Below, one piece after another: positions 1 through 64,000 of a DNA stretch of 64,000 nucleotides (positions are counted from its first letter, which is position 1; every line of letters begins with the position of its first letter). The notes under the pieces were generated by a model that saw only the letters and a list, made by a program, of their open reading frames with translations, was not told where the DNA came from and made no database searches. The position numbers and the translations under genes were made by a program. This DNA comes from Gemmatimonadaceae bacterium (GTDB taxonomy: Bacteria > Gemmatimonadota > Gemmatimonadetes > Gemmatimonadales > Gemmatimonadaceae): the NCBI GenBank assembly GCA_014379355.1, contig JACMLX010000149.1, positions 1 through 64,000 on the forward strand, in the 5' to 3' direction.

Positions 1-37
1 TCTACATCCACCACGTGCTTCTACAGCGGCAACCGAA

Positions 38-170
38 AACTTTTCACGCGGGGCCCGCGACGAACGCGGGGAAGAACAAGTGCTGTTGGAAATGCGCTCG
101 CGAGACGCTGTACCAGAACATTTCCCCGTTGTCCTCCCCCGCGTTCCCCGCGGGCCCCGCGTGAAAAGTT
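38..170. repeat. Long imperfect inverted repeat at the left edge
   Basis: Two arms of about 38 bases face each other: the left arm occupies about 38-75 and the right arm 132-170. The outer 22 bases (starting AACTTTTCACGCGGGG on the left) match exactly in reverse complement, and the inner parts match with a few differences. The 56 bases between them hold weaker complementarity. The structure lies just beyond the 3' end of the E1-like gene and could act as its terminator, but the arms are much longer than a normal terminator and there is no T-tract. A dispersed, mobile-element-like repeat (MITE/REP type) is the alternative. No coding sequence was recognised in 1-195. Confidence 0.75.
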
Positions 171-195
171 GAAGATTTCGCCGACGCTCTCACAC

Positions 196-1365
196 TCAAG
201 TTTGTGTACGTTCTGACCAGCGGAGCATGCCGCCGGCCAGGCTGGTGACGCGATCGAAGCCTGCCGCCTGCAGCTGGCGTACGGCGTCGGCGCTGCGTTT
301 GCCGCTGCGGCAGTACACGACGATGGCGCGTGTGCGATCGAGCGTCGGGATCGCAGTGGGGATCGTGCCGAGCGGAATGAGTCGCGCGCCCGCGATGCCG
401 TCGACTGCCGTTTCATTCGGCTCACGCACATCGATCAGCTCGAAGTCGTCGCGGCGAGACAGTCGCGCGGCCAGTTCTTCGGGCGTGATCTCCACCACGG
501 GGTGCGCGGTCATCGCCGACAACGCCGGCGTCCCGCAGAACTCGTCGTAGTCGATGAGCTGGGTGATCGTGTGTGTTCCGCAGGCCGGACATGCCGGATC
601 GCGATCGATGTGCACCGTGCGTGTCTGCATCGTGAGCGCATCGATCATCATCAATCGCCCGGCGAGCGTTTCACCCAATCCAAGAATCAGCTTGATCGTC
701 TCGATCGCCTGGATGGTGCCGATCATGCCCGGAAGGACACCCAGCACCCCGCCTTCGGCACAGTTCTGCACCATCCCGGGTGGCGGTGGCACCGGGAACA
801 GGCAGCGATAACAGGGGCCATCCGCGGTCGCGAACACCGACGCCTGTCCGTCGAAACGGAACACGGACCCATGCACGTTCGGTTTGCCGAGCAGCACACA
901 GGCGTCATTCACGAGGTACCGCGTCGCGAAGTTGTCGGTGCCATCGATCACGATGTCGTAGGCGCGGACGATGTCGAGGGCGTTGGCGGACGTCAGCCAC
1001 TCGGTGTGTGCCTCGACGCGCACGTGCGGATTGAGGTCGTGCAATCGGTCGCGTGCCGAGTCGAGCTTGGAGCGGCCCACGTCACGCGTGCCGTGAAGGA
1101 TCTGGCGCTGCAGGTTCGTGATGTCGACCGTATCGCCGTCCACCAGGCCAAGCGTGCCCACGCCAGCGGCGGCGAGATAGAGCGCCGTGGGTGATCCGAG
1201 CCCCCCGGCGCCCACGATCAGGACCCGGGCGGCCTTGAGCCGGCGCTGGCCGTCGACGCCGACGCCGGGCAGGCTCAGGTGCCGGCCGTAGCGGTGGCGC
1301 TCGTCGGGCGTGAGCAGTGGCAGGTCCGCCGTGAGCGTGGTTGGGCGCAGTGTCGCAGGTGTCAC
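196..1365 (-). CDS. ThiF/MoeB-type E1-like adenylyltransferase fused to a rhodanese domain
   Basis: This 389-residue protein adenylates the C-terminal glycine of a small ubiquitin-like sulfur carrier (MoaD or ThiS type) and its rhodanese domain can supply persulfide sulfur. The N-terminal two-thirds is a ThiF/MoeB Rossmann fold with the ATP-binding GAGGLG loop near residue 55, followed by the family motif DGDTVDITNLQRQ. Two CxxC pairs (CYRC and CPAC) are the usual structural zinc site. After about residue 290 a rhodanese domain begins, with the active-site loop CRSGKRS. The gene is divergent from the propeller and ubiquitin-like genes at 1482-2890, sharing a 116-base intergenic region, which suggests they work together. 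By domain order it resembles MoeZ/MOCS3-type proteins. It could serve molybdopterin, thiamine or another sulfur-transfer pathway; the sequence alone does not decide. Confidence 0.93.
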   Translation of the reverse strand: MTPATLRPTTLTADLPLLTPDERHRYGRHLSLPGVGVDGQRRLKAARVLIVGAGGLGSPTALYLAAAGVGTLGLVDGDTVDITNLQRQILHGTRDVGRSKLDSARDRLHDLNPHVRVEAHTEWLTSANALDIVRAYDIVIDGTDNFATRYLVNDACVLLGKPNVHGSVFRFDGQASVFATADGPCYRCLFPVPPPPGMVQNCAEGGVLGVLPGMIGTIQAIETIKLILGLGETLAGRLMMIDALTMQTRTVHIDRDPACPACGTHTITQLIDYDEFCGTPALSAMTAHPVVEITPEELAARLSRRDDFELIDVREPNETAVDGIAGARLIPLGTIPTAIPTLDRTRAIVVYCRSGKRSADAVRQLQAAGFDRVTSLAGGMLRWSERTQT

Positions 1366-1481
1366 GATGATTTCCGGAAAGACTTGGAGTCAAACTCTGG
1401 TCACATGGCTTCCAGTTGGCAATCGTGGCGCGCTCGCGCACCGCTCCTATGTTTGCGCTCACCCCGTTTCAGGAAACTCAC

Positions 1482-2597
1482 ATGAGTCGCGTTCGTGTTT
1501 TGGTCGGTACACGGAAGGGTGCGTTCATCCTCACATCTGACGGTGTCCGCACATCATGGAACGTGGACGGTCCGCACTTTCCCGGCTGGGAGATGTATCA
1601 CATCAAGGGGTCGCCGGTCGATCCCGATCGCATCTACGCGTCACAGTCGAGTGGATGGTTCGGACAGATCATCCAGCGCTCCGATGATGGCGGCGGCTCG
1701 TGGGCGCCGGTCGACAATCGCTTTGCGTACGACGGGATTCCCGGCACGCACATGTGGTACGACGGCACGCCGCACCCGTGGGAGTTCAAGCGCGTCTGGC
1801 ATCTCGAACCCTCATTGACCGAACGCGATGTCGTCTTCGCCGGCGCGGAGGACGCGGCCCTCTTCAAGTCCATGGACGGGGGCGCGAGCTGGGCCGAGTT
1901 GTCAGGGCTCCGGCTGCACGGCACCGGAGCGCAGTGGCAGCCGGGTGCCGGCGGGTTGTGCCTGCACACCATCATGCTCGATCCGACGAACGAGAAGCGC
2001 ATGTACATCGCCATTTCGGCGGCGGGAGCATTCCGCACCGATGATGGCGGCAGCACCTGGACGCCGATCAACAAGGGACTGCGGTCGGGCGGCATTCCCG
2101 ATGAGGATGCGGAAGTCGGACACTGCGTCCATCACATCGCGATGCATCCGGCCCATCCGGAGCGGTTGTTCATGCAGAAGCACTGGGATGTGATGCGCAG
2201 CGACAACGCCGGCGAGCAATGGCGCGAAGTGAGCGGCAACCTGCCGACCGACTTCGGCTTCCCGATCGAAGTGCACGCACATGAGCCGGAGACGATCTAC
2301 GTCGTGCCGATCACGAGTGACGCGCATCACTTTCCGCCGGAAGGCAAGCTGCGCGTGTATCGCAGTCGCAGCGGCGGCAACGAATGGGAAGCGCTGACGA
2401 AGGGTCTGCCGCAGCAGGATTGCTACGTGAACGTGTTGCGTGACGCGATGGCGGTGGACCAGCTCGACGCGTGCGGCGTCTACTTCGGAACCACGGGTGG
2501 GCAGGTGTATTGCTCCAATGACGCTGGCGACAATTGGCAGGCGATCGTGCACGACCTGCCCGCAGTGTTGTCGGTGGAAGTGCAGACGCTGCCATGA
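1482..2597 (+). CDS. Asp-box (BNR) beta-propeller protein, sialidase-like fold
   Basis: This 371-residue protein carries six recognisable Asp-box motifs of the S-x-D-x-G-x-x-W type, for example [36 protein letters not shown] and [11 protein letters not shown], spaced along the chain as in a six- or seven-bladed propeller. It has no signal peptide, so it is probably cytoplasmic, unlike secreted sialidases, and I see no arginine triad typical of true sialidases. The start at 1482 was chosen over an upstream in-frame ATG because AGGAAA lies ten bases ahead and the conserved sequence begins at once. Its stop overlaps the start of the ubiquitin-like gene (ATGA), so the two are translationally coupled. 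Function is unknown; a scaffold or a substrate of sulfur transfer is possible (inference). Confidence 0.88.
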
Positions 2598-2890
2598 TCC
2601 GGGTCGTGTTGCCCTCGCCGCTCCGCGCCCTGGCACGGGTGGGCGGCGAGATCGCGGTCGACGTGCGCGGCGATGTGACGCTGGGCACGGTGGTCGATGC
2701 GATCGAAGCGCAGCATCCGATGCTGCGGGGCACGATCCGCGACCACGACACCCGGAAACGACGTCCGTTCATCCGGTTCTTCGCGTGCGAGCGTGATCTC
2801 TCGCACGCCCCGGTGGACGATCCGTTGCCGGCGACCGTGGTGGCCGGCACGGAGCCGCTGCTGATCGTGGGGGCGATGGCGGGAGGCTGA
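2594..2890 (+). CDS. MoaD/ThiS-family ubiquitin-like protein with a C-terminal Gly-Gly
   Basis: This 98-residue protein has the size and pattern of a beta-grasp sulfur carrier, and its last residues are GAMAGG, giving the free diglycine tail that E1-like enzymes adenylate and thiocarboxylate. The start at 2594 overlaps the stop of the propeller gene; the reading frame runs further upstream but that part is a shadow of the propeller gene. The middle of the protein (about residues 50-75) contains a charged insertion, KRRPFIRFF, not found in short classical MoaD. The probable activating enzyme is the divergent ThiF/MoeB-rhodanese gene at 196-1365. Whether it is a sulfur carrier for cofactor synthesis or a ubiquitin-like modifier cannot be told from the sequence. 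Confidence 0.87.
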
Positions 2891-3090
2891 GCGAGACGCT
2901 GGCAGCCAATGGAAGAGTTCGCCAGATGAATCCGGGAAATCCGAATCAGCGGCAGGCGTCGTACTCACGCGGAGTTCCCTGGCGACGCCGGTGCCTCGGG
3001 CCATGGATCATGACGCGCCACCCCGCGTCGAGGTCACACGGACGCGAGATCGCCGATAGTCGCCGATATCACATCCGCCGGAGTCGATCA

Positions 3091-3975
3091 ATGCACCACA
3101 AGATTCGCAGATTTCTCCCCGCCGTCGGCCTGCTGCTTGCCAGCACCGCCACCACCTTGCAGGCCCAATACGTCGCGTACGGCCTGACCACCAATGCGCA
3201 GGGTGCACAGCAGCTCGTGCGCTTCGGCTCCGGCGCTCCGGGTGCCGTGACCACGCTCGGCGCGACTGGCGTGGCGCTCACCGGCATCGACTTCCGTCCG
3301 GCGACGAATCAGCTCTACGGCTACGACGGCGACAAGCTCTACACGGTGAACGTCGCGACGGGTGTGGCCACACTTGCGTTCGACGTCGGCAACACGCCGG
3401 GCAACGTCGGCTTCGACTTCAATCCGACTGTCGACCGTATCCGGCTCGTCGGACCGTCAGGCACGAACTTCCGTCTCAATCCGCTCGATGGGTCGACCAC
3501 GGTGGATGGTGCGTACACGTTCGCGATGGGTGACGTGAACTTCGGCAAGGTGCCGTCATTCACGGCCGTGGCCTACACGAATTCCGATACGGATCCGGCC
3601 ACCGGCACGACGCTCTACGGCATCGATCCGACCCTCGGCGCGCTGATTCAGATCAGCACACCGAACGGTGGTTCGATCGCGACGGTCGGTAACCTCGGCA
3701 TCGGCGCGTTCGGCACCGTGACCGGCTTCGACATCATCACGGTCGGTGGCGTCAACACCGCCTTCTTCACGACCATCATCGCCGGTGGCCTGTCCAGCAA
3801 CCTGTACGCTGTGAATCTCGGAACCGGAGCGGCGACACTGGTCGGTGCGATCGGTGCAGCGAATGGCATCCAGGGTCTGGCACTGACGCCGGTGCCGGAA
3901 CCGGGGACGTGGGCACTGATGCTCTCTGGTCTCGTTGGACTCGGTGTGATCGCGCGTCGCCGTCGCGCCGCCTGA
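3091..3975 (+). CDS. DUF4394 protein with PEP-CTERM sorting signal
   Basis: This 294-residue exported protein starts with a signal peptide (basic start MHHKIRRF, hydrophobic core, likely cleavage after LQA). The body consists of repeated motifs describing a DUF4394-type propeller, such as TGIDFRPATNQLYGYDGDKL and GFDFNPTVDRIRLVG. The C-terminus has the full PEP-CTERM tripartite signal: VPEPGTWALM, a hydrophobic segment and the basic tail ARRRRAA. Proteins of this kind are processed by an exosortase and sent to the cell surface or the exopolysaccharide matrix. The frame runs upstream to 2926, but the start at 3091 gives the signal peptide directly. A strong hairpin follows the stop. No exosortase gene is in the window. 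Confidence 0.9.
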   Translation: MHHKIRRFLPAVGLLLASTATTLQAQYVAYGLTTNAQGAQQLVRFGSGAPGAVTTLGATGVALTGIDFRPATNQLYGYDGDKLYTVNVATGVATLAFDVGNTPGNVGFDFNPTVDRIRLVGPSGTNFRLNPLDGSTTVDGAYTFAMGDVNFGKVPSFTAVAYTNSDTDPATGTTLYGIDPTLGALIQISTPNGGSIATVGNLGIGAFGTVTGFDIITVGGVNTAFFTTIIAGGLSSNLYAVNLGTGAATLVGAIGAANGIQGLALTPVPEPGTWALMLSGLVGLGVIARRRRAA

Positions 3976-3988
3976 TCGACTGCCGGAT

Positions 3989-4030
3989 GACGAAGCGCGC
4001 CATGTCGATGCCGACGTGGCGCGCTTCGTC
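3989..4030. terminator. Hairpin between convergent genes, probably a two-way terminator
   Basis: A perfect 14-base stem (GACGAAGCGCGCCA at 3989-4002 with its complement at 4017-4030) encloses a 14-base loop that contains a further 4-base stem. It starts 13 bases after the PEP-CTERM stop and is followed by GTTTCC. It lies between convergent genes (stops at 3975 and 4155), as expected of a bidirectional terminator. Confidence 0.75.
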
Positions 4031-4154
4031 GTTTCCTGCAGGAAAGTCTGACACGATTCGTTCGCGGTGCACATGTCTGTCCGTCGTGTCGATCGACACG
4101 AGCCATGCACTCGACGCTGCATGTGCAAGACCATCGCTCTGCGTCACCCTCCGG

Positions 4155-5006
4155 TCATGTCGACAGATTGCGCGGGGTGAACAATGCATTCGCTTCGGGT
4201 GACGGCACCTGCGCCGTCAGGGACGCGTACGTGCCCGGGCCAAGTACTTCCGCTGCTGCATTCCGTATGTGCGCCATCACCGAGCGTGCCAGCCCCGGTC
4301 CGACACTCACACGCGCCACGCCGAGCGTGCGCAGCTCCGGCACACTTGGCACGCCAGGTCCGCCGATCACATTGAGTGGTGCACCGACGGCCGCGGCGAG
4401 TTTCTGGATCGTCGGCGCATCCGACACGCCTGGCACGAAGATGCCGTCTGCGCCAGCGGCGAGATACAGCTTGGCACGGCGCACGGTTTCATCGAATCGC
4501 GTCGCTTCGTCGCCGACTTTCTTCAGGTAGATGTCGGTGCGCGCGTTGATGAACAGATCGACGCCGGCAGAATGCGCCGCCGCCCGGCCCGCCGCGATGC
4601 GCGCGGCCTGGACTTCGGCATCGAGCACGAGAGCGCCATTCACGCCCGGTGCATCCTCGAGATTCAGGCCGACGGCGCCGGCATCGATCACGGCCCGCAC
4701 CGTCTCGGCCACGTCGTCGGGCGTGCCGGAACCGTACCCACTTTCGACGTCGGCGCTCACAGGAACCTGTACCGCGTCGACGATCACGCGAACGGCAGCG
4801 GCCATCGCGTCGCGCGACAGGCCCTGGCCATCAGGGCGGCCGAGCGCCCAGGAGATGCCGGCGCTGGTGGTGGCGATGGCCTGCGCCCCGGCAACCTCGA
4901 TGAGGCGCGCACTCATGGCGTCCCACGCGTTCGGCAGGACGAGGATCGGGTCGGCGTCGGCGGCATGCAGTGCGCGGAAGCGAGCGGCGAGGTCGTGTCG
5001 GGGCAT
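4155..5006 (-). CDS. Isocitrate lyase/PEP mutase superfamily enzyme
   Basis: This 283-residue TIM-barrel protein belongs to the PEP mutase/isocitrate lyase superfamily. Visible features are the start PNAWDAMSARLIE, the metal-site motif SADVESGYG, the EDAPG motif and FINARTDIYL. The KKCGH/KRCGH catalytic loop of true isocitrate or methylisocitrate lyases is absent, so a C-C or C-P lyase, hydrolase or oxaloacetate-decarboxylase-like activity is more likely than isocitrate lyase. The start at 5006 (MPRHDLAARF) is where family similarity begins; the open frame continues 177 codons upstream without recognisable similarity. It is convergent with the PEP-CTERM gene and has no obvious pathway partner nearby. 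Confidence 0.85.
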   Translation of the reverse strand: MPRHDLAARFRALHAADADPILVLPNAWDAMSARLIEVAGAQAIATTSAGISWALGRPDGQGLSRDAMAAAVRVIVDAVQVPVSADVESGYGSGTPDDVAETVRAVIDAGAVGLNLEDAPGVNGALVLDAEVQAARIAAGRAAAHSAGVDLFINARTDIYLKKVGDEATRFDETVRRAKLYLAAGADGIFVPGVSDAPTIQKLAAAVGAPLNVIGGPGVPSVPELRTLGVARVSVGPGLARSVMAHIRNAAAEVLGPGTYASLTAQVPSPEANALFTPRNLST

Positions 5007-5433
5007 GAAGTGGTTGGGATGGAGTGGTTCGTCGTGGCGCTGCAACCTTAGTGCCGTGCGACGACGCAGGTTCCCGGCCGACCTGACGCTAGTCGGATGT
5101 TCCAGCGTACGCACGATCCCGGTGCCGTGACGACTCGGCGTCTCTTTCGCGCTGCTCCGAACGCCGAGAGCAGTAACATCCCACGAGCGACGGCCGTCTG
5201 CGCGACCGACGACATCGACACCACGACCCGCGGCAGCGGCGCAAGAAAGCTGAGGACTCGTTTCACCGCGAGCGACGATCGCCACCGTCGTCGCTCCACC
5301 GGGCATCGTCGCCTCGATGATGAACTGCTGCTCGTCTGCGGCCGCAGCTTTGACACCGGCCGCCAAAGGACCATTCCGTGCGAGCCGACTGACACATCGA
5401 TACACTGCATCGACCGCCCACCCGGATCCCCAC
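5007..5433. other. Divergent intergenic region, no recognised gene
   Basis: About 430 bases separate the divergent PEP-mutase-like gene and the Gfo/Idh/MocA gene. The minus strand is open throughout and translates to a plausible-looking stretch around 5150-5400 (for example DEQQFIIEATMPGG), but it has no convincing start codon or ribosome-binding site and matches no family I know. I take it as a promoter region with GC-driven open frames. Confidence 0.4.
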
Positions 5434-6525
5434 GTGAGTGCCGACCAGAAACGCAGTGATCGCCTGAACATCGGTGTGCTGGGCTGTGGCCCGATCGCGC
5501 AGGCCGCGCACTTCGAGAGTTGTACCAAGGCGCGCAACGCGACGCTCTACGCCATCTGCGACGTCGCCGATGATCTGCTGGCGCGCATGGCCATCACGCA
5601 CGGTGCGACGAAGGCCTACACGACCTATGACGAGATGTTGTCCGATCCCGTCGTCGATGCCGTGATCATCGCCACGTCCGACGAGTTCCATGTCCCGGCG
5701 GCGATGCAGGCCGTGCGCGCCGGCAAACACGTGCTCTGCGAGAAACCGGTCGGCGTGTCCATCGAAGAAGTCGACATGCTGCGGACCGAAGCGATGACGC
5801 ACGACCGGCAGGTGATGGTCGGTCACATGAAGCGCTTCGATCCCGGACTGCAGGCGGCGCGACATTTCGTCCGGCGCGAGATGGGCGACATGCTCGCCTT
5901 CAAGGGCTGGTACTGCGACTCCACCCATCGGTACGCGGTGACCGACGCGGTGCAACCGCGGCTCGTGCGGAGCACCAGCGCACGAAAGCCCGTCCGTGAC
6001 CCCAGGGTCGACCTGCCGCGCTACTACATGCTCGCGCACGGCAGTCACCTCGTCGACACGGCGCGCTTTCTCTGCGGCGAGATCGTGAGTGTGCACGCCA
6101 CACGCACGCAGCGTTACGGCGCGTACTGCTGGTTCATCGCGACGGAGTTCGCCAACGGCGCCATCGGGCACCTCGAGCTGACGGTCTCGGTACGCATGGA
6201 TTGGCACGAGGGCGTGCAGATCCATGGTGAACACGGCAGTGTGCTCGCGAAAACGTACAATCCATGGCTGTTCAAGAGTTCCGATGTCGAGATCTTCCAT
6301 GAAGCGACCGCCACATACACACGTCCACTCGGCGCGGATGCCCATTTCTATCGGCGACAGGTCGAAGCGTTCGCGGAGGCACTCCTGACCGGTCAGGATG
6401 TGACGACGACAGGCGCCGCTGGCATCGACGACGGGATCGCGGCGGTGCGAACCATGGTGGCCATCGTCCGATCGGTCGAGTCAGGCGAACGGGTTCGAGT
6501 CGCCGCCGCGACGGGCGCGGTGTGA
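5434..6525 (+). CDS. Gfo/Idh/MocA family oxidoreductase
   Basis: This 363-residue NAD(P)-dependent dehydrogenase acts on sugars, inositols or their derivatives. The N-terminal Rossmann fold shows GVLGCGPIAQAAHF, then the family signature CEKPVGVSIEE with the catalytic-region lysine, followed by the C-terminal substrate domain. The proposed GTG start at 5434 lies just ahead of the conserved DRLNIGVLG segment; the open frame extends to 5317 but without similarity. The stop overlaps the GTG start of the next gene, a TIM-barrel isomerase, a very common pairing in sugar or cyclitol catabolism. The substrate is not evident. Signal peptide and membrane segments are absent, so the enzyme is cytoplasmic. 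Confidence 0.88.
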   Translation: MSADQKRSDRLNIGVLGCGPIAQAAHFESCTKARNATLYAICDVADDLLARMAITHGATKAYTTYDEMLSDPVVDAVIIATSDEFHVPAAMQAVRAGKHVLCEKPVGVSIEEVDMLRTEAMTHDRQVMVGHMKRFDPGLQAARHFVRREMGDMLAFKGWYCDSTHRYAVTDAVQPRLVRSTSARKPVRDPRVDLPRYYMLAHGSHLVDTARFLCGEIVSVHATRTQRYGAYCWFIATEFANGAIGHLELTVSVRMDWHEGVQIHGEHGSVLAKTYNPWLFKSSDVEIFHEATATYTRPLGADAHFYRRQVEAFAEALLTGQDVTTTGAAGIDDGIAAVRTMVAIVRSVESGERVRVAAATGAV

Positions 6526-7394
6526 CACATGCCGCTGCGATCGCGCCGCCATCGCTCGGCATTTTCGCGAAGACATTCGTCGGTTCGACACCGATGGACG
6601 TGCTGACACAGGCGCGCGGCGCAGGCTACGAAACGGTGCAGTACAACATGGCGTGTTCGGGGCTGCCGTCGCTACCGCCAGTCATCGCGCCCGACGTCGT
6701 GTCCGCGATTCGCAGCGCGACGCGCGACACCGGTGTCGGCATCGCGGCGCTCTCGGCGACGTACAACATGATCCATCCCGACGCGTCGGTCCGCGCGACC
6801 GGTCACGAGTCGCTCAGCGTGTTAGCCGAGACAGCGCACGTGCTCGGCATTCCGATGCTCACACTCTGCAGCGGCAGCCGGAACGCCGCAGATCAATGGG
6901 CTCCGCATCGCGACAATGCGAACGCAGAGTCATGGCGAGATCTGCTTGACAGCCTCGCGCGGGCGATCGCGGTGGCGGAGCAGCATGATGTACTGCTGGG
7001 CGTGGAGCCTGAGCCGTCGAATGTCGTCAGTTCATCCGCGGTTGCGCGTCGCCTTCTCGATGAATCGGGCAGCGCTCGCGTGGGCATTATCATCGATGCG
7101 GCGAACTTGATCGGCGACGCGCTTCGGTATCCCGCGCTGGAGCGACACGCAGTGATCGCTCGGGCCGTCGATCTGCTCGCCGATCGCGTGATCCTCGTTC
7201 ATGCCAAGGATCGGCGGATCGACGGCACGATCGCGGCACCCGGACACGGTGACGTCGACTTCGTTGAATACTTCAGCGCGCTGGCGAATGCTGGAGTGCG
7301 GGTGCCGGTCATTACGCACGGTCTCACCGCCGCTGATGCGCCGCAGGCGGCCGTGTTTCTTCGGGGGTGCATGATGCCGCCAGGACGGTCGTGA
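6522..7394 (+). CDS. Sugar phosphate isomerase/epimerase-like TIM-barrel protein
   Basis: This 290-residue protein has the AP-endonuclease-2/xylose-isomerase-like TIM-barrel pattern: GYETVQYN early, LGVEPEPSNVV (metal-binding Glu) in the middle, GIIIDAANL, VHAKDRR and GHGDVDFVEYF towards the end. Such enzymes isomerise or epimerise sugars, keto-sugars or cyclitol derivatives using a divalent metal. The GTG start at 6522 overlaps the stop of the oxidoreductase (GTGA), which argues for a shared operon and pathway. No transporter or kinase adjoins the pair, so the substrate stays unknown. Confidence 0.86.
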   Translation: MTHAAAIAPPSLGIFAKTFVGSTPMDVLTQARGAGYETVQYNMACSGLPSLPPVIAPDVVSAIRSATRDTGVGIAALSATYNMIHPDASVRATGHESLSVLAETAHVLGIPMLTLCSGSRNAADQWAPHRDNANAESWRDLLDSLARAIAVAEQHDVLLGVEPEPSNVVSSSAVARRLLDESGSARVGIIIDAANLIGDALRYPALERHAVIARAVDLLADRVILVHAKDRRIDGTIAAPGHGDVDFVEYFSALANAGVRVPVITHGLTAADAPQAAVFLRGCMMPPGRS

Positions 7395-7525
7395 GTGTCC
7401 GGCAATCGCCGCGTTCGCTCCTGCGGCACTCAACCTGCGAGTCATTGAATCGTCGACACGCCGCCCATGCTTTCATGGGCGCACCGTGTTCGACGCTCGG
7501 TCTCATCTCGCAGGAGGTTACGCTG

Positions 7526-7750
7526 ATGGCTCGCGCAAACGACGGAAACAAGAGTGGCAAGGGGCACGCGTCCGAAAAGCAGGGCATGACCGGCGAGGCG
7601 CTCAGGAAGGGTCAGGCCGCCGACGGCGAAGGGAAGACGAAGAACGCCGGCAAGGAAAAGAAGATGTACGGCTCGACAGGGTCGAAAAGCTCCGGCGGGA
7701 CGGGTTCGTCACAAGGGTCCGGCGGTGGCAGTGGAGGTACACACGGATAG
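7526..7750 (+). CDS. Small Gly/Lys-rich hydrophilic protein (hydrophilin-like)
   Basis: This 74-residue protein is preceded by a strong ribosome-binding site (CAGGAGG at 7511-7517, nine bases before the ATG), which supports it as a real gene. It contains 21 glycines, many lysines, serines and glutamates, and almost no hydrophobic residues; the C-terminal third is a Gly-Ser repeat ending GGSGGTHG. High glycine and high hydrophilicity are the defining traits of hydrophilins, disordered proteins linked to desiccation and osmotic stress. I recognise no domain. It is convergent with the flavoprotein at 7808-8773. Confidence 0.7.
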   Translation: MARANDGNKSGKGHASEKQGMTGEALRKGQAADGEGKTKNAGKEKKMYGSTGSKSSGGTGSSQGSGGGSGGTHG

Positions 7751-7807
7751 GTGACGCGCGCTGCAGAGACGGTGATGCTTCTGCAAATCGTCGACGAGCC
7801 GACTCTG

Positions 7808-8773
7808 TCAGTCTGACAGCCTGCGCTGTTCCGGCACCAGCGATCGATGCATGGCCATCGCGGCAACGGCGCCGGCGGCCGCAGCCCTGATGGCCAACTG
7901 CGGCCCCGGCGTGATGTCGCCAGCGGCGAACACGCCGCTGACGGACGTCGCGAAATGTTCGGTGACCGTGATGTGCCCGTGCGTGTCACGCGCACAACCG
8001 AGCTGCACGCCGAGGTCGTCCGCGGGACGCTGTGCGATCGTGAAGAACAGTTTGTCGATCTCGAGCGCGTCGCCTGTCGCGAGAATGAGGCCCGTGATTT
8101 CGGTTCCTGCGTGCTCGAGCCGGACGATTGGCTCCGTGCGCACGCCGATACCGCAGCCATCGAGCTTTCGCTGCAGTTCGTCATCGTCGAAGTCCGGGGC
8201 GCTTCCGTTCGTGGCGATGACGATGTCCGACGTCCAGGTTGTCAGCGCAAGCGCCATCGCGACCGCTCGGCGACCATTCCCGATGACGGCCACACGTTTG
8301 CCTCGTGCGTCGTAGCCGTCGCAATCGGGACACACGTGCGCGTTGGCACCGTAGACCTGACTGAGCCCCGGAATGTCGGGCCACACGTCACGCATTCCGA
8401 TCGCGACAAGCACGCGGCGTACATGGACGGCCGGATGTCCGTCGATGTCGAACGCGAACAGGCCGTCATGGTCGTCGCGCACTGGTGCAACTCCGACGGA
8501 TGCAACGCGACTGACCGCGGCATCGATCAGCGTCACGCCGTACGAGCGAAGCTCCGTGCGACCGTCGCCGCGCAATTCGACAGGCCGCACGCCGCGCATG
8601 CCGAGGTACCCGTTGATGCTGCGGGTTTCCCAGTTGCGCGGATCACCGCTATCGACCAGGACAACGCTCCGACCGTACCGGGCGCTCCAGATCGCCGCGG
8701 TGAGGCCGGCGGGTCCGCCGCCGACGATTCCGATGTCGAAGACCGGCGTGGCGGAATGATCCAAATTCGTCAT
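7808..8773 (-). CDS. Thioredoxin-reductase-like FAD-dependent oxidoreductase
   Basis: This 321-residue flavoprotein has the FAD-binding motif GIVGGGPAGLTAA at residues 15-27, a redox-active CPDC pair (Cys148, Cys151) within HVCPDCDGYDARG, and the second FAD motif SGVFAAGD near residue 285. The order and length are those of the bacterial thioredoxin reductase family. The second nucleotide motif reads VIGNGRRA instead of the usual GGGDSA, so NADPH may not be the electron donor, as in ferredoxin- or deeply-rooted TrxR-like enzymes (inference). No thioredoxin gene is adjacent. A short hairpin (7804-7818) overlaps the stop codon. Confidence 0.85.
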   Translation of the reverse strand: MTNLDHSATPVFDIGIVGGGPAGLTAAIWSARYGRSVVLVDSGDPRNWETRSINGYLGMRGVRPVELRGDGRTELRSYGVTLIDAAVSRVASVGVAPVRDDHDGLFAFDIDGHPAVHVRRVLVAIGMRDVWPDIPGLSQVYGANAHVCPDCDGYDARGKRVAVIGNGRRAVAMALALTTWTSDIVIATNGSAPDFDDDELQRKLDGCGIGVRTEPIVRLEHAGTEITGLILATGDALEIDKLFFTIAQRPADDLGVQLGCARDTHGHITVTEHFATSVSGVFAAGDITPGPQLAIRAAAAGAVAAMAMHRSLVPEQRRLSD

Positions 8774-9112
8774 GTCAGCTCATCGGGCAAGAATCAGTCC
8801 GGGTCGTTGCGGGATTTCCATCGGCGACGTTCCCGCGTGGGCCGGCAATCCGATGCGGACGACGCGGGAGTGCCGGTCATGTTGCACTGCGATCACGCGC
8901 ACGCTGCCGAGCGATCTTGTGCGTCGGGAAGCAGGGTTGCAGGATATCTCGGTCGCGTGGATGCGGCTCCATTCTCGATGGGCGCCCACGGTCAGTCGTT
9001 TCGCGCATCGATGACCGGGTCCGAAGGGTCGGGGCGGAATACGCTGAGCTGCGATTTCCTCTCGAGCACACGATCCTCGCCCACGTCGCATTCGTGCAGC
9101 AGGAGCTCAAAT
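8774..9112. other. Intergenic region, no recognised gene
   Basis: Between the divergent flavoprotein and the metzincin-like peptidase there are about 340 bases. The plus-strand frame of the peptidase stays open across this region and well into the flavoprotein, but the translation has no family similarity. It probably carries the promoters of both genes; no clear boxes were identified. Confidence 0.35.
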
Positions 9113-10027
9113 ATGGCACGGTTCGTTCAGATGCTCCAGAAGTCCGGCGTATTCGCCGACCAGAACTTCATGATCGTTCCGCAGGGGGGATTCAATCTCG
9201 TTTACCTGCGCGATTCGGCGGGCTTCCAGATCATGCATGACCGCCGCCTGAAAGTGCACGACGTGAAAGCCGATCAGGTGGAGCGGATCGCGACGGAATA
9301 TCTGAGGGCACGCGAGGGCAGTCCAGGCAGCATCGACCGTCTCCTGCAATTGCGGACGGTGATGCACAACAGCGTGAACAAGTCGGCCCGGGGAAAGTTG
9401 CTGCAGGTCTGGGCCAACGGGTCCGGCATTCCGGTCCTGACTGCGAAGAGTGGCACGGTTTCACTGAAATTGGACGTTGCCATTCTCCGACGAAAGGAAT
9501 ACACGGTTTCGTTCAAGTTCCTGAAGCACACGATGCCGGCCGGCGCACTTGTTCCGGCGACCACGTTGACGACCGAGTCGACGTCGACCTGGATGAACAA
9601 GCTGAACTGGATATTCGGAGCACAGGCGAACGTCTACTTCAAGTCGATCGATGCCGCATGGGTGACGCTCCGGACCACGGCAAGTCAACCGATGACATTC
9701 GAGGAATTCGAGCAGTCGCTCATCCCTCACAAGCACAAGGACGCTGCCCTGACCTGTTTTCTGGTCGGCAAGTACAAGGGCGCCAACTCCGGCTCCGAGG
9801 CAGCAGGCACGTATTCACCATCGCACAAGGTGTGCGTGCTCGACGATGGTCCGACCCACGGAATTTTCGATGACCTGAACTTCGACTCGTTCATCGGTGT
9901 GATGGCGCATGAGTTCACGCACTTCGCAGGTGGTAATCATCACAACAGAGGTCGATTCCTGATGTCACACGGAATCGAAACGCTGGACTTCGACAAGCAG
10001 CTGGTCGTGGAGCTGAATGCCTGGTGA
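9113..10027 (+). CDS. Metzincin-like zinc metallopeptidase, unknown family
   Basis: This 304-residue protein contains the complete extended zinc motif HEFTHFAGGNH at residues 266-276 (HExxHxxGxxH: two histidines and Glu267, then a third histidine after the glycine), and Met284 in MSHG downstream is well placed for a metzincin Met-turn. The start at 9113 has AGGAG twelve bases ahead. There is no signal peptide, so the protein is either cytoplasmic or exported by another route. The first 250 residues match nothing I know. The catalytic motif sits almost at the C-terminus, with only about 28 residues after it, which is unusual. The following dioxygenase gene is on the same strand 126 bases away. 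Confidence 0.75.
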   Translation: MARFVQMLQKSGVFADQNFMIVPQGGFNLVYLRDSAGFQIMHDRRLKVHDVKADQVERIATEYLRAREGSPGSIDRLLQLRTVMHNSVNKSARGKLLQVWANGSGIPVLTAKSGTVSLKLDVAILRRKEYTVSFKFLKHTMPAGALVPATTLTTESTSTWMNKLNWIFGAQANVYFKSIDAAWVTLRTTASQPMTFEEFEQSLIPHKHKDAALTCFLVGKYKGANSGSEAAGTYSPSHKVCVLDDGPTHGIFDDLNFDSFIGVMAHEFTHFAGGNHHNRGRFLMSHGIETLDFDKQLVVELNAW

Positions 10028-10153
10028 CGGCGCAATGGCGCCTTGAAACGATATTGGCGCAAATACCGGCGACTTCCGTCGTCTCACGACGATGCGTCGA
10101 CACCCACCTCCTCTTCATTCGAACACTCCGTTCCCGCATCCCATGAGGACGTC

Positions 10154-11161
10154 ATGCCGCTCCAGGCCGCCGCACCAGTGACGATGATTCCCGACAACGC
10201 GCACACCGACATCCCCGGCAATCCGTCGATGGCTGCCAGCAGCACGATCCGGCTGCGGGAGCATGGCGACCCGTCGACGCTGCGTGTGCTGTCCGCCGAC
10301 GACTGGGCGTTCTGGAAGCACAACGGCTATGTCGTCGTGAAGAACGTCGTGCCGCGCGAGCAGGTCGAGCGCCTTGCGTCGCTGCTCTGGGAATTCGAGG
10401 AGAAGGATCCGGCCGACCCGTCGACCTGGTATGCCCCCCCGCGCGCCGAGATGAAGATGAAGGAGCTCACCAACAGCGGGATGGTGGAGCTCTACAATCA
10501 TCAGTTCGAGTGGGACAATCGCTCCGCGCCGCGCCTGTACGATGCGTTCGTCGACATCTGGGGCACGGAGAAGCTGTGGGTGACAATCGATCGCGCGAAC
10601 CTCAACCTGCCGGTGCGTCCGGACTTCGAGTTCAAGGGCTTCATCCACTGGGATTACGACCCGGAAACCAGGCCACAGAACGTGCAGGGTGTACTTGCAC
10701 TCGCTGACCAGACGGATGAGAACATGGGCGGCTTCCAGTGTATTCCGGAACTCTTCCGCACCTATGACACATGGAAGCTCACGCAGCCGGCGGATCGTGA
10801 TCGCTTCAAGCCGGACGTGACCGGTTTCGACATCGTGAAGGTGACGATGGAGGCGGGCGACCTGCTGATCTTCAACAGCTCGGAGCCACACGGCATCCGC
10901 CCGAATCGATCGGTCGACAAGGTCCGGATGGCGCAGTACATCTCGATGTCGCCGGCGCAGGAGGAGAACTCGGCACTGCGCGAGTGGCGCATTGCGTCAT
11001 GGCGCGATCGTCGCGCGCCGGAAGGCCACGCCTTTCCCGGCGATCCGCGCAACTGGGAACAGACGCGTTACGACACGGCGGTGCTCACGCCGCTGGGCGA
11101 GCGGCTGCTCGGCCTCGAATCGTGGGAGAGTCCTGCCAGGGCCGCCGCTCAGGCGCCCTGA
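10154..11161 (+). CDS. Phytanoyl-CoA dioxygenase (PhyH) family protein
   Basis: This 335-residue Fe(II)/2-oxoglutarate-dependent oxygenase shows the facial triad: HWD at residues 165-167 and the distal His246 in SSEPHGIRPNR, with Arg249 or Arg252 available for 2-oxoglutarate. The N-terminal DDWAFWKHNGYVVVKNVVP is the typical PhyH start. The ATG at 10154 was preferred over a TTG at 10043 because of a nearby TGAGGA and because the upstream residues are low in similarity. PhyH proteins hydroxylate small molecules or lipids; the substrate is unknown. A small 7-base hairpin (11213-11229) lies downstream. Confidence 0.85.
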   Translation: MPLQAAAPVTMIPDNAHTDIPGNPSMAASSTIRLREHGDPSTLRVLSADDWAFWKHNGYVVVKNVVPREQVERLASLLWEFEEKDPADPSTWYAPPRAEMKMKELTNSGMVELYNHQFEWDNRSAPRLYDAFVDIWGTEKLWVTIDRANLNLPVRPDFEFKGFIHWDYDPETRPQNVQGVLALADQTDENMGGFQCIPELFRTYDTWKLTQPADRDRFKPDVTGFDIVKVTMEAGDLLIFNSSEPHGIRPNRSVDKVRMAQYISMSPAQEENSALREWRIASWRDRRAPEGHAFPGDPRNWEQTRYDTAVLTPLGERLLGLESWESPARAAAQAP

Positions 11162-11212
11162 GATTGTCGTCACGGCCGAAACGATCGACGTGACCATCTC
11201 GGTTTGGTGACT

Positions 11213-11229
11213 GACTGGAATATCCAGTC
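11213..11229. terminator. Short hairpin downstream of the PhyH gene
   Basis: GACTGGA and TCCAGTC form a 7-base stem with an ATA loop 52 bases after the stop of the dioxygenase. The stem is short and no T-tract follows, so termination is only a possibility; it could also be a protein-binding site upstream of the ABC-transporter operon that starts at 11312. Confidence 0.3.
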
Positions 11230-11311
11230 GTTATAGGCGTGCGATACACCAGCGACCCACCCCGCTGGCACCCGCTCGACCTCGCGCGCCCACCCACCGA
11301 AATACCTGGTC

Positions 11312-12955
11312 ATGCGACCCTCAACGTACACCCGGCTCTCCGCAGCGCTTGTCTCCTGTCTGACTATCGCCGCCTGCGCACGATCGGACGCCGGACAGGA
11401 GTCCGCCCGGGCCAGCGTCATCACGATTTCGGCCGCCGCCGATGCCGACGCGCTCATTCCGCCGCTGGTCAGCACCACGCAAGGCAAGCAGGCGGTCGAC
11501 ATGCTCTTCGACTTCCTCGCCGAAGCGAAGACGCCGATCTCGACGAGCGGTGATGGCGGATTCGGTCCGCAACTGGCGACGCGCTGGCAGTGGGCCGCTG
11601 ACTCGCTGTCGATCGCCTTCTCGATCGATCCGCGCGCCCGATGGCACGATGGGGCACCGGTGCGCGCGAGCGACGTGCGTTTCTCGTTCGCCCTGTTCAC
11701 CGATCCGAAGGTCGCGTCGATACACGCCGGCAATTTCGTCGGGATCGATTCGGTGAGCGTGCGCGATTCGCTCACGGCGGTCGTGTGGTGGCATGCGCGC
11801 TCACCGGAACAGTTCTTCCAGGTTGCGTACAATCTCGCGATCATGCCCGAGCACCTGCTCGGCGCGGTTCCGCGCGATTCGCTGCTGCGGTCGTCATTCG
11901 CCGATCATCCGGTGGGTTCCGGCCGGTATCGCTTCGCGCAGTGGCAGCGCCAGCACAACCTCGTGATCGAGGCGGATACCGCGAACTATCGTGGCGCGCC
12001 GTCGGCGGCGCGCGTCGTGTGGATCGTCGCGGCGGATCCGACCGCGGCGAGCCTGAGTGTGCTCGCCGGACAGGCCGATGTGCTCGAGTTCGTGCGCGGC
12101 GATGCATTCACGCAGGCGCGCAAATCGTCGCGTGTGCGCACCGTGGAATACGGTTCGCTCGACTACGGCTACATGCTGTTCAACTACACGCGTGCGGTCG
12201 CGGGCACGCCGCATCTCTTCGCCGATCACGCCCTGCGAGTGGCGCTCACGCGGAGCATCGATCGCGCGTCGGTCATCGCCAACGCGCTCGACTCGCTCGG
12301 TCGCGTGGCCCTCGGTCCGTTCACACGGGCCACCGACGGCGTCGATTCCACGATGCGCGAGATCGCATTCGATTCGGCGAGAGCAGGGCAGGTACTCGAT
12401 TCACTGGGCTGGTTGCGCGATTCAAAGGATGGCTTGCGCCACCGCAACGGCCGAGTGCTGCGCTTCAGCGTGATGGTCCCCTCGGTGAGTGCCACTCGGC
12501 AGCGGATCGCCGTCCTCCTGCAATCACAATTCAAGGCCGCCGGTATTCAGATCGACATCGATGCCGTCGAGCCACACGTGTACAGCGCGCGACTCGCCAA
12601 GGGTGACTTCGACGCCGCACTCAACGCCTGGCGCACGGATCCGAGTCCGGCCACGATTCGTCAGGTCTGGGCCACCGTGCACGGCAAGGACGTGCAGGCG
12701 AACTTCGGGCGTTACTCGAATCCCGGCTTCGATACCGTGATCGACAGCGCCGCTTCGACGTTCGATCCCGCGCGCCGGCGTGCCTACTATGCGCGCGCAT
12801 ATCAGGACATCGTCGACGATGCCGCCGCGATCTGGCTGTATGAGCCTCGCAACTTTGCGGTCGTGAGCAATCGCGTGACACCCGTCGGCATGCGCGGCGA
12901 CGCGTGGTGGGCCGCGTTACCCGACTGGCGTGTCACTGAGGCGGCCCAGCCCTGA
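11312..12955 (+). CDS. Peptide/nickel-type ABC transporter substrate-binding lipoprotein
   Basis: This 547-residue protein belongs to the family-5 extracellular solute-binding proteins (oligopeptide, dipeptide or nickel type). The N-terminus is a lipoprotein signal with lipobox TIAAC (Cys22), so the protein is anchored in the membrane facing outwards. Family features include the early DGGFGPQLATRW segment, ARWHDGAPVRASDVRFSF and the late AYQDIVDDAAAIWLYEP. Two permease genes follow directly on the same strand (7- and 7-base gaps), giving an operon. Substrate specificity cannot be assigned. Confidence 0.92.
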   Translation: MRPSTYTRLSAALVSCLTIAACARSDAGQESARASVITISAAADADALIPPLVSTTQGKQAVDMLFDFLAEAKTPISTSGDGGFGPQLATRWQWAADSLSIAFSIDPRARWHDGAPVRASDVRFSFALFTDPKVASIHAGNFVGIDSVSVRDSLTAVVWWHARSPEQFFQVAYNLAIMPEHLLGAVPRDSLLRSSFADHPVGSGRYRFAQWQRQHNLVIEADTANYRGAPSAARVVWIVAADPTAASLSVLAGQADVLEFVRGDAFTQARKSSRVRTVEYGSLDYGYMLFNYTRAVAGTPHLFADHALRVALTRSIDRASVIANALDSLGRVALGPFTRATDGVDSTMREIAFDSARAGQVLDSLGWLRDSKDGLRHRNGRVLRFSVMVPSVSATRQRIAVLLQSQFKAAGIQIDIDAVEPHVYSARLAKGDFDAALNAWRTDPSPATIRQVWATVHGKDVQANFGRYSNPGFDTVIDSAASTFDPARRRAYYARAYQDIVDDAAAIWLYEPRNFAVVSNRVTPVGMRGDAWWAALPDWRVTEAAQP

Positions 12956-12962
12956 CGTCGAG

Positions 12963-13934
12963 ATGGCATCATTTCTCGTCCGTCGCCTGCTGCATGCGAT
13001 AGCGGTGATGGCCGTCGCCGTCACGCTGGGCTTCGCGCTCGTGCATCTCGCGCCGGGCGACGCGATGACGGGCAGTGTGACGCAGGCCGACCGCAGCAGC
13101 GAGGCGCGCGACCGACTGCGCACCAGGGCGGGACTCGATCAGCCGCTGACCACGCAGTACGCGCGGTTCGTGCGCGGGGCGATGCGTGGTGATCTCGGAC
13201 GTTCCTTCGTCAGCGATCAGCCCGTCGTGACGATCGTCGGCGCGGCGTTGCGGAACAGCCTCGTCTTGTCGGCCGCCGGGTTGTGTGCGGCCATCCTTCT
13301 CGGGCTCGGCGTCGGCAGCGCGCAAGGTTGGTATCCGGCGAATCGCGTGTGGCGCGTACTCGGACGCACGCTGACGGCGCTGTACGCGGTGCCGGAGTTC
13401 GTGCTGGCGATCGGATTGATCGGCCTGCTCGCGTACGGCGCGGGCTTGCTGCCGGTCGGCGGGATGAGCGATCCCGTCACGAGCCTGCTCGGCAGCACCT
13501 CGGAGCGCTTTGTCGACGCCGCGCGACATCTATTGCTGCCGGCACTGACGCTGGCACTGGGGTGGGGCGCTGCCGTGGCACGGCAGCAACGTGCCGCGAT
13601 TGCGGCGAGTGCCGGCGACGATTTCATTCGCACCGCGCGCGCCAAGGGTCGCAGCGAGCGCGCTGCGCTCGTGTCGCACGCGCTGCCTGCCACGATTGCG
13701 CCCGTGATCGCGATCATCGGTCTGATGCTGCCGGCGATGGTCGGCGGTTCGTTCATCATCGAAGTCGTGTTTGCGTGGCCAGGCCTCGCGGTGGCCGTCG
13801 TGCACGCGGTGGCGCAGCGTGACGTGCCCGTCGTGAGCGGTGCCATTCTCGTGATCGCGCTGCTCGTCGCGTCGAGCAGCCTGCTGATCGATGTGCTGAT
13901 TCGCGCTGCGGATCCGCGTCAGCGCGCGGCGTAA
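12963..13934 (+). CDS. ABC transporter permease (DppB/OppB type)
   Basis: This 323-residue inner-membrane protein has about six hydrophobic segments, beginning with the DppB-type start FLVRRLLHAIAVMAVAVTLG and LVHLAPGDAM. The cytoplasmic EAA-like loop is RTARAKGRSERAALVSHALP near residues 225-245, where the ATPase should dock. The ATG at 12963 was chosen over an upstream GTG because it lies just after the stop of the binding-protein gene and starts the conserved sequence. It pairs with the permease at 13942. Confidence 0.92.
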   Translation: MASFLVRRLLHAIAVMAVAVTLGFALVHLAPGDAMTGSVTQADRSSEARDRLRTRAGLDQPLTTQYARFVRGAMRGDLGRSFVSDQPVVTIVGAALRNSLVLSAAGLCAAILLGLGVGSAQGWYPANRVWRVLGRTLTALYAVPEFVLAIGLIGLLAYGAGLLPVGGMSDPVTSLLGSTSERFVDAARHLLLPALTLALGWGAAVARQQRAAIAASAGDDFIRTARAKGRSERAALVSHALPATIAPVIAIIGLMLPAMVGGSFIIEVVFAWPGLAVAVVHAVAQRDVPVVSGAILVIALLVASSSLLIDVLIRAADPRQRAA

Positions 13935-13941
13935 ACACCCG

Positions 13942-14751
13942 ATGCGCGCTGCCATGACTCGACGTGCGCCGATCGTGCTCGTCGTCCTGATCGCGGCGTC
14001 GGCACTCCTCGCGCCGTGGCTGGCACCGCACGATCCCGCCGCGCAGCTCGACATCAGCCTGCTCAAGAATGTCGCGCCATCGTGGTCACATTGGCTCGGC
14101 ACCGATCCGTATTCACGCGACGTGCTGAGTCGCGCCATCTTCGGTGCGCGCACCTCGCTGAGCGTGGCCGCGCTGGCGACGACACTGGCGCTCATCGTCG
14201 GCTGTACGTGGGGCGCGGCCGCGGCGTCCATCAACGCGCGGCTTGGCGATGGCCTGATGTCGATGGTCGACGTGCTGCGGAGCACGCCACGCGTGCTGCT
14301 GTTCCTGGCCGTCGCCGTTCTGCTCGGCCCACTCGGGACGGTGTCGCTGGCGCTGGTCCTCGGTGTCACGGCGTGGACAGGGGTGAGTCGGCTCGTCTTC
14401 GTCCTCGTGCGCGAGATCAACACAAAGCCGTTCGTCGAGGCCGCGCGCGCGATGGGCGCCTCACGGTGGCTGTGTCTCCGTCGTCACGTCTTGCCGCAAC
14501 TGCTCGATCCGATCGCGGCCTCCGGCGCGCTGTTGCTCGCCGACCTGCTGGCGGTGGAAGCGGGGCTCTCCTTCATCGGACTCGGCGTCCGCCCGCCGCA
14601 GGCGAGCTGGGGCAGCATGCTGCAGGACGGATTGCCGTATATGCGGTCCGCCTGGTGGCTGACGGCGGTGCCGTCGCTGCTGTTGATAGTCACCGTGCTG
14701 AGCGCAGCAGCCATCGCCGACGGCCTCGAGCGGCCGCGATCGCGCGGTTGA
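13942..14751 (+). CDS. ABC transporter permease (DppC/OppC type)
   Basis: This 269-residue membrane protein is the second permease of the importer. It shows the DppC features LLAPWLAPHDP, HWLGTDPYSRDVLSRAIFGARTSL split over the first 70 residues, the EAA loop EAARAMGASRWLCLRRHVLP and FIGLGVRPPQASWG near the end. It follows the first permease by seven bases. No ATP-binding subunit (usually DppD/DppF next in order) follows; the next gene is an unrelated lipoprotein, so the ATPase must be encoded elsewhere or shared. Confidence 0.92.
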   Translation: MRAAMTRRAPIVLVVLIAASALLAPWLAPHDPAAQLDISLLKNVAPSWSHWLGTDPYSRDVLSRAIFGARTSLSVAALATTLALIVGCTWGAAAASINARLGDGLMSMVDVLRSTPRVLLFLAVAVLLGPLGTVSLALVLGVTAWTGVSRLVFVLVREINTKPFVEAARAMGASRWLCLRRHVLPQLLDPIAASGALLLADLLAVEAGLSFIGLGVRPPQASWGSMLQDGLPYMRSAWWLTAVPSLLLIVTVLSAAAIADGLERPRSRG

Positions 14752-15098
14752 GCTGGTCGCGGCGACATCCGCCGTAAGAACAGTTCTGAAAATCAGGCGC
14801 AAGAATGCCCGATTGAGCCGGGCCAGTGCGTTGCGCCCCGCCAAGAATCGTGCGATCCGCAATAGCTCAGTCTGCTATGCGAAAACCGTGCCACGCCGAC
14901 TTGCCTGCCCTCGGCACTTCGAACGGTCATCGCCGAAAAGGGCGATCTCCCGGGGGAATCCGGGTCACGACGACGAGAAACCCGACGAATTTCGAATGCT
15001 ATTGGAATGGCCGAGCCCGCCAGGCACGTGCCGTGCTCAACCATTAGAGCATTCCAGTCTTTTCTTCGGCTGTCCAACCCGCTCACACCCGAATCCAC
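14752..15098. other. Intergenic region, no recognised gene
   Basis: About 350 bases between the last permease gene and an unknown lipoprotein gene. No open frame with family similarity and no ATPase remnant were found. The sequence is less GC-rich than its surroundings in places (for example around 14780-14800 and 15045-15065), as expected for a promoter or untranslated region. Confidence 0.4.
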
Positions 15099-15797
15099 AT
15101 GAAACATCCCTTCACGTCTGTGCGTCGCCTTGCTGGCCTGAGTGCCCTGGTGCTGGCGGCGACCCTCACTGCCTGTTCCGACGCCACTGGACCGGATCAG
15201 GCAGATGCCGGACTACGTCGCTCCGGCTATCTGACGACATCAGCCGCAACGAAGAAGCTGATCGACATCAACTTCAACGTGCTTTACCCCGGACTTGCCA
15301 CGCAATACCCGAAGGTGTCGATCGTTGCCGACACCACGATGGAGAGCTTCATCGTGGACCCAAGGCTTGGCAGCATCGTCATTCTCGGCAAGAAGACGGA
15401 ACACATCATCGCAATGCCGGCGAACGCGCTCTGCAACCCGAAAACGAACTCGTACGGTCCGTCGGAGTGGCTGAAGCCGTGCACGCTCGCGACGACGCCG
15501 ATCAGATTCACCGTCAAGACGTGGATGGATGCCTCGGGCCGACCGCACGCGGAATTCCTGCCGGCCATTCGCTTCACGCCGGACAGCACCAAGAATGTTC
15601 GCTTGTACTTTCAGGATCCCGCGCTGAAGAACTACAGCGTCGTTTTCATTCCGTACTGCAACGCCGGAAACCTCTGCCTGAACGAAGCCACGCACGACCC
15701 GACGCTCGAGACCTACGTCTCCCCGCTGACCGGTGGCGGCTACTGGGTCTATCGCAAGCTGCGTCACTTCTCGGGTTACAACGTCACGGCGTTCTGA
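15099..15797 (+). CDS. Unknown lipoprotein
   Basis: This 232-residue protein has a lipoprotein signal: basic start MKHPFTSVRR, hydrophobic core and lipobox LTAC with Cys26, followed by SDATGP, a start often seen in Gemmatimonadota-type lipoproteins. The mature part looks like a beta-rich globular domain with four further cysteines, two around residues 108-128 (ALCNPK, KPCTLA) and two in PYCNAGNLCLN, which could form disulfides outside the cytoplasm. I do not recognise a family. There is no clear ribosome-binding site. A strong hairpin follows the gene. Confidence 0.82.
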   Translation: MKHPFTSVRRLAGLSALVLAATLTACSDATGPDQADAGLRRSGYLTTSAATKKLIDINFNVLYPGLATQYPKVSIVADTTMESFIVDPRLGSIVILGKKTEHIIAMPANALCNPKTNSYGPSEWLKPCTLATTPIRFTVKTWMDASGRPHAEFLPAIRFTPDSTKNVRLYFQDPALKNYSVVFIPYCNAGNLCLNEATHDPTLETYVSPLTGGGYWVYRKLRHFSGYNVTAF

Positions 15798-15818
15798 AGT
15801 CTGCGCGGCGACGTCAGT

Positions 15819-15850
15819 GCGGACGTGATGCGATTCAGCATCACGTCCGC
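15819..15850 (+). terminator. Hairpin terminator after the lipoprotein gene
   Basis: A perfect 13-base stem (GCGGACGTGATGC at 15819-15831 paired with 15838-15850) with a 6-base loop GATTCA starts 21 bases after the stop codon. Only a weak T-run (GTTT) follows. It is probably the transcription terminator of the lipoprotein gene. Confidence 0.7.
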
Positions 15851-16021
15851 GCGTCCGTTTCAGCGACACGTGTGGCGACCGCCACCATAACGCGGCGTGA
15901 CCGGATGCACTCCTGAGCCGTCAAGAAACGGCCGATGCTCTCGACGGGTCGCTGCCACCGGCGAACTGTCCTCCGTGCACTCCCACACGACGTCGCGCCA
16001 CCCATTCGTTCCACCCACGCA

Positions 16022-19000
16022 ATGTCCGATTCGGCTCACCCGCCCGAAGCAGTGCCACCATCCGATGCGCACGCAACGGACGTCGATCACCGGTCGGCCG
16101 AGGATGCCGATGCGCTGATCGAAACGGGCAACATGCATGAGAGGAATGGCGACCGGAGCGCAGCGCGTGACGCCTATGTGCGGGCGTTGCCATTGCTTGG
16201 TGCGGCCACGTCAGCGCGGCGCAAGGTGTCGGTGCTGCGCTGGATCGCGCGGACGCATCAGGTGGATGCGGAGTACGAGCCCGCGCTCAACTTCGTCGAA
16301 GCCGCCGAACAACTCGCCACCGAAATCGACGACCGCTCGGGCCTGGGACATTGTCGCATCGTGCGCGCGAACGTCTCGTGGCAGCGCGGTGATCTCGATG
16401 CGGCGGTCACACTCTACACCGCCGCACTCGACCTCGCGCACGAGGTGGGTGATGCGCGACTGGCAGCCGTCGCCTCACAGAATCTCGGCGTGGTGGCCAG
16501 CGCGCGCGGCGCCTTCGATCAGGCCTTTCATCATTTCCGGGCCAGCATCGCCGCCTACCGCTCGCTCGGATTGCCGGGTGAGACCGCCATCTCGCAGAAC
16601 AATCTGGGTCGGCTGTACCTCGATCACGGCAACTCGGAATCGGCGGAAGCCGAGCTCAATGCGGCGCTGCCGCTGGCGCTCTCCGTGGGCGATGCGAGCA
16701 CCGCCACGATGGTCGAGATCAATCTCGCGGACATGTGGGTGCAACGGTCCGACTACGACAAGGCACGCACGATCTGTGAGCGCGTGCTCGCGCGGTCGTC
16801 ACCGGACGGCGACACACATGCCGACGGCGAGGTGCAGAAGATCCTCGGCGCCATCGCGCTCGCGAAGCAGGACATCGCTTCTGCCGAAGCGCATTTCGCG
16901 CGCGCGGAGTCGATCGCGGACAAGCGCGAGGACCTGCTGCTCAAGGCACAGATCGCGCGCGAACGCGCCGAGATGTACCGCGGCCAGGGTCGCACGCGTG
17001 AACTCCTGCAGTCACTGAACGGCGCACACCGACTCTTCAGTCAACTGCGCGCGAACCAGGCGATGGCCGCCGTCACGGCGCTCATCCGTCGCCTCGAACG
17101 CGACGTGCTCGACGTCGTGCGCCAGTGGGGCGAGTCGATCGAGGAGAAGGACGCCTACACGCAGGGCCACTGCGAACGTGTCGCGGACCTCGCGTGCGCC
17201 CTCGCCCGCCGGGCCGGTGTCGAGGAGGAAGTCATCTTCTGGTTCCGCGTCGGTGCGTTGCTGCACGACGTCGGCAAGATCGTGATCTCGTCGGAGATCC
17301 TGAACAAGGCCGAGCAGCTGACGGCGGATGAGTGGGATGTGATGAAGCTGCACCCGGGCGCCGGGGCAGACATCCTCAAGGAGATCAACTTTCCGTACGA
17401 CGTGAACGCGATCGTGCGGCACCATCACGAGAACTGGGACGGCACCGGATATCCGGATGCGCTCGTGGGTGAGCGCATTCCGCTGTGGGCTCGCATCGTC
17501 TGCCTGGCCGACGTGTATGACGCGCTGACGTCCGACCGCAGCTACAAGGCCGCGCTGCCGGCCGATGTTGCGCTCGAGGTGATGCGACGCGATGTGCGTC
17601 GCCAGTTCGATCCCGCCCTCTTCGCGCTGTTCGAGGATGTGGCGCGCCAGTCGGAGCCACGCACGATCGAGACGACAGCCAGGCAGCGCCAGCAATCACA
17701 TGCCGCCGATCCCGCCAGCGCGCTCGACGACCTGACCGGGCTGGTGCTGCGCAAGGGATTTCTGACGCAGGCGAACAAGCTGCTCGCCGACGCCACGGAA
17801 AAGAACCAGCCCGTCACGCTCGCCGTCATCGACGTCGACCATTTCAAGTCCGTCAACGACACGTTCGGCCACCTGCAGGGCGATGATGTGCTGCGCTCGG
17901 TCGCGGGACAGCTGCGCGATACCGTGCGGCGCAACGACCTGGTCGGTCGGTATGCCGGTGACGAATTCGTGCTGCTGTTTCCCGACACGACACAGGCGGA
18001 GGCACGCGAGCTGGCGTCGCGCCTCTGCGAAGCGGTGGCGGGCAATCGGCTCGCGATTCGCGAGCGGCGAGAAGGCACGATCGCCGTCACGCTCTCGATC
18101 GGCATCGCGACGGTGGATGATCGCACCAGCGATCTGGAGACGATGTTCGCGTCGGCTGACCGCGCGCTCTACGTCGCCAAGCGGCGCGGACGCAATCAGG
18201 TCGCCAGCGCCGATGAAGTCACGGGCGATTCACAGGCCGATGCGTTGCGCTTCGATCGCTTCGTGGGTCGTGTGCGCGAGCTGCGCGGCCTCCTGACGCA
18301 GCTCGAACATGCCTGCGCTGGTCGGCCACGCCTGGTCGCGATCGTCGGCGAGGCCGGTATCGGCAAGACGTCACTCGTGCGGCAGCTGCAGCCCGAAGTG
18401 CGCCTGCGCGGCGGTGCGATGGTGTTCGGCCGCTGCGTCGCCAGCGACGTCAAGCCGCCGTACGGCGCCTGGGCGGAAATCGTGAAGGCCATTCACGAGC
18501 AGGGCATCATTCCGCAGGGCGAATGGCACGAACTCTCGCGTCTCGTGCCCGCACTCGCATCGAACGACGGTGCACCGAGTGCCGCCGGCAGCAAGTACGC
18601 ACTGCTCTCCGAACTCGCGGAATACCTGCGGCAGGCCAGTGCACACAATCCGCTCGCCGTCGTGATCGACGACGTGCAGTGGGCCGACAGCTCGACGTGG
18701 GACGCGACTGAATACGTGCGGCACAATCTCAGCGACGAACGGCTGCTGATCTGCATGACGATGCGCGCCGAGGATGTCGGGATCATCGCGGAGCGTCGTC
18801 GGCACCTCTCGCGCGATGAACGCTTCAGTGACCTGTACCTCAATCGATTCTCGCCCGAGGAACTGGCGACGTGGCTGGAGACCATCCTCCATCAGGGTGA
18901 GATCGGTCGCGAGTTCCTGCGCTACATCCACAAGTACACGGAAGGCAACCCGCTGCTCGTGGTGCATGTGCTGCGCGCCCTGCAGGAGAATGGCGGCATC

Positions 19001-20851
19001 TGGTACGCGGGTCGACGATGGCAGTGGAAGGACAATCCCGATCTCGATCTGCCGACCGCCGTCTCCGACCTGATCGATGCGCGCATCGATCGCCTGTCCG
19101 AAACCGCGCGCGAACATCTCACGATGGCCGCGGTGGTCGGACGCACGTTCGACATCGACATGGTGCTCAGCGCCGGCGCGATGTCCGAGGATGCGCTCCT
19201 CGATGCCATCGACGAGGGAGTCGCTGCGCACGTCCTCGAGTCGACCGGTGATCGCAGTGCTGACCGGTACTCGTTCTCGCATGGCCTGATCGCCGATGCC
19301 ATCCGTCGCCGCGTCAATCGCCGGCGACTCGCGCGCATGCACGGACAGGTGGCGCAGGCGATGGAGACGCTGAGTGCCGATGCCGTCGCGGCCATCGCGG
19401 CACACTTCGATGCGGCCGGCAATGGTGCCAAGGCGTACGAATACGCAATGCGCGCCGCCGAGCGTGCTGGCGGTGTATACGCCCACAAGGAAGCGGCGGC
19501 GTCATACGCGATGGCCGAGCGCCACGCCGTGTCGGTCGAGGACCGCGTGCAGTGCCGGTTCCGGCATGTGCAGGCGCTCGAGCTGGCCGGCGAATACGAA
19601 GCGGCCGAATCGCTCTGCGACCTGATCATCGCGGAACGGGTGTCGATCGGCGATCGTGGCGCGTTGATCAGCGTGCGCCGGATGCGCGAGCGATTGCGCA
19701 GCCTGCGGGGCCTCGCGCTCGAACTGACGTGCGATGCCGTCGAGAAGCTGCTCGCCGAGGCCGTGCAGCTCAGGGAAGAGCGCGAGGAAGTCGAACTGCT
19801 CGGCATGTTGTCGCGCGTATACGCGCGGCGCGGCGATCCGGTCGAGGCCCGTCGACTCGGACGTCGCAGCGTCGAAGTCGCCGAACGTGTCGGCGAACCC
19901 GGCGTGCTGGCGATGACGCTCATGTATCTCGGCTCAGCACTGATCGAGAGCGAGGCCGACGAGGCGCTGCACTGTTATCAGCGTGCGCTGGAGATGTTTT
20001 CGCAGCGGGCCGACCTGATCGGACTTGCGCGTGCACACATCAACGTGGGTATCGCGCAGTCGCGCCGCGGCGCGAACGACGAATCCGCCGCGGCCTATGC
20101 GACCGCGCTCGATCTCGGCCGCACCACGCACTCGCCGGATATCACCGGGCTCGCGGCGCTGAACCTCGGCGTGCTGAAAATGAAGGTCGGTCTGCTGGAC
20201 GAGGCGGATGGATGCTTCACCGAGGCGATGGAACGCTTCGCGCTGCTGAACAACGAGCCGCATCGCCTGGCTGCGCTGTACAACCAGGCGAACCTCGCGC
20301 GTGACCGGAACGACCACGATCGTGCGGTCCGGCTGTACGGCGATGCCGCGGTGGTCGCGACATCGATGGACCAGCTCGACGTGGAGCTGGGCGCTCGCGC
20401 CGGACAGGGGCTCGCGTTCCTGGCGCTTGGCCGCGTTGCCGATGCGCGCGCCTGCCTGCAGTCGTGCAACGTGCGGGTGCGCGATCGGGACACGTGGTGG
20501 TTCCAGGGCCGCGAGCTGCTCGAAGCGCTGGCCATACGGATCCATCTGCAGTTCCGCGATGCGTCGGCGGCGTGCCTCCGGTTCCGTGAAGGGCTGCTGC
20601 TGGCGGAGGCCTCGGACTCGTATGGCGCCGCCTGGCTGGTGGCCGATGTCGCCGGTCCGCTGGCCGCCGTGGGTGTGCTCACGGCGCACGAGCAGCTGGA
20701 GCGGTTCGCCGAATTGGCCAAGGGCCTCGACTACGCGCCGCTGACGGCGCGGTATGCCGAGCTGATGCGGGAACGGCCTGCCGTGCTGAAGCCGCGGCCA
20801 CACGCGCCGCCGAAGCCGCGAGCGACGCCATTGTCTTCCGCGCTGGTGTGA
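16022..20851 (+). CDS. Giant TPR / HD-GYP / GGDEF / AAA-STAND ATPase / TPR signalling protein
   Basis: This 1,609-residue protein joins five regions. Residues about 25-370 are tetratricopeptide-like helical repeats. About 380-560 is an HD-GYP cyclic-di-GMP phosphodiesterase with HDVGK (415-419) and HHHENWDGTGYP (467-478). About 570-740 is a GGDEF domain with DVDHFKSVND, the active-site variant YAGDEF (644-649) and an inhibitory-site RxxD (636-639) five residues ahead. About 745-1080 is an AAA_16-type STAND ATPase with Walker A GEAGIGKT (776-783) and Walker B VVIDDVQWAD (880-889). The remainder is a second set of TPRs. No signal peptide or membrane segment is seen, so it is cytoplasmic. The start at 16022 was chosen because the upstream 29 codons lack similarity. 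The protein could make and break cyclic-di-GMP while its ATPase/TPR part senses partners (inference). Confidence 0.93.
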   Translation: MSDSAHPPEAVPPSDAHATDVDHRSAEDADALIETGNMHERNGDRSAARDAYVRALPLLGAATSARRKVSVLRWIARTHQVDAEYEPALNFVEAAEQLATEIDDRSGLGHCRIVRANVSWQRGDLDAAVTLYTAALDLAHEVGDARLAAVASQNLGVVASARGAFDQAFHHFRASIAAYRSLGLPGETAISQNNLGRLYLDHGNSESAEAELNAALPLALSVGDASTATMVEINLADMWVQRSDYDKARTICERVLARSSPDGDTHADGEVQKILGAIALAKQDIASAEAHFARAESIADKREDLLLKAQIARERAEMYRGQGRTRELLQSLNGAHRLFSQLRANQAMAAVTALIRRLERDVLDVVRQWGESIEEKDAYTQGHCERVADLACALARRAGVEEEVIFWFRVGALLHDVGKIVISSEILNKAEQLTADEWDVMKLHPGAGADILKEINFPYDVNAIVRHHHENWDGTGYPDALVGERIPLWARIVCLADVYDALTSDRSYKAALPADVALEVMRRDVRRQFDPALFALFEDVARQSEPRTIETTARQRQQSHAADPASALDDLTGLVLRKGFLTQANKLLADATEKNQPVTLAVIDVDHFKSVNDTFGHLQGDDVLRSVAGQLRDTVRRNDLVGRYAGDEFVLLFPDTTQAEARELASRLCEAVAGNRLAIRERREGTIAVTLSIGIATVDDRTSDLETMFASADRALYVAKRRGRNQVASADEVTGDSQADALRFDRFVGRVRELRGLLTQLEHACAGRPRLVAIVGEAGIGKTSLVRQLQPEVRLRGGAMVFGRCVASDVKPPYGAWAEIVKAIHEQGIIPQGEWHELSRLVPALASNDGAPSAAGSKYALLSELAEYLRQASAHNPLAVVIDDVQWADSSTWDATEYVRHNLSDERLLICMTMRAEDVGIIAERRRHLSRDERFSDLYLNRFSPEELATWLETILHQGEIGREFLRYIHKYTEGNPLLVVHVLRALQENGGIWYAGRRWQWKDNPDLDLPTAVSDLIDARIDRLSETAREHLTMAAVVGRTFDIDMVLSAGAMSEDALLDAIDEGVAAHVLESTGDRSADRYSFSHGLIADAIRRRVNRRRLARMHGQVAQAMETLSADAVAAIAAHFDAAGNGAKAYEYAMRAAERAGGVYAHKEAAASYAMAERHAVSVEDRVQCRFRHVQALELAGEYEAAESLCDLIIAERVSIGDRGALISVRRMRERLRSLRGLALELTCDAVEKLLAEAVQLREEREEVELLGMLSRVYARRGDPVEARRLGRRSVEVAERVGEPGVLAMTLMYLGSALIESEADEALHCYQRALEMFSQRADLIGLARAHINVGIAQSRRGANDESAAAYATALDLGRTTHSPDITGLAALNLGVLKMKVGLLDEADGCFTEAMERFALLNNEPHRLAALYNQANLARDRNDHDRAVRLYGDAAVVATSMDQLDVELGARAGQGLAFLALGRVADARACLQSCNVRVRDRDTWWFQGRELLEALAIRIHLQFRDASAACLRFREGLLLAEASDSYGAAWLVADVAGPLAAVGVLTAHEQLERFAELAKGLDYAPLTARYAELMRERPAVLKPRPHAPPKPRATPLSSALV

Positions 20852-21002
20852 TCGGAGTTCGAACGCCGTGCAGTTCGCAGAAGCTTCGCGCATTGCGCGC
20901 CGTACGGCGATGCGGTCTGCCCGCTAAAGTCGCCATTTGAACCTTAGCGACGTTCCGCGTGAGCAGCGCGTGCTCCACCAGCACAGCCGTTACCTTCGAG
21001 CG

Positions 21003-22238
21003 ATGCACAACACATTCCGCTGGTTCGGCCGGCACGCCTCAGGGCGCGCCGTCATGGTGGTCGTACTCGCGGGCAGCAGCTCCCGCGTGATGATGGCGCA
21101 GGCACCGACGTCCGCGCGTCCCCCTGCCACGAGCTGCCTTCCCAGCGGACAGTTCGCGCCGCCTCCGCCATATCAGTCGGTGGAACAGCTCGCTGACAGC
21201 CGCGTGACATTCAGGCTGTGTGCGCCCGACGCGACCACTGTGTCTGTGACCAGCTCCGATGCTGACCCCGCAATTCCGATGGGCGCGGGCGGTGGACCCG
21301 CAGGGCTGCCGATGACGAAAGACGCGATGGGGCTCTGGAGCGCGACGACGGCCGTGCCGGTCGCACCGGGGACGTACCGCTTCAACTTCCGCGTCAACGG
21401 CGCGCGCGTGCCCGATCCGAAGGCGACGCGCTTCTCCGAGGAACGGACCGGCACGAACTCGACCTTTGAAGTCACGGGCGCGGCCGGTGCGTTTCAGGCG
21501 TTCGACCCGAACGTCCCGCACGGTGCGGTGAGCACGATCGAATATTCGTCCGCGACGCTTGGTGTGAAACGCCGTGCGCACGTGTATACGCCGCCCGGGT
21601 ACATGAAGGGCAGCACGAGTTACCCGGTGTTGTACCTCGTGCACGGCGCCGGCGACAGCGATGACAGCTGGACGTCCGAAGGCCACGCCCACTACATCGT
21701 CGACAATCTCATCGCCGCGGGCAAGGCGAAGCCGATGATCGTCGTGATGCCGTTCGGGCACACGCCCGAACGCGCCGGCTCCGACATGCTACGGAACAAC
21801 GATTTCGGCGACGATCTGCACAAGGACCTGATTCCGTTCGTGGAAGCGAATTTCAGGACGCTGAATGGCACGGCGACGCGCGCAATGGCCGGCTTGTCGA
21901 TGGGTGGCGCACATACGCTGCAGTTCGGCGTGACGCGTCCCGATCGATTCGGCTACGTCGGCGTGTTCAGCATGGGGCTGTTCGACACGACGCAGGTGAC
22001 GACGTACGAGTCGCGAAACGGCGCGGCATTGCGGCGCGGCGCAGCTGGTCCGGAGGCGTTCAAGCTCGTGTACTACGCCATGGGCAAGGATGACTTTCTG
22101 TACCGCACCGTGGCCTCGACGCGCGCCGTGCTCGACAAGTTCGGCATCACGTACATGTATCACGAAAGCGCCGGCGGCCATACCTGGACGAACTGGCGTG
22201 ACTATCTCGCGGACTTCGCGCCGAAGCTGTTTCGGTGA
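21003..22238 (+). CDS. Secreted esterase (esterase D/feruloyl-esterase type) with N-terminal beta-sandwich
   Basis: This 411-residue protein has an export signal, a beta-sandwich region resembling the CBM48/E-set domain (about residues 50-150, ending GTYRFNFRVNGARVPDP), and a C-terminal alpha/beta-hydrolase of the esterase D type (PF00756). The latter shows VLYLVHGAGDSDDSW, MIVVMPFGHT, the nucleophile elbow GLSMGG (Ser299) and the late histidine in ESAGGHTW. Relatives cleave feruloyl esters on plant xylan or siderophore esters. The ATG at 21003 starts the signal peptide. The stop overlaps the GTG of the MBL-fold gene, so both are made together. Confidence 0.88.
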   Translation: MHNTFRWFGRHASGRAVMVVVLAGSSSRVMMAQAPTSARPPATSCLPSGQFAPPPPYQSVEQLADSRVTFRLCAPDATTVSVTSSDADPAIPMGAGGGPAGLPMTKDAMGLWSATTAVPVAPGTYRFNFRVNGARVPDPKATRFSEERTGTNSTFEVTGAAGAFQAFDPNVPHGAVSTIEYSSATLGVKRRAHVYTPPGYMKGSTSYPVLYLVHGAGDSDDSWTSEGHAHYIVDNLIAAGKAKPMIVVMPFGHTPERAGSDMLRNNDFGDDLHKDLIPFVEANFRTLNGTATRAMAGLSMGGAHTLQFGVTRPDRFGYVGVFSMGLFDTTQVTTYESRNGAALRRGAAGPEAFKLVYYAMGKDDFLYRTVASTRAVLDKFGITYMYHESAGGHTWTNWRDYLADFAPKLFR

Positions 22239-23416
22239 AGCGCCGGAGCGTCTTTCGCTGGTTCGCGCTGCTGGTCGTCACCGTTCTCGTCGCGGCCGGC
22301 TCGTCGGCCTGGCCGAGCCTTGGTGCGCACCCGGATGGTGCACGCCTGACGCGGATGATGGGTTCGCCGGAGTGGCGCGGTGATCGATTCACGAACGGCT
22401 TTGCGATGTGGAGCGACAAGACTCGCGCCGTGACTGAGGCGTTTCGATCGAATGACAGCGATACGCCGACGGTGCCGATCGCGGTGTACGACAGTGCGAC
22501 GACACAGTACGCGAGGCCCGCAGCGAGTGGATTGCGCGTGACGTGGTTCGGGCACTCCACGTCGCTGATCGAGATCGATGGCGCAACCGTGCTCACCGAT
22601 CCGGTGTGGAGCACGCGCCCGTCGCCGGTGAGCTGGGCTGGTCCGGCGCGCTGGTATCCGCCGATTGTTGGCATGGACCAGCTTCCACCGTTGGATGCGG
22701 TGCTGATCTCGCATGACCACTACGATCATCTCGATCGCGCCACGATCCAGTCGCTCAACATGCGAGGCGTTCGCTTCATCGTGCCGCTCGGTGTCGGAGC
22801 ACACCTCGTGGCGTGGGGCGTCCCGGAGACGCGTGTCACGGAACTCGATTGGTGGGACTCGACACGCGTTGGAACGCTCGACATCGTCGCGACGCCGGCT
22901 CGGCATGCGTCCGGTCGTATCAACCCGCAGCGCGATCGCACGTTGTGGGCTGGGTACGCGATGCTTGGCGCCGCACATCGCGCCTGGTATTCCGGCGATA
23001 CGGGGATGCATGACGCGCTGGATTCGATCGGGACGAAGTACGGGCCATTCGACGTCACGCTGATCGAATCGGGGCAATACGATGCGGCCTGGCCGGATTG
23101 GCATCTCGGGCCGGAGCAGGCAGTGGAGGCGAATCGACGTGTGCGTGGCCGCGCGATGATGCCGGTGCACTGGGCGCTGTTCAAGCTCGCGCATCATGGC
23201 TGGACCGAACCGGCCGAACGCGTGCTCGCGGCAGCGCGATGTGGTGTAGTGGTGCGCGTACTCGCTCCGCAACCTGGAAGGGCGATCGAACCGACGACCG
23301 TTCAATCGACACCGCGCTGGTGGCCGACTGTGCCGTGGGAGACGGCACATGAGCGGCCCGTCGTGGCCACGCTCCGTGGTGATCCGGTCGAGCGGTATGC
23401 AATACCATCCTGCTGA
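22235..23416 (+). CDS. MBL-fold metallohydrolase (NAPE-PLD/UlaG-like), membrane-anchored or exported
   Basis: This 393-residue protein begins with a hydrophobic signal or anchor segment (FALLVVTVLVAAGSSAW). The catalytic domain has VTWFGHSTSLIEIDG, LTDPVWSTRPSP and the zinc motif SHDHYDH (His160, His162, Asp164, His165), then SGDTG and the late MPVHWALF. This set is typical of the N-acyl-phosphatidylethanolamine phospholipase D-like branch, though many relatives are uncharacterised. The GTG start overlaps the stop of the esterase gene. A lipid or ester substrate outside the cytoplasm is plausible. Confidence 0.88.
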   Translation: MKRRSVFRWFALLVVTVLVAAGSSAWPSLGAHPDGARLTRMMGSPEWRGDRFTNGFAMWSDKTRAVTEAFRSNDSDTPTVPIAVYDSATTQYARPAASGLRVTWFGHSTSLIEIDGATVLTDPVWSTRPSPVSWAGPARWYPPIVGMDQLPPLDAVLISHDHYDHLDRATIQSLNMRGVRFIVPLGVGAHLVAWGVPETRVTELDWWDSTRVGTLDIVATPARHASGRINPQRDRTLWAGYAMLGAAHRAWYSGDTGMHDALDSIGTKYGPFDVTLIESGQYDAAWPDWHLGPEQAVEANRRVRGRAMMPVHWALFKLAHHGWTEPAERVLAAARCGVVVRVLAPQPGRAIEPTTVQSTPRWWPTVPWETAHERPVVATLRGDPVERYAIPSC

Positions 23417-23513
23417 CTCAGAGCAGCGCTCGTGCAATGGCAGTGCCTGCTCGCGACGTGGTTCGTGAAATATTCACGTCGCGCGCTGCCATACGCCCTG
23501 CAGGGCATGGCTG

Positions 23514-23837
23514 TTGCCTTACACTTCCACATCCCATCACAAGCGAGACAACATCAGCGACAGCAACAGCGGTTATAAGCACGACGCCAGCGACAAGAAG
23601 CTCGACCAGGCGGCAGATGCGGCGAAGGCCGACGACAAGGCTACCGCAGCAAAGCACGGTGCCGGGCCATCGCACGATCCGGCGAAAATCGCGCGCCATG
23701 ATGACGCAGGCAAGGATCGCCTGTTCGAGAAGCGCGAGCAGCATGACGATGGCGAGAAGGAGAGCGAGCGGTCACGTCTCGCGAAGGATCAGGCGAAACA
23801 TGCGCATCCGGTGGACGAGGCCGCGCACGGCGCCTGA
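23514..23837 (+). CDS. Small charged hydrophilic protein, start uncertain
   Basis: This frame encodes up to 107 residues rich in Asp, Lys, Ala, His and Glu (for example DKKLDQAADAAKADDKATAAKHG) with almost no hydrophobic stretch, resembling LEA-like or hydrophilin-type disordered proteins. The composition is unlike a random GC-rich shadow frame, which supports coding. There is no in-frame ATG: a TTG at 23514 is the best candidate and the ribosome-binding site is weak. A stop at 23466-23468 limits the frame upstream. It may be a genuine gene with a rare start, or a degraded one. Confidence 0.45.
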   Translation: MPYTSTSHHKRDNISDSNSGYKHDASDKKLDQAADAAKADDKATAAKHGAGPSHDPAKIARHDDAGKDRLFEKREQHDDGEKESERSRLAKDQAKHAHPVDEAAHGA

Positions 23838-23879
23838 GGACCGATGATCGTGTGACTGCGGCGGCGCGCCCTCGTGATG

Positions 23880-23900
23880 CCATGACGTGAGGCGTCATGG
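23880..23900 (+). terminator. Nested hairpin after the charged small protein
   Basis: An 8-base perfect stem (CCATGACG / CGTCATGG) with a 5-base loop lies at 23880-23900. It is nested inside a longer-range pair of 10-base arms (TGCGGCGGCG at 23857-23866 and its complement at 23919-23928). No T-tract follows. It is 43 bases after the stop of the small gene and ahead of the diguanylate cyclase gene. Confidence 0.4.
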
Positions 23901-24017
23901 GAATTCGGTAATCTGTTCGCCGCCGCAGCCCGGCCTGGCCGTCGTGCGACCGATACTCTGGGCATGAGAGTGATTGTCGATCACCTTCCTGGTCAGTAGG
24001 TCACCGATGTCGGTCGG

Positions 24018-25037
24018 ATGAAGAAGCTCGCTCAATTGCTCGCGGCCATGGACATCGCGAACGATTCGCTGGCGATGTACCGGGCAGTCATCGTGCACAA
24101 TCTCAGTCTGATCGGCGGCGTCATGCTCGGCGCCGTCGGCGTGCTGCACGTGGTCAGCGGGCCTCGCTGGCCGCTTGCGCTGCTGAACTTCGGCGTGTGC
24201 GCCATACTGCTCGGCAATATCCTGGCGACCCGATACGGTCGGCGGACGTTCCTCCCATTCAGTGTCGTGGCCGCGCTGCTGATCGCCGCCGTGATCGGCT
24301 CGACCCTGCTGCAGGGCTTCAACGGCGTGCTGTGGGCGTACCCGACGCTGTTCATCTGTTTCTTCACGCTGCCGCGCCGACTCGCCCTCGTGCTGAGCGT
24401 GGTGTTGATCGTCGGGGTGTGTGCGGCGGGCCTCGAGCGCTTGGGCGCCGGCGCATCGGCGCGCCTCTTCATTTCGCTGGCGTTCGTGCTGCTCATGATC
24501 AACGTCGTCCTCGGTGTCCTCGGCGAGCTGCAGCGCGCGCTCGTGACCCAGGCCATCACCGATCCGCTGACCGGCTGCTACAATCGTCGGCACCTGCAAT
24601 CGTATGTGGATCGCATGGTACCGGCCACCGAGGCGTCGGGCAGCGGCCCTGTGCTGCTGGCAATCGACATCGACCACTTCAAGTCGATCAACGACCGTCA
24701 TGGGCACGATGTGGGTGACGCGGTGCTCTGTCGCCTCGCCGAGGTGGTGACGGCCCGACAGCGCCTGGGCGACCTGCTGTTCCGCACCGGTGGTGAGGAA
24801 TTCGCCCTCCTCTTGCCGCGCAGCACTGCGCGCGATGCCGTGCTCGTGGCGGAGGAACTTCGCGCGTACGTGGCCAGCAGTGAATTGCTGCCGGGCGAGA
24901 AAGTCACGGTCAGCGTCGGCGTCAGTGCGAGTGCGCTGTCGGCGATGCGCAACGTGAAGGACTGGCTCAAGTCGGCGGACATGGCGCTGTACCAGGCGAA
25001 GCATGAGGGGCGCGATCGGGTGGTGCTGGCAGCGTAG
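24018..25037 (+). CDS. Membrane-bound diguanylate cyclase
   Basis: This 339-residue protein has five to six hydrophobic segments in residues 25-170 forming an uncharacterised membrane sensor region, then a GGDEF domain from about residue 178. The domain shows DPLTGCYNRRHL, AIDIDHFKSIND, the active-site GGEEF at 258-262 and an RxxD inhibitory site RLGD (249-252), so it should make cyclic-di-GMP from GTP with product feedback. The ATG at 24018 follows a GGTCGG stretch. It is independent of the giant cyclic-di-GMP protein 3 kb upstream, but both act on the same second messenger. Confidence 0.92.
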   Translation: MKKLAQLLAAMDIANDSLAMYRAVIVHNLSLIGGVMLGAVGVLHVVSGPRWPLALLNFGVCAILLGNILATRYGRRTFLPFSVVAALLIAAVIGSTLLQGFNGVLWAYPTLFICFFTLPRRLALVLSVVLIVGVCAAGLERLGAGASARLFISLAFVLLMINVVLGVLGELQRALVTQAITDPLTGCYNRRHLQSYVDRMVPATEASGSGPVLLAIDIDHFKSINDRHGHDVGDAVLCRLAEVVTARQRLGDLLFRTGGEEFALLLPRSTARDAVLVAEELRAYVASSELLPGEKVTVSVGVSASALSAMRNVKDWLKSADMALYQAKHEGRDRVVLAA

Positions 25038-25139
25038 TGCCCCCGGCGGGGACGGCGTGCGACACGCAAACGGGATTTTCCGGGGCAGCGTACGTTGCAG
25101 GCTGCCGTCACCATCTCACGCCACCGCCGGAGCCCCAGC

Positions 25140-25586
25140 ATGCCGCCACTGTACCTCGCCACCGCCGTCATCCTGCTGGGCGGTGCGCTGCTCTCGATTC
25201 AGTCGCCGCTGAATGCGCAGCTCGCGAAGGCGGTCGGATCGCCCATCAACGCCGCGCTGGTTTCGTTCCTGGTCGGAACCGTCGCGTTGCTCACGGTGGC
25301 GATGGCGCAGCGCAGCACGCCAACCGGTTCGGCCGTGCGGGCGCTTCCGTGGTACGTGTGGTCAGGCGGTCTGTGTGGTGCCGTCTTCGTCAGCGCCGCG
25401 GCATTCGCGGCGCCGCGGCTCGGCGTTGCGACGATGCTCTCGCTCGCGATCGCGAGCCAGCTGGTGACGGCGCTCGCACTCGATCACCACGGCGTCTTCG
25501 GCATCCCGCCGCATCCGATCACGGCGGGTCGCCTGGCCGGAATGGCGCTGGTGATCGTGGGGGTGCTGGTGGTGCGGAAGTATTGA
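25140..25586 (+). CDS. DMT-family small transporter (DUF606/YdcZ type)
   Basis: This 148-residue membrane protein has about five hydrophobic segments and the DUF606 pattern: IQSPLNAQLAKAVGSPINAALVSF split over the early segments, WYVWSGGLCGAVFV, and ASQLVTALALDHHGVFG. Such proteins are half-size relatives of EamA drug/metabolite transporters and often act as dimers. GGAG lies about ten bases before the ATG at 25140. Substrate unknown. Confidence 0.85.
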   Translation: MPPLYLATAVILLGGALLSIQSPLNAQLAKAVGSPINAALVSFLVGTVALLTVAMAQRSTPTGSAVRALPWYVWSGGLCGAVFVSAAAFAAPRLGVATMLSLAIASQLVTALALDHHGVFGIPPHPITAGRLAGMALVIVGVLVVRKY

Positions 25587-25654
25587 TCGGCTGGATCGTG
25601 GTCATGACGTGTACTTTCCACCGCTCGTCTGGAGACACGCTCACCCCGGCACGC

Positions 25655-28021
25655 ATGTCACGACTCGTACGCGCCTTGTACCACACCGGCAATCGCACGC
25701 TGCATTGGGGCAGCGTCCATCGTTCGAGCGTCGATTGGCGTCACGGGTCCGCCGTGCTCGTGGCGGCGCTGCTGATGACCGCCTGTGGCGTGTCGCGGAA
25801 CGTGGGCGTGGCAGGCGCCGGCAGTCCGACTGGGTTGCGCCCCGCCATTTCACCCGCCGGTCTCGATGCGCCGCCGCTTGCGCGGACGTCCGCACACGTG
25901 GACACCGTGCATGGTGTTGCGCTACCCGATCCGTATCGATGGCTGGAAGACACGGCCTCGATCGACGCTCGCGCCTGGGTGGCGTCGGAGGAACGTTTCG
26001 CCGCCGCGGTGCTGGCGCGCGCCGTCGGTCGCGACTCGCTGACCGCGGTGTACGAGCGCGCGTTGCGCGACGCGCCGACGCTCGGCAGGGTGACGGACAC
26101 GCCACGTGGACTCGTCATCACACGTTGGATTGGCGACTCGCCATCGCTGTTCACACGCGCGCATGATGTCCCGTCCGAACGTCCTCTGCGCTCCGCCGCC
26201 GAAATCGCCGCCAGTGGTGAGGGGGCGTCGATGCGTGTTGCGGTGCCGTCGTGGGACGGGCGTTTTCTCGCGATTGGCACGACGCAACGCGGAGATGCAG
26301 GCGCGGCGATTGCGATTGTCGATGCGACCACCGGGGCAGCGTGGCCGGATCGCATTCCGGATCTGCTCACCACCACCAGTGGCACTCGATATCAGGTGAC
26401 CTGGTTACCGGGCGAGCGGAGCGATACTTCCTCCACCGCCTTCTTCTATCCTCGCCTCTGGCCCGGTGCACTCAGCGGCGCGACGGCAGATCGTCTCTCG
26501 CGCGGTCGGCAGTTCCTTCATCGTCTCGGCAGCCCGCAATCGAGCGACATCGCCGTCTTCGGATTCGGGGTCACTCCGGCCGTCGCAATCGAGCCCGAAG
26601 ATCTTGCGACGCGAGTGCACGCGGTGCCCGGATCGCGCTGGCTCATCGGCACGGTTTTCCGCTCACGACAGAACGGAACCGAGCACTTCGCGGCGCGCCG
26701 CACGCCCGGTGACTCCACCGTGCCGGCATGGGTTTCGTTGTTGTCTGTCGCGGATCGCGCCGGACATCCCCAGCTGCGTGGCGATACGGTCTGGGTCCTC
26801 TCACGCCGGTCTGCCGATCGTGCGCAGATACTGCGCCGCGTTCTCGGCGATGCGCTGCAAGCCTCCACGGGGTGGAGCACTGCGGTGGCGGAGCGCCGCG
26901 GGGTGATCACGACATTCTCGGTGCAGGACGATGCGCTCTATCTGACGGAACGAGATGCTGGCGCCGTGCACTTGCGCGCACTCCCGCATGGAGACTCGCG
27001 GGTGCGTGACGTGCCACTGCCGGTGACAGGGACCGTGACGCTCTGGCCCCGATCGCAGGCCGGCGATGGCGTCGTCGTGTCGGTCGAATCATGGGCGACG
27101 CCGCCGCGGTGGTTTCGTGTGCGTGATGCAGGCTCACGCATCGAGGAACTGACCATCGACGACGGAAGCCGCACGAAGCTGTCGTCCACACTCGTGAGCG
27201 ATCGGCTCGAAGCGCGTTCCAGTGATGGCACGCTCGTGCCGGTCTCGCTCGTGTACGATGCGGCGACCGCTGCCGGAAAGCGGGACGGCACTGCACCATT
27301 ACTCATCGAGGCTTACGGCGGATTCGGCGTGGCGACCGATCCCACGTTCGATCCGTACATCCAGGTGTGGACGTCACTGGGCGGCGTCTATGCCTACGCG
27401 CATGTTCGCGGTGGAGGCGAACTCGGTGACGTCTGGCATCATGCCGCAACGCGCGAGGCGAAGCAGCGCAGCGTGGATGACGTCATCGGTGCGATCGACG
27501 CGCTGATCGCACGGCGCTTCACGTCGGCTGGTCGTGTGGCGATCCAGGGGATTTCGTTCGGCGCCATCGTCTCCGGCCTCGCCCCGTTGCAACGCCCTGA
27601 CCTGTTCGGTGTCGCGTTGTATGACGTCGGCGGGCCGGATGAAATACGCGCCGCCGCGCTCGATCCATCGGCGGCGCGCAACATCGCAGAGATCGGTGAC
27701 GTCGATACGCCGGCCGGGATTCGATCGCTGCGTGCGGCGTCGCCATATCACATGGTCCCCACGCGGATCGCGCTTCCGGCGATGCTCCTCCACAGTGCGA
27801 ATGACGACTACAACTTCGGCACTGAGATGCTGGTGGGCAAACATGTCGCGCGATTGCAGGCAGCCAACAGCGGCAACCGGCCCGTGGTGTGGGTGCGTGC
27901 TGCCGGCGGACATCGCTGGCTGCAATCGCTGTCGCCGCAGTGGGCCGCGACGGTCACATCGTTCCTGTTCTGGCAGACGGGCGTGCCGGGATACCAGCCG
28001 CCAGCACAGCCAAAGCCGTGA
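25655..28021 (+). CDS. Diverged prolyl-oligopeptidase family (S9) serine peptidase
   Basis: The protein is about 788 residues long from the ATG at 25655. The N-terminus contains a lipoprotein-like segment VLVAALLMTACG, though it lies about 40 residues in, so the true start could be a downstream GTG near 25756. PDPYRWLED is the classical start of the propeller domain of prolyl oligopeptidases; the C-terminal catalytic domain has APLLIEAYGGFG, YAHVRGGGELG and a nucleophile elbow GISFGA (Ser634) in place of the usual GGSNGG, then HSANDDYNFG (Asp) and AGGHRW (His). The triad is therefore present but in altered surroundings, so substrate range may differ. Probably outer- or inner-membrane-anchored and extracytoplasmic. 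Confidence 0.88.
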   Translation: MSRLVRALYHTGNRTLHWGSVHRSSVDWRHGSAVLVAALLMTACGVSRNVGVAGAGSPTGLRPAISPAGLDAPPLARTSAHVDTVHGVALPDPYRWLEDTASIDARAWVASEERFAAAVLARAVGRDSLTAVYERALRDAPTLGRVTDTPRGLVITRWIGDSPSLFTRAHDVPSERPLRSAAEIAASGEGASMRVAVPSWDGRFLAIGTTQRGDAGAAIAIVDATTGAAWPDRIPDLLTTTSGTRYQVTWLPGERSDTSSTAFFYPRLWPGALSGATADRLSRGRQFLHRLGSPQSSDIAVFGFGVTPAVAIEPEDLATRVHAVPGSRWLIGTVFRSRQNGTEHFAARRTPGDSTVPAWVSLLSVADRAGHPQLRGDTVWVLSRRSADRAQILRRVLGDALQASTGWSTAVAERRGVITTFSVQDDALYLTERDAGAVHLRALPHGDSRVRDVPLPVTGTVTLWPRSQAGDGVVVSVESWATPPRWFRVRDAGSRIEELTIDDGSRTKLSSTLVSDRLEARSSDGTLVPVSLVYDAATAAGKRDGTAPLLIEAYGGFGVATDPTFDPYIQVWTSLGGVYAYAHVRGGGELGDVWHHAATREAKQRSVDDVIGAIDALIARRFTSAGRVAIQGISFGAIVSGLAPLQRPDLFGVALYDVGGPDEIRAAALDPSAARNIAEIGDVDTPAGIRSLRAASPYHMVPTRIALPAMLLHSANDDYNFGTEMLVGKHVARLQAANSGNRPVVWVRAAGGHRWLQSLSPQWAATVTSFLFWQTGVPGYQPPAQPKP

Positions 28022-28145
28022 CTCGCGATGGATGCCGTGGTGGCCCGTCCGCATTCCGATCCATCATCCAACAAAAGGCACTCGCGCCGAGTATGATCGG
28101 CAGCCAGTGCCCTGACTCGTGTCCGAACACTCCGTGAGGCCAAGC

Positions 28146-29732
28146 ATGCCGTACACCCGCCGCGACTTCCTCAAGTCGAGCGCCGCTGCCACTGCGCTCG
28201 TCGTCGTCAGTCCGAACGACGCCCTGGCCTCGGGGCGCCTGCCGGCGCGCTGGACCGAGACCGAATCCGATGAGCTGATGGCCGCCGCCCTCGGCGCCGC
28301 GAAAGCCGCCGGCGCCACCTATGCCGACGTGCGCATCGGACGCTACCGGAGCCAGAACATCGGGACACGCGAACGGCAGATCACCGGGGTGTCGGACGCC
28401 GAATCGTACGGCATGGGCATTCGCACGATCGTGAACGGTGCGTGGGGCTTTGCCGCGACGAGCGTGATGACGACGGACGGTGTCGCGAAAGTGGCCCGCG
28501 AGGCGGCGCGGCTCTCGCGTGCCGCCGGCTCCGTACAGAAGCGCAAGATCGAACTTGCGCCGACGCCGGTCGTGAAAGGCACCTGGCAGACACCCGTGAA
28601 GCGCGATCCGCTCGAGGTCTCGATCGAGGACAAGGTCGCAATGCTTTTCGCGGCCAACGAAGCCGCGCTCAAGGTGCCCGGTATCCGCTTCGTGAACTCG
28701 GGCCTGCAGCTGCTGCGCGAGATCAAGCAGTACGCGAACACCGAAGGCACGCAGACGACGCAGACCTTCATCCGCGTTGGCCCGTCGTTCTCGGCCACTG
28801 CGGTCGGCAACGGCGGCTTCCAGCAGTACGGCGAGGAACTCGCGCCGCGCGGTGAGGGATGGGAATACGTCGAGTCGCTGAACATGCCGGGTAATGCAGC
28901 GAAGTGGGCGTCACTCGCGGTCGAGAAACTCGGTGCGCGTTCCGTCGAACCGGGTCGGTATGATCTCATCATCACGCCCGAGAATCTCTGGCTCACGATC
29001 CACGAGTCCATCGGGCACCCGACGGAACTCGATCGTGCGCTCGGCTACGAAGCGAATTACGCCGGCACGTCGTTCATCGCGCCTCCTGAGGCGCAGATCG
29101 GGAAACTCAAGTACGGCAAGCCGCTGATGAACATCCAGGGTGATCGCACGCAGGAAGGGTCGCTGGCGCGCTGCGCGTGGGACGACGAAGGGGTCGCCGC
29201 CGACTCGTGGCGCATCGTCGACAAGGGCATCTTCAAGGATTATCAGACGACGCGCGAACAGGCGTCCACGATCAGCCGGTTGACCGGCGTCACGAAGTCG
29301 CATGGCTGCTCCTTCGCCGACTCGTGGGATTCGGTGCAGTTCCAGCGCATGCCGAACATCTCACTCATGCCGAGCGAGACGAACACGTCGATGAACGACA
29401 TCATCGCCGCCACGGATCGTGGCATCATCATCAAGAATCGCGGGTCGTGGTCGATCGATCATCAACGCTACAACTTCCAGTTCTCGGGGCAGGCGTACTA
29501 TGAGGTGCGCGGCGGCAAGATCACCGGCATGCTCAAGGACGTCGCGTATCAATCCACGACGCCGGTCTTCTGGAATTCGATGGACATGATCGGCGGCAAG
29601 GACTCGTATTGGCTCGGCGGATCGTTCGGTGATGGCAAGGGGCAACCAGGACAGTCGAACTCCGTCAGCCACGGCTGTCCGCCTGCGCGCTTCCGTCAGG
29701 TGAACGTCGTGAACACCGGGAGGGAGGCCTGA
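28146..29732 (+). CDS. tldD: TldD-family metallopeptidase subunit with Tat signal
   Basis: This 528-residue protein is a TldD/PmbA-family member with the TldD zinc motif HESIGH at residues 286-291 (HExxxH). TldD and TldE form a heterodimeric metalloprotease that processes peptides such as microcin B17 or CcdA in Escherichia coli. The N-terminus has a twin-arginine signal: TRRDFLKSSAAATALVVV, ahead of the TldD domain, so the protein is probably exported through Tat, unlike the cytoplasmic E. coli enzyme. The ATG at 28146 follows directly on the signal; a GTG at 28119 would add nine residues. Its stop overlaps the start of tldE by one base. Confidence 0.88.
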   Translation: MPYTRRDFLKSSAAATALVVVSPNDALASGRLPARWTETESDELMAAALGAAKAAGATYADVRIGRYRSQNIGTRERQITGVSDAESYGMGIRTIVNGAWGFAATSVMTTDGVAKVAREAARLSRAAGSVQKRKIELAPTPVVKGTWQTPVKRDPLEVSIEDKVAMLFAANEAALKVPGIRFVNSGLQLLREIKQYANTEGTQTTQTFIRVGPSFSATAVGNGGFQQYGEELAPRGEGWEYVESLNMPGNAAKWASLAVEKLGARSVEPGRYDLIITPENLWLTIHESIGHPTELDRALGYEANYAGTSFIAPPEAQIGKLKYGKPLMNIQGDRTQEGSLARCAWDDEGVAADSWRIVDKGIFKDYQTTREQASTISRLTGVTKSHGCSFADSWDSVQFQRMPNISLMPSETNTSMNDIIAATDRGIIIKNRGSWSIDHQRYNFQFSGQAYYEVRGGKITGMLKDVAYQSTTPVFWNSMDMIGGKDSYWLGGSFGDGKGQPGQSNSVSHGCPPARFRQVNVVNTGREA

Positions 29733-31147
29733 TGTCCAGCGCACCGAAGTCGCTGTTCGCGGCGCCGCTCGACGGCGACTACCTCACGCGCGACCAGGCC
29801 AAGGCACTCGCCGATCGTGTGCTCGCGTTCGCAAAGGCCGACGAGACACGAGTCAACATCGCCACCGGATGGTCCGGCAACACCCGTTTCGCCGGCAATG
29901 AAATCACGACCAGCGGCGGTACCACCAACACGTCCATCACCGTCACCTCGACCATCGGCAAGCGTCGCGCGAGTTCGCAGACGAACATCCTCGACGATGC
30001 GAGTCTCAAGCGCACGGTGGAATTCGCCGAGTCGCTGGCGCGACTGAGCCCGGACAATCCGGAGCTGGTGCCGGAGCTTGGCGCACAGGACTACGCCGTC
30101 GTGAACGGCTACTTCGAATCGTCGGCTGGACTGGATCCGGAGAAGCGCGCAGCGGCGACGAAGAGCGCCATCGCGGCCGCTGAATCCGCCGGCGGACCCG
30201 GTGCCAACATCTTCGTCGCCGGATTCCTCGAAGCGAATGCCGGTGCGAACGCCGTTGCGACCAGTCGCGGCCTGTTCGCGTACCATCGCAGCAGCAGCGC
30301 CAATCTTGGTATCACTGCGCGCACACCTGATGGCACCGGATCGGGATGGTCGAATGCCGGTGCGCGCGACTGGAACGTGATCGATGCAGCCGCACTCGGT
30401 CGCACCGCGTCGGCGAAGGCGGCGGCGAGCCGCAACCCGCGCGCGATCGAACCGGGGCTGTACACCGTCGTGCTCGAGCCGGCTGCCGTCTCGGACATCA
30501 TGGGGAGCCTGTTCGGAACGTTCAACGCGCGCGCCAACGACGAAGGCCGCGGCACGTTCAGCAAGCCTGGCGGCGGCACGAAGCTCGGTGAGAAGATCGC
30601 CGACGAGCGGGTGACGATGTATTCCGACCCGACGGATCCCGATCTGCTCGCACAGCCCTTTGCGCAGGATGGCACGCCGGTGCGTCGTGTCACCTACATC
30701 GAGAAGGGCATCCTCACGGAGTTCGGCTACGATCGGTACTGGGCGCAGAAGCAAGGCAAGGTGGCGACCGGCGGCGGTGGTGGTTTTGGTGGCGGCGGTG
30801 GCGGTGGCTTCGGCGGCGGGGCGGTGAAGTTCGTCGGCGGCACGCAGACGACGGCCGAGTTGATCGCCAGCACGAAGCGCGGCATTCTCGTGACACACTT
30901 CTTCTACATCCGGCCGCTCGACCAGCGAACCGTGATGCTGACCGGTCTCACACGCGACGGCACGTTCCTGATCGAGAACGGCAAGATCACGGCCGCGGTG
31001 AAGAACTTCCGCTGGAACGAGAGCCCGTTGTTCATGCTGGGCAAGATCGAGGAGATCGGACGCGCGGAGCCGGTGGGTGCGGGGCGCGTGATGCCGTCGC
31101 TGAAGGCGAAGGACTTCAACTTCACGAGCTTGTCGGACGCGGTGTAG
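29732..31147 (+). CDS. tldE: TldE/PmbA-family partner subunit
   Basis: This 471-residue protein is the TldE/PmbA partner, lacking the HExxxH zinc motif as expected. It overlaps the tldD stop by one base (TGATG), so the two are coupled. It has no signal peptide, while its partner has a Tat signal; Tat can carry a bound signal-less partner, so the pair may be exported together (inference). Around residues 349-366 there is a Gly-rich tract (GGGGGFGGGGGGGFGGG) not typical of the family, probably a flexible loop inserted in the C-terminal domain. Confidence 0.87.
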   Translation: MSSAPKSLFAAPLDGDYLTRDQAKALADRVLAFAKADETRVNIATGWSGNTRFAGNEITTSGGTTNTSITVTSTIGKRRASSQTNILDDASLKRTVEFAESLARLSPDNPELVPELGAQDYAVVNGYFESSAGLDPEKRAAATKSAIAAAESAGGPGANIFVAGFLEANAGANAVATSRGLFAYHRSSSANLGITARTPDGTGSGWSNAGARDWNVIDAAALGRTASAKAAASRNPRAIEPGLYTVVLEPAAVSDIMGSLFGTFNARANDEGRGTFSKPGGGTKLGEKIADERVTMYSDPTDPDLLAQPFAQDGTPVRRVTYIEKGILTEFGYDRYWAQKQGKVATGGGGGFGGGGGGGFGGGAVKFVGGTQTTAELIASTKRGILVTHFFYIRPLDQRTVMLTGLTRDGTFLIENGKITAAVKNFRWNESPLFMLGKIEEIGRAEPVGAGRVMPSLKAKDFNFTSLSDAV

Positions 31148-31166
31148 GGGGCGATGGGAGGTGTCT

Positions 31167-31239
31167 GGGGTCAGAGTCCTTGAACTTTCAAGAGCTTTGA
31201 CCCCTTGAGCGGACTCCTTGAACGACGGAGCGCTTGAAC
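31167..31239. repeat. Quasi-palindrome followed by CTTGAAC repeats
   Basis: A 38-base imperfect palindrome (31167-31204) begins GGGGTCAGAGTCCTTGAA and ends AGCTTTGACCCC, so that both ends read GGGGTCA(A/G)AG on their strand. CTTGAAC or CTTGAGC occurs four times in the stretch (31179, 31204, 31217, 31233). The element lies between the convergent tldE and rhamnosidase genes. It resembles REP-like intergenic repeats and may also stop transcription. Confidence 0.55.
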
Positions 31240-31243
31240 CACG

Positions 31244-33685
31244 TCATCGTGCACCGGCGCTGTAGACGCTCTGCGCCCCCGTGTGCAGCGCCCACGATCG
31301 CCCCCGCCACTCGAGCGTCCCACGCACCCCCGGCGGCAGTGTCACGTGCGCACGCAGTCCACGCGCACCAACGCGCGTGAGTTCCACATCGATGTCACCC
31401 GCCGGATGCGCGACGCGCCCGACCGCGTGCTGCAGGGTGCCCAGCGCCGGTGCGATGCGCACGGTCCTGAATCCTGCCGACGCCGGCCGCACGCCCAGCA
31501 CGGTCGCCAGCAACCCATGCAACGGATGTGCGCTCCACGCGTGTGTGTCGGAGCGCGTCGGTTCAGGATTCTCAGCCGGCGATGTGAGGCCGAGTGCGAG
31601 CATGCCACGCCATGGCGCCAGCTGCTCCAGATATCGATCACCGAGTCCCGACTCACGCAACGCCTCGAGCACGTACCAGCGGAAGTAGTAGCTGGCTGGC
31701 GCGAGTGTCGTATCGGCAAGCATGCGCGTCGTCACCGCCCGACGCTGCGACACCGGGACTGCGCCGGTGAGAATCGCGAGCGCATTGGTCTGCTGGCTGT
31801 ACGACGCTGAATCAGGAATGTCTGCCATGGCTCGGTCACGAAACAGCCCGCGCGAATGATCCCACGCATGTTCACGCACAGCGCGCAACACGGATTCAGC
31901 GCGCGCGCGATAGAAATCGCCTGCGCCTCGCCCTGTCAGATCGTCTTCCATCGCCGCCGCACGCTGCAGTGCGTACGCGTAGAGCAGACTCACCGCAATC
32001 GGATGGCCGTCGGCAGAACCGGGCGGAGTTCCCGTCACCCATCGCGGCGTCCAATCCATGTAGGTCCAGTAGGGTGCCACACCGACGAGCCCCGTCGTGT
32101 CGACGTAGCGGCCGTACCAGTCGAGCACCGTGCGCACACCCGGCAGCAGACGCCGCACGAATGCGGGGTCATTGCGCAGCATGTGATAGTCGTGAACCAT
32201 GGCCACATGCACCAGCGAGAACGGCGGGATCAGCTGCGTGAGTGACGAGGGATAACGACTCTGCGTGATGCCTTCCGGTAATCGCGAATCATCGAATTGC
32301 TCGAGGGCCTGACGCGCGAGCCGATCGTCGCCCGGAACGTAGAGCGAAATGAGCGCCTGCAATCGCGTGTCGCCGACATACTGCAGCTGCTCGTAGTACG
32401 GCGTGTCCATGTACGTCTCGTACGCGCCGATGCGCGCGCCATTCCAGCTCATCGCCCACACGCTGTCGATCCACGGCGCGTCACTCGTGAAGCGGCCGCG
32501 CGCGACGAACGGATACGCCGTGAACACGCCGTGCAGGTCGTGCACGCGCAGAGGTTCATCGCCGGTGACGATGTCGAGCTGCACGTAACGATATGAACGC
32601 CACCACAACGGCCGATACTCGCGTCGTTCGCCGGAAGGTCGATACACATCGTGCACGCCACGCATCGTGCGCCCGGTGATCGAGTCGCGATGCCCTTTCT
32701 CCGCATGCGAATCAATCAGCGCCTCGGCGTACGTGAGCGTCACCGTCGCACCCGCACCACCGCTCGTATGGAGTGACGGGTACGCGTTGGTGGTGTGCCC
32801 CTGATCGACCAGAAGTGCTGCAGTCGTGCGCGGTGGAATGACCAGCTCGCCGGCGCCGCGCAGGAGCGCGTCATCAGGCGCAATGCCGGACACGCGGCGC
32901 AATTGTCGGAAGCGTTGCACCGTCTCCTCCATCAATGGCAGCCCGCGCGGCATCAGCTGCCAGCCGGACACTTCACCCGTGGCGGAGCCGCGCGGATCGG
33001 CACGCAGTTGCAAGCGGCCCGCCAACTGCGCGCGGTCGCCGGCGATCACGGTGTACCACGATTCGTCGCGATAGTCAGGTCGCTCCCACCCCCATGGCAC
33101 GCGCGCCGCATCCACCGTCTCACCCGGTGCAGCCGCGTAGTAGCCACCCGCCATCTGATACGTGAACGGAATCGGCGCACGGGCCGACTCCACGCGTAGT
33201 TTCCACCCGGGACCTGAGTTCACGAGTGCAGCAGTTTGGGGTGTGTCACCCTGCAGCACGAAGCCGGTTCGCAGCGAATGCTGCGCGAGCGGTCGCTGCG
33301 CCCCCCAGTTCCAGATCACGGCGGCGATGACATTGCGACCCTCACGCAGCTGCGGGGCGATGTCGAGCGTTTCGTAGCGCCAGTGCGCGACATCCGCACG
33401 TTGCGGCCCGGTCGCGACCGCAACGCCGTTCACGTGGAGGCGATACCGATTGTCGGCCGATGCGTGGACGATGAACGTGGCCGGTCGGGCACCGAGCACG
33501 AACTCTCGGCGTGCGTGAAACACGATGAACGTGTCGGTGGCGATGCCCGGTGGCGCGATCCAAAACGCGCGTGGTGCGTCATGGAATGGGAGGGCGGGTT
33601 TCGATTGGGCGCTCGTCCTGCCGGGTGCGAGCACGGCGACGGTCAGCAGCGCCACGACGACTCGTGAACGGCGACGTGAGAGCAT
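31244..33685 (-). CDS. Secreted alpha-L-rhamnosidase-like glycoside hydrolase (GH78)
   Basis: This 813-residue exported protein has a signal peptide (RRRSRVVVALLTVAVLAPG, cleavage after TSA). The order is that of GH78: an N-terminal beta-sandwich with YRLHVNGVAVATGP and WRYETLDI, a second sandwich region with LTYAEALIDSHAEKGHRD, then the (alpha/alpha)6 barrel from about residue 430 with YMDTPYYEQLQYVGDTR, the acidic catalytic-region cluster typical of the family, and a C-terminal beta domain. It would release L-rhamnose from plant or bacterial polysaccharides or glycosides. The ATG at 33685 was preferred over 33745 because it starts the signal peptide. No rhamnose-catabolic genes lie next to it. 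Confidence 0.87.
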   Translation of the reverse strand: MLSRRRSRVVVALLTVAVLAPGRTSAQSKPALPFHDAPRAFWIAPPGIATDTFIVFHARREFVLGARPATFIVHASADNRYRLHVNGVAVATGPQRADVAHWRYETLDIAPQLREGRNVIAAVIWNWGAQRPLAQHSLRTGFVLQGDTPQTAALVNSGPGWKLRVESARAPIPFTYQMAGGYYAAAPGETVDAARVPWGWERPDYRDESWYTVIAGDRAQLAGRLQLRADPRGSATGEVSGWQLMPRGLPLMEETVQRFRQLRRVSGIAPDDALLRGAGELVIPPRTTAALLVDQGHTTNAYPSLHTSGGAGATVTLTYAEALIDSHAEKGHRDSITGRTMRGVHDVYRPSGERREYRPLWWRSYRYVQLDIVTGDEPLRVHDLHGVFTAYPFVARGRFTSDAPWIDSVWAMSWNGARIGAYETYMDTPYYEQLQYVGDTRLQALISLYVPGDDRLARQALEQFDDSRLPEGITQSRYPSSLTQLIPPFSLVHVAMVHDYHMLRNDPAFVRRLLPGVRTVLDWYGRYVDTTGLVGVAPYWTYMDWTPRWVTGTPPGSADGHPIAVSLLYAYALQRAAAMEDDLTGRGAGDFYRARAESVLRAVREHAWDHSRGLFRDRAMADIPDSASYSQQTNALAILTGAVPVSQRRAVTTRMLADTTLAPASYYFRWYVLEALRESGLGDRYLEQLAPWRGMLALGLTSPAENPEPTRSDTHAWSAHPLHGLLATVLGVRPASAGFRTVRIAPALGTLQHAVGRVAHPAGDIDVELTRVGARGLRAHVTLPPGVRGTLEWRGRSWALHTGAQSVYSAGAR

Positions 33686-33982
33686 TCCCGGTACCGTATC
33701 TGGAGGAAAACAGGAGCGGCGCCGACGCGCGTGATTCCGGCGCACCGAGTAAATATGGCGCGTGGTCGCGGAGGGAGGCTCCGCACTTCACTCGCTCGAA
33801 ATCGACCGCAGAGATCGCATCGTGATTCACAAGGTCAGACTCGCCGGGATCGCGCCGCAGCCGTGGCGCAGCGACTGCGGCGCGACGCAGGCACCCGCGA
33901 CCTCTGGCGCCTCGCCGCTGGCATTCTCACGTCACGCTGTCGACGCCGATGTTCGGGATGATCATGCAGCGGTTGGTGCCGG

Positions 33983-34789
33983 ATGACCACGGAAGTCGGC
34001 ATCGACACATTCACGCTGCACCGCGGCCACTCACCGCTGCTGATCAGCATCCCGCACGTAGGCACTGCGATTCCAGCCGATCAGCGCTACCGCTACACGG
34101 AACGCGCACAGGACGTCGAAGACACCGACTGGTTTCTCGATCGCCTGTATGCCTTCGCGGCAGATCTTGGCGCGACATTCATCGTCCCGCGCTTCAGCCG
34201 CTACCTGATCGACCTCAATCGATCCAGTGACAACGCGCCGATGTATCCGGGCCGGAACAACACGGAACTCTGTCCCACACGCCATTTCAGCGGCGACGTC
34301 CTGTATCGCGATGGCCTCGCACCGGATGCCGTCGAGGTCGAACGACGTGTGGCGGAGTACTGGCAGCCGTACCACGACGCGCTGCATGACGAGCTCGCGC
34401 GTCTCCGGCAGGCCCACGGTCATGCCGTGCTGTTCGACGCACACAGCATCAAGAGCGAGCTGCCCTGGCTGTTCGACGGCCAGCTGCCGCACATGAGCGT
34501 CGGGACGGCCAACGGCGCCAGCTGTGCCCCATCACTGTCGGATGCTGTCATGCGCGTGTTCGCGGCACAATCCGACTTCAGTCACGTGCTCGACGGTCGC
34601 TTCAAGGGCGGACACATCACGCGTCATTTCGGCAATCCGGGTGAGGGCATTCATGCAATGCAGCTGGAGATGTGCTGGCGTGCCTACATGGAGGAAACGC
34701 CACCGTACGAGTGGCATGACACACAGGCGGCCGGCGTGACGCCGCTGCTTCGTACTGTCGTCGAATCGCTGCTGCGGTGGGCGCCGTGA
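33983..34789 (+). CDS. hutG: N-formylglutamate deformylase
   Basis: This 268-residue enzyme hydrolyses N-formylglutamate to glutamate and formate, the last step of the formiminoglutamate-deiminase branch of histidine breakdown. Family marks include LISIPHVGTAIP, DTDWFLDRLY, RYLIDLNRSSDN, LFDAHSIKSELPWLFDG and LDGRFKGGHITRHFG. The ATG at 33983 begins the conserved region. The stop overlaps the GTG of hutF (GTGA), so the two last steps are coupled. The earlier hut genes (hutH, hutU, hutI) are not in the window. Confidence 0.93.
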   Translation: MTTEVGIDTFTLHRGHSPLLISIPHVGTAIPADQRYRYTERAQDVEDTDWFLDRLYAFAADLGATFIVPRFSRYLIDLNRSSDNAPMYPGRNNTELCPTRHFSGDVLYRDGLAPDAVEVERRVAEYWQPYHDALHDELARLRQAHGHAVLFDAHSIKSELPWLFDGQLPHMSVGTANGASCAPSLSDAVMRVFAAQSDFSHVLDGRFKGGHITRHFGNPGEGIHAMQLEMCWRAYMEETPPYEWHDTQAAGVTPLLRTVVESLLRWAP

Positions 34790-36153
34790 GCAGGCTGCTC
34801 TGGGCGCCACGGGCGTGGGTCGAAGGTGCATGGGCCAACGCCGTGACGCTGCGCGCCGGTGCGGACGGCTGTTGGGTCGAGGTCATTGCTGACACGGCGT
34901 GCCCGGCGGATGCCGACGTGATGCCCGGCGCGGTGATGCCGGCGATGATCAACGCTCACAGCCATGCCTTCCAGCGCGCGTTCGTGGGACTGTCCGAACG
35001 ACGCGACAGTGCGCGCGATGATTTCTGGAGCTGGCGCGACCGGATGTACGCTGTCGCGCTGCGTATCACACCGGATCAGCTCTATGCCGTTGCGGCACAC
35101 TTGTACGCGGAACTGTTGAACGGCGGCTACACACACACCTGCGAGTTCCACTACCTGCACCACGCCGAGGACGGGCAGCCGTATGCGTCGCATGGTGGTG
35201 ACGACGGGGCGATGAGTGCCGCACTCGCGCGTGCGGCGCAGGATACGGGTATGGGGCTCACGATCCTGCCGGTGTTGTACGAGCGTGCAGGTTTTGCACA
35301 GCCGGTCTTGCGCGAGGATCAACGTCGCTTCGCCACGGATGTGTCTCGCGTGCTGCAGCTACGCGATACGATCCGTGCGTGGAAGCTCCCGAATGTCGAT
35401 GCCGGTGTCGCGATTCACTCGTTGCGCGCCGCGTCGGCCGTGTCGATCCATGAACTCGTACGGGCGTGCGCGAGTGACGCCGCACCGATTCATCTGCACA
35501 TCGCCGAACAGACGAGTGAAGTGGCGGACTGCCTGGCTGCGACGGGATTGCGGCCGATCGAGTGGCTCACGCGCGAAGTTGCACTCGATGCGCGCTGGCA
35601 ACTCGTGCATGCGACGCACACCACACCGGAGGAGATCGACGCGGTGGCGGCAACCGGCGCGGGTGTCGTGTTGTGTCCCGGCACCGAGGCGAATCTCGGT
35701 GATGGCCTGTGCGACCTGCCGCGATGGCTCGCGAGTGGCACACCGTTGTCGCTCGGCACGGACAGTCATGTGGCCCGCACCTGGCCCGAGGAGCTTCGGC
35801 TGCTGGAATACGGCCAGCGTCTCGCGCTCCGGCAACGCAACGTGTCGGCGGAACCATCGGTGGAGGCGAGTACGGCGGCGCGGCTGGTTGGCCGGTGTCT
35901 GGCAGGTGGTGCCGCGGCGGTGGGTCAATCGCGGTGGGGACTCGTCGCGGGCGCGCGCGCGGATCTGTTGGTGATCAACGACACGGACCCGGCGTTGATC
36001 GGCATTCCGCCGTCACAGCTGCTGGATGCCCTCGTGTTCGCGGCGCCGGCAAGGCCTTTCGCACTGGTGATGGTCGCGGGCGCCTGGCGCGCACCCGCTG
36101 ACACGAGCGAGGCGTTCGGCGACGCGATGGCGGCGCTGTGGCCGCGCACGTGA
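34786..36153 (+). CDS. hutF: Formimidoylglutamate deiminase
   Basis: This 455-residue amidohydrolase converts N-formimidoyl-glutamate to N-formylglutamate and ammonia, making the substrate of the preceding hutG product. Visible features are the metal motif INAHSHAFQRA, the HutF-typical WSWRDRMY and YTHTCEFHYLHH, LHIAEQ with the third histidine, HATHTTPEE and GTDSHV with the catalytic Asp. A GTG at 34786, which overlaps the hutG stop, is the likely start; the frame opens three codons earlier at another GTG. It is convergent with the carbonic anhydrase gene. Confidence 0.92.
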   Translation: MSRLLWAPRAWVEGAWANAVTLRAGADGCWVEVIADTACPADADVMPGAVMPAMINAHSHAFQRAFVGLSERRDSARDDFWSWRDRMYAVALRITPDQLYAVAAHLYAELLNGGYTHTCEFHYLHHAEDGQPYASHGGDDGAMSAALARAAQDTGMGLTILPVLYERAGFAQPVLREDQRRFATDVSRVLQLRDTIRAWKLPNVDAGVAIHSLRAASAVSIHELVRACASDAAPIHLHIAEQTSEVADCLAATGLRPIEWLTREVALDARWQLVHATHTTPEEIDAVAATGAGVVLCPGTEANLGDGLCDLPRWLASGTPLSLGTDSHVARTWPEELRLLEYGQRLALRQRNVSAEPSVEASTAARLVGRCLAGGAAAVGQSRWGLVAGARADLLVINDTDPALIGIPPSQLLDALVFAAPARPFALVMVAGAWRAPADTSEAFGDAMAALWPRT

Positions 36154-36184
36154 TTCGAGCGCACGCGCGCGGCGATGACGGTCG

Positions 36185-36946
36185 TCAGTCCGTGCCGTAG
36201 ATCATCGGCACGAGATCGAGCACCGCGCCCGTCTGCAGGTCGGTCTGCACGATCCGCCGCACGGAATTGAACGAGCCCATGTCGGCATCGCCATTGATCA
36301 GGATGCCGCCGGAGACGATCACGTAGCGGGCAGGGAACGTCGTGCGCGACACAAGCAGGTCGATCCGCTCGGCAATCGCCTCGTACATCACTTCGGTCGC
36401 TTCCTTGAGCGGCGACTGGGATGACAGGATGCGCTGCGACTCGCGAAGAAAGATCTGTTCGATCGTACCCTGCTGATAGTCGAATTCCGACGGTGCGGTC
36501 GCTGCGATCGCGCCGGCCTGCAGTTTCGCGAGCGCTGCCCGCGCGGCGCCGCAACATCCCGACGTCTTGTGTTGTCCCTTGCGCAGGATGACACCGAGCG
36601 CGCCATCGCGGGAGACACCAATGTGTGGGGCATGATAGATCAGGACAGCGCCGGAATCGGGAACGTGCCCGGCGAATGCACCCATGCCCGTCAGTCCGGC
36701 GTGCGGGAAACCATCGAGCCCGCCAAGCTTGAACGGGCCGAGCATCGCGCGTGCCGAGTCCGGGTACTCGATGCTGTTGACGTCATCGCTGCAGATGGAA
36801 TCGGCGAGCAGTACGTCTTCCGGCGACAATCCGCAGGTGCGGCTCAGGTACGCCAGCGTCCGATTGACGGTTTCCGTCGTCGACCGGGCGTTCGGGTAGT
36901 GTGCGCGAACAATGGACAGGGACTCTTCGTCAGTCAGCGTCGTCAT
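36185..36946 (-). CDS. LCIB/LCIC-family (beta-type) carbonic anhydrase
   Basis: This 253-residue protein matches my knowledge of the limiting-CO2-inducible protein B/C family, whose members in algae and bacteria are a divergent group of beta-carbonic anhydrases. Conserved stretches are DSICSDDVN, GPFKLGGLDGFPHAGLTG, FAGHVPDSGAVLIYHAPHIG and SGCCGA. Cys52, His108 and Cys131 (or Cys132) are the best candidates for the zinc ligands, with the neighbouring Asp residues near Cys52 for catalysis. There is no signal peptide, so it is cytoplasmic. The gene follows a bestrophin-family channel gene by three bases on the same strand, forming a two-gene operon. Together they could interconvert and move bicarbonate and CO2 (inference). 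Confidence 0.82.
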   Translation of the reverse strand: MTTLTDEESLSIVRAHYPNARSTTETVNRTLAYLSRTCGLSPEDVLLADSICSDDVNSIEYPDSARAMLGPFKLGGLDGFPHAGLTGMGAFAGHVPDSGAVLIYHAPHIGVSRDGALGVILRKGQHKTSGCCGAARAALAKLQAGAIAATAPSEFDYQQGTIEQIFLRESQRILSSQSPLKEATEVMYEAIAERIDLLVSRTTFPARYVIVSGGILINGDADMGSFNSVRRIVQTDLQTGAVLDLVPMIYGTD

Positions 36947-36949
36947 GGA

Positions 36950-37972
36950 TCACATGAGGATGGAGTTCACCGCGGTCAGCGGCTTCGGAATGTCGGTCTC
37001 GCCGAGTATCTGGCGAAGATCGATCTCGATCGTGCGGCTGAGTGCCGTGATCGGCACGTCGTTCGCGCTGCCCTCGAACGGATTCTCGGTGCTCTCACCG
37101 ACTTTTTCGAGGGCGAGGAAGATCCATGTGACGATCACGCTGAATGGAATCGTGAGCCAGATGGCCGCACTATCCAGTTTCCGGAACTCCTGCAGCATGC
37201 CGAACGGCACCAGCCACACGAACAGGCGAATGAACCAGTAGTTCAGCGTCGCGAACTGCCGCGGATACGGGAAGTTCTTGATCCGTTCACAGCGCCCCTG
37301 ATGCTCCAGCAGTTCGGCGACTTTCGTGACCAGTGCGACGTGTTGCACGCTGTCCAGCACCCCGCGCGCCGCGAGTGTCTGCAGCGTGGCGGATTGCATC
37401 GCGAGGATGGCGGTGGCGCGGTTGGCGGCGGTCTGCACGGCAGCTGCGTCGTGGTCGCCCATCAGGCGCTGCAGCTCGGTCGGCAGCTGCCCGTCCATTT
37501 CGGATACGGTGAAATAGCGCGCACGGAATTCGCGGTTATCCGCGCGGTCCATGTTCTCCCACACACGCGGTTCGCGCAGCTGGTAGCGCAGTGCGGTGAG
37601 CCAGGCGACATGTCGATGCACCAACGTGCGCCGGAACTGCGCGGCATCATCGTCGCTCAGCGACGGTCCTGACGGCACGAAGTCGCGCGCCATGATCCCC
37701 CACGCCCGACTGGCATTCACGATGCTGCCCCAGATCTGTCGGGCTTCCCAGGTGCGGCCGTAGGTCGCGTTGTTGCGGAAGCCGACCGTGAATGCCGAGG
37801 CAGTTCCGAGCATCGCAACCGGGACCCACGGCACCTGCAGCCAGTCGAAGCCCATCCCGACTGAGAGAATCGTCGGCAGGATGGCCACCGCCGTGAGGAA
37901 CAGCGTCTCGCGTTTCGTCCAGATGAGGACTTCGAGCAGGCGATAACGTTTGCCGGTGTGCATTCGGACCAA
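36950..37972 (-). CDS. Bestrophin-family anion channel
   Basis: This 340-residue membrane protein has the bacterial bestrophin pattern: two hydrophobic segments near the N-terminus, GTASAFTVGFRNNATYGRTW followed by EARQIWGSIVNASRAWG, and in the second half CERIKNFPYPRQFATLNYWF with a hydrophobic pair of segments. Eukaryotic bestrophins are pentameric Cl-/HCO3- channels and the algal BST1-3 proteins carry bicarbonate; bacterial KpBest favours sodium. The gene is first in an operon with an LCIB-type carbonic anhydrase, which makes bicarbonate the likely ion (inference). It is divergent from a cupredoxin gene across a 199-base intergenic region. Confidence 0.92.
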   Translation of the reverse strand: MVRMHTGKRYRLLEVLIWTKRETLFLTAVAILPTILSVGMGFDWLQVPWVPVAMLGTASAFTVGFRNNATYGRTWEARQIWGSIVNASRAWGIMARDFVPSGPSLSDDDAAQFRRTLVHRHVAWLTALRYQLREPRVWENMDRADNREFRARYFTVSEMDGQLPTELQRLMGDHDAAAVQTAANRATAILAMQSATLQTLAARGVLDSVQHVALVTKVAELLEHQGRCERIKNFPYPRQFATLNYWFIRLFVWLVPFGMLQEFRKLDSAAIWLTIPFSVIVTWIFLALEKVGESTENPFEGSANDVPITALSRTIEIDLRQILGETDIPKPLTAVNSILM

Positions 37973-38171
37973 AATGTGTGCGACATGCCACGAACGGAAC
38001 CGGCATGCCGATCCTGTGACGTTCGGCCGGCGATTGTGCCGCGCCGCCGGCGCGTACGACGCTCCCTGCCCGCGCCACGGACATTGTCAGCACCGCTGAC
38101 GATTGCCATGTTACCTCGAGGCCCGGCGCGTCGGGCCCTGTGTCACACAGCCCTCGCCTCCGCTGACGCCC

Positions 38172-39017
38172 ATGTCGCTCCGCCTGCATACCTGTCTCGC
38201 GCTCGCCGTCGCCTTGGTGATTCGTGCACCGGCGCACGCACAGCCCGTGCGCGCGCACGACATGCCATTGGTCACGGTCGAAGTCGGTGATTTCGCATTC
38301 ACGAAGCTGCCTGACACGCTCGCGGCAGGCTGGACGCGACTGCGCCTCGTGAATCGCGGCACGGTGCTGCATCACATGCAACTCAACAAGCTGGCCGACG
38401 GCCATGGCGTGCCCGATATGCTGCGGGCTTTCCGTCCGGGGTCTCCGTTGCCGACGTGGATGGTCGGCGCCGGCGGACCGTCTGCCGCATGGGCGGGACA
38501 AACGATCGAAATGCTGGTGAACCTCGAGGAAGGCAACTACGGCGTGATCTGCTGGATCCCAGCGGCCGATCATCAGTTGCATGTCCAGAAGGGCATGATC
38601 GGTCATGTCACGGTCGTCGCGCGCCGGACACCCGCACCGACACCAGCGCCTCGCGCCAGTCTCACGATCACGGCGATGGACTACAACTGGACGATATCGG
38701 CGCCGGTGACGCGTGGTCGTCACACGATTCGCTTCGAGAATCGCGGCCCGCAACCGCACGAACTCGTGATAGTCCGGCTTGCGAAGGGCAAGTCGATGGT
38801 CGACGCCAGGGAGTGGGCCGAGCGCGGACAGACCGGGGCGTCACCGGGTGTCATGCTGAGTGGAGTCGCCGCGTTGTCACCGGGCCGCAGCGCCTTCGTG
38901 GAGAACGACTTCGGCGCGGGACGGTATGCGCTCCTCTGCTTCGTGCCGGATCAGAAGGACCGCATCGGTCACCCGCACGTGCACTATGGCATGATGAAGG
39001 AGTTCGAGGTCCGATGA
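38172..39017 (+). CDS. Exported protein with two cupredoxin-like domains
   Basis: This 281-residue protein has a signal peptide (LALAVALVIRAPAHA). The mature part has two beta-sandwich halves, each with a cupredoxin-like end: the first shows NRGTVLHHMQL and NYGVICWIPAADHQLHVQKGM, the second NRGPQPHELVIV and RYALLCFVPDQKDRIGHPHVHYGM. In each half His, Cys, His and Met residues are ordered as in type-1 copper sites, so at least one may bind copper. The role could be electron transfer or copper handling. A MarR regulator follows 16 bases downstream. Confidence 0.8.
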   Translation: MSLRLHTCLALAVALVIRAPAHAQPVRAHDMPLVTVEVGDFAFTKLPDTLAAGWTRLRLVNRGTVLHHMQLNKLADGHGVPDMLRAFRPGSPLPTWMVGAGGPSAAWAGQTIEMLVNLEEGNYGVICWIPAADHQLHVQKGMIGHVTVVARRTPAPTPAPRASLTITAMDYNWTISAPVTRGRHTIRFENRGPQPHELVIVRLAKGKSMVDAREWAERGQTGASPGVMLSGVAALSPGRSAFVENDFGAGRYALLCFVPDQKDRIGHPHVHYGMMKEFEVR

Positions 39018-39033
39018 CCATCACTCGGTGCAC

Positions 39034-39513
39034 ATGAGAACATCGCACGTGCCGCACAGCTATCTCGGCTTCCTCCTGAGCCAGCACGCCGGCGCCGTCC
39101 AGCGCGCCACTGCCGAGGCATTGATGCCGCTCGGCATCCAGCCGCGCGGTCTCGGGGTGCTCGAAGTGCTCTCTGCGGGCGGGCCGCTCTCACAACGCGC
39201 CATCGGGTACATCTGCCGGGTCGATCGCACGACGATGGTCGCCATCGTGGACGAACTCGAACTCGAGGGGCTCGCGGCACGGGACATGGACCCGGACGAC
39301 CGTCGTGCGCACCTCGTGCGACTGACGCGCCGCGCCGCCGGCGTGTTGCGCCAGGCGCGCACGCTGGCACGCCGAGTGGAGGATAGACACTGCGCTCGGC
39401 TGAGCGCGGGGGAACGCAAGGCACTGCTCGCGATCCTCCAACGCATGCTGCCGCCGGTCACTGACTGCGGGTCACCCGTCAGTGCGATGGCGCACCCTGC
39501 GCGACGGGACTGA
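39034..39513 (+). CDS. MarR-family transcriptional regulator
   Basis: This 159-residue protein has the winged helix of the MarR family in the middle: GGPLSQRAIGYICRVDRTTMVAIVDELE as helices 2-3, and the wing with DMDPDDRRAHLVRLT. Flanking helices serve dimerisation. MarR proteins repress their own and nearby genes and release DNA when a ligand binds. It lies 16 bases after the cupredoxin gene, so it may control that gene and the Cys-rich Tat protein downstream. The ATG at 39034 was preferred over a GTG two codons earlier. Confidence 0.9.
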   Translation: MRTSHVPHSYLGFLLSQHAGAVQRATAEALMPLGIQPRGLGVLEVLSAGGPLSQRAIGYICRVDRTTMVAIVDELELEGLAARDMDPDDRRAHLVRLTRRAAGVLRQARTLARRVEDRHCARLSAGERKALLAILQRMLPPVTDCGSPVSAMAHPARRD

Positions 39514-39661
39514 CGCGGCGGCGGTCGAATGTTCAGCTTGAAGCGCTCGGGCGTCGGCGCGGTGCAATCCGACCTCGCTGGAGCGACGGGCGAAGTCTCG
39601 AACTCGACTGACCGGCAGGATTCGTATGCGTCGGCACGCCACCGATTCTGGAGCGCTTCTC

Positions 39662-40120
39662 ATGTTGAGTCGTCGCAGCTTCCTTTCCGTCGCCGGGCTG
39701 GCTGGTGCCAGCCTGGTGATCGACCGGCGCCCGCTGCAAATCCGCCACGTGTCATGGTCCGCGATGACGATGTGCGGAACGGCACATGCTCACGCTGGCG
39801 GTGCGACCACACATCCCGCACCGCGGGCAGGCGTCACCGCCGCCCGGGTCCTCACCGGCGCCAAGCTCGCAAAGTGGCCCGATCTGGTGCAGCTCTTCGA
39901 CGGCATTCGCGCCATCCCGGCCATCGCCGATGGCATCCGCTGCAGTTGCGGCTGTGCCGAAATTCCCGGGTACTATTCCCTGCTCAGCTGCTACGAAGGC
40001 GACGCGATGGCGACCATCTGCCCGATCTGTCAGGGCACCGGCCGATTGGCTGTCAGACTACATGCAGAAGGCCAGACGCTGGCGCAGATTCGGGTCGCGG
40101 TCGACGCGCAGTTCGGTTGA
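39662..40120 (+). CDS. Cys-rich exported protein with CxCxC motif (PCYCGC-like)
   Basis: This 152-residue protein starts with a Tat-like signal (LSRRSFLSVAGLAGASLV). The mature half contains RCSCGCAEIPGYYSLLSCYE and then CPICQGTG: a C-x-C-x-C cluster, a single Cys and a CxxC pair, arranged like the PCYCGC-motif proteins. This number of cysteines in an exported protein suggests metal or haem binding or disulfide chemistry. The ATG at 39662 starts the signal. It is followed by the DUF2911 gene (an in-frame ATG there even overlaps this stop). The exact function is unknown. Confidence 0.72.
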   Translation: MLSRRSFLSVAGLAGASLVIDRRPLQIRHVSWSAMTMCGTAHAHAGGATTHPAPRAGVTAARVLTGAKLAKWPDLVQLFDGIRAIPAIADGIRCSCGCAEIPGYYSLLSCYEGDAMATICPICQGTGRLAVRLHAEGQTLAQIRVAVDAQFG

Positions 40121-40179
40121 TGCGTCGGCTGCTTCTGGCCGATGTGAGCAGTCCATCCTCACGCATTGCATCCGGAGAC

Positions 40180-41073
40180 ATGCGCTTCCTCACTCGTATC
40201 GCTGCGATTGTCGGACTCGGTCTGCTGCTGCGACCTGATGCCGCGGCGGCCCAGATTCGCGCCAGTGAGATGGGCACGATGACGCAGGTCATCGATGGCA
40301 CGAAGATCAGTGTCACCTATTCGCGTCCGCGCACACGCGGGCGGCAACCGCTGTTCGGCACGCGGGCCGCGCACTGGGGCGAGGTGTGGACGCCTGGCGC
40401 CAACTGGGCCACGGTGCTCGAGGTGAGCAAGGACATCACCGTGAATGGTCGGCGCGTCCCCAAGGGCAAGTACTCGGTGTGGATGGTGCTGCGCGAGAAA
40501 GGCGACTGGACGACCGTGCTCGATCCGACGTGGCGCATCTATCACATGGAGCCACCAGACTCGAATGCGTCGCAGATTCGCGTCGCGACACCGATCACCC
40601 AGGCGCCGTTCGTCGACGTGCTGACGTGGTCGATGCCGGAGCTGACGGTGAGTGGTGGTACGCTTGCCATGCAATGGGCCACCACGCGCGCGTCGCTCAA
40701 GGTCGGCGTCACGCCGTCGCTCGAGGTGACGCTGCCGGAGGCCGACGCGCAGGCATATGTCGGACGGTATGAGTACCGCGAGGCGCATCCCTCGGCCGGA
40801 AGCAGCGGCGTGAGCACCTTCATCGTGACGTACGAGAATCGGACTCTCAAGGCGCGGTGGGATCCGAACGACAACTACATGCAGACGTTCGCGCTGATCC
40901 GTGTCGGTCCGGAGATTTTCACCCCTGGCCTGTACGACAAGGACGGGACGATCTACGAAGTGCTGCGTCCCGAGATGATGTTCACGTTCAAGCGCGTCGC
41001 GGGTCAGCCGGTGACGTTTTCCGTGCGCGGTGAGGACGACGCGCTGGAGGCGACGGGGACGCGCACGCCGTAG
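40180..41073 (+). CDS. DUF2911 exported protein
   Basis: This 297-residue protein has a signal peptide (FLTRIAAIVGLGLLLRPDAAAA) followed by a DUF2911 domain: TKISVTYSRPRTRGRQPLFG, HWGEVWTPGANWATVLEVSKD (split), RRVPKGKYSVWMVL and WSMPELTVSGGTLAMQW. The C-terminal 100 residues form an additional beta-rich region. DUF2911 proteins are common in Bacteroidota- and Gemmatimonadota-type genomes and lack a known activity. The ATG at 40180 follows CCGGAGA; the in-frame ATG at 40120 that overlaps the preceding stop is an alternative. Confidence 0.85.
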   Translation: MRFLTRIAAIVGLGLLLRPDAAAAQIRASEMGTMTQVIDGTKISVTYSRPRTRGRQPLFGTRAAHWGEVWTPGANWATVLEVSKDITVNGRRVPKGKYSVWMVLREKGDWTTVLDPTWRIYHMEPPDSNASQIRVATPITQAPFVDVLTWSMPELTVSGGTLAMQWATTRASLKVGVTPSLEVTLPEADAQAYVGRYEYREAHPSAGSSGVSTFIVTYENRTLKARWDPNDNYMQTFALIRVGPEIFTPGLYDKDGTIYEVLRPEMMFTFKRVAGQPVTFSVRGEDDALEATGTRTP

Positions 41074-41234
41074 TCGGATCGCAGTCGCACACGCACACGT
41101 ATTCCGCAGGCGTCACAATTCCGGTGCACGTCGATGATGTATTTCCACATCAACATCATGTGGGCGACCGTGCTCTTCGGGGTGATGCTCTGGACGACGG
41201 TCGCGAAGTACGTACCTGCGGCCATCGTTGACGG

Positions 41235-43277
41235 TCATTGGACCACAGTGGCCAGGATGGTTTGCATCAACGTCATATCGACAGGCTTCAGCAGATGGTG
41301 GTCGAAGCCGGCGTTCGTTGACAAATCGCGGTCGCGCGCTTGACCATATCCGGTGATGGCAACGATCACGACGCCGGAAAGGCCGACCTGCTGCCGCAAT
41401 CGCTTGGCGACCTCGTAGCCGTCGAGCAGGGGCAGGCCGATATCCAGCAGGACAACCTGTGGTGGATGCTCGAGGGCCATCGTGAGCGCGGTGACTCCAT
41501 CGTGCGCCAGCCACACGTCCTCCCCTGCCGCTTGCAGCACCATTCCCAGACTCTCGGCGGCGTCGACGTTGTCGTCCACAATGAGAATCCGGATGCTGCG
41601 CTCGGTGCGGCGCGAAACGGACGTCGGAACCACAGGCAGTGGCGACAGCGCATCAGGCTCCGCGACCATCGGGAGCCGCACGACAAACTCACTCCCAATC
41701 CCGACCGTGCTGAAAACCTCAATGCTCCCCTGATGCTGTTCGACCAGGCGCCGCACCAGGCACAAGCCGACGCCCAGACCGCCTTCCGATCGATCGAGCG
41801 ATTGTTCAGCCTGGCTGAACAGGTCGAAGATGCGCGGCAAGAGCTCCGGCGCGATGCCGATCCCGGTGTCGCGCACCCGCACCATCGCCATGTCGTTCTC
41901 CTCTTCCACCGTCAGCCAGATGCCGCCGCCGGCGTCAGTGTATTTCACGGCATTGTTCAGCAAGTTGACCACGACCTGCTCCAGTCGCGCAGCATCCGCG
42001 TGCAGATACAGTTCCCGCGCTGTCAAGGTGACCGTGAGCGAGTGCGCACGTTGCAGGACCAGCAACCCGGTTGTTGCCACGGCTCGCTCGACGATCTGAC
42101 GGATCGTGCACCGCTCCAGACGCAGCTGAAACATGCCTGTTGTGAATCGGGATACATCCAGCAGATCGTCGACGAGGCGAGTCATTTGCCGGACCTGGCG
42201 CTCGATGATCTGCAGGGCCTGCGTGTGCCGTGGCTCTGCACTTGGCGGCAAGTTCAGTATCTCCACCGCGCTCAGCATCGGAGCCAACGGATTGCGCAGC
42301 TCATGGCCTAGCATCGCAAGAAATTCGTCCTTGCGTCGATCGGCGTCGGCCAATGCATCCGCCTGCGAACGCAGTTGCAGTTCAGCCTGTTTGCGCGCTG
42401 TGATGTCAAAGAAAATGATGGCGACGCGCCGACTGCCCGCACCGCCAAGCCGAAATGCGAACAGCTCGAGCACGCGGTCCACATTGGGAACCGTGCGCTC
42501 GAATCGTATCGGCACACCGGTACTGCACACCCGGTCACATGCCGAGAACCATTCCTCCGACTCATCAGGCAGGAGGTGTCGCACGGTCTGGCCGATCTCG
42601 CCGCGAATATCGGACTGCGCCAGGAAAGCGGGATTGAAACTGACGTAGCGGAAATCCACGGGCTCGTCCGACGCGCCGTCGATTCTTTCGACGACATACA
42701 GACACTCGTTGAGCGAGTCGACCAGCGTACGGTACCGTTCCTCGGATTCGCGCAGGGCCGCCTCGGCGACGCTCCGCTTCGTCGACAACTCGAACCGTTC
42801 GATGGAGTTGTCCAGCGAACGACTCAGGCTGTCGGCGGAGGTCCAACTCTTTCCGATGTAATCCTGTGCTCCGGCGCGAAGCAGCTTGGCACCGTCCTCG
42901 CGGCTGACACCATCCCAGCCGGTGATCACAACAGTTGGACAGGGGGGCACCGTGTTGTTTCCGCAGAGTGCCTTGAGTACGTCCAGTGCGCTCATATCCG
43001 GAAGGTGAAAATCGAGCAGCAGGCAGTCGAACGGACAGGCCGCATCCGCATCGCGCTGCGCGGCCCGGAACAGCTCCACCGCCGACGCCCCGTTTTCGGC
43101 TTCGGTAAAGACGTATCGACGTTCTGAGCCGAGCAGCAGCATTTGCCGCATATTGGACCGATCGTCTGGATTGTCATCCACGATCAGAACGCGGCATCGC
43201 TGGCTGGTGGACTGTCGATCGCCTGCGGCATCTGGCCCGCCGTTCGCTGTGTCCGACCAGGAAGGCGGAATGGTCAT
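41235..43277 (-). CDS. Hybrid sensor histidine kinase (REC-PAS-HisKA-HATPase-REC)
   Basis: This 680-residue protein starts with a receiver domain (RVLIVDDNPDDRSN, phospho-acceptor Asp in CLLLDFHLPD), then a PAS domain (about 175-300, ending FFDITARKQAEL), the dimerisation domain with His325 in LGHELRNPL, a HATPase with NLLNNAVKYTD and VRDTGIGIAPEL, and a C-terminal receiver (ILIVDDNVDAAES, Asp in VVLLDIGLPLLDG). No membrane segment is seen. It is the last gene of the phytochrome operon, its start overlapping the response-regulator stop (ATGA). Phosphate could pass from the phytochrome through the receivers, but the route is inference. Confidence 0.93.
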   Translation of the reverse strand: MTIPPSWSDTANGGPDAAGDRQSTSQRCRVLIVDDNPDDRSNMRQMLLLGSERRYVFTEAENGASAVELFRAAQRDADAACPFDCLLLDFHLPDMSALDVLKALCGNNTVPPCPTVVITGWDGVSREDGAKLLRAGAQDYIGKSWTSADSLSRSLDNSIERFELSTKRSVAEAALRESEERYRTLVDSLNECLYVVERIDGASDEPVDFRYVSFNPAFLAQSDIRGEIGQTVRHLLPDESEEWFSACDRVCSTGVPIRFERTVPNVDRVLELFAFRLGGAGSRRVAIIFFDITARKQAELQLRSQADALADADRRKDEFLAMLGHELRNPLAPMLSAVEILNLPPSAEPRHTQALQIIERQVRQMTRLVDDLLDVSRFTTGMFQLRLERCTIRQIVERAVATTGLLVLQRAHSLTVTLTARELYLHADAARLEQVVVNLLNNAVKYTDAGGGIWLTVEEENDMAMVRVRDTGIGIAPELLPRIFDLFSQAEQSLDRSEGGLGVGLCLVRRLVEQHQGSIEVFSTVGIGSEFVVRLPMVAEPDALSPLPVVPTSVSRRTERSIRILIVDDNVDAAESLGMVLQAAGEDVWLAHDGVTALTMALEHPPQVVLLDIGLPLLDGYEVAKRLRQQVGLSGVVIVAITGYGQARDRDLSTNAGFDHHLLKPVDMTLMQTILATVVQ

Positions 43278-43717
43278 TTGCTCAGGGATCGATGCGTCGG
43301 AAGGACAGCGTGGTTGAGCCAGTACGCGAAGATGGTCTGCAGAATTTCCAGATGTGTGGCGTGATTGACGGGCTTGATGTGATACGCATTCGCACCATTG
43401 CCATATGCTGTCGCGACATCACGGGGGTTGGCGGATGCGCTCAGCACGACCAGAGGGATCGTGAGGAGTGTGGTGTTCTCGCGGATCTGCACCAACGCAT
43501 CCCGACCGTCGGCACTCGGCGTATTCAGGTCCAGCAGGATCAGCGCGGGCAACGTACTGCCGTGCTGCAGGCACTCGAGCAGCATGTCGACGCAGTCGGT
43601 GCCGGAGATCGCACGACGGAGCTGGTTGGCCAGGCCGGCGCGACGCACCGCCTCGGTCACGGTCTCGTAGTCGTCGTCGTTGTCCTCGACCACAAGAACG
43701 TGATCCGTCCGGCTCAT
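43274..43717 (-). CDS. Single-domain response regulator (phytochrome-associated)
   Basis: This 147-residue protein is a receiver domain alone: VLVVEDNDDDYETV with the acidic pocket, phospho-acceptor Asp in ALILLDLNTPSADG, the Ser of VVLSAS and the Lys in YHIKPVNH. It matches the Rcp1-like regulators that accompany bacterial phytochromes. It has no DNA-binding output, so it must relay phosphate or act through protein contacts. It overlaps the phytochrome gene (start within ATGA) and the hybrid kinase gene. Confidence 0.92.
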   Translation of the reverse strand: MSRTDHVLVVEDNDDDYETVTEAVRRAGLANQLRRAISGTDCVDMLLECLQHGSTLPALILLDLNTPSADGRDALVQIRENTTLLTIPLVVLSASANPRDVATAYGNGANAYHIKPVNHATHLEILQTIFAYWLNHAVLPTHRSLSK

Positions 43718-46089
43718 TCGCGGATCCGATTGGGTTGCGCGAGCGATGGCAGCGTGAAGTAAAACGTGCTGCCCTGGTCCAGTGTCGAGGCCAGCCAGAC
43801 GTGGCCGCCGTGCCGGTTCACGACTTTCTTCACGACCGTCAGGCCGGCCCCGACACCACCGCCGAATTCGTCCCGTCCGTGGAGCCGCTTGAACATCCGA
43901 AAGATCTGCTCAAAATGTCGTGGTTCGATACCGATCCCATTGTCGCGGACGTAGTAAATCGTCTCGCCGTCCGCGTCCGCTGGCATGTTCGGACGCAGGC
44001 CGGGTTCGTCGCTGCGCAGGTAGCCGACGTCGATGCGGGGGTGCGGATCACGATTGTACTTGAGCGCATTGCTGATCAAGTTGCTGAAAATCTCCCGGAC
44101 TCGCACCAGGTCGCACAGCACGGTGGGAAGTGGGCGCTCGAACCCGACGGTGACGCCTGCGTTGTTCCTGCCGACGCCGACCATCTCCAGCGCATCGGCC
44201 ACCACGTCATTCAGGTCGACGGCTTCGAACTCGAGATTGGTCCGCCCGACGCGTGAATAGTGCAGCAGGGAATTCAGCAGACTGTCCATGCGCATCGTGA
44301 GACGCATCAGGCTGTCGAGGCGGTGGCGATTCTCCGCGCCGAACGTCTCGGCGCTTTCCAGCAGCTGATGGGCGTACCGATGGATGCCCCGCAGCGGCTC
44401 CTTGAGATCGTGCGATGCCACATACGCAAATGCGTCCAACTCCTCATTGCTGCTCGTGAGGTCGACGTTGAGGGCGCTGATTCGCTCCCCCTCCGAGGTG
44501 GCCAGATCCATGATCAGCAAGCGAAGCCGTAGCGCTGCGTCGAGCTCCAGGGTGGTCCATGGAAGCGCCCGATTCCGCACCGACTCCACAAAAAGTTCGA
44601 ATGACCGGCGCGGCGTCAATCGCATGCCATTGGGGCCAGGGACCAGCGGCTTGTCATCCGGATGACCCGCCCACTTCACGGTTTGTATCGTCTCCGGCCG
44701 AAACCACATGATCAGGTCGCGACGCAGTCGGGAGACCTGCACCGCGATCAGGCCGCTGGCGACGGCGCTGATTTCCAGGCCTGCCGGATACTCGCGCGAC
44801 AGCGTATCCGTCGCGAATACGGGTCGGGTCAACGAGGAAAACTCGGGCCGGAGAATCACCCAGTCCGCCAGCGCATCGAGCTGTTCCTCGGTCGGTGTGC
44901 TGCCGGCAGTCCACCAGCGATCCATGTGGTACAACGCCGCCCCATCGGCGTCCATCGCGTCGAGCAGCGACGGTTGCCGATCCGAAAGCGCCAGCAGGTC
45001 GCCTTCTCGGGCGGCCCTGGCCATGAGCTCCTGATGGACCTGTTCCACTCTGAGCCCATATTCCAGCAACTCGATTCGATCGGACGACTTGAGCTGCAAG
45101 GACGCGACCTGAGCGAGCAGTTCGCAGGCAGCACGCATCTGGTGCGGAAACGCGGTCGGCTTGCGGTGGTGACACGCGATCAGCCCCCAGAGCTCACCTT
45201 CAATCAGGATCGGCATGGTCAGCGATGCGCCGACACCCATGTTGGCGAGATACTCGGTGTACATCACCGATGCGCCGCGCAGGGAGCAGTACGTCATGGT
45301 GAGCGGCTTCCCCGTATCGGGGTTCGCCAGCGGCACGAGTTCGATCAAGGGGCCTGCGGCATTCGGGACTGGCCTGATCCAGATGCGCTGATAGATGTCA
45401 CGCGCCGGCTTGGGGATGTCTGCCTCGGGATAGTGCAGTCCGAGCCAGGGTGCCAACTCCTCCACTTTGCTTTCCGCGACGACCTCCCCGTGGTTGTCCG
45501 CGTGAAAGCGGTACACCATCACGCGATCCAGTCCCGTGATGGTGCGCACTTCGCGAGCGATGCGATCACAGAAGGCAACTTGACCCACAGTGCTCTGCAT
45601 ACGACTCACGGCCGCACGAACGGAGGTGAAGAAATCACCCGCTGGATGCAGGAGCGGATCTGCGCCACGTCCACTCGACTCGAACTCCAGAATGAGGACA
45701 CCGCTCATCGTGTGCACACAGACATCGAGTGGCGCGATGTCGGCCCGTGCCGGAAGCGTGAACGCGAACAACGCATTCCCTTCGATCGCCTCCTCGGCCA
45801 TCATGGAACGCAGGCGTGCTTCATGCTCGCTGCTCACGAGGCTGCGCAGCGGGTGACCGAGCAGACGGTCGGGTGCTGCACCGAAATACTGTTCGGAATT
45901 CTCGCTCACCTGAAGGATGGTCAGGTCCGGGAGACGCGCTGTGACCAATGCGCCGTGTGACTGAATACATCCCGGTGCCTGAACCGGCTCGCTGTCGCAG
46001 TTGGTCAGACTGGTGCCATGCCGCTTGATGCTGTACACGCCGTCGGCCCACGGCAGCGGCGTGGCTCCGTCGCGCGCGGCTGTCGTCAT
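43714..46089 (-). CDS. bphP: Bacteriophytochrome histidine kinase
   Basis: This 791-residue red/far-red photoreceptor has the PAS-GAF-PHY core and a histidine kinase. Cys31 in SLTNCDSEP, in the segment ahead of APGCIQSHGAL, is placed as the biliverdin-attaching cysteine. The GAF domain has MVYRFHADNHGEVVAES, LGLHYPEADIPKPARDIYQ (PEADIP replaces the usual PASDIP) and YCSLRGASVMYTEYL; the PHY domain has the tongue region near HPDDKPLV. The kinase part has His560 in ASHDLKEPLRG, NLISNALKYN and DNGIGIEP. It is preceded by the heme oxygenase gene that would supply biliverdin and followed by a response regulator, each overlapping by four bases. Confidence 0.94.
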   Translation of the reverse strand: MTTAARDGATPLPWADGVYSIKRHGTSLTNCDSEPVQAPGCIQSHGALVTARLPDLTILQVSENSEQYFGAAPDRLLGHPLRSLVSSEHEARLRSMMAEEAIEGNALFAFTLPARADIAPLDVCVHTMSGVLILEFESSGRGADPLLHPAGDFFTSVRAAVSRMQSTVGQVAFCDRIAREVRTITGLDRVMVYRFHADNHGEVVAESKVEELAPWLGLHYPEADIPKPARDIYQRIWIRPVPNAAGPLIELVPLANPDTGKPLTMTYCSLRGASVMYTEYLANMGVGASLTMPILIEGELWGLIACHHRKPTAFPHQMRAACELLAQVASLQLKSSDRIELLEYGLRVEQVHQELMARAAREGDLLALSDRQPSLLDAMDADGAALYHMDRWWTAGSTPTEEQLDALADWVILRPEFSSLTRPVFATDTLSREYPAGLEISAVASGLIAVQVSRLRRDLIMWFRPETIQTVKWAGHPDDKPLVPGPNGMRLTPRRSFELFVESVRNRALPWTTLELDAALRLRLLIMDLATSEGERISALNVDLTSSNEELDAFAYVASHDLKEPLRGIHRYAHQLLESAETFGAENRHRLDSLMRLTMRMDSLLNSLLHYSRVGRTNLEFEAVDLNDVVADALEMVGVGRNNAGVTVGFERPLPTVLCDLVRVREIFSNLISNALKYNRDPHPRIDVGYLRSDEPGLRPNMPADADGETIYYVRDNGIGIEPRHFEQIFRMFKRLHGRDEFGGGVGAGLTVVKKVVNRHGGHVWLASTLDQGSTFYFTLPSLAQPNRIRE

Positions 46090-46715
46090 GCGAGTGCGTG
46101 CTGTGTGGAGCGACGTTCAGTCGCTCCTGACGCGGGCGCGTCGTCGGTCGCGCGCATCCACGCACTCAGCGTGGCATAGGTGGCGTGGGCGCCGGCGAGA
46201 ATTTCGTTCGTGTCCTCCGTGCGTGCGGCATACGCGGTCAACAGTGCGCAAAACACTTTCCATTGCGGGCCAGTCTGCACACCGTATCCGCTGAAGTACG
46301 ACGCGCCGGTTTCCGGCGTGAGCCCGAGGCTCGCCTGCAGGTGTCGGGCCACAATCTGCCCGCCGAGTGTCGCGCCTTCGAGCACGTACAGGCAACCAAA
46401 CACATGTGACGGATGTGCGAGGGGTGGCAGACTCTCGCATTGGCGCATCTCGTCAAGATCGACGGCGCTCGCTCCGAGTGCACAGAGATCCCGTGCCAAT
46501 CGCGCAGTTTTTCCACGGTCGGCATAGTCGAGACCGATCTCCGCGAAGCCCGGAGAGGACACCAGCACTGCCTCGAGCGGTGTGTGGTATGTGAAGAGCT
46601 TCGCCACCATGTGCAGATAGTCGGTCGCGCTCAGATTCGCGTCGAGCAGCGGCATCTGGCGTTCGAGCGCTGCGTGAGTTTCGCGCGTCTCGTCCTTCAA
46701 CAGTTGTAGAATCAT
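46086..46715 (-). CDS. bphO: Biliverdin-producing heme oxygenase
   Basis: This 209-residue protein opens heme to biliverdin, the chromophore of the phytochrome encoded next. His14 in KDETRETHAALE is the proximal heme ligand; YVLEGATLGGQIVARHL and GVQTGPQWKVF are typical heme-oxygenase segments. The ATG at 46715 gives the usual start; the upstream 16 codons of the frame lack similarity. The stop overlaps the phytochrome start (ATGA). The operon order oxygenase-phytochrome-regulator is well known from other bacteria. Confidence 0.92.
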   Translation of the reverse strand: MILQLLKDETRETHAALERQMPLLDANLSATDYLHMVAKLFTYHTPLEAVLVSSPGFAEIGLDYADRGKTARLARDLCALGASAVDLDEMRQCESLPPLAHPSHVFGCLYVLEGATLGGQIVARHLQASLGLTPETGASYFSGYGVQTGPQWKVFCALLTAYAARTEDTNEILAGAHATYATLSAWMRATDDAPASGATERRSTQHALA

Positions 46716-47659
46716 GGCGGCCAGCTGCTGGAAAGGGTGCGCGCGAATAGCACGGTGCATCACGCCCGATTCGACGACACGCTCGGGATCGCTTCACGCC
46801 AAGGTCACGCATTGGACGAGTCCGACCAGCGCAGAGTTGCGGACACCTCATTTTGAGTGTGCCCCCGATTCGCGTAGGCCGCAAATGACGTGCGGCGCGG
46901 CAACGTCCATCCCAACGCGTTCTCCGACGTCGACGACTCCCGCTGAGCCGAGATGAATGGAAGGCGTCGCAAATACGTCGGCCGCAACTACGATGCGTTG
47001 TACTTGAGCATCAAATGACTCGCCACCATCTCGAGGATATCATCACTGTATCGGCCGGCCGGCAGTTGATCGGTGACGCTCAGGACAGCGCATCACGAAC
47101 ACTCGTCATTCCGGGATGTTTCCAACGTGATCAGCAATCCGGACGGTGCGCGGCCTTCTTTCACCGGATCGGCGCACGAATTGGTGCATGCGCTGCAATC
47201 GATCCAGCGCGCGGTAGCGCCCGCTGCTGCCACGGTGCGCCTTGGGCCACGCCGCGTAGTGGCTCGACGGGTGAGGGCGGCGACCGCCGTAGGTCACGCG
47301 TCGCGTCGAATCGAGGCGGCATCCCGCCGGGCCTTCAGGCGGGAGACGGGCAAGGAGCCAGCGTGCGTGGCAGATTTCGGGGTGCGCGGGAGTATGACAG
47401 CGCGCGACGCCGCAGCAGCAGCAACCGTCCACCTGAACAACGTGTCCTCGCCAGACTCATCGATACATGTCCTGATCGGCGCGCCAGACGCCGAAAGGTT
47501 TCGTAGGACGCGCTGCGGGTGACGAAGGAAAGGACGGCACACGAGACCGATCAGGAGCCTGCGCAGGAGCAGGCGGCCGTGCCACCGCCGTGACGCGGGA
47601 ATGCGGCGATCAGCACGAGCGTGGAGTCACACCCTCACCCCAGCAGCGGAGGAAGCGAC
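46716..47659. other. Large intergenic region without a recognised gene
   Basis: About 940 bases between bphO and the DUF4256 gene hold only open frames without family similarity or clear ribosome-binding sites (such as 47073-47522 plus). A 21-codon frame at 46951-47016 ending in YDALYLSIK could be a gene remnant. The first part should carry the promoter of the phytochrome operon; no boxes were identified. Confidence 0.4.
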
Positions 47660-48205
47660 GTGAAGGCGGCACTTCGGAAGGAATTGCTACAAACTCTGCA
47701 GGTGCGATTTGAGAAACATGCAGCGCGTCACGTGGGAATCTCGTGGACTGCAGTGTTGGCTCGACTCGACGCACAAGCGGAGGCGCTGCAGGCAATTGCG
47801 GAAATGGAACGCACGGGCGGCGAGCCGGACGTGATCGGTCGTGACGACGCGAGTGGCGCATTCATCGTCTGTGATTGTTCCGCCGAGAGTCCAGCGGGCC
47901 GCCGCAGTCTGTGCTACGATCGTGCGGCCTTGGATGGCCGGAAGGAGAACAAGCCGGCCGGCAGCGCGACGGAGCTTGCGAAGACGATGGGCATCGAGAT
48001 CTTGACGGAATTGCAGTACCGCGAGCTCCAGTCGCTCGGCGAATTCGATCGGAAGACGTCGAGCTGGATCGCCACACCCGCTGCGATACGCGCGAAGGGC
48101 GGCGCGCTGTTCTGTGATCGGCGCTACGACCACGTGTTCGTGTATCACAACGGCGCGGAATCGTACTACGCGGCGCGCGGCTTCCGGGGACGGGTGCTGG
48201 TGTGA
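47660..48205 (+). CDS. DUF4256 family protein
   Basis: This 181-residue cytoplasmic protein closely matches the DUF4256 pattern: ALRKELLQTLQVRFEKHAAR, EMERTGGEPDVIGRD, DCSAESPAGRRSLCYDR, ELQSLGEFDRKTSSWI and DHVFVYHNGAESYYAARGFR. Its function is unknown. The GTG at 47660 follows GGAGGA at 47648-47653; the open frame reaches a GTG at 47621. Its stop overlaps the start of the AraC gene (GTGA), so the two are coupled. Confidence 0.88.
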   Translation: MKAALRKELLQTLQVRFEKHAARHVGISWTAVLARLDAQAEALQAIAEMERTGGEPDVIGRDDASGAFIVCDCSAESPAGRRSLCYDRAALDGRKENKPAGSATELAKTMGIEILTELQYRELQSLGEFDRKTSSWIATPAAIRAKGGALFCDRRYDHVFVYHNGAESYYAARGFRGRVLV

Positions 48206-49062
48206 ACGCCGCGGTGAATCGTAAGAAAGGGGATCACGACAACTCACGCGACGCCACCTTTCGGTACGCCGAGCGACTGCCACATCCAAGTCTGACACCG
48301 TGGATCGCGGCGTACTGGGAATTCAGTGCGCAGGTCGGCGCACCGCCGGTGCACAACGTCCCGCCCGACGGTTGCACGTCCCTGCTGATTCCAACCGGCG
48401 GAACGCACGCGGGCATGCTGCTCTACTCGGGTCCGTGGCTCATACCGCTGGTGGTGCCCGTGTCTCCCGGCCATCGATTCGTCGGCGTCCGGCTCAGGCC
48501 CGGGGCCGCCGGCATCGTACTCGACGTCCCTGTGGCACAGTTGCGCGATGCGACCGTGCCGGCGGCGCTCGCGGGCGGCGCCGTTGGTTTGGTGATGCAA
48601 AGGGAACTCGCCGCCTGCGTCGCAACGGATACCGACCTGGATGCAAACGCGCGTGCATTCGACGCGTTCTGGATGCGCGAATCGCGCCGCTTCGTACGCC
48701 CCGATCCACTGGTGAGCGCAGTCGTCGACGCGCTGGTCGCATCGCATGGCGAACGGTTGGTCAGTGAGATTGCGCGGGCGCATGGCTGCACCGAACGCAC
48801 GCTGCTGCGACGGTTTCGCGGAGCGACGGCGATGGCGCCAAAACAGTTCGCGCGCGTGCGACGCTTGCTCGCCGCTGCGTGGCACGTCGTGGATGGCATC
48901 GACCAGTGGGGCCGCATCGCGGCGGAAGCCGGATACGCCGACCACGCGCACTTGCATCATGAGGTCAAGGGACTGCTCGGCCTCCGGCCCGAGGAGTTTG
49001 GTGCGCATATCCGGCGCACAGCGCGCGACCAGGTCAACCGGCGCATTCCCGGCGCGCCATGA
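48202..49062 (+). CDS. AraC-family transcriptional regulator
   Basis: This 286-residue regulator has an N-terminal sensor domain of the DUF6597 type (LTPWIAAYWEF, VPPDGCTSLLIP, GHRFVGVRLRPGA) and a C-terminal AraC double helix-turn-helix with SEIARAHGCTERTLLRRFRG and IAAEAGYADHAHLHHEVKG. The GTG at 48202 overlaps the stop of the DUF4256 gene. It probably controls that gene or neighbours; the ligand is unknown. Confidence 0.9.
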   Translation: MNAAVNRKKGDHDNSRDATFRYAERLPHPSLTPWIAAYWEFSAQVGAPPVHNVPPDGCTSLLIPTGGTHAGMLLYSGPWLIPLVVPVSPGHRFVGVRLRPGAAGIVLDVPVAQLRDATVPAALAGGAVGLVMQRELAACVATDTDLDANARAFDAFWMRESRRFVRPDPLVSAVVDALVASHGERLVSEIARAHGCTERTLLRRFRGATAMAPKQFARVRRLLAAAWHVVDGIDQWGRIAAEAGYADHAHLHHEVKGLLGLRPEEFGAHIRRTARDQVNRRIPGAP

Positions 49063-49134
49063 CCGATTTCCTCAAGACGGCGCGGTGGCGCTGACGCAGC
49101 TTCCGGGAATACCCTAACCCCGGAGTCGAGTCGC

Positions 49135-49674
49135 ATGCGCCTTCTGCTGTCCATTCTGCCCTTCCTGGTTGCACCGCTCATGCTCATCGCGCAGGCCGCA
49201 CCCGCGGCAACACCGCCACAGATCGCACTCTTCGCCAGGCTCGTTGGTGAGTGGGAGGGCGAGGCGACGGCGGTGATGGGCCCCGGAGCACGCCACGTCC
49301 TGCGACAGACTGAACGAGTCGAAGCGGTTGCAGGCGGCACCGCCTTCGCGGTGCGTGGCACCGGGCATGAACGCATGGCGGACGGCACCGAACAGGTCAC
49401 GTTCGATGCATTCGCCGTGATCTTCCTCGATCATGATCACGTCACGCCGCGCATGCGAACGTTCACGATGTTCGGCGGCAACTGGGCGGATCCCGATTTC
49501 ACGATCGACGCGAGCGGGTATCGCTGGTCTATGCGCGATCCTCGGGCCGGACTGATTCGCTACGAGATGTCGTTCGACACTGACGGACGGTGGGTCGAGA
49601 CGGGCAGCGTATCGCGCGACGACGGGAAGAACTGGACGCCGATCTTCGAGATGAAGCTCACACGCAAGCGGTGA
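49135..49674 (+). CDS. Exported DUF1579/lipocalin-like protein
   Basis: This 179-residue protein has a signal peptide (LLLSILPFLVAPLMLIAQAA). The mature part begins IALFARLVGEWEGEA, the typical start of DUF1579 and related lipocalin-like beta-barrels, with paired beta-strands later such as YEMSFDTDGRWVETG. A small-molecule binding role is possible but unproven. It is convergent with the next gene, whose stop is 12 bases away. Confidence 0.78.
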   Translation: MRLLLSILPFLVAPLMLIAQAAPAATPPQIALFARLVGEWEGEATAVMGPGARHVLRQTERVEAVAGGTAFAVRGTGHERMADGTEQVTFDAFAVIFLDHDHVTPRMRTFTMFGGNWADPDFTIDASGYRWSMRDPRAGLIRYEMSFDTDGRWVETGSVSRDDGKNWTPIFEMKLTRKR

Positions 49675-49685
49675 GTCCGATCTGC

Positions 49686-50513
49686 TCATGGTCTTGCGCG
49701 ACGTGCGGCCCGCAGCCGCTCGACCGGTGACGTCGTATCGGCCAGGTGCCGCGTGGGATCGAACGCATCGAATCGCGCGGTCGCCAAGGCGAACAACGGC
49801 CGTCGCGGGACGAGAAAGTCGCCGATGCTCGCCTGCGGCCCGCATTCTCCCGGCATGCCGAGATCCACGCCGTGGATCGTTGCACGCGTTGCGCCCACCA
49901 CCCACAGGCCGTTCGGCGCGACATGATACCGCTGGCCGTTCGGCATGCGTCCGGCAAGTCGCACGGGACCGGTCTTCAGAACCATGCGTGCGCATGTGCC
50001 GATCACGGACAGCACTCGATCCGACGCGAGCCATCGATCCGGCATGCAGCTGCGTGCGGCATCGAAGAGGCGGGTCGCGGCCGTCGCCTGCAGCATGAGC
50101 GTCCAGCGCAGCGCGATGTCGGGTATCTCGACGACCAGCGTTCGTGGGCCGGTCCACGCCATCCCGATGTACATCGCGTGCGCCGCGTCGGCGGCGACAC
50201 CCGTGTATCGCGTGCAGGCCTGCTCCGGTGAGACGTCGGCATAGAAGGTCCATTTGCCACGCGGCGTGCAGTGCCACACGGAGGTGTACGCCGGTCCGTT
50301 CGACGACACGGACCAACGGCGCAAGCCAAGGACGTGGCCCGAAGCGAACGCCAGACCGATGACGCCATAACCCGCGAGGCGTTCGTCATGTCCCTCCGGT
50401 AGCGGCGGCGGGTGTTGCTCCAGTCGCATGACGAGATCGCGTGGCGAGGGTGTCGCAGTGTCGTGCGGCGTGACCGGAACACGGAAGTCGGCGGTGGTGG
50501 TCAGCATGGACAT
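49686..50513 (-). CDS. Hypothetical protein
   Basis: This protein of about 275 residues has no signal peptide or membrane segment and matches no family I recognise. It has several Trp, Cys and Arg residues, and beta-strand-like stretches such as RTLVVEIPDIALRWTLML and PNGLWVVGATRATIHGVD. The ATG at 50513 has GGAG about ten bases upstream; an ATG two codons later and one nine codons earlier are alternatives. It runs on the same strand as the methanethiol-oxidase pair upstream (72-base gap). Confidence 0.7.
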   Translation of the reverse strand: MSMLTTTADFRVPVTPHDTATPSPRDLVMRLEQHPPPLPEGHDERLAGYGVIGLAFASGHVLGLRRWSVSSNGPAYTSVWHCTPRGKWTFYADVSPEQACTRYTGVAADAAHAMYIGMAWTGPRTLVVEIPDIALRWTLMLQATAATRLFDAARSCMPDRWLASDRVLSVIGTCARMVLKTGPVRLAGRMPNGQRYHVAPNGLWVVGATRATIHGVDLGMPGECGPQASIGDFLVPRRPLFALATARFDAFDPTRHLADTTSPVERLRAARRARP

Positions 50514-50585
50514 GGCAGTGAACTCCGGAAATGAGAGCACCCGAACGGTGCAGCGTGTCCGGCAACGACGTGGGATGTCATCGCG

Positions 50586-51329
50586 TCATGCGACGGCGAC
50601 GGCCGCAGCGGTGAGTACGAGTGCGACCGCCCACATCATGTCCAGGTTGACCCACGCGCGGCGCAGAACGGACAGCCCGGCGCCGCCGCTCGCATGGCGG
50701 TGAACCACGAGCGCGAGCAGCACGGTGACGATCAGGTAGCCGACGGTATGCACCGCAGTGGCGGCGAGGGCCGGTGCCGTTACCGCAGCAACGGCGCCGT
50801 GGTGCGCCGCGTGCGATGAGTCGCAGTGAATCGCGTTGGCTCCGCACTGCGCCTGCAGTGCGAAGGGCGCGGCCATCAGGCCAGCGCCATGCGCCGTCGC
50901 GACGAGGAACGACCACGTCGTGAGCTCGCGCGCGCCGACGCGCATGCCTCCGTATCGTGGGTGGCGATGTCGGCACAACTGCCACACTCCGAGGCCGGCC
51001 AGCGCCACAACGACGCCCCATCGCATCGCTGTCGCAGGCAGCACGCGTCCGAGTCCGATGGCGACGGCCACGGCAACCGTGATCGCCATCGCGTGGCCCG
51101 CAGCGAGCGGTGGGAGCGCACGCCAGACTGCGCGCCGCTCCCCCTGTTGGAGCCCGAGCGCGACTGCGAAGAGCCACCCCATCCCTGGGTTGACCCCGTG
51201 CAGCGCGCCGAGTCCGAGCAGCATGAGCCATGGCCACACCGTCACGGTGATGTCCACGCCCTGCGCAACACCGGCGAGTGCGGCGACGTGTGAAACGTGC
51301 ATGAGGCCTCCGCCCCACAACGCACTCAC
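50586..51329 (-). CDS. His-rich multi-span membrane protein coupled to SBP56
   Basis: This 247-residue membrane protein has about six hydrophobic segments. GLGALHGVNPGMGWLFAVALGLQ recalls the conserved region of NicO/UreH/TauE-type metal or anion permeases (seen as HGVNPGMGW then LFAVAL), and there is a later loop HCDSSHAAHHG rich in histidine. The likely start is a GTG at 51329 that overlaps the stop of the SBP56 gene (GTGA); an ATG at 51302 is an alternative. Transport of a metal needed by, or a product of, the methanethiol-oxidase-like enzyme is a guess. Confidence 0.75.
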   Translation of the reverse strand: MSALWGGGLMHVSHVAALAGVAQGVDITVTVWPWLMLLGLGALHGVNPGMGWLFAVALGLQQGERRAVWRALPPLAAGHAMAITVAVAVAIGLGRVLPATAMRWGVVVALAGLGVWQLCRHRHPRYGGMRVGARELTTWSFLVATAHGAGLMAAPFALQAQCGANAIHCDSSHAAHHGAVAAVTAPALAATAVHTVGYLIVTVLLALVVHRHASGGAGLSVLRRAWVNLDMMWAVALVLTAAAVAVA

Positions 51330-52741
51330 GAGAAACAGAACGAGTCCGACGACGCGTCCCCTCCGGCCAGCCGCACCTGATGCGGGCGGATGCCGTCCTC
51401 GAACTCCACCATGAAGTTCGGGTCGAGCGCGATGCCGCCATCGTCGGTCGTGTCCAGCTTCACCATCCAGCCGCAGATGCCGTCGGGATAGAACTGCGCA
51501 TCCCATGGCGAGTACAGCGAGTTGGTGACGTACACGCGCCGTCCGTCCCGGCTCACTTCGACCATCTGCGGTGCGCCGTTGCGCGGCGTGTCTGGTGTGC
51601 CAGGATGTGCGGTGCGATGGACAATGCCACCGATACGCACGGAGCCGGTGAACACGGGATTGAACGGATCGCTGACGTCATAGCGACGCAACTCGCCCGT
51701 GCCCCAGCACGAGACGTACAACCATTTGTCGTCCACCGAGAGATTGATGTCGGTGACGAGCGGCGGCACGGCGCCGAATGGCTGCAGCACCGGCGGCAGC
51801 AGCGCAGGATCGGCCGGCTCGGCGGAGATCGTGATCACCTTCCGCGCCTTCCATTCGCCCTTCCCGCCGCGCGCCTCACGGTCCAGGAACCAGACGAAGA
51901 TGGACGACGACAAGTCGGTGAGCGACAGCACGACACCGACGAATCCGTGGGCGCTGCGCGGATCGTGTGCGGGGCGCAGTTCCAGCACCATCTGCTGGTC
52001 GGCACCAAGGTCGATCGTCTGCTCGTGTCGACGCGTGCGCAGGTTCCAGACGTGCAGCGCGTGTCCGTACTTGCCGGCCAGCAGCAGCTCGGGATCGACA
52101 CCGTTCGTCACCATGTTGGGTGTGCCCCACTCGCTGGTGATCATGGTGTCGTGGCCGAGATGCCAGAAGAAGTCGTACGACAGTTCCTGCGGGCCGCGAT
52201 CCTTCTCCCACCGGCCCTCCACCGCGAACGTCTCGTGGTCGAGTGTGAAAATTCCGCCGGGGCCATTGCCGTCCGGCGCGCCGAGCGCGTTGAGATAGAT
52301 GGCGTCGGGCCCGCAGTGCACGGTGTGCGGCGCGGCGTAGCCTGTCTTTCGCATCACCTCCTCGCCTTCGATCACCTTCACCAGCGCCGGCGCGCGCGGG
52401 TCCGGCTTCGTATCGACGATGTGAATGCGCGACGAATGTGTGCCAGGCACCACGAGATACCGTCGCTCGGCGTGTGCGTGCGGTGCGTACGGGCAGAGGT
52501 GCGAACTGCAGGCGTTCCAGCCGAAGTGATGCAGCTCGTTCCCTCCCTGCGGAAAGTCGAGCCGGCCGACGAGGCGACCAAAGGTCGGCGAGTCCACTGC
52601 GGTATCGACGACGCCGATGCCATCGCGCTGACCGTTGCCGCCCGGGGCGAGCAGGGCGACATAGGCGTGGGCTTCCGACGGCGCCTGGGCGGCCGACGAC
52701 GGTGACGGATAGAACGTGGGGTCCGGGGTCCAGCGAGTCAT
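51326..52741 (-). CDS. SBP56 family methanethiol oxidase
   Basis: This 471-residue protein is a member of the selenium-binding protein 56 family, whose bacterial members oxidise methanethiol to formaldehyde, hydrogen sulfide and hydrogen peroxide and need copper. Visible are WNACSSHLC (the conserved Cys region), GYAAPHTVHCGPDAIYLNAL, SYDFFWHLGHDTMITSEWG, LPPLVTDINLSVDDKWLYVS-like segments and the C-terminal FMVEFEDG-IRPHQVRL. Length is typical of the family. No signal peptide is seen, whereas some bacterial homologues are exported. The stop overlaps the start of the membrane-protein gene. Confidence 0.9.
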   Translation of the reverse strand: MTRWTPDPTFYPSPSSAAQAPSEAHAYVALLAPGGNGQRDGIGVVDTAVDSPTFGRLVGRLDFPQGGNELHHFGWNACSSHLCPYAPHAHAERRYLVVPGTHSSRIHIVDTKPDPRAPALVKVIEGEEVMRKTGYAAPHTVHCGPDAIYLNALGAPDGNGPGGIFTLDHETFAVEGRWEKDRGPQELSYDFFWHLGHDTMITSEWGTPNMVTNGVDPELLLAGKYGHALHVWNLRTRRHEQTIDLGADQQMVLELRPAHDPRSAHGFVGVVLSLTDLSSSIFVWFLDREARGGKGEWKARKVITISAEPADPALLPPVLQPFGAVPPLVTDINLSVDDKWLYVSCWGTGELRRYDVSDPFNPVFTGSVRIGGIVHRTAHPGTPDTPRNGAPQMVEVSRDGRRVYVTNSLYSPWDAQFYPDGICGWMVKLDTTDDGGIALDPNFMVEFEDGIRPHQVRLAGGDASSDSFCFS

Positions 52742-52815
52742 GGTGAATCTCCTCTCGATGTGAGCGCAGGAATTGGTTGTGTCGATGGGCGCACGCGCGC
52801 CGGGTTGAGGCGCGT

Positions 52816-53745
52816 TCAGCGCCTGATGGCGATGATTTCCAGGTATTCGGACTCCACTTCGGTCATCACACTGCCGTCGGCCAGTGGCACGACGCGCGCG
52901 TGTTGCGTCCAGTGATCGGTGAGTTCTGCCGCGAACGTCGTGCGTGCATCGACGTCGAGCGCTTCCATGACACGAACCGTGGGGCCGTACGCGGCTTGAA
53001 AGAGCGCCGATGTGCCGGATGGTGAGTGCGGGTAGCGGAAGGTCAGCGTGCGGGAGGACGTCGTGAGCTGCCATGTGCGCGCATCGAACCACTCGCGCAG
53101 AGTGTCCTCGTCGGCCCACAGCAGCGGGCTCGGCACACCGTGCGGTGCAGGCACGCGTGCCGCGTGCATTGCGAGCATCCGACCCACGAAGCCACCGCGC
53201 GTCCAGTTGGCGAGGGCCACCGTGCTGCCGCGATGTGTGACGCGTGTCAGCTCGCTCATGACGTATTCGGGTCGCGCGGCGAACATCACGCCGAACATCG
53301 AAACGACGACATCGAAGCGGGCATCGTCGTACGGCAGCGCCTCGACGCTTCCCTCGTCGAGCGTGATGGCCAGCCCTTCACGCTGCGCCCATGCCGACGC
53401 CGTATCCAGCAGCGACGGCACGAGGTCGATCCCGGTGACGCGTGCACCCGTGCGAGCAGCCGGGATCGCGAGATTGCCCGAGCCGCACGCGGCATCGAGC
53501 ACCTCCGTTCCGGCAGTGAACGCGCGTCGCTCGATGAATGCGCGGGCTTCGTCGCGGAAGCCGGTCGAGACGAGGTCGTAGTCGCCGGCACTCCAGATGC
53601 GACGCGAGCGCTCCGTCAGCGGGTCGAGTACCTGAAGGAAACTGCGTTCGTCGCCGGCAGGCACGGCGGCGATGACGACGTCGCCTGTCGCAGTGCCACA
53701 TTCGGTACGGCGTGAGTCCATCGCGGTGGTTCGGCGGTCCAGCAT
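52816..53745 (-). CDS. Class I SAM-dependent methyltransferase
   Basis: This 309-residue enzyme has motif I VLDAACGSGNLAI, motif II-like GIDLVPSLL, ALPYDDARFDVVVSMFG and a C-terminal substrate region. The pattern is that of small-molecule methyltransferases of the UbiE/Methyltransf_11 group. The ATG at 53745 has GGAG nine bases upstream. The gene is divergent from an AraC-family regulator, with a perfect 12-base palindrome in between, close to this start. The substrate is unknown. Confidence 0.88.
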   Translation of the reverse strand: MLDRRTTAMDSRRTECGTATGDVVIAAVPAGDERSFLQVLDPLTERSRRIWSAGDYDLVSTGFRDEARAFIERRAFTAGTEVLDAACGSGNLAIPAARTGARVTGIDLVPSLLDTASAWAQREGLAITLDEGSVEALPYDDARFDVVVSMFGVMFAARPEYVMSELTRVTHRGSTVALANWTRGGFVGRMLAMHAARVPAPHGVPSPLLWADEDTLREWFDARTWQLTTSSRTLTFRYPHSPSGTSALFQAAYGPTVRVMEALDVDARTTFAAELTDHWTQHARVVPLADGSVMTEVESEYLEIIAIRR

Positions 53746-53763
53746 GGTGATCTCCGGTCGGGG

Positions 53764-53775
53764 GATGGCGCCATC
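53764..53775. promoter_or_regulatory. Perfect palindrome GATGGCGCCATC, possible operator
   Basis: The 12-base perfect palindrome lies 19 bases upstream of the methyltransferase start, within the 246-base region between that gene and the divergent AraC-family gene. Its position suits a regulator site, but AraC proteins usually bind direct repeats, so the link is weak. Confidence 0.3.
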
Positions 53776-53991
53776 GGGCGTGATCGCGGCGCCTGACATG
53801 TCGTGCGAGACGACATTGGAAGCCCCCGCGGACCGCGCCCATGCTTCAGCGTCCGCCTGTTCCGTCCGTGCGTCCGCGTTGTGCGCCGAACATGTTCGCG
53901 CTGCCGGATTGCATGCTCCATCGTCCGGCGCCCTGCACGTCTCGGAAACGCATGCTTGCGCGGATGACCAACGTTGTGCAGCGTTGCCCGC

Positions 53992-54939
53992 ATGGATCCC
54001 CTCTCCGACGTGTTGCGTGCGGTCCGGCTGACGGGCGCATTCTTCTTCCTCGTCGAGGCGCGCTTTCCCTGGTCTGTGTCGGCGGGCGCAGCGGCAGAGC
54101 TCGTACCGCGCGTGCTGCCGAATACGGAGCATTTGATCTCATATCACGTCCTCATGTCCGGCATCTGCTGGGCTGGCGTGGCGGGCGAGGAGCCGGTGCG
54201 GATGGAGGCGGGCGACGTGATCGTGTTCCCGCATGGTGATCCGCATTGCGTGTCGGGCAGTGAGGGGTCCGCGGTCGGACCGGTGCAGAACGGCGTGCCG
54301 GACCGGCATCTCCACACGGTGCACATCGGGGAGGGCACGGGCGCGCGCGCGACCTTCGTCTGCGGATTCCTCGGTTGCGACGCCCGTCCGTACAACCCGC
54401 TGCTTGCGGCTCTCCCGCGTTGCCTGCATGCTCGTGGCGTGGCCACGGGCTGGCTGGGTGAATTCCCGCGACAGGCGGTGGCCGAGTCACGGCGCGGCAG
54501 CGCCGGTGGCGCAACGATGCTCACGCGCATGGCGGAGCTGATGTTCGTCGAGGTGGTCCGACGCCACCTGGATGCATTGCCGCAGCAGCAGGTTGGATGG
54601 CTGGCGGGCCTGCGCGATCCGATCATCGGGCCCGCGCTGACGGAGTTGCACCGTCGTCCGGCGCACCAATGGACCCTTGCAGAACTGGCGAGTGAGGTGG
54701 CGACATCGCGGAGCGTGCTCGCCGAACGATTCTCTCAGGTGATCGGGATCCCGCCGATGCAGTACCTGACGCACTGGCGCCTGCAGCTTGCGGCGGAGCA
54801 GCTCGCGAGTTGCTCGACCACGGTGGCGGCGGTCGGAACGCGCGTCGGCTACGAATCGGAAGCGGCGTTCAGCCGCGCGTTCAAGCGCGCGACGGGCGAG
54901 TCACCGGGTACGTGGCGGCGGATGCGCCGCGGTGCCTGA
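53992..54939 (+). CDS. AraC-family regulator with cupin sensor domain
   Basis: This 315-residue protein has an N-terminal cupin-like sensor of the cupin_6 type (WSVSAGAAAELVP, ISYHVLMSGICW, AGDVIVFPHGDPH) and two C-terminal AraC helix-turn-helix motifs (ELASEVATSRSVLAERFSQ and GTRVGYESEAAFSRAFKRATG). Several relatives control genes for alcohols, aldehydes or oxidative stress. The gene is divergent from the methyltransferase gene. An ATG at 53992 begins the conserved region. Confidence 0.9.
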   Translation: MDPLSDVLRAVRLTGAFFFLVEARFPWSVSAGAAAELVPRVLPNTEHLISYHVLMSGICWAGVAGEEPVRMEAGDVIVFPHGDPHCVSGSEGSAVGPVQNGVPDRHLHTVHIGEGTGARATFVCGFLGCDARPYNPLLAALPRCLHARGVATGWLGEFPRQAVAESRRGSAGGATMLTRMAELMFVEVVRRHLDALPQQQVGWLAGLRDPIIGPALTELHRRPAHQWTLAELASEVATSRSVLAERFSQVIGIPPMQYLTHWRLQLAAEQLASCSTTVAAVGTRVGYESEAAFSRAFKRATGESPGTWRRMRRGA

Positions 54940-54966
54940 GGCACGACCCGCACGCTCGGCATCGCC

Positions 54967-55380
54967 GTGACCGCGTCGTCGGATGACCTCGCGCGCCTGC
55001 TCGTCGGCGCGCCTGACGCCGAGATCGTCGCACTTGAGTCCGAATTGCGACGCGCGCAGCTGAACGCGGATGTTGCACGGCTGGACGCGCTGCTCGCCGA
55101 CGATCTGCTCTTCACGGGTCCCGACGGTCAGTTGGGAACCAAGGCGCAGGATCTCGCTGCGCATGCGTCCGGCCAGGTGCGTTTTCGCCGCCACGACGTC
55201 GAGGAACTCCGCATCCGACGCGTCGGCGTGGATGTCGCGATCTGCGCACTTTCCACGGCGCTGGAGGTGGAGGTGGCCGGCGACACGGTGCGCGGACGGT
55301 TTCGCTACACTCGCGTGTGGGGGCGTGAGATGTACGGGAACTGGCGGGTGGTCGGTGGACACGTGGCCGCCGTTTCCTGA
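54967..55380 (+). CDS. NTF2-like (DUF4440-type) protein
   Basis: This 137-residue protein has the NTF2-like fold pattern: IVALESELRRAQLNADVARLDALLADDLLFTGPDG at the start and RFRYTRVWGREMYGNWRVVGGH at the end, typical of DUF4440 proteins that bind small ligands or act on them. It has a GTG start at 54967 and follows the AraC gene by 27 bases on the same strand, so it may be co-transcribed. Cytoplasmic. Confidence 0.82.
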   Translation: MTASSDDLARLLVGAPDAEIVALESELRRAQLNADVARLDALLADDLLFTGPDGQLGTKAQDLAAHASGQVRFRRHDVEELRIRRVGVDVAICALSTALEVEVAGDTVRGRFRYTRVWGREMYGNWRVVGGHVAAVS

Positions 55381-55490
55381 CATGCGCCGGTGCGCGATGC
55401 AGGTCGCGGCAACCGCGCGTCGTCCATCCGGCCGGATCCTCGGCGCCGTCGTAGATGCGGCCGACGAGGTGACCTGAGCCGGCAGTTGAG

Positions 55491-55520
55491 TTGACGTGGG
55501 ACCTCGTCACGTCCTGTAAT
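55491..55520 (+). promoter_or_regulatory. Possible sigma-70-type promoter for the multicopper oxidase
   Basis: TTGACG (55491-55496) and TGTAAT (55515-55520) are separated by 18 bases, close to the -35/-10 consensus. The start of transcription would lie about 100 bases before the ATG at 55627. The assignment rests on the two boxes only. Confidence 0.35.
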
Positions 55521-55626
55521 CGTGGGTACACGGCGGGCGTGCTGATCTGCGGCGGTGGGACGGTGACTGGAGATCATACGATTTCTTACTGCTTTGCGCG
55601 CTGACCAATTCAAGGAGACGAATAGC

Positions 55627-57594
55627 ATGCGCCTTTACACGTTCGCGCTGACCGGAGCGGTGCTCGTCAGCGCGTCAGTGGAATTCAGGCGCCGCGCCGA
55701 ACTTCCGGTCGCGCGGCCCAATGACAACACACATCCCGCAGGAATGCTGCGTGAGGGCATCCTCACACTCGACCTCGAGGCTCGGCGCACGCGGTGGAAT
55801 CCGGATGGTGACTCACTGCCCGGCCTCGACGTGGAAGCATTCGCCGAAGTCGGCCACGCGCCGAGTGCGCCCGGCCCGCTGGTGCGCGTCCCCGTCGGCA
55901 CCGAGATGCGATTCCGTGTCCGCAACACGCTGGCAGCCGACACGCTCACGTTTCACGTGCCGTCGCGCATCGCTGCCTTGGCGGCGGCGCGCGGCAGTGC
56001 GGCGCCGGGCACGGATTCGCTCGTCCTCGCGCCCGGCGCATCAGGCGAACTGCGCATTCGCGCCACGCGACCCGGCAGCTATCTGTACCATGCGAACGGA
56101 CGCACGGCACTCGACCGCGTGCTGCGACTCCGCGGTCTGCTGGCTGGCGCCATCATCGTCGACCCGGCGGGCGCGCCACCGCCGCGGGACCGTGTACTGG
56201 TCCTTCTCGACGTCGTCGATTCGCTGAATACGTACGACGTCCCGCTCACGCGCCGCGAGGTGATGGCGGTGAACGGGCGGTCATGGCCGCACACGGAGCG
56301 TTTGACGCATACGGTTGGCGACACGGTGCGCTGGCGCGTGCTCAACGCCTCACCGGCCGTGCACCCGATGCATCTGCACGGCTTCTACTTCCGTGTCGAC
56401 GAGTTCGACGGCGCGCCCGCTGCGGTGCAGGCCAGCCTGATACCGGGCCGGATGGCGGTGACCGAGCGCATGGCACCGTTCACCTCGATGCAGCTGACGT
56501 GGGTGCCCGAGCGCGCCGGGAACTGGCTCTTTCACTGCCACTTTCAGGCGCATGCCGCGCCGCACCGGCCACTCGGCATGATATCGTCTCAAACCATGAC
56601 GAAGCACGAGGATCATGCCCGGACCGGCATGGGCGGCCTTGTGATGGGCGTGCTCGTGCGTCCACGACCCGGCGAGCGCTCGCTGCCTGTGACATCGAGA
56701 ACCGGCGCAGCAGGCACTGGCACAGGCGTCACACCGGATGCACCACGTCGCGCGCTGCGCCTGGTGGCAGTGCGCGATTCCGGCTTCCCGGATTCACTGC
56801 CGTCGCTTCACTTCAGGCTGGAAGAGCGTGCCACGGGGCGACAGGCGACTGCGCACCCCGGCTTCAGTCCGACGATCGAGCTTGCGCGGGGAGAGCCGGT
56901 CTCGATCAGCGTCGTCAACCAACTTGGCGAAGCACTCTCGGTGCATTGGCATGGCATCGAGTTGGAAAGCTATTTCGACGGCGTGGCCGGCTTCTCGGGC
57001 TCGCGTTCACGGCTCGCACCGCTGATCGCCTTGCGCGATTCCTTCGAGGCGCGCTTCACGCCGCCACGCAGCGGCACCTTCATCTATCACTCGCATGTCG
57101 ACGAGGTACGGCAGCATCGTGCGGGTCTGGTCGGGGCGCTGATCGTCCGTGACGCCCCTATCGGCAGCGCGCCGATCGACGAGCATCTCTTCTTCATCAA
57201 GTCGGCGCGCGGCTCGGTCGACGCCTTCCCCATGGAAATCAATGGCGACGTCGATCCCGATACGCTGGTGCTGCAGGTCGGCAGGCCATACCGATTCCGT
57301 TTCATCAGCTTGAGCGTCACGAGTCCGAATGCGACGGTGTTCCTGACGGCGCGGCCCGACAGTTCGCTGGCCAACCTGCGCGATACGATGTTGGTGCGCT
57401 GGCGGCCGCTGGCGAAGGACGGGGCGGATCTACCCGAGTCGCAACGCACGCTTCAGCCTGCGACGCAGGTGGTGGCGATCGGCGAGACGCATGACGTCGA
57501 ATTCGTGCCGCTGCGTCGCGGTGCGCTCCGACTCGAGGTGCGCCCGCCGTCACTCGGGCGGTTGACGGTGCGGGTGCCGATTCGGGTGGAGTGA
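55627..57594 (+). CDS. Multicopper oxidase with permuted copper-motif order
   Basis: This 655-residue exported protein (signal ahead of about residue 20) has all four multicopper-oxidase copper motifs, but in unusual order. HPMHLHG (His246, 249, 251) and HCHFQAH (His303, Cys304, His305, His309), normally in the last domain, come first; HWHG (His440, 442) and HSH (His488, 490), normally in the first domain, come afterwards. The N-terminal domain has only degenerate remnants (TFHVPS, YLYHANG). Type-1 and trinuclear copper sites could form between the two middle domains. GMGGLVMG follows the HCH motif as in related enzymes. The ATG at 55627 has AAGGAG ahead. Substrate unknown; laccase- or metal-oxidase-like activity possible. 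Confidence 0.86.
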   Translation: MRLYTFALTGAVLVSASVEFRRRAELPVARPNDNTHPAGMLREGILTLDLEARRTRWNPDGDSLPGLDVEAFAEVGHAPSAPGPLVRVPVGTEMRFRVRNTLAADTLTFHVPSRIAALAAARGSAAPGTDSLVLAPGASGELRIRATRPGSYLYHANGRTALDRVLRLRGLLAGAIIVDPAGAPPPRDRVLVLLDVVDSLNTYDVPLTRREVMAVNGRSWPHTERLTHTVGDTVRWRVLNASPAVHPMHLHGFYFRVDEFDGAPAAVQASLIPGRMAVTERMAPFTSMQLTWVPERAGNWLFHCHFQAHAAPHRPLGMISSQTMTKHEDHARTGMGGLVMGVLVRPRPGERSLPVTSRTGAAGTGTGVTPDAPRRALRLVAVRDSGFPDSLPSLHFRLEERATGRQATAHPGFSPTIELARGEPVSISVVNQLGEALSVHWHGIELESYFDGVAGFSGSRSRLAPLIALRDSFEARFTPPRSGTFIYHSHVDEVRQHRAGLVGALIVRDAPIGSAPIDEHLFFIKSARGSVDAFPMEINGDVDPDTLVLQVGRPYRFRFISLSVTSPNATVFLTARPDSSLANLRDTMLVRWRPLAKDGADLPESQRTLQPATQVVAIGETHDVEFVPLRRGALRLEVRPPSLGRLTVRVPIRVE

Positions 57595-57677
57595 GAGCGG
57601 GATCACGATACTGCTGCCTGCTTGCGTTCACTCGATCACGCCATCGGTCGACGTCCAAGGATGCAGCGCAGGCATGA

Positions 57678-57713
57678 ACGAACAGGGCCTCGCATGCGCG
57701 GTGCCCTGTTCGT
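57678..57713. terminator. Two-way terminator between convergent genes
   Basis: A perfect 11-base stem (ACGAACAGGGC at 57678-57688 with 57703-57713) encloses a 14-base loop. It lies between the multicopper oxidase stop (57594) and the stop of the convergent DUF6130-like gene (57731). No T-tract is evident on either side. Confidence 0.7.
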
Positions 57714-57730
57714 CGTATCGTTCCAGGCAG

Positions 57731-58177
57731 CTAGCGCGACGCGAGCGAAGGTACCGTGAACGTCACCGTCTGGCTTGTGACCGGCCGATGCGTCGGATCC
57801 GCCAGCTCGAAACGGACGCGGTGAACGCCCGGTGTGAGTCCGACCAGAATCACCGTCTCCCCGCTCGCATCCACGAAGTGCCATGGCGCGTCGTCCACCG
57901 TGATGTGCACATGCGCCAGGCGCGGTGAGACGGTGAGTGCGCCCTTGCCGAACACGGGCAGGATGCGCGCATTCTCCGCACGATACTGGATGTACGCGCG
58001 CCCTTCGGCGAGGGCCTCCGGGATCGGCGGATCGACGATCAGTCTCGGCGGGGCTTCGTTGTCGAGTGCGATGAGCGGTGTCGCACCACGAACATCTCGC
58101 GCCGTCTGCGCGGACAGATCCGGTGCCGCTTCGTGAAATGCCAGCATGGCGATGACGAGGATGAAGGTGGCGTGCAT
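57731..58177 (-). CDS. Exported DUF6130-like protein
   Basis: This protein of about 148 residues has a signal peptide (ATFILVIAMLAFHEAAPDLSAQ). The mature part has a small beta-sandwich with RLAHVHITVDDAPWHFVDA, LVGLTPGVHRVRFELADP and a C-terminal TVTFTVP, a pattern I associate with DUF6130. An ATG at 58213 that overlaps the stop of the hydrolase gene is an alternative start, giving 12 more residues. It is last in a row of three minus-strand genes with two hydrolases. Confidence 0.75.
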   Translation of the reverse strand: MHATFILVIAMLAFHEAAPDLSAQTARDVRGATPLIALDNEAPPRLIVDPPIPEALAEGRAYIQYRAENARILPVFGKGALTVSPRLAHVHITVDDAPWHFVDASGETVILVGLTPGVHRVRFELADPTHRPVTSQTVTFTVPSLASR

Positions 58178-58205
58178 GCCGCGTGCTCCGGCACAGCGAT
58201 TGGCG

Positions 58206-58982
58206 TCAGTCATGCGCGGCCCTGGCTGACGCATCGATGATCACCGCGGCAACGGCGGCGGGATGCGAGAGCATCGGCACATGTCCGCTGGCGAGCACCG
58301 TGGTGGTCGCCTTGATGCGCGCCGCCGCCGCCCGTTCGTGTTCCGGTGGCACCATGCGGTCGTTCACGATGATGGACCACGACGGTTTCGTCTTCCATGC
58401 CGCGGTCGTGATTTTTTCCGACAGGAATGTCGAGTTCCAATCGCCTTGCGTCGCGAACACCATCGCCCGCTCGGCTGGCGGAATGTCCGGCACGAAATCC
58501 TCGTCCACACCCTTCCACGTCAGCCTGAGGTATCCGCCGGCATCCGCCTTCTGCTCGGCGAGCCCCGGCGTCGGTGGATATCCCTTGAGCGCCTCGGACG
58601 CCGACTGACCGTCATCGGGAACGATGGCCGAGATGTAGACGAGACCCACGACCTTGGGATCGTTTCCCGCCTCGGTGATCACCATGCCCGCCGACGAGTG
58701 CCCGACCAGGATGACTGGACCATCCTGCATTGCGATCGCGCGTCGGGTGGCGGCGACGTCGTCAGCCAGCGACGTGAGCGGATTCTGCACCGCTGTCACG
58801 GTGAGCCCGTGGGCACGCAACAGCGGAATGACCTTCGCGTAACTCGAGCCGTCGGCGTACGCGCCGTGCACCAGCACCACGTTCTTCACCGGCGCCACGT
58901 CGCGTCGCGAACCCGAGTCAACGACCACGCTGCCCGTCACGGTCGCCGCAGCGATGGCGGCTTTCAGGAAATGGCCGAGCAT
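58206..58982 (-). CDS. Alpha/beta hydrolase, small esterase type
   Basis: This 258-residue protein has a short hydrophobic N-terminus (possible signal peptide) and an alpha/beta-hydrolase fold: KNVVLVHGAYADGSSY (oxyanion region), the nucleophile elbow GHSSAGM, an acidic residue later and the final histidine in GHVPMLSHP. It resembles EstC/salicylate-binding-protein-like hydrolases often annotated simply as alpha/beta hydrolase. It lies two bases after the stop of the larger hydrolase gene, so both are probably co-transcribed. Confidence 0.88.
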   Translation of the reverse strand: MLGHFLKAAIAAATVTGSVVVDSGSRRDVAPVKNVVLVHGAYADGSSYAKVIPLLRAHGLTVTAVQNPLTSLADDVAATRRAIAMQDGPVILVGHSSAGMVITEAGNDPKVVGLVYISAIVPDDGQSASEALKGYPPTPGLAEQKADAGGYLRLTWKGVDEDFVPDIPPAERAMVFATQGDWNSTFLSEKITTAAWKTKPSWSIIVNDRMVPPEHERAAAARIKATTTVLASGHVPMLSHPAAVAAVIIDASARAAHD

Positions 58983-58984
58983 GG

Positions 58985-59992
58985 TCAGTACCTCCCGCTC
59001 AGTTCATGGTGCGTGACGCCGTGCGGCGGCGCTGTCGCACGCACGGAAGCGCCCATTCCCGAATGCAGTGCCGCTTTCAGCACGCTGATCGTTTGCGCGA
59101 CGGCACCGCGGGTTGCCGGCGTGTCGGCCAGTGGGTTGAGCATTGCGAAATCGTGCACCGTCTGGTTGTAGCGCACCGACGTCACGCGTACACCGGCCTG
59201 GCCGAGCTTGTCCGCGTACTTCTCCACCTGGTCGCGCAGGATGTCATCGTCGGCGATGATCAGCGCGTCGGGCAGTCCGCGCAGTTCTTCAAGCGTCGCG
59301 CGCAACGGGAAGGCCGTGGCTTCCTGCTCGTTCCCCGTCAGGCCCTGCAGGTCGAACATCCACTTCATGGTCTGCTTGATGAGCCAGGGTCCGTCGGCGA
59401 ACGTGACATACGAGCCTGAGTCGTCGAGATAATCCACGAGCGGGTAGAGCAGCACCTGGTGCGCGATCTTCGGACCGGAGCGCTTCTTCGCGAGCAGCGT
59501 GACGACTGCTGTCATGTTGCCGCCGACGCTGTCGCCGGCGACCGCAATGCGTGACGCGTCGACGTTCAACTCACGCGCGTGCGCGACCACATGGAGCAGC
59601 GACGCATACGCCTGTTCGTTCTGCGTGGGATACTGCGCCTCGGGCGAGTTGATGTAGTCCACGAAGACCACCGCCGCGTGAATGCCGACTGCGAGCTCGC
59701 GCACGAGTCGGTCGTGCGTGATCTTGTCGCCGAGCACCCAGCCGCCGCCGTGGAAGTACATGAGCACCGGAAGTGTCTCGGTGGCGCCCTTCGGCCGCAC
59801 GATGCGAATGCGCGTCGAGCCGGTTGGACCGACGGGGAAGGTGGTGTCCACCATGTCCACTGGCAGCAACGGCACCGGCAGTGACTGCAAGTTCGTGAGT
59901 ACGGCGTGGGCCGCCGCTGGCTCCAGCTGATAGAGCGGCGGTGATCCCGCCAGCGAGTCGATGAATCGTTGCGTGGTCGGGTCGAGTGACAT
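58985..59992 (-). CDS. HSL-type alpha/beta hydrolase (esterase/lipase)
   Basis: This 335-residue protein belongs to the hormone-sensitive-lipase-like family (PF07859): YFHGGGWVLGD (oxyanion hole), the nucleophile GDSVGGNM, an acidic residue in ALIIADDDILRD and the histidine in NQTVHDF. No signal peptide is seen. The ATG at 59992 follows GGGGAG. It is first of a three-gene minus-strand set with the small hydrolase and the DUF6130-like gene. Substrates are probably short-chain esters. Confidence 0.92.
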   Translation of the reverse strand: MSLDPTTQRFIDSLAGSPPLYQLEPAAAHAVLTNLQSLPVPLLPVDMVDTTFPVGPTGSTRIRIVRPKGATETLPVLMYFHGGGWVLGDKITHDRLVRELAVGIHAAVVFVDYINSPEAQYPTQNEQAYASLLHVVAHARELNVDASRIAVAGDSVGGNMTAVVTLLAKKRSGPKIAHQVLLYPLVDYLDDSGSYVTFADGPWLIKQTMKWMFDLQGLTGNEQEATAFPLRATLEELRGLPDALIIADDDILRDQVEKYADKLGQAGVRVTSVRYNQTVHDFAMLNPLADTPATRGAVAQTISVLKAALHSGMGASVRATAPPHGVTHHELSGRY

Positions 59993-60291
59993 CGGTGTGT
60001 CTCCCCTGTACACTGTCTGCGGATGGCCGAAGGATCCGGCACGCGTCGGAGGTGGCGCCGCGTGACTACAGTGTGCGGCGGCGTGCCGGCGAAATCGCCT
60101 CTCTTTCGGAGAGGGCTGACATGCTGTGACTGGATACCAAACTCGTATACCGACAGAGGTATGGCGTACCTGCCTGCCACCTGACTTTTATCACGAAGGC
60201 GCTGCAGCATGGGCGGTCGTGCGGCGTCGCGTATTCGATCGATCGGCATCGCGCAAATCCGCATCGGTTCACATTGCACGAGGTCTGACGC

Positions 60292-60933
60292 ATGTCGTTG
60301 CACGTTGCCGGGCTGTGGCGATATCCAGTGAAGACACTGGCCGGTGAATCACTGACCTCAGCCGAATTCACGTCTGAGGGCATTCCTGGCGATCGCGTGA
60401 TACAGGTGTACGGTCCGGAAGGCGTTCGCACTGCGCGTCGGCAGTACAAGCTGCTCGGACTGCATGGAACGCTCGACGCCAACGGGCGTGCGCTCATCGA
60501 TGGCGTGCCGTGGGACAGCGCAGACGCGCTCACCGCCGTGCAGCGCGCAGCGGGCGCTGATGCGGAGCTGGCGGAATATCACGGCATCGATCGCTTCGAC
60601 ATCCTCCCGCTGCTGGTCGCGACCGATGGTGCCGTCGCCGCCTTCGGTCGCGACGTGCGTCGATTGCGGCCCAATATTCTGATCGGCGGCGTGGTCGGCA
60701 TGGCCGAGCGGGGGTGGGAAGGTGCAGAACTGCAGATCGGTGATGTGATCATCGGCCTGGATTCGTTGCGTGCGCGATGCCCCATCACGACCGTGGATCC
60801 CGACACGATCACGCGTGACCCTGAGGTGCTGCGCGATATCGGACACCGCTTTGGTGGGCGCCTCGCGCTGAACGCGCGGGTGCTACGCCCCGGCTACGTG
60901 CGGGTCGGTGATCCGGTCATGCTGACGCTGTGA
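60292..60933 (+). CDS. MOSC domain protein
   Basis: This 213-residue protein has the MOSC N-terminal beta-barrel (LWRYPVKTLAGESLTSAEF, IPGDRVIQVYG) and the MOSC domain with RLRPNILIGG and the conserved Cys163 in RARCPITTVDPDT, the candidate cofactor-ligand cysteine. MOSC proteins bind the molybdenum cofactor and reduce N-hydroxylated substrates (mARC, YcbX, YiiM). The ATG at 60292 has GAGGT about ten bases ahead. It is convergent with the propeller kinase gene. Confidence 0.88.
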   Translation: MSLHVAGLWRYPVKTLAGESLTSAEFTSEGIPGDRVIQVYGPEGVRTARRQYKLLGLHGTLDANGRALIDGVPWDSADALTAVQRAAGADAELAEYHGIDRFDILPLLVATDGAVAAFGRDVRRLRPNILIGGVVGMAERGWEGAELQIGDVIIGLDSLRARCPITTVDPDTITRDPEVLRDIGHRFGGRLALNARVLRPGYVRVGDPVMLTL

Positions 60934-60948
60934 TCACGTCGAGCGGCA

Positions 60949-63900
60949 TCACGCGCTCTCGGGCACTGTGGGCAGTGACACGGTGATCTCGGTGCCGCCG
61001 GATGCCACGGCTGTGATCGTCAGGGATCCCCCCGCACGCGCCGCGCGCTCCAGCATTCCGGAAATGCCGAAGTGGCCGCGTGACGAGGCGTCATCCACCG
61101 CGCCCACCGCGACGCCAACGCCGTTGTCGCGCACGCGGAGGCGAACGGTCGCCGACTCATAGGTGACCTCGACCACGATCGCAGATGCGCGTGCGTGCTT
61201 CAGCGCGTTCGCGACCGCCTCGCGACAGATGCGGTACAGCACCGATTCCACGCCGGGCGACAGGCGTCGCCCATCGCCGGTCAGATTCACACGGAAGTCA
61301 ATCGGTGCGTCGCCCACCATCCGGCGGCCACTCTCCTCGATCGCATCGCACAGGTCACGATCCTCGAGCTCCGTCAGGCGCATGTCCCAGATCATCTGTC
61401 GCGCATCAATCAGCGCCAGATCCGATTCGTCGAGCACGCGCGTGAGTGTCGCTGCGGCCTCATTCGGCGATGTCAGCATCGTTGCGCGGACGGCCTGCAG
61501 CTTGAGTGTAATCCCCGTGAATCCCTGCAGCAGCGTGTCGTGCAACTCGCGTGACAGTCGCCCGCGTTCGGCCAGCGTGGCATCGAAGCGCTCGCGCAGT
61601 CGGTGCTCACGAGCGGTCGCGCGGGCACGGGTCCGTGAGATGGCGAGCAGCGGCCCACCGGCAACGAGCGTCAGCAGCGCGATCGTGACGAACCCTGTGC
61701 TTTCAAACCATCGTGGCAACACTCGCACCGACAGGGAGGCTTCCTGCATCGAGGGCACACCATCCTCATTCCATGCGCGCACGCGGAATCGGTATCGGCC
61801 CGGTCGCAGCTGTGAATACGTCGCGGTGCGCAGTGCGTTGCCCGGTACCCACGCATCGTCGACACCATCCAGTCGGTATTCGATGCGAACGCGGGCCGGG
61901 ATGCGGAGGCTCGTGGCCGTGTAACGGATCTCCACGCGATCGGGTGCCGGTGGAACGACGAGCAGGCTGTCGTACGGGAGCGGACGACCGGAGACTGTCA
62001 CGTCCTCGACGAGCGCGTGAGGGGCGATGGGATTTCGCACATCGAGGTCATCGTCGAAGATCGCGATGCCTGCTGGTGTGCTGAAGACGACGTCGCCCTC
62101 GCGCGTCAGCGCCGCACCGTGACGAGTGGCGTTGCCGCTGATGATCGGCACCGGCAGCCCGTCCTCCCGATCGTAGTAGCGTGGAAGCGGCGGCGGCGCC
62201 CGTCCGTCCGCATACGCATTCAGCTCCGTCATCTTCACCCGGCCGATACCGACCGGGCTTGCGAGCCAGAAGTCGTGGCGTCGCGGCACGATTGCCACCG
62301 AATTCTGTCGCAGCAGCTCGCGCGCGGATGGAATCTGGAGCTCGCGCAGCCTGTGCCCGATCATGCGCGCGAGTGAACCACCCGCCAACACCATCCACAG
62401 CGTGTCACCGCCAGCCGCGCGAATGCGCTCCACCGGATGCGGAAGGCCAGTCGTCGAATCGATCGTCGCGACGATGCGCCCGTCGACGAACTCGTACAGC
62501 ACCTTCATCTCGTTGATCGCCACCCAGGTGTGATCGAGTGAGTCGACGGCCACCCATTGCACGTATCGTGATTGGCCAGACAGTGGCAAAGGCACCGAAT
62601 CGACCCGCCCGTCGCGCATGCGCACGAAGCCGGCGGGCGTCAGTGAAATCCAGACGGTGCCGCCCCGATCTTCGGCAAGGATGTTGGATCCTCTCGGCAG
62701 ACGCAGCGGCATGAACGACGGTGTGCCCGTAGGAGACATTCGGCGCAGGACGCGCTCGGTCCCGCGATGACCGACCGCCCAGATCCCTCCACCACGACTG
62801 CTGCCCAGCACCCCATAGTTCTCGACGACGGTCGTCGGCACCGGTGTGTTCCATCGCACGTCGGTCGCGTCGCGCTCGTCCATCGCACCGCCGCGCGCGT
62901 GAATGAGTGACCCGCCGTCCCAGGTGTCGATCCACACACCACCCGTCGGATCGGACTCCACACCCAACGGTGCGTCGAACGGTGCGCCATCGCGCCGCGT
63001 GAACGTCGTGAACGGTGCAGTGCGCAGGCGGTCCAGCCCGCCTTCAGTCGTGATCCAGATGGAGCCTTCCTGATCCGGCAGTGTCGCCTTGACCACGGCG
63101 CTCGTCAGCCCTTCACGCGGCGAAAGTCGCTCAGGACGCCCGTCACGGAAGCGCAGTAGTCCGAGGCCGCGTGCCGCAATCAGGGCATCGTGCTCGCGCG
63201 ACTCGGAGCCGTGGATCCAGCTGATGGTCTGGCCTTCATACCGTACGCGCGTCCACACGCCGTCCTTCAGCGTGAAGAGGTCATACGCACCGATGTACAG
63301 TGTGCCGTCCCGAAGCTGGCACAACGGTCGTGTATGCCGAAACACTTCAGGATCAGGTACGTCGAATTTGTCAAGACGACCGCGGCTCAGGTGCCACACG
63401 GATTTGTAGCCGCCGACCCATACGCCGGTCCCGGTATCGGCGATGACGGTACTGGCGACCGTATCGAGCGCCGCCGGCGTGATGCCCGAGCGAACCAGTT
63501 GTCGGTCCTTCAGGATGAACAGACCTCGAGCAGTGATGAACCACATGCGGCCTGTGCGATCCTGCACACCGCGCAGGATCCCGACCCGCGACGGGTCGGG
63601 GCCGAGTACGGTGGTGAAGCGGCCATCCGCGTAACGCAGCAGCGCGCCATCCGGGCGCGTCGACCACATGGCATTGTCACGATCGACGAACAACGGAACG
63701 AAGGCCCCGCTGCTCGTCGTGCGCAACGCCGGTGAATCGAGACTGTCGATCACTCGAAAGCGCACGCCATCGAATCTCAGCAACCCGTCGCGATTCTGGA
63801 TCCAGAGATACCCGTCTCCCGATCGCTGCATGAGGCCAGTGCCGGCAGCCATCATCCCATCGCTCGCTCCCCACGTCGTGTGATGCTTGTGTCGCAACGC

Positions 63901-63993
63901 CTGCACGCTACGCTGCGCGTTCGCCGGAGCGGAGGCGAAGCTCATGCCGAGCACGCCCATGGACAGCCAGCCGCCACATATCCGCATCGCCAT
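60949..63993 (-). CDS. Propeller-sensor histidine kinase (HisKA_3 type), possibly cut at its N-terminus
   Basis: This protein of at least 1,014 residues has a signal peptide and a long extracytoplasmic part with repeated propeller motifs (HHTTWGASDGM, GYLWIQNRDGLLRFDG, GMWFITARG-like, GSIWITTEGGLDRL, WLASPVGI), two blade sets as in two-component-regulator propellers, then a Y_Y_Y-type domain (RIEYRLDGVDDAWVPG), one membrane segment near residue 760, and a HisKA_3 kinase with His818 in SRELHDTLLQG, ending in a HATPase with DNGVGVAV. Such kinases commonly partner LuxR-type response regulators; none is in the window. The ATG at 63993 is seven bases from the edge, so an earlier start cannot be ruled out. 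Confidence 0.9.
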   Translation of the reverse strand: MAMRICGGWLSMGVLGMSFASAPANAQRSVQALRHKHHTTWGASDGMMAAGTGLMQRSGDGYLWIQNRDGLLRFDGVRFRVIDSLDSPALRTTSSGAFVPLFVDRDNAMWSTRPDGALLRYADGRFTTVLGPDPSRVGILRGVQDRTGRMWFITARGLFILKDRQLVRSGITPAALDTVASTVIADTGTGVWVGGYKSVWHLSRGRLDKFDVPDPEVFRHTRPLCQLRDGTLYIGAYDLFTLKDGVWTRVRYEGQTISWIHGSESREHDALIAARGLGLLRFRDGRPERLSPREGLTSAVVKATLPDQEGSIWITTEGGLDRLRTAPFTTFTRRDGAPFDAPLGVESDPTGGVWIDTWDGGSLIHARGGAMDERDATDVRWNTPVPTTVVENYGVLGSSRGGGIWAVGHRGTERVLRRMSPTGTPSFMPLRLPRGSNILAEDRGGTVWISLTPAGFVRMRDGRVDSVPLPLSGQSRYVQWVAVDSLDHTWVAINEMKVLYEFVDGRIVATIDSTTGLPHPVERIRAAGGDTLWMVLAGGSLARMIGHRLRELQIPSARELLRQNSVAIVPRRHDFWLASPVGIGRVKMTELNAYADGRAPPPLPRYYDREDGLPVPIISGNATRHGAALTREGDVVFSTPAGIAIFDDDLDVRNPIAPHALVEDVTVSGRPLPYDSLLVVPPAPDRVEIRYTATSLRIPARVRIEYRLDGVDDAWVPGNALRTATYSQLRPGRYRFRVRAWNEDGVPSMQEASLSVRVLPRWFESTGFVTIALLTLVAGGPLLAISRTRARATAREHRLRERFDATLAERGRLSRELHDTLLQGFTGITLKLQAVRATMLTSPNEAAATLTRVLDESDLALIDARQMIWDMRLTELEDRDLCDAIEESGRRMVGDAPIDFRVNLTGDGRRLSPGVESVLYRICREAVANALKHARASAIVVEVTYESATVRLRVRDNGVGVAVGAVDDASSRGHFGISGMLERAARAGGSLTITAVASGGTEITVSLPTVPESA

Positions 63994-64000
63994 CCGGCAC

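Follow-up and report, generated by a model that had tools for sequence, protein, structure and literature searches.

The window analyzed here, a stretch of 64,000 nucleotides from a Gemmatimonadaceae genome, carries on its minus strand two adjacent genes that encode a bestrophin-family channel (36950-37963, 337 aa counted from the ATG; PF25539, 169.5 bits) and an LCIB/C-type beta-carbonic anhydrase (36185-36946, 253 aa; PF18599, 209.8 bits). The bestrophin stop codon and the LCIB start are separated by 3 nt (36947-36949, minus strand; TGA TCC ATG in the sequence). Because the gap is this short, the arrangement implies a single transcript, on which translation of the two genes is probably coupled. 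The common strand, the short gap, and a gene order shared with 45 loci among the best 80 of 127 LCIB loci are those of an operon. A convergent amidohydrolase gene lies 3' of the pair and a divergent gene without a Pfam match lies 5' of it, so that bestrophin and LCIB seem to form a unit of two genes. A search for sigma-70-type promoter patterns gave none at the locus, a result that carries little weight for this organism.

A preliminary description of this DNA had reported both open reading frames at these positions and on this strand, which the sequence confirms. Its coordinates for LCIB stand. For the bestrophin it gave a TTG start (37972), but translation probably begins 9 nt further in, with the ATG at 37963: this start yields the conserved N terminus MHTG, with M1 invariant in the family alignment, and the profile match to the bestrophin in the whole genome begins at the same position. 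The two bestrophin signatures that had been noted, GFRNNATYGRTWEAR and CERIKNFPYP, are present. The source assembly (4.8 Mb, 89.6% complete) encodes a single LCIB and two bestrophins of PF25539. As origins of the pair, contamination and very recent transfer were both rejected, since its GC content (0.63) and GC3 (0.79-0.82) are near the values of the neighboring genes and the nearest bestrophin is found in another Gemmatimonadota genome.

Elsewhere in the window, three genes in a row (41235-46089, minus strand) form a red-light signaling cluster comprising a bacteriophytochrome histidine kinase with the architecture PAS_2-GAF-PHY-HisKA-HATPase (43714-46089), a response-regulator-like open reading frame (43274-43717), and a hybrid kinase with receiver domains (41235-43277). 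On the plus strand, an N-formylglutamate amidohydrolase adjoins an amidohydrolase resembling formimidoylglutamate deiminase (HutF; together 33983-36153), a probable histidine-degradation pair. A small multi-cysteine protein (39626-40120, plus strand), which has a weak match to the PCYCGC family (19.8 bits, below the cut-off), overlaps the start of an open reading frame with a DUF2911 domain.

Assignment of the enzyme to the LCIB family, proposed earlier from the letters alone, is borne out by its profile match (LCIB_C_CA; E=4e-62, with a curated cut-off of 25 bits) and by structural comparison. The eight best PDB matches of its AlphaFold model (pLDDT 92.9) are all LCIB-family structures, headed by PtLCIB4 (5b5y; TM 0.78 by query and 0.83 by target, 30% identity) and continuing with 6kfs and then Chlamydomonas LCIC and LCIB (18-19% identity); classical beta-carbonic anhydrases rank below these with low scores. 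In the PDB search, residues 5-47 at the N terminus matched TAL-effector repeats; as no single stretch was significant, these matches were dismissed as an artefact. The protein is predicted to be cytosolic.

In an alignment of 33 bacterial homologues, residues C52, D54, H94, H108, R122, C131, and C132 are invariant, and the window protein has the Cys-His-Cys zinc site together with the active-site Asp, His, and Arg of the family. The three candidate zinc ligands named in the preliminary description, Cys52, His108, and Cys131, are all intact. Cys52 (36791-36793, minus strand), a predicted ligand followed by Ser53 and Asp54, is also invariant in the other aligned LCIB sequences; His108 (36623-36625, minus strand) is the second predicted ligand, and in the Cys131-Cys132 pair (36551-36556, minus strand) the ligand is most likely Cys131. 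The invariant His94 (36665-36667, minus strand) is equivalent, as counted from the alignment, to PtLCIB4 His88, the residue mutated in 5b5z. Ser53 occupies the position mutated in PtLCIB4 S47R, where the 33 bacterial sequences have Ser in 26 cases, Cys in 4, and Ala in 3.

Conservation of fold and catalytic activity do not always coincide in this family. Some LCIB homologues with an intact fold show no carbonic anhydrase activity, some members are inactive alone, and the inactivity of Chlamydomonas LCIB/LCIC goes with disorder of a His and an Arg (reviewed in PMC5876011). PtLCIB3 and PtLCIB4 appear constitutively active (PMC9614477). Given this apparent activity and the invariance of the catalytic residues, CO2 hydration by bacterial LCIB is plausible.

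The membrane partner was likewise confirmed as a bestrophin by its profile match (Bestrophin_2; E=1.5e-49; cut-off 27 bits), and its AlphaFold model (pLDDT 87.5) retrieves KpBest structures as the top Foldseek matches (TM by target about 0.87). Its pore neck, identified by alignment to KpBest, consists of Thr54-Phe58-Phe62 (37778-37804, minus strand), which aligns with I62/I66/F70 of KpBest and I76/F80/F84 of hBest1. The role of bestrophin neck residues has been described (PMC8496536): the I-I-F neck of KpBest passes Na+, the substitution I66F shifts KpBest towards Cl-, and animal bestrophins have an I-F-F neck. Among the LCIB-linked bestrophins with the neck region present (51 proteins, from the best 80 of 127 loci), 47 have T-F-F and 4 have I-F-F. 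The middle residue is therefore Phe in 51 of 51, as at Phe58 of the window protein, in agreement with the anion-selective animal pattern. Thirty-one other bestrophins were compared. All 28 ordinary paralogues from the same genomes carry L, I, or M at mid-neck, and the three exceptions (L020, L030, and L068), which belong to the linked type, are encoded within a few kb of LCIB. The T/I-F-F neck is shared by the entire bestrophin clade, also by members whose genes lie at a distance from any LCIB, and the idea that it is specific to LCIB partners was rejected on this ground. As a property of the whole clade, the neck predicts anion selectivity and is by itself no proof of a link to bicarbonate. 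The cytosolic domain contains about 30 additional residues (approximately residues 135-164 of the window bestrophin) that include an invariant Trp135, have no KpBest counterpart, and are also found clade-wide.

The generality of the arrangement was assessed in one scan of 84,980 species genomes, which returned 127 LCIB loci, and the best 80 of these were analyzed. They come mostly from Bacteroidota, and also from Acidobacteriota, Gemmatimonadota, Nitrospira, and Kapaibacterium. Contig ends truncate two of the loci (L007 from Nitrospira, and L013, in which the end of a bestrophin is visible), which leaves 78 scored loci. In 52 of the 78, from Bacteroidota, Acidobacteriota, and Gemmatimonadota, the immediate neighbor of LCIB is a bestrophin of the same clade, encoded on the same strand; this rate holds for the window-type LCIB branch only, as the scored loci come from the 80 nearest among the 127. 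The bestrophin is directly upstream in 45 of these 78 loci, with gaps of -4 to 96 nt, mostly -4 to 20 nt, and directly downstream in 7, which fall on several separate tree branches; LCIB has no adjacent bestrophin in the other 26. Gene fusions of bestrophin and LCIB were not seen. The adjacency is thus not peculiar to the window, and the functional pairing of channel and enzyme suggested in the preliminary description gains support from the survey. Conservation in three phyla puts the pair well outside what chance would produce; a binomial tail of about 1e-111, a figure that takes no account of shared ancestry, follows from a rough, assumed chance of 0.3% per locus. At least 14 switches between adjacent and non-adjacent states occur on the LCIB tree and at least 14 on the bestrophin-clade tree, both of which are quick trees with many modestly supported branches. 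These changes, together with the inverted order in seven loci, indicate that the association has been re-formed or kept repeatedly. Pairwise distances of 51 LCIB/bestrophin pairs correlate (r 0.36, permutation p about 4e-4).

Both genes are patchily distributed. In phylum draws, LCIB was present in 2 of 200 Gemmatimonadota genomes, in 34 of 346 genomes of the phylum of Chryseobacterium, and in 1 of 247 Acidobacteriota genomes, the centre genome itself. The window type of LCIB accounts for five genomes in the Chryseobacterium-phylum draw, with an adjacent bestrophin in three of the five. Linked-type bestrophins without LCIB are common, making up most of those in Bacteroidota and three of five in Gemmatimonadota. 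Carriage on plasmids was rejected, since a search of 72,556 plasmid records (E 1e-5) detected no LCIB. One reading of this distribution would be that two separately useful genes co-travel by horizontal transfer with no shared function, as their patchiness and their frequent separation would allow. The repeated changes of adjacency, the inverted order in several branches, the mostly very short gaps, and the presence of a different bicarbonate transporter beside another LCIB branch (see below) all speak against it, and we consider it very improbable.

Further genes recur around the pair. In 16 scanned clusters, two of which (L036 and L146) belong to a single genome and probably represent the same locus, the bestrophin-LCIB pair is immediately preceded by an ion channel gene (PF07885) with a K+-filter-like TSIGFGD stretch; in L069 this gene adjoins an LCIB without bestrophin. 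In Chryseobacterium-type clusters, DoxX-like and small unassigned genes recur ahead of the K+-channel-like gene (L036:3367-4149). CPA1 Na+/H+ antiporters (PF00999; TIGR00831 over its cut-off) occur within 1.5 kb of the cluster at eight LCIB loci from two phyla. A second branch of LCIB, represented by 29 genomes, has a different companion: SbtA (PF05982) is encoded in 9 of the 29 and is located within 3 kb of LCIB in 8 of these 9, always in divergent orientation, and no bestrophin was found within 1.5 kb of LCIB in 25 loci of this branch. That two LCIB branches are accompanied by transporters of unrelated types, together with the genes for pH and K+ handling, argues that bacterial LCIB works with the movement of inorganic carbon across the membrane. 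At three longer-gap loci of the second branch (L123, L128, and L137), isocitrate dehydrogenase, by a Pfam assignment run on one of them, lies directly upstream of LCIB, with SbtA beyond. In one LCIB-less relative (L149:1492-3101), the usual LCIB slot directly behind a linked-clade bestrophin, whose reading frame is interrupted by an in-frame TAA, holds a classical beta-carbonic anhydrase (PF00484); as the only such case among 31 genomes, it led us to reject this enzyme as a general substitute partner.

Recurrence in many unrelated, mostly non-photosynthetic bacteria points to a bicarbonate-handling module. Rubisco (PF00016) was found neither in the source genome, at the completeness given above, nor in 20 of 21 genomes tested. 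A link to Rubisco-based carbon fixation was accordingly rejected for the source genome, which lacks the Rubisco expected of a pyrenoid- or Rubisco-based CO2-concentrating mechanism, in keeping with the stand-alone module envisaged in the preliminary description. A role for LCIB as the only carbonic anhydrase of the cell was also rejected, as a classical beta-carbonic anhydrase (PF00484) is present in 25 of 25 genomes tested.

Based on these data, our preferred model, which we hold to be somewhat probable, is that the carbonic anhydrase and a HCO3--permeable channel constitute a bicarbonate-handling unit for pH and charge control, with HCO3- moving outward. LCIB would act as a cytoplasmic zinc beta-carbonic anhydrase that interconverts CO2 and HCO3-, and the bestrophin would form a pentameric, HCO3--permeable channel in the inner membrane, the anion selectivity of which is suggested by the Thr-Phe-Phe neck and the large domain of which would face the LCIB side. 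Hydration of CO2 in the cytosol would in this way be coupled to the movement of HCO3- through the membrane: as CO2 is hydrated, HCO3- would leave and H+ would stay, acidifying the cytosol and shifting charge. Such a unit may help the cell to balance pH and ions in alkaline conditions or at high respiratory CO2, with Na+/H+ antiporters and K+-channel-like proteins as partners where they occur in the cluster. On thermodynamic grounds, net flow through a passive channel in an inside-negative cell is most likely directed out of the cell. For a membrane potential of about -120 mV, HCO3- in the cytosol is estimated to reach equilibrium at a level about 100-fold below that outside; at neutral-to-alkaline pH and air-level CO2, cytosolic HCO3- should be above this value, which would drive an outward flux and, with the carbonic anhydrase inside, leave protons in the cytosol. 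A more elaborate version has LCIB docking on the cytosolic face of the bestrophin as a CO2-hydrating, HCO3--releasing complex for pH and charge control, partnered by K+ channels or Na+/H+ antiporters, with SbtA replacing the channel in another branch and the algal LCIB/C-BST system being a descendant or a parallel re-use; this version is tentative and, taken as a whole, rather unlikely.

The preliminary description had favored bicarbonate entry, perhaps for anaplerosis or pH control. An entry model, in which the channel admits HCO3- and LCIB balances CO2 and HCO3- for PEP or pyruvate carboxylase, can draw on the association of the second LCIB branch with SbtA, an inward Na+/HCO3- symporter, on the isocitrate dehydrogenase that adjoins second-branch LCIB in some genomes, and on the requirement of heterotrophs for HCO3- in their carboxylases. 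However, a passive anion channel cannot concentrate HCO3- against an inside-negative potential and would instead let it out, so that entry is not supported in the form proposed. No carboxylase was seen as a recurrent neighbor of the pair in the neighborhoods examined, and nothing points specifically to anaplerosis, since a classical beta-carbonic anhydrase is already present in all genomes tested. We therefore regard this explanation as unlikely. The suggestion of pH control, by comparison, gains support from the antiporter and K+-channel-like genes. The latter could also be read as part of an osmotic or ionic valve, in which a K+ channel, an anion channel, and the carbonic anhydrase release K+ and HCO3-/Cl- to adjust turgor or membrane potential and LCIB supplies HCO3- as the counter-ion. 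Its mainstay is the PF07885 gene directly upstream of bestrophin in the 16 clusters, but this gene is missing from the window and is found only in Bacteroidota-type loci, and the recurring Na+/H+ antiporters favor pH over turgor; such a valve seems quite unlikely.

The two protein families and their partnership in algae are already known. A report of the bacterial pair was not found in searchable papers, an absence that is no proof because most subscription papers lay outside the scope of the search, and LCIB is unmentioned in a 2026 survey of microbial carbonic anhydrase genes. There is as yet no settled account of how LCIB and bestrophins work together in algae, and chloroplasts are a difficult place in which to test either of them. 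With a compact version of two genes in cultivable Flavobacterium, Pedobacter, and Chryseobacterium, binding, flux direction, and activity would become testable in simple cells. The pair would also place the poorly understood bestrophins of bacteria in a defined physiological context, and it could provide small parts for the engineering of CO2 capture.

The bacterial pair draws on the same two families as LCIB/LCIC and BST1-3 of the Chlamydomonas CO2-concentrating mechanism, where LCIB/C is reported to interact with BST1 and BST3 and is proposed to turn leaked CO2 into HCO3-, with BST1-3 carrying HCO3- from the stroma to the thylakoid lumen (PMC6708349). The sides occupied by enzyme and channel, stroma and thylakoid membrane, match the bacterial cytoplasm and inner membrane, and the outward flux estimated for the bacterial channel would parallel the HCO3- transport proposed for BST1-3. 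In contrast to the algal system, the bacterial genes reside in genomes nearly all of which lack Rubisco and look like one transcription unit, and their LCIB is nearer to PtLCIB4 than to Chlamydomonas LCIB/LCIC. With PtLCIB4, a protein of the diatom Phaeodactylum tricornutum that is about 30-32% identical to the window LCIB, it shares the fold, the Cys-His-Cys zinc site, the active-site His and Arg, and the Ser that follows the first zinc-ligand Cys. The bestrophin resembles KpBest, the Na+ channel of Klebsiella pneumoniae, in its PF25539 fold but differs in having T-F-F in place of the cation-type I-I-F neck and in its additional cytosolic-domain residues. SbtA beside LCIB likewise joins a bacterial LCIB to an inorganic-carbon transporter, although it involves active Na+-driven uptake, a divergent orientation, and another LCIB branch. 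Finally, the vectorial carbonic anhydrases DAB2 and NDH-1MS also couple CO2 hydration to a membrane process, in their case the energy-driven accumulation of HCO3- for carbon fixation (PMC13144422); their membrane proteins are unrelated, and the bestrophin-LCIB pair has no energy-coupling subunit.
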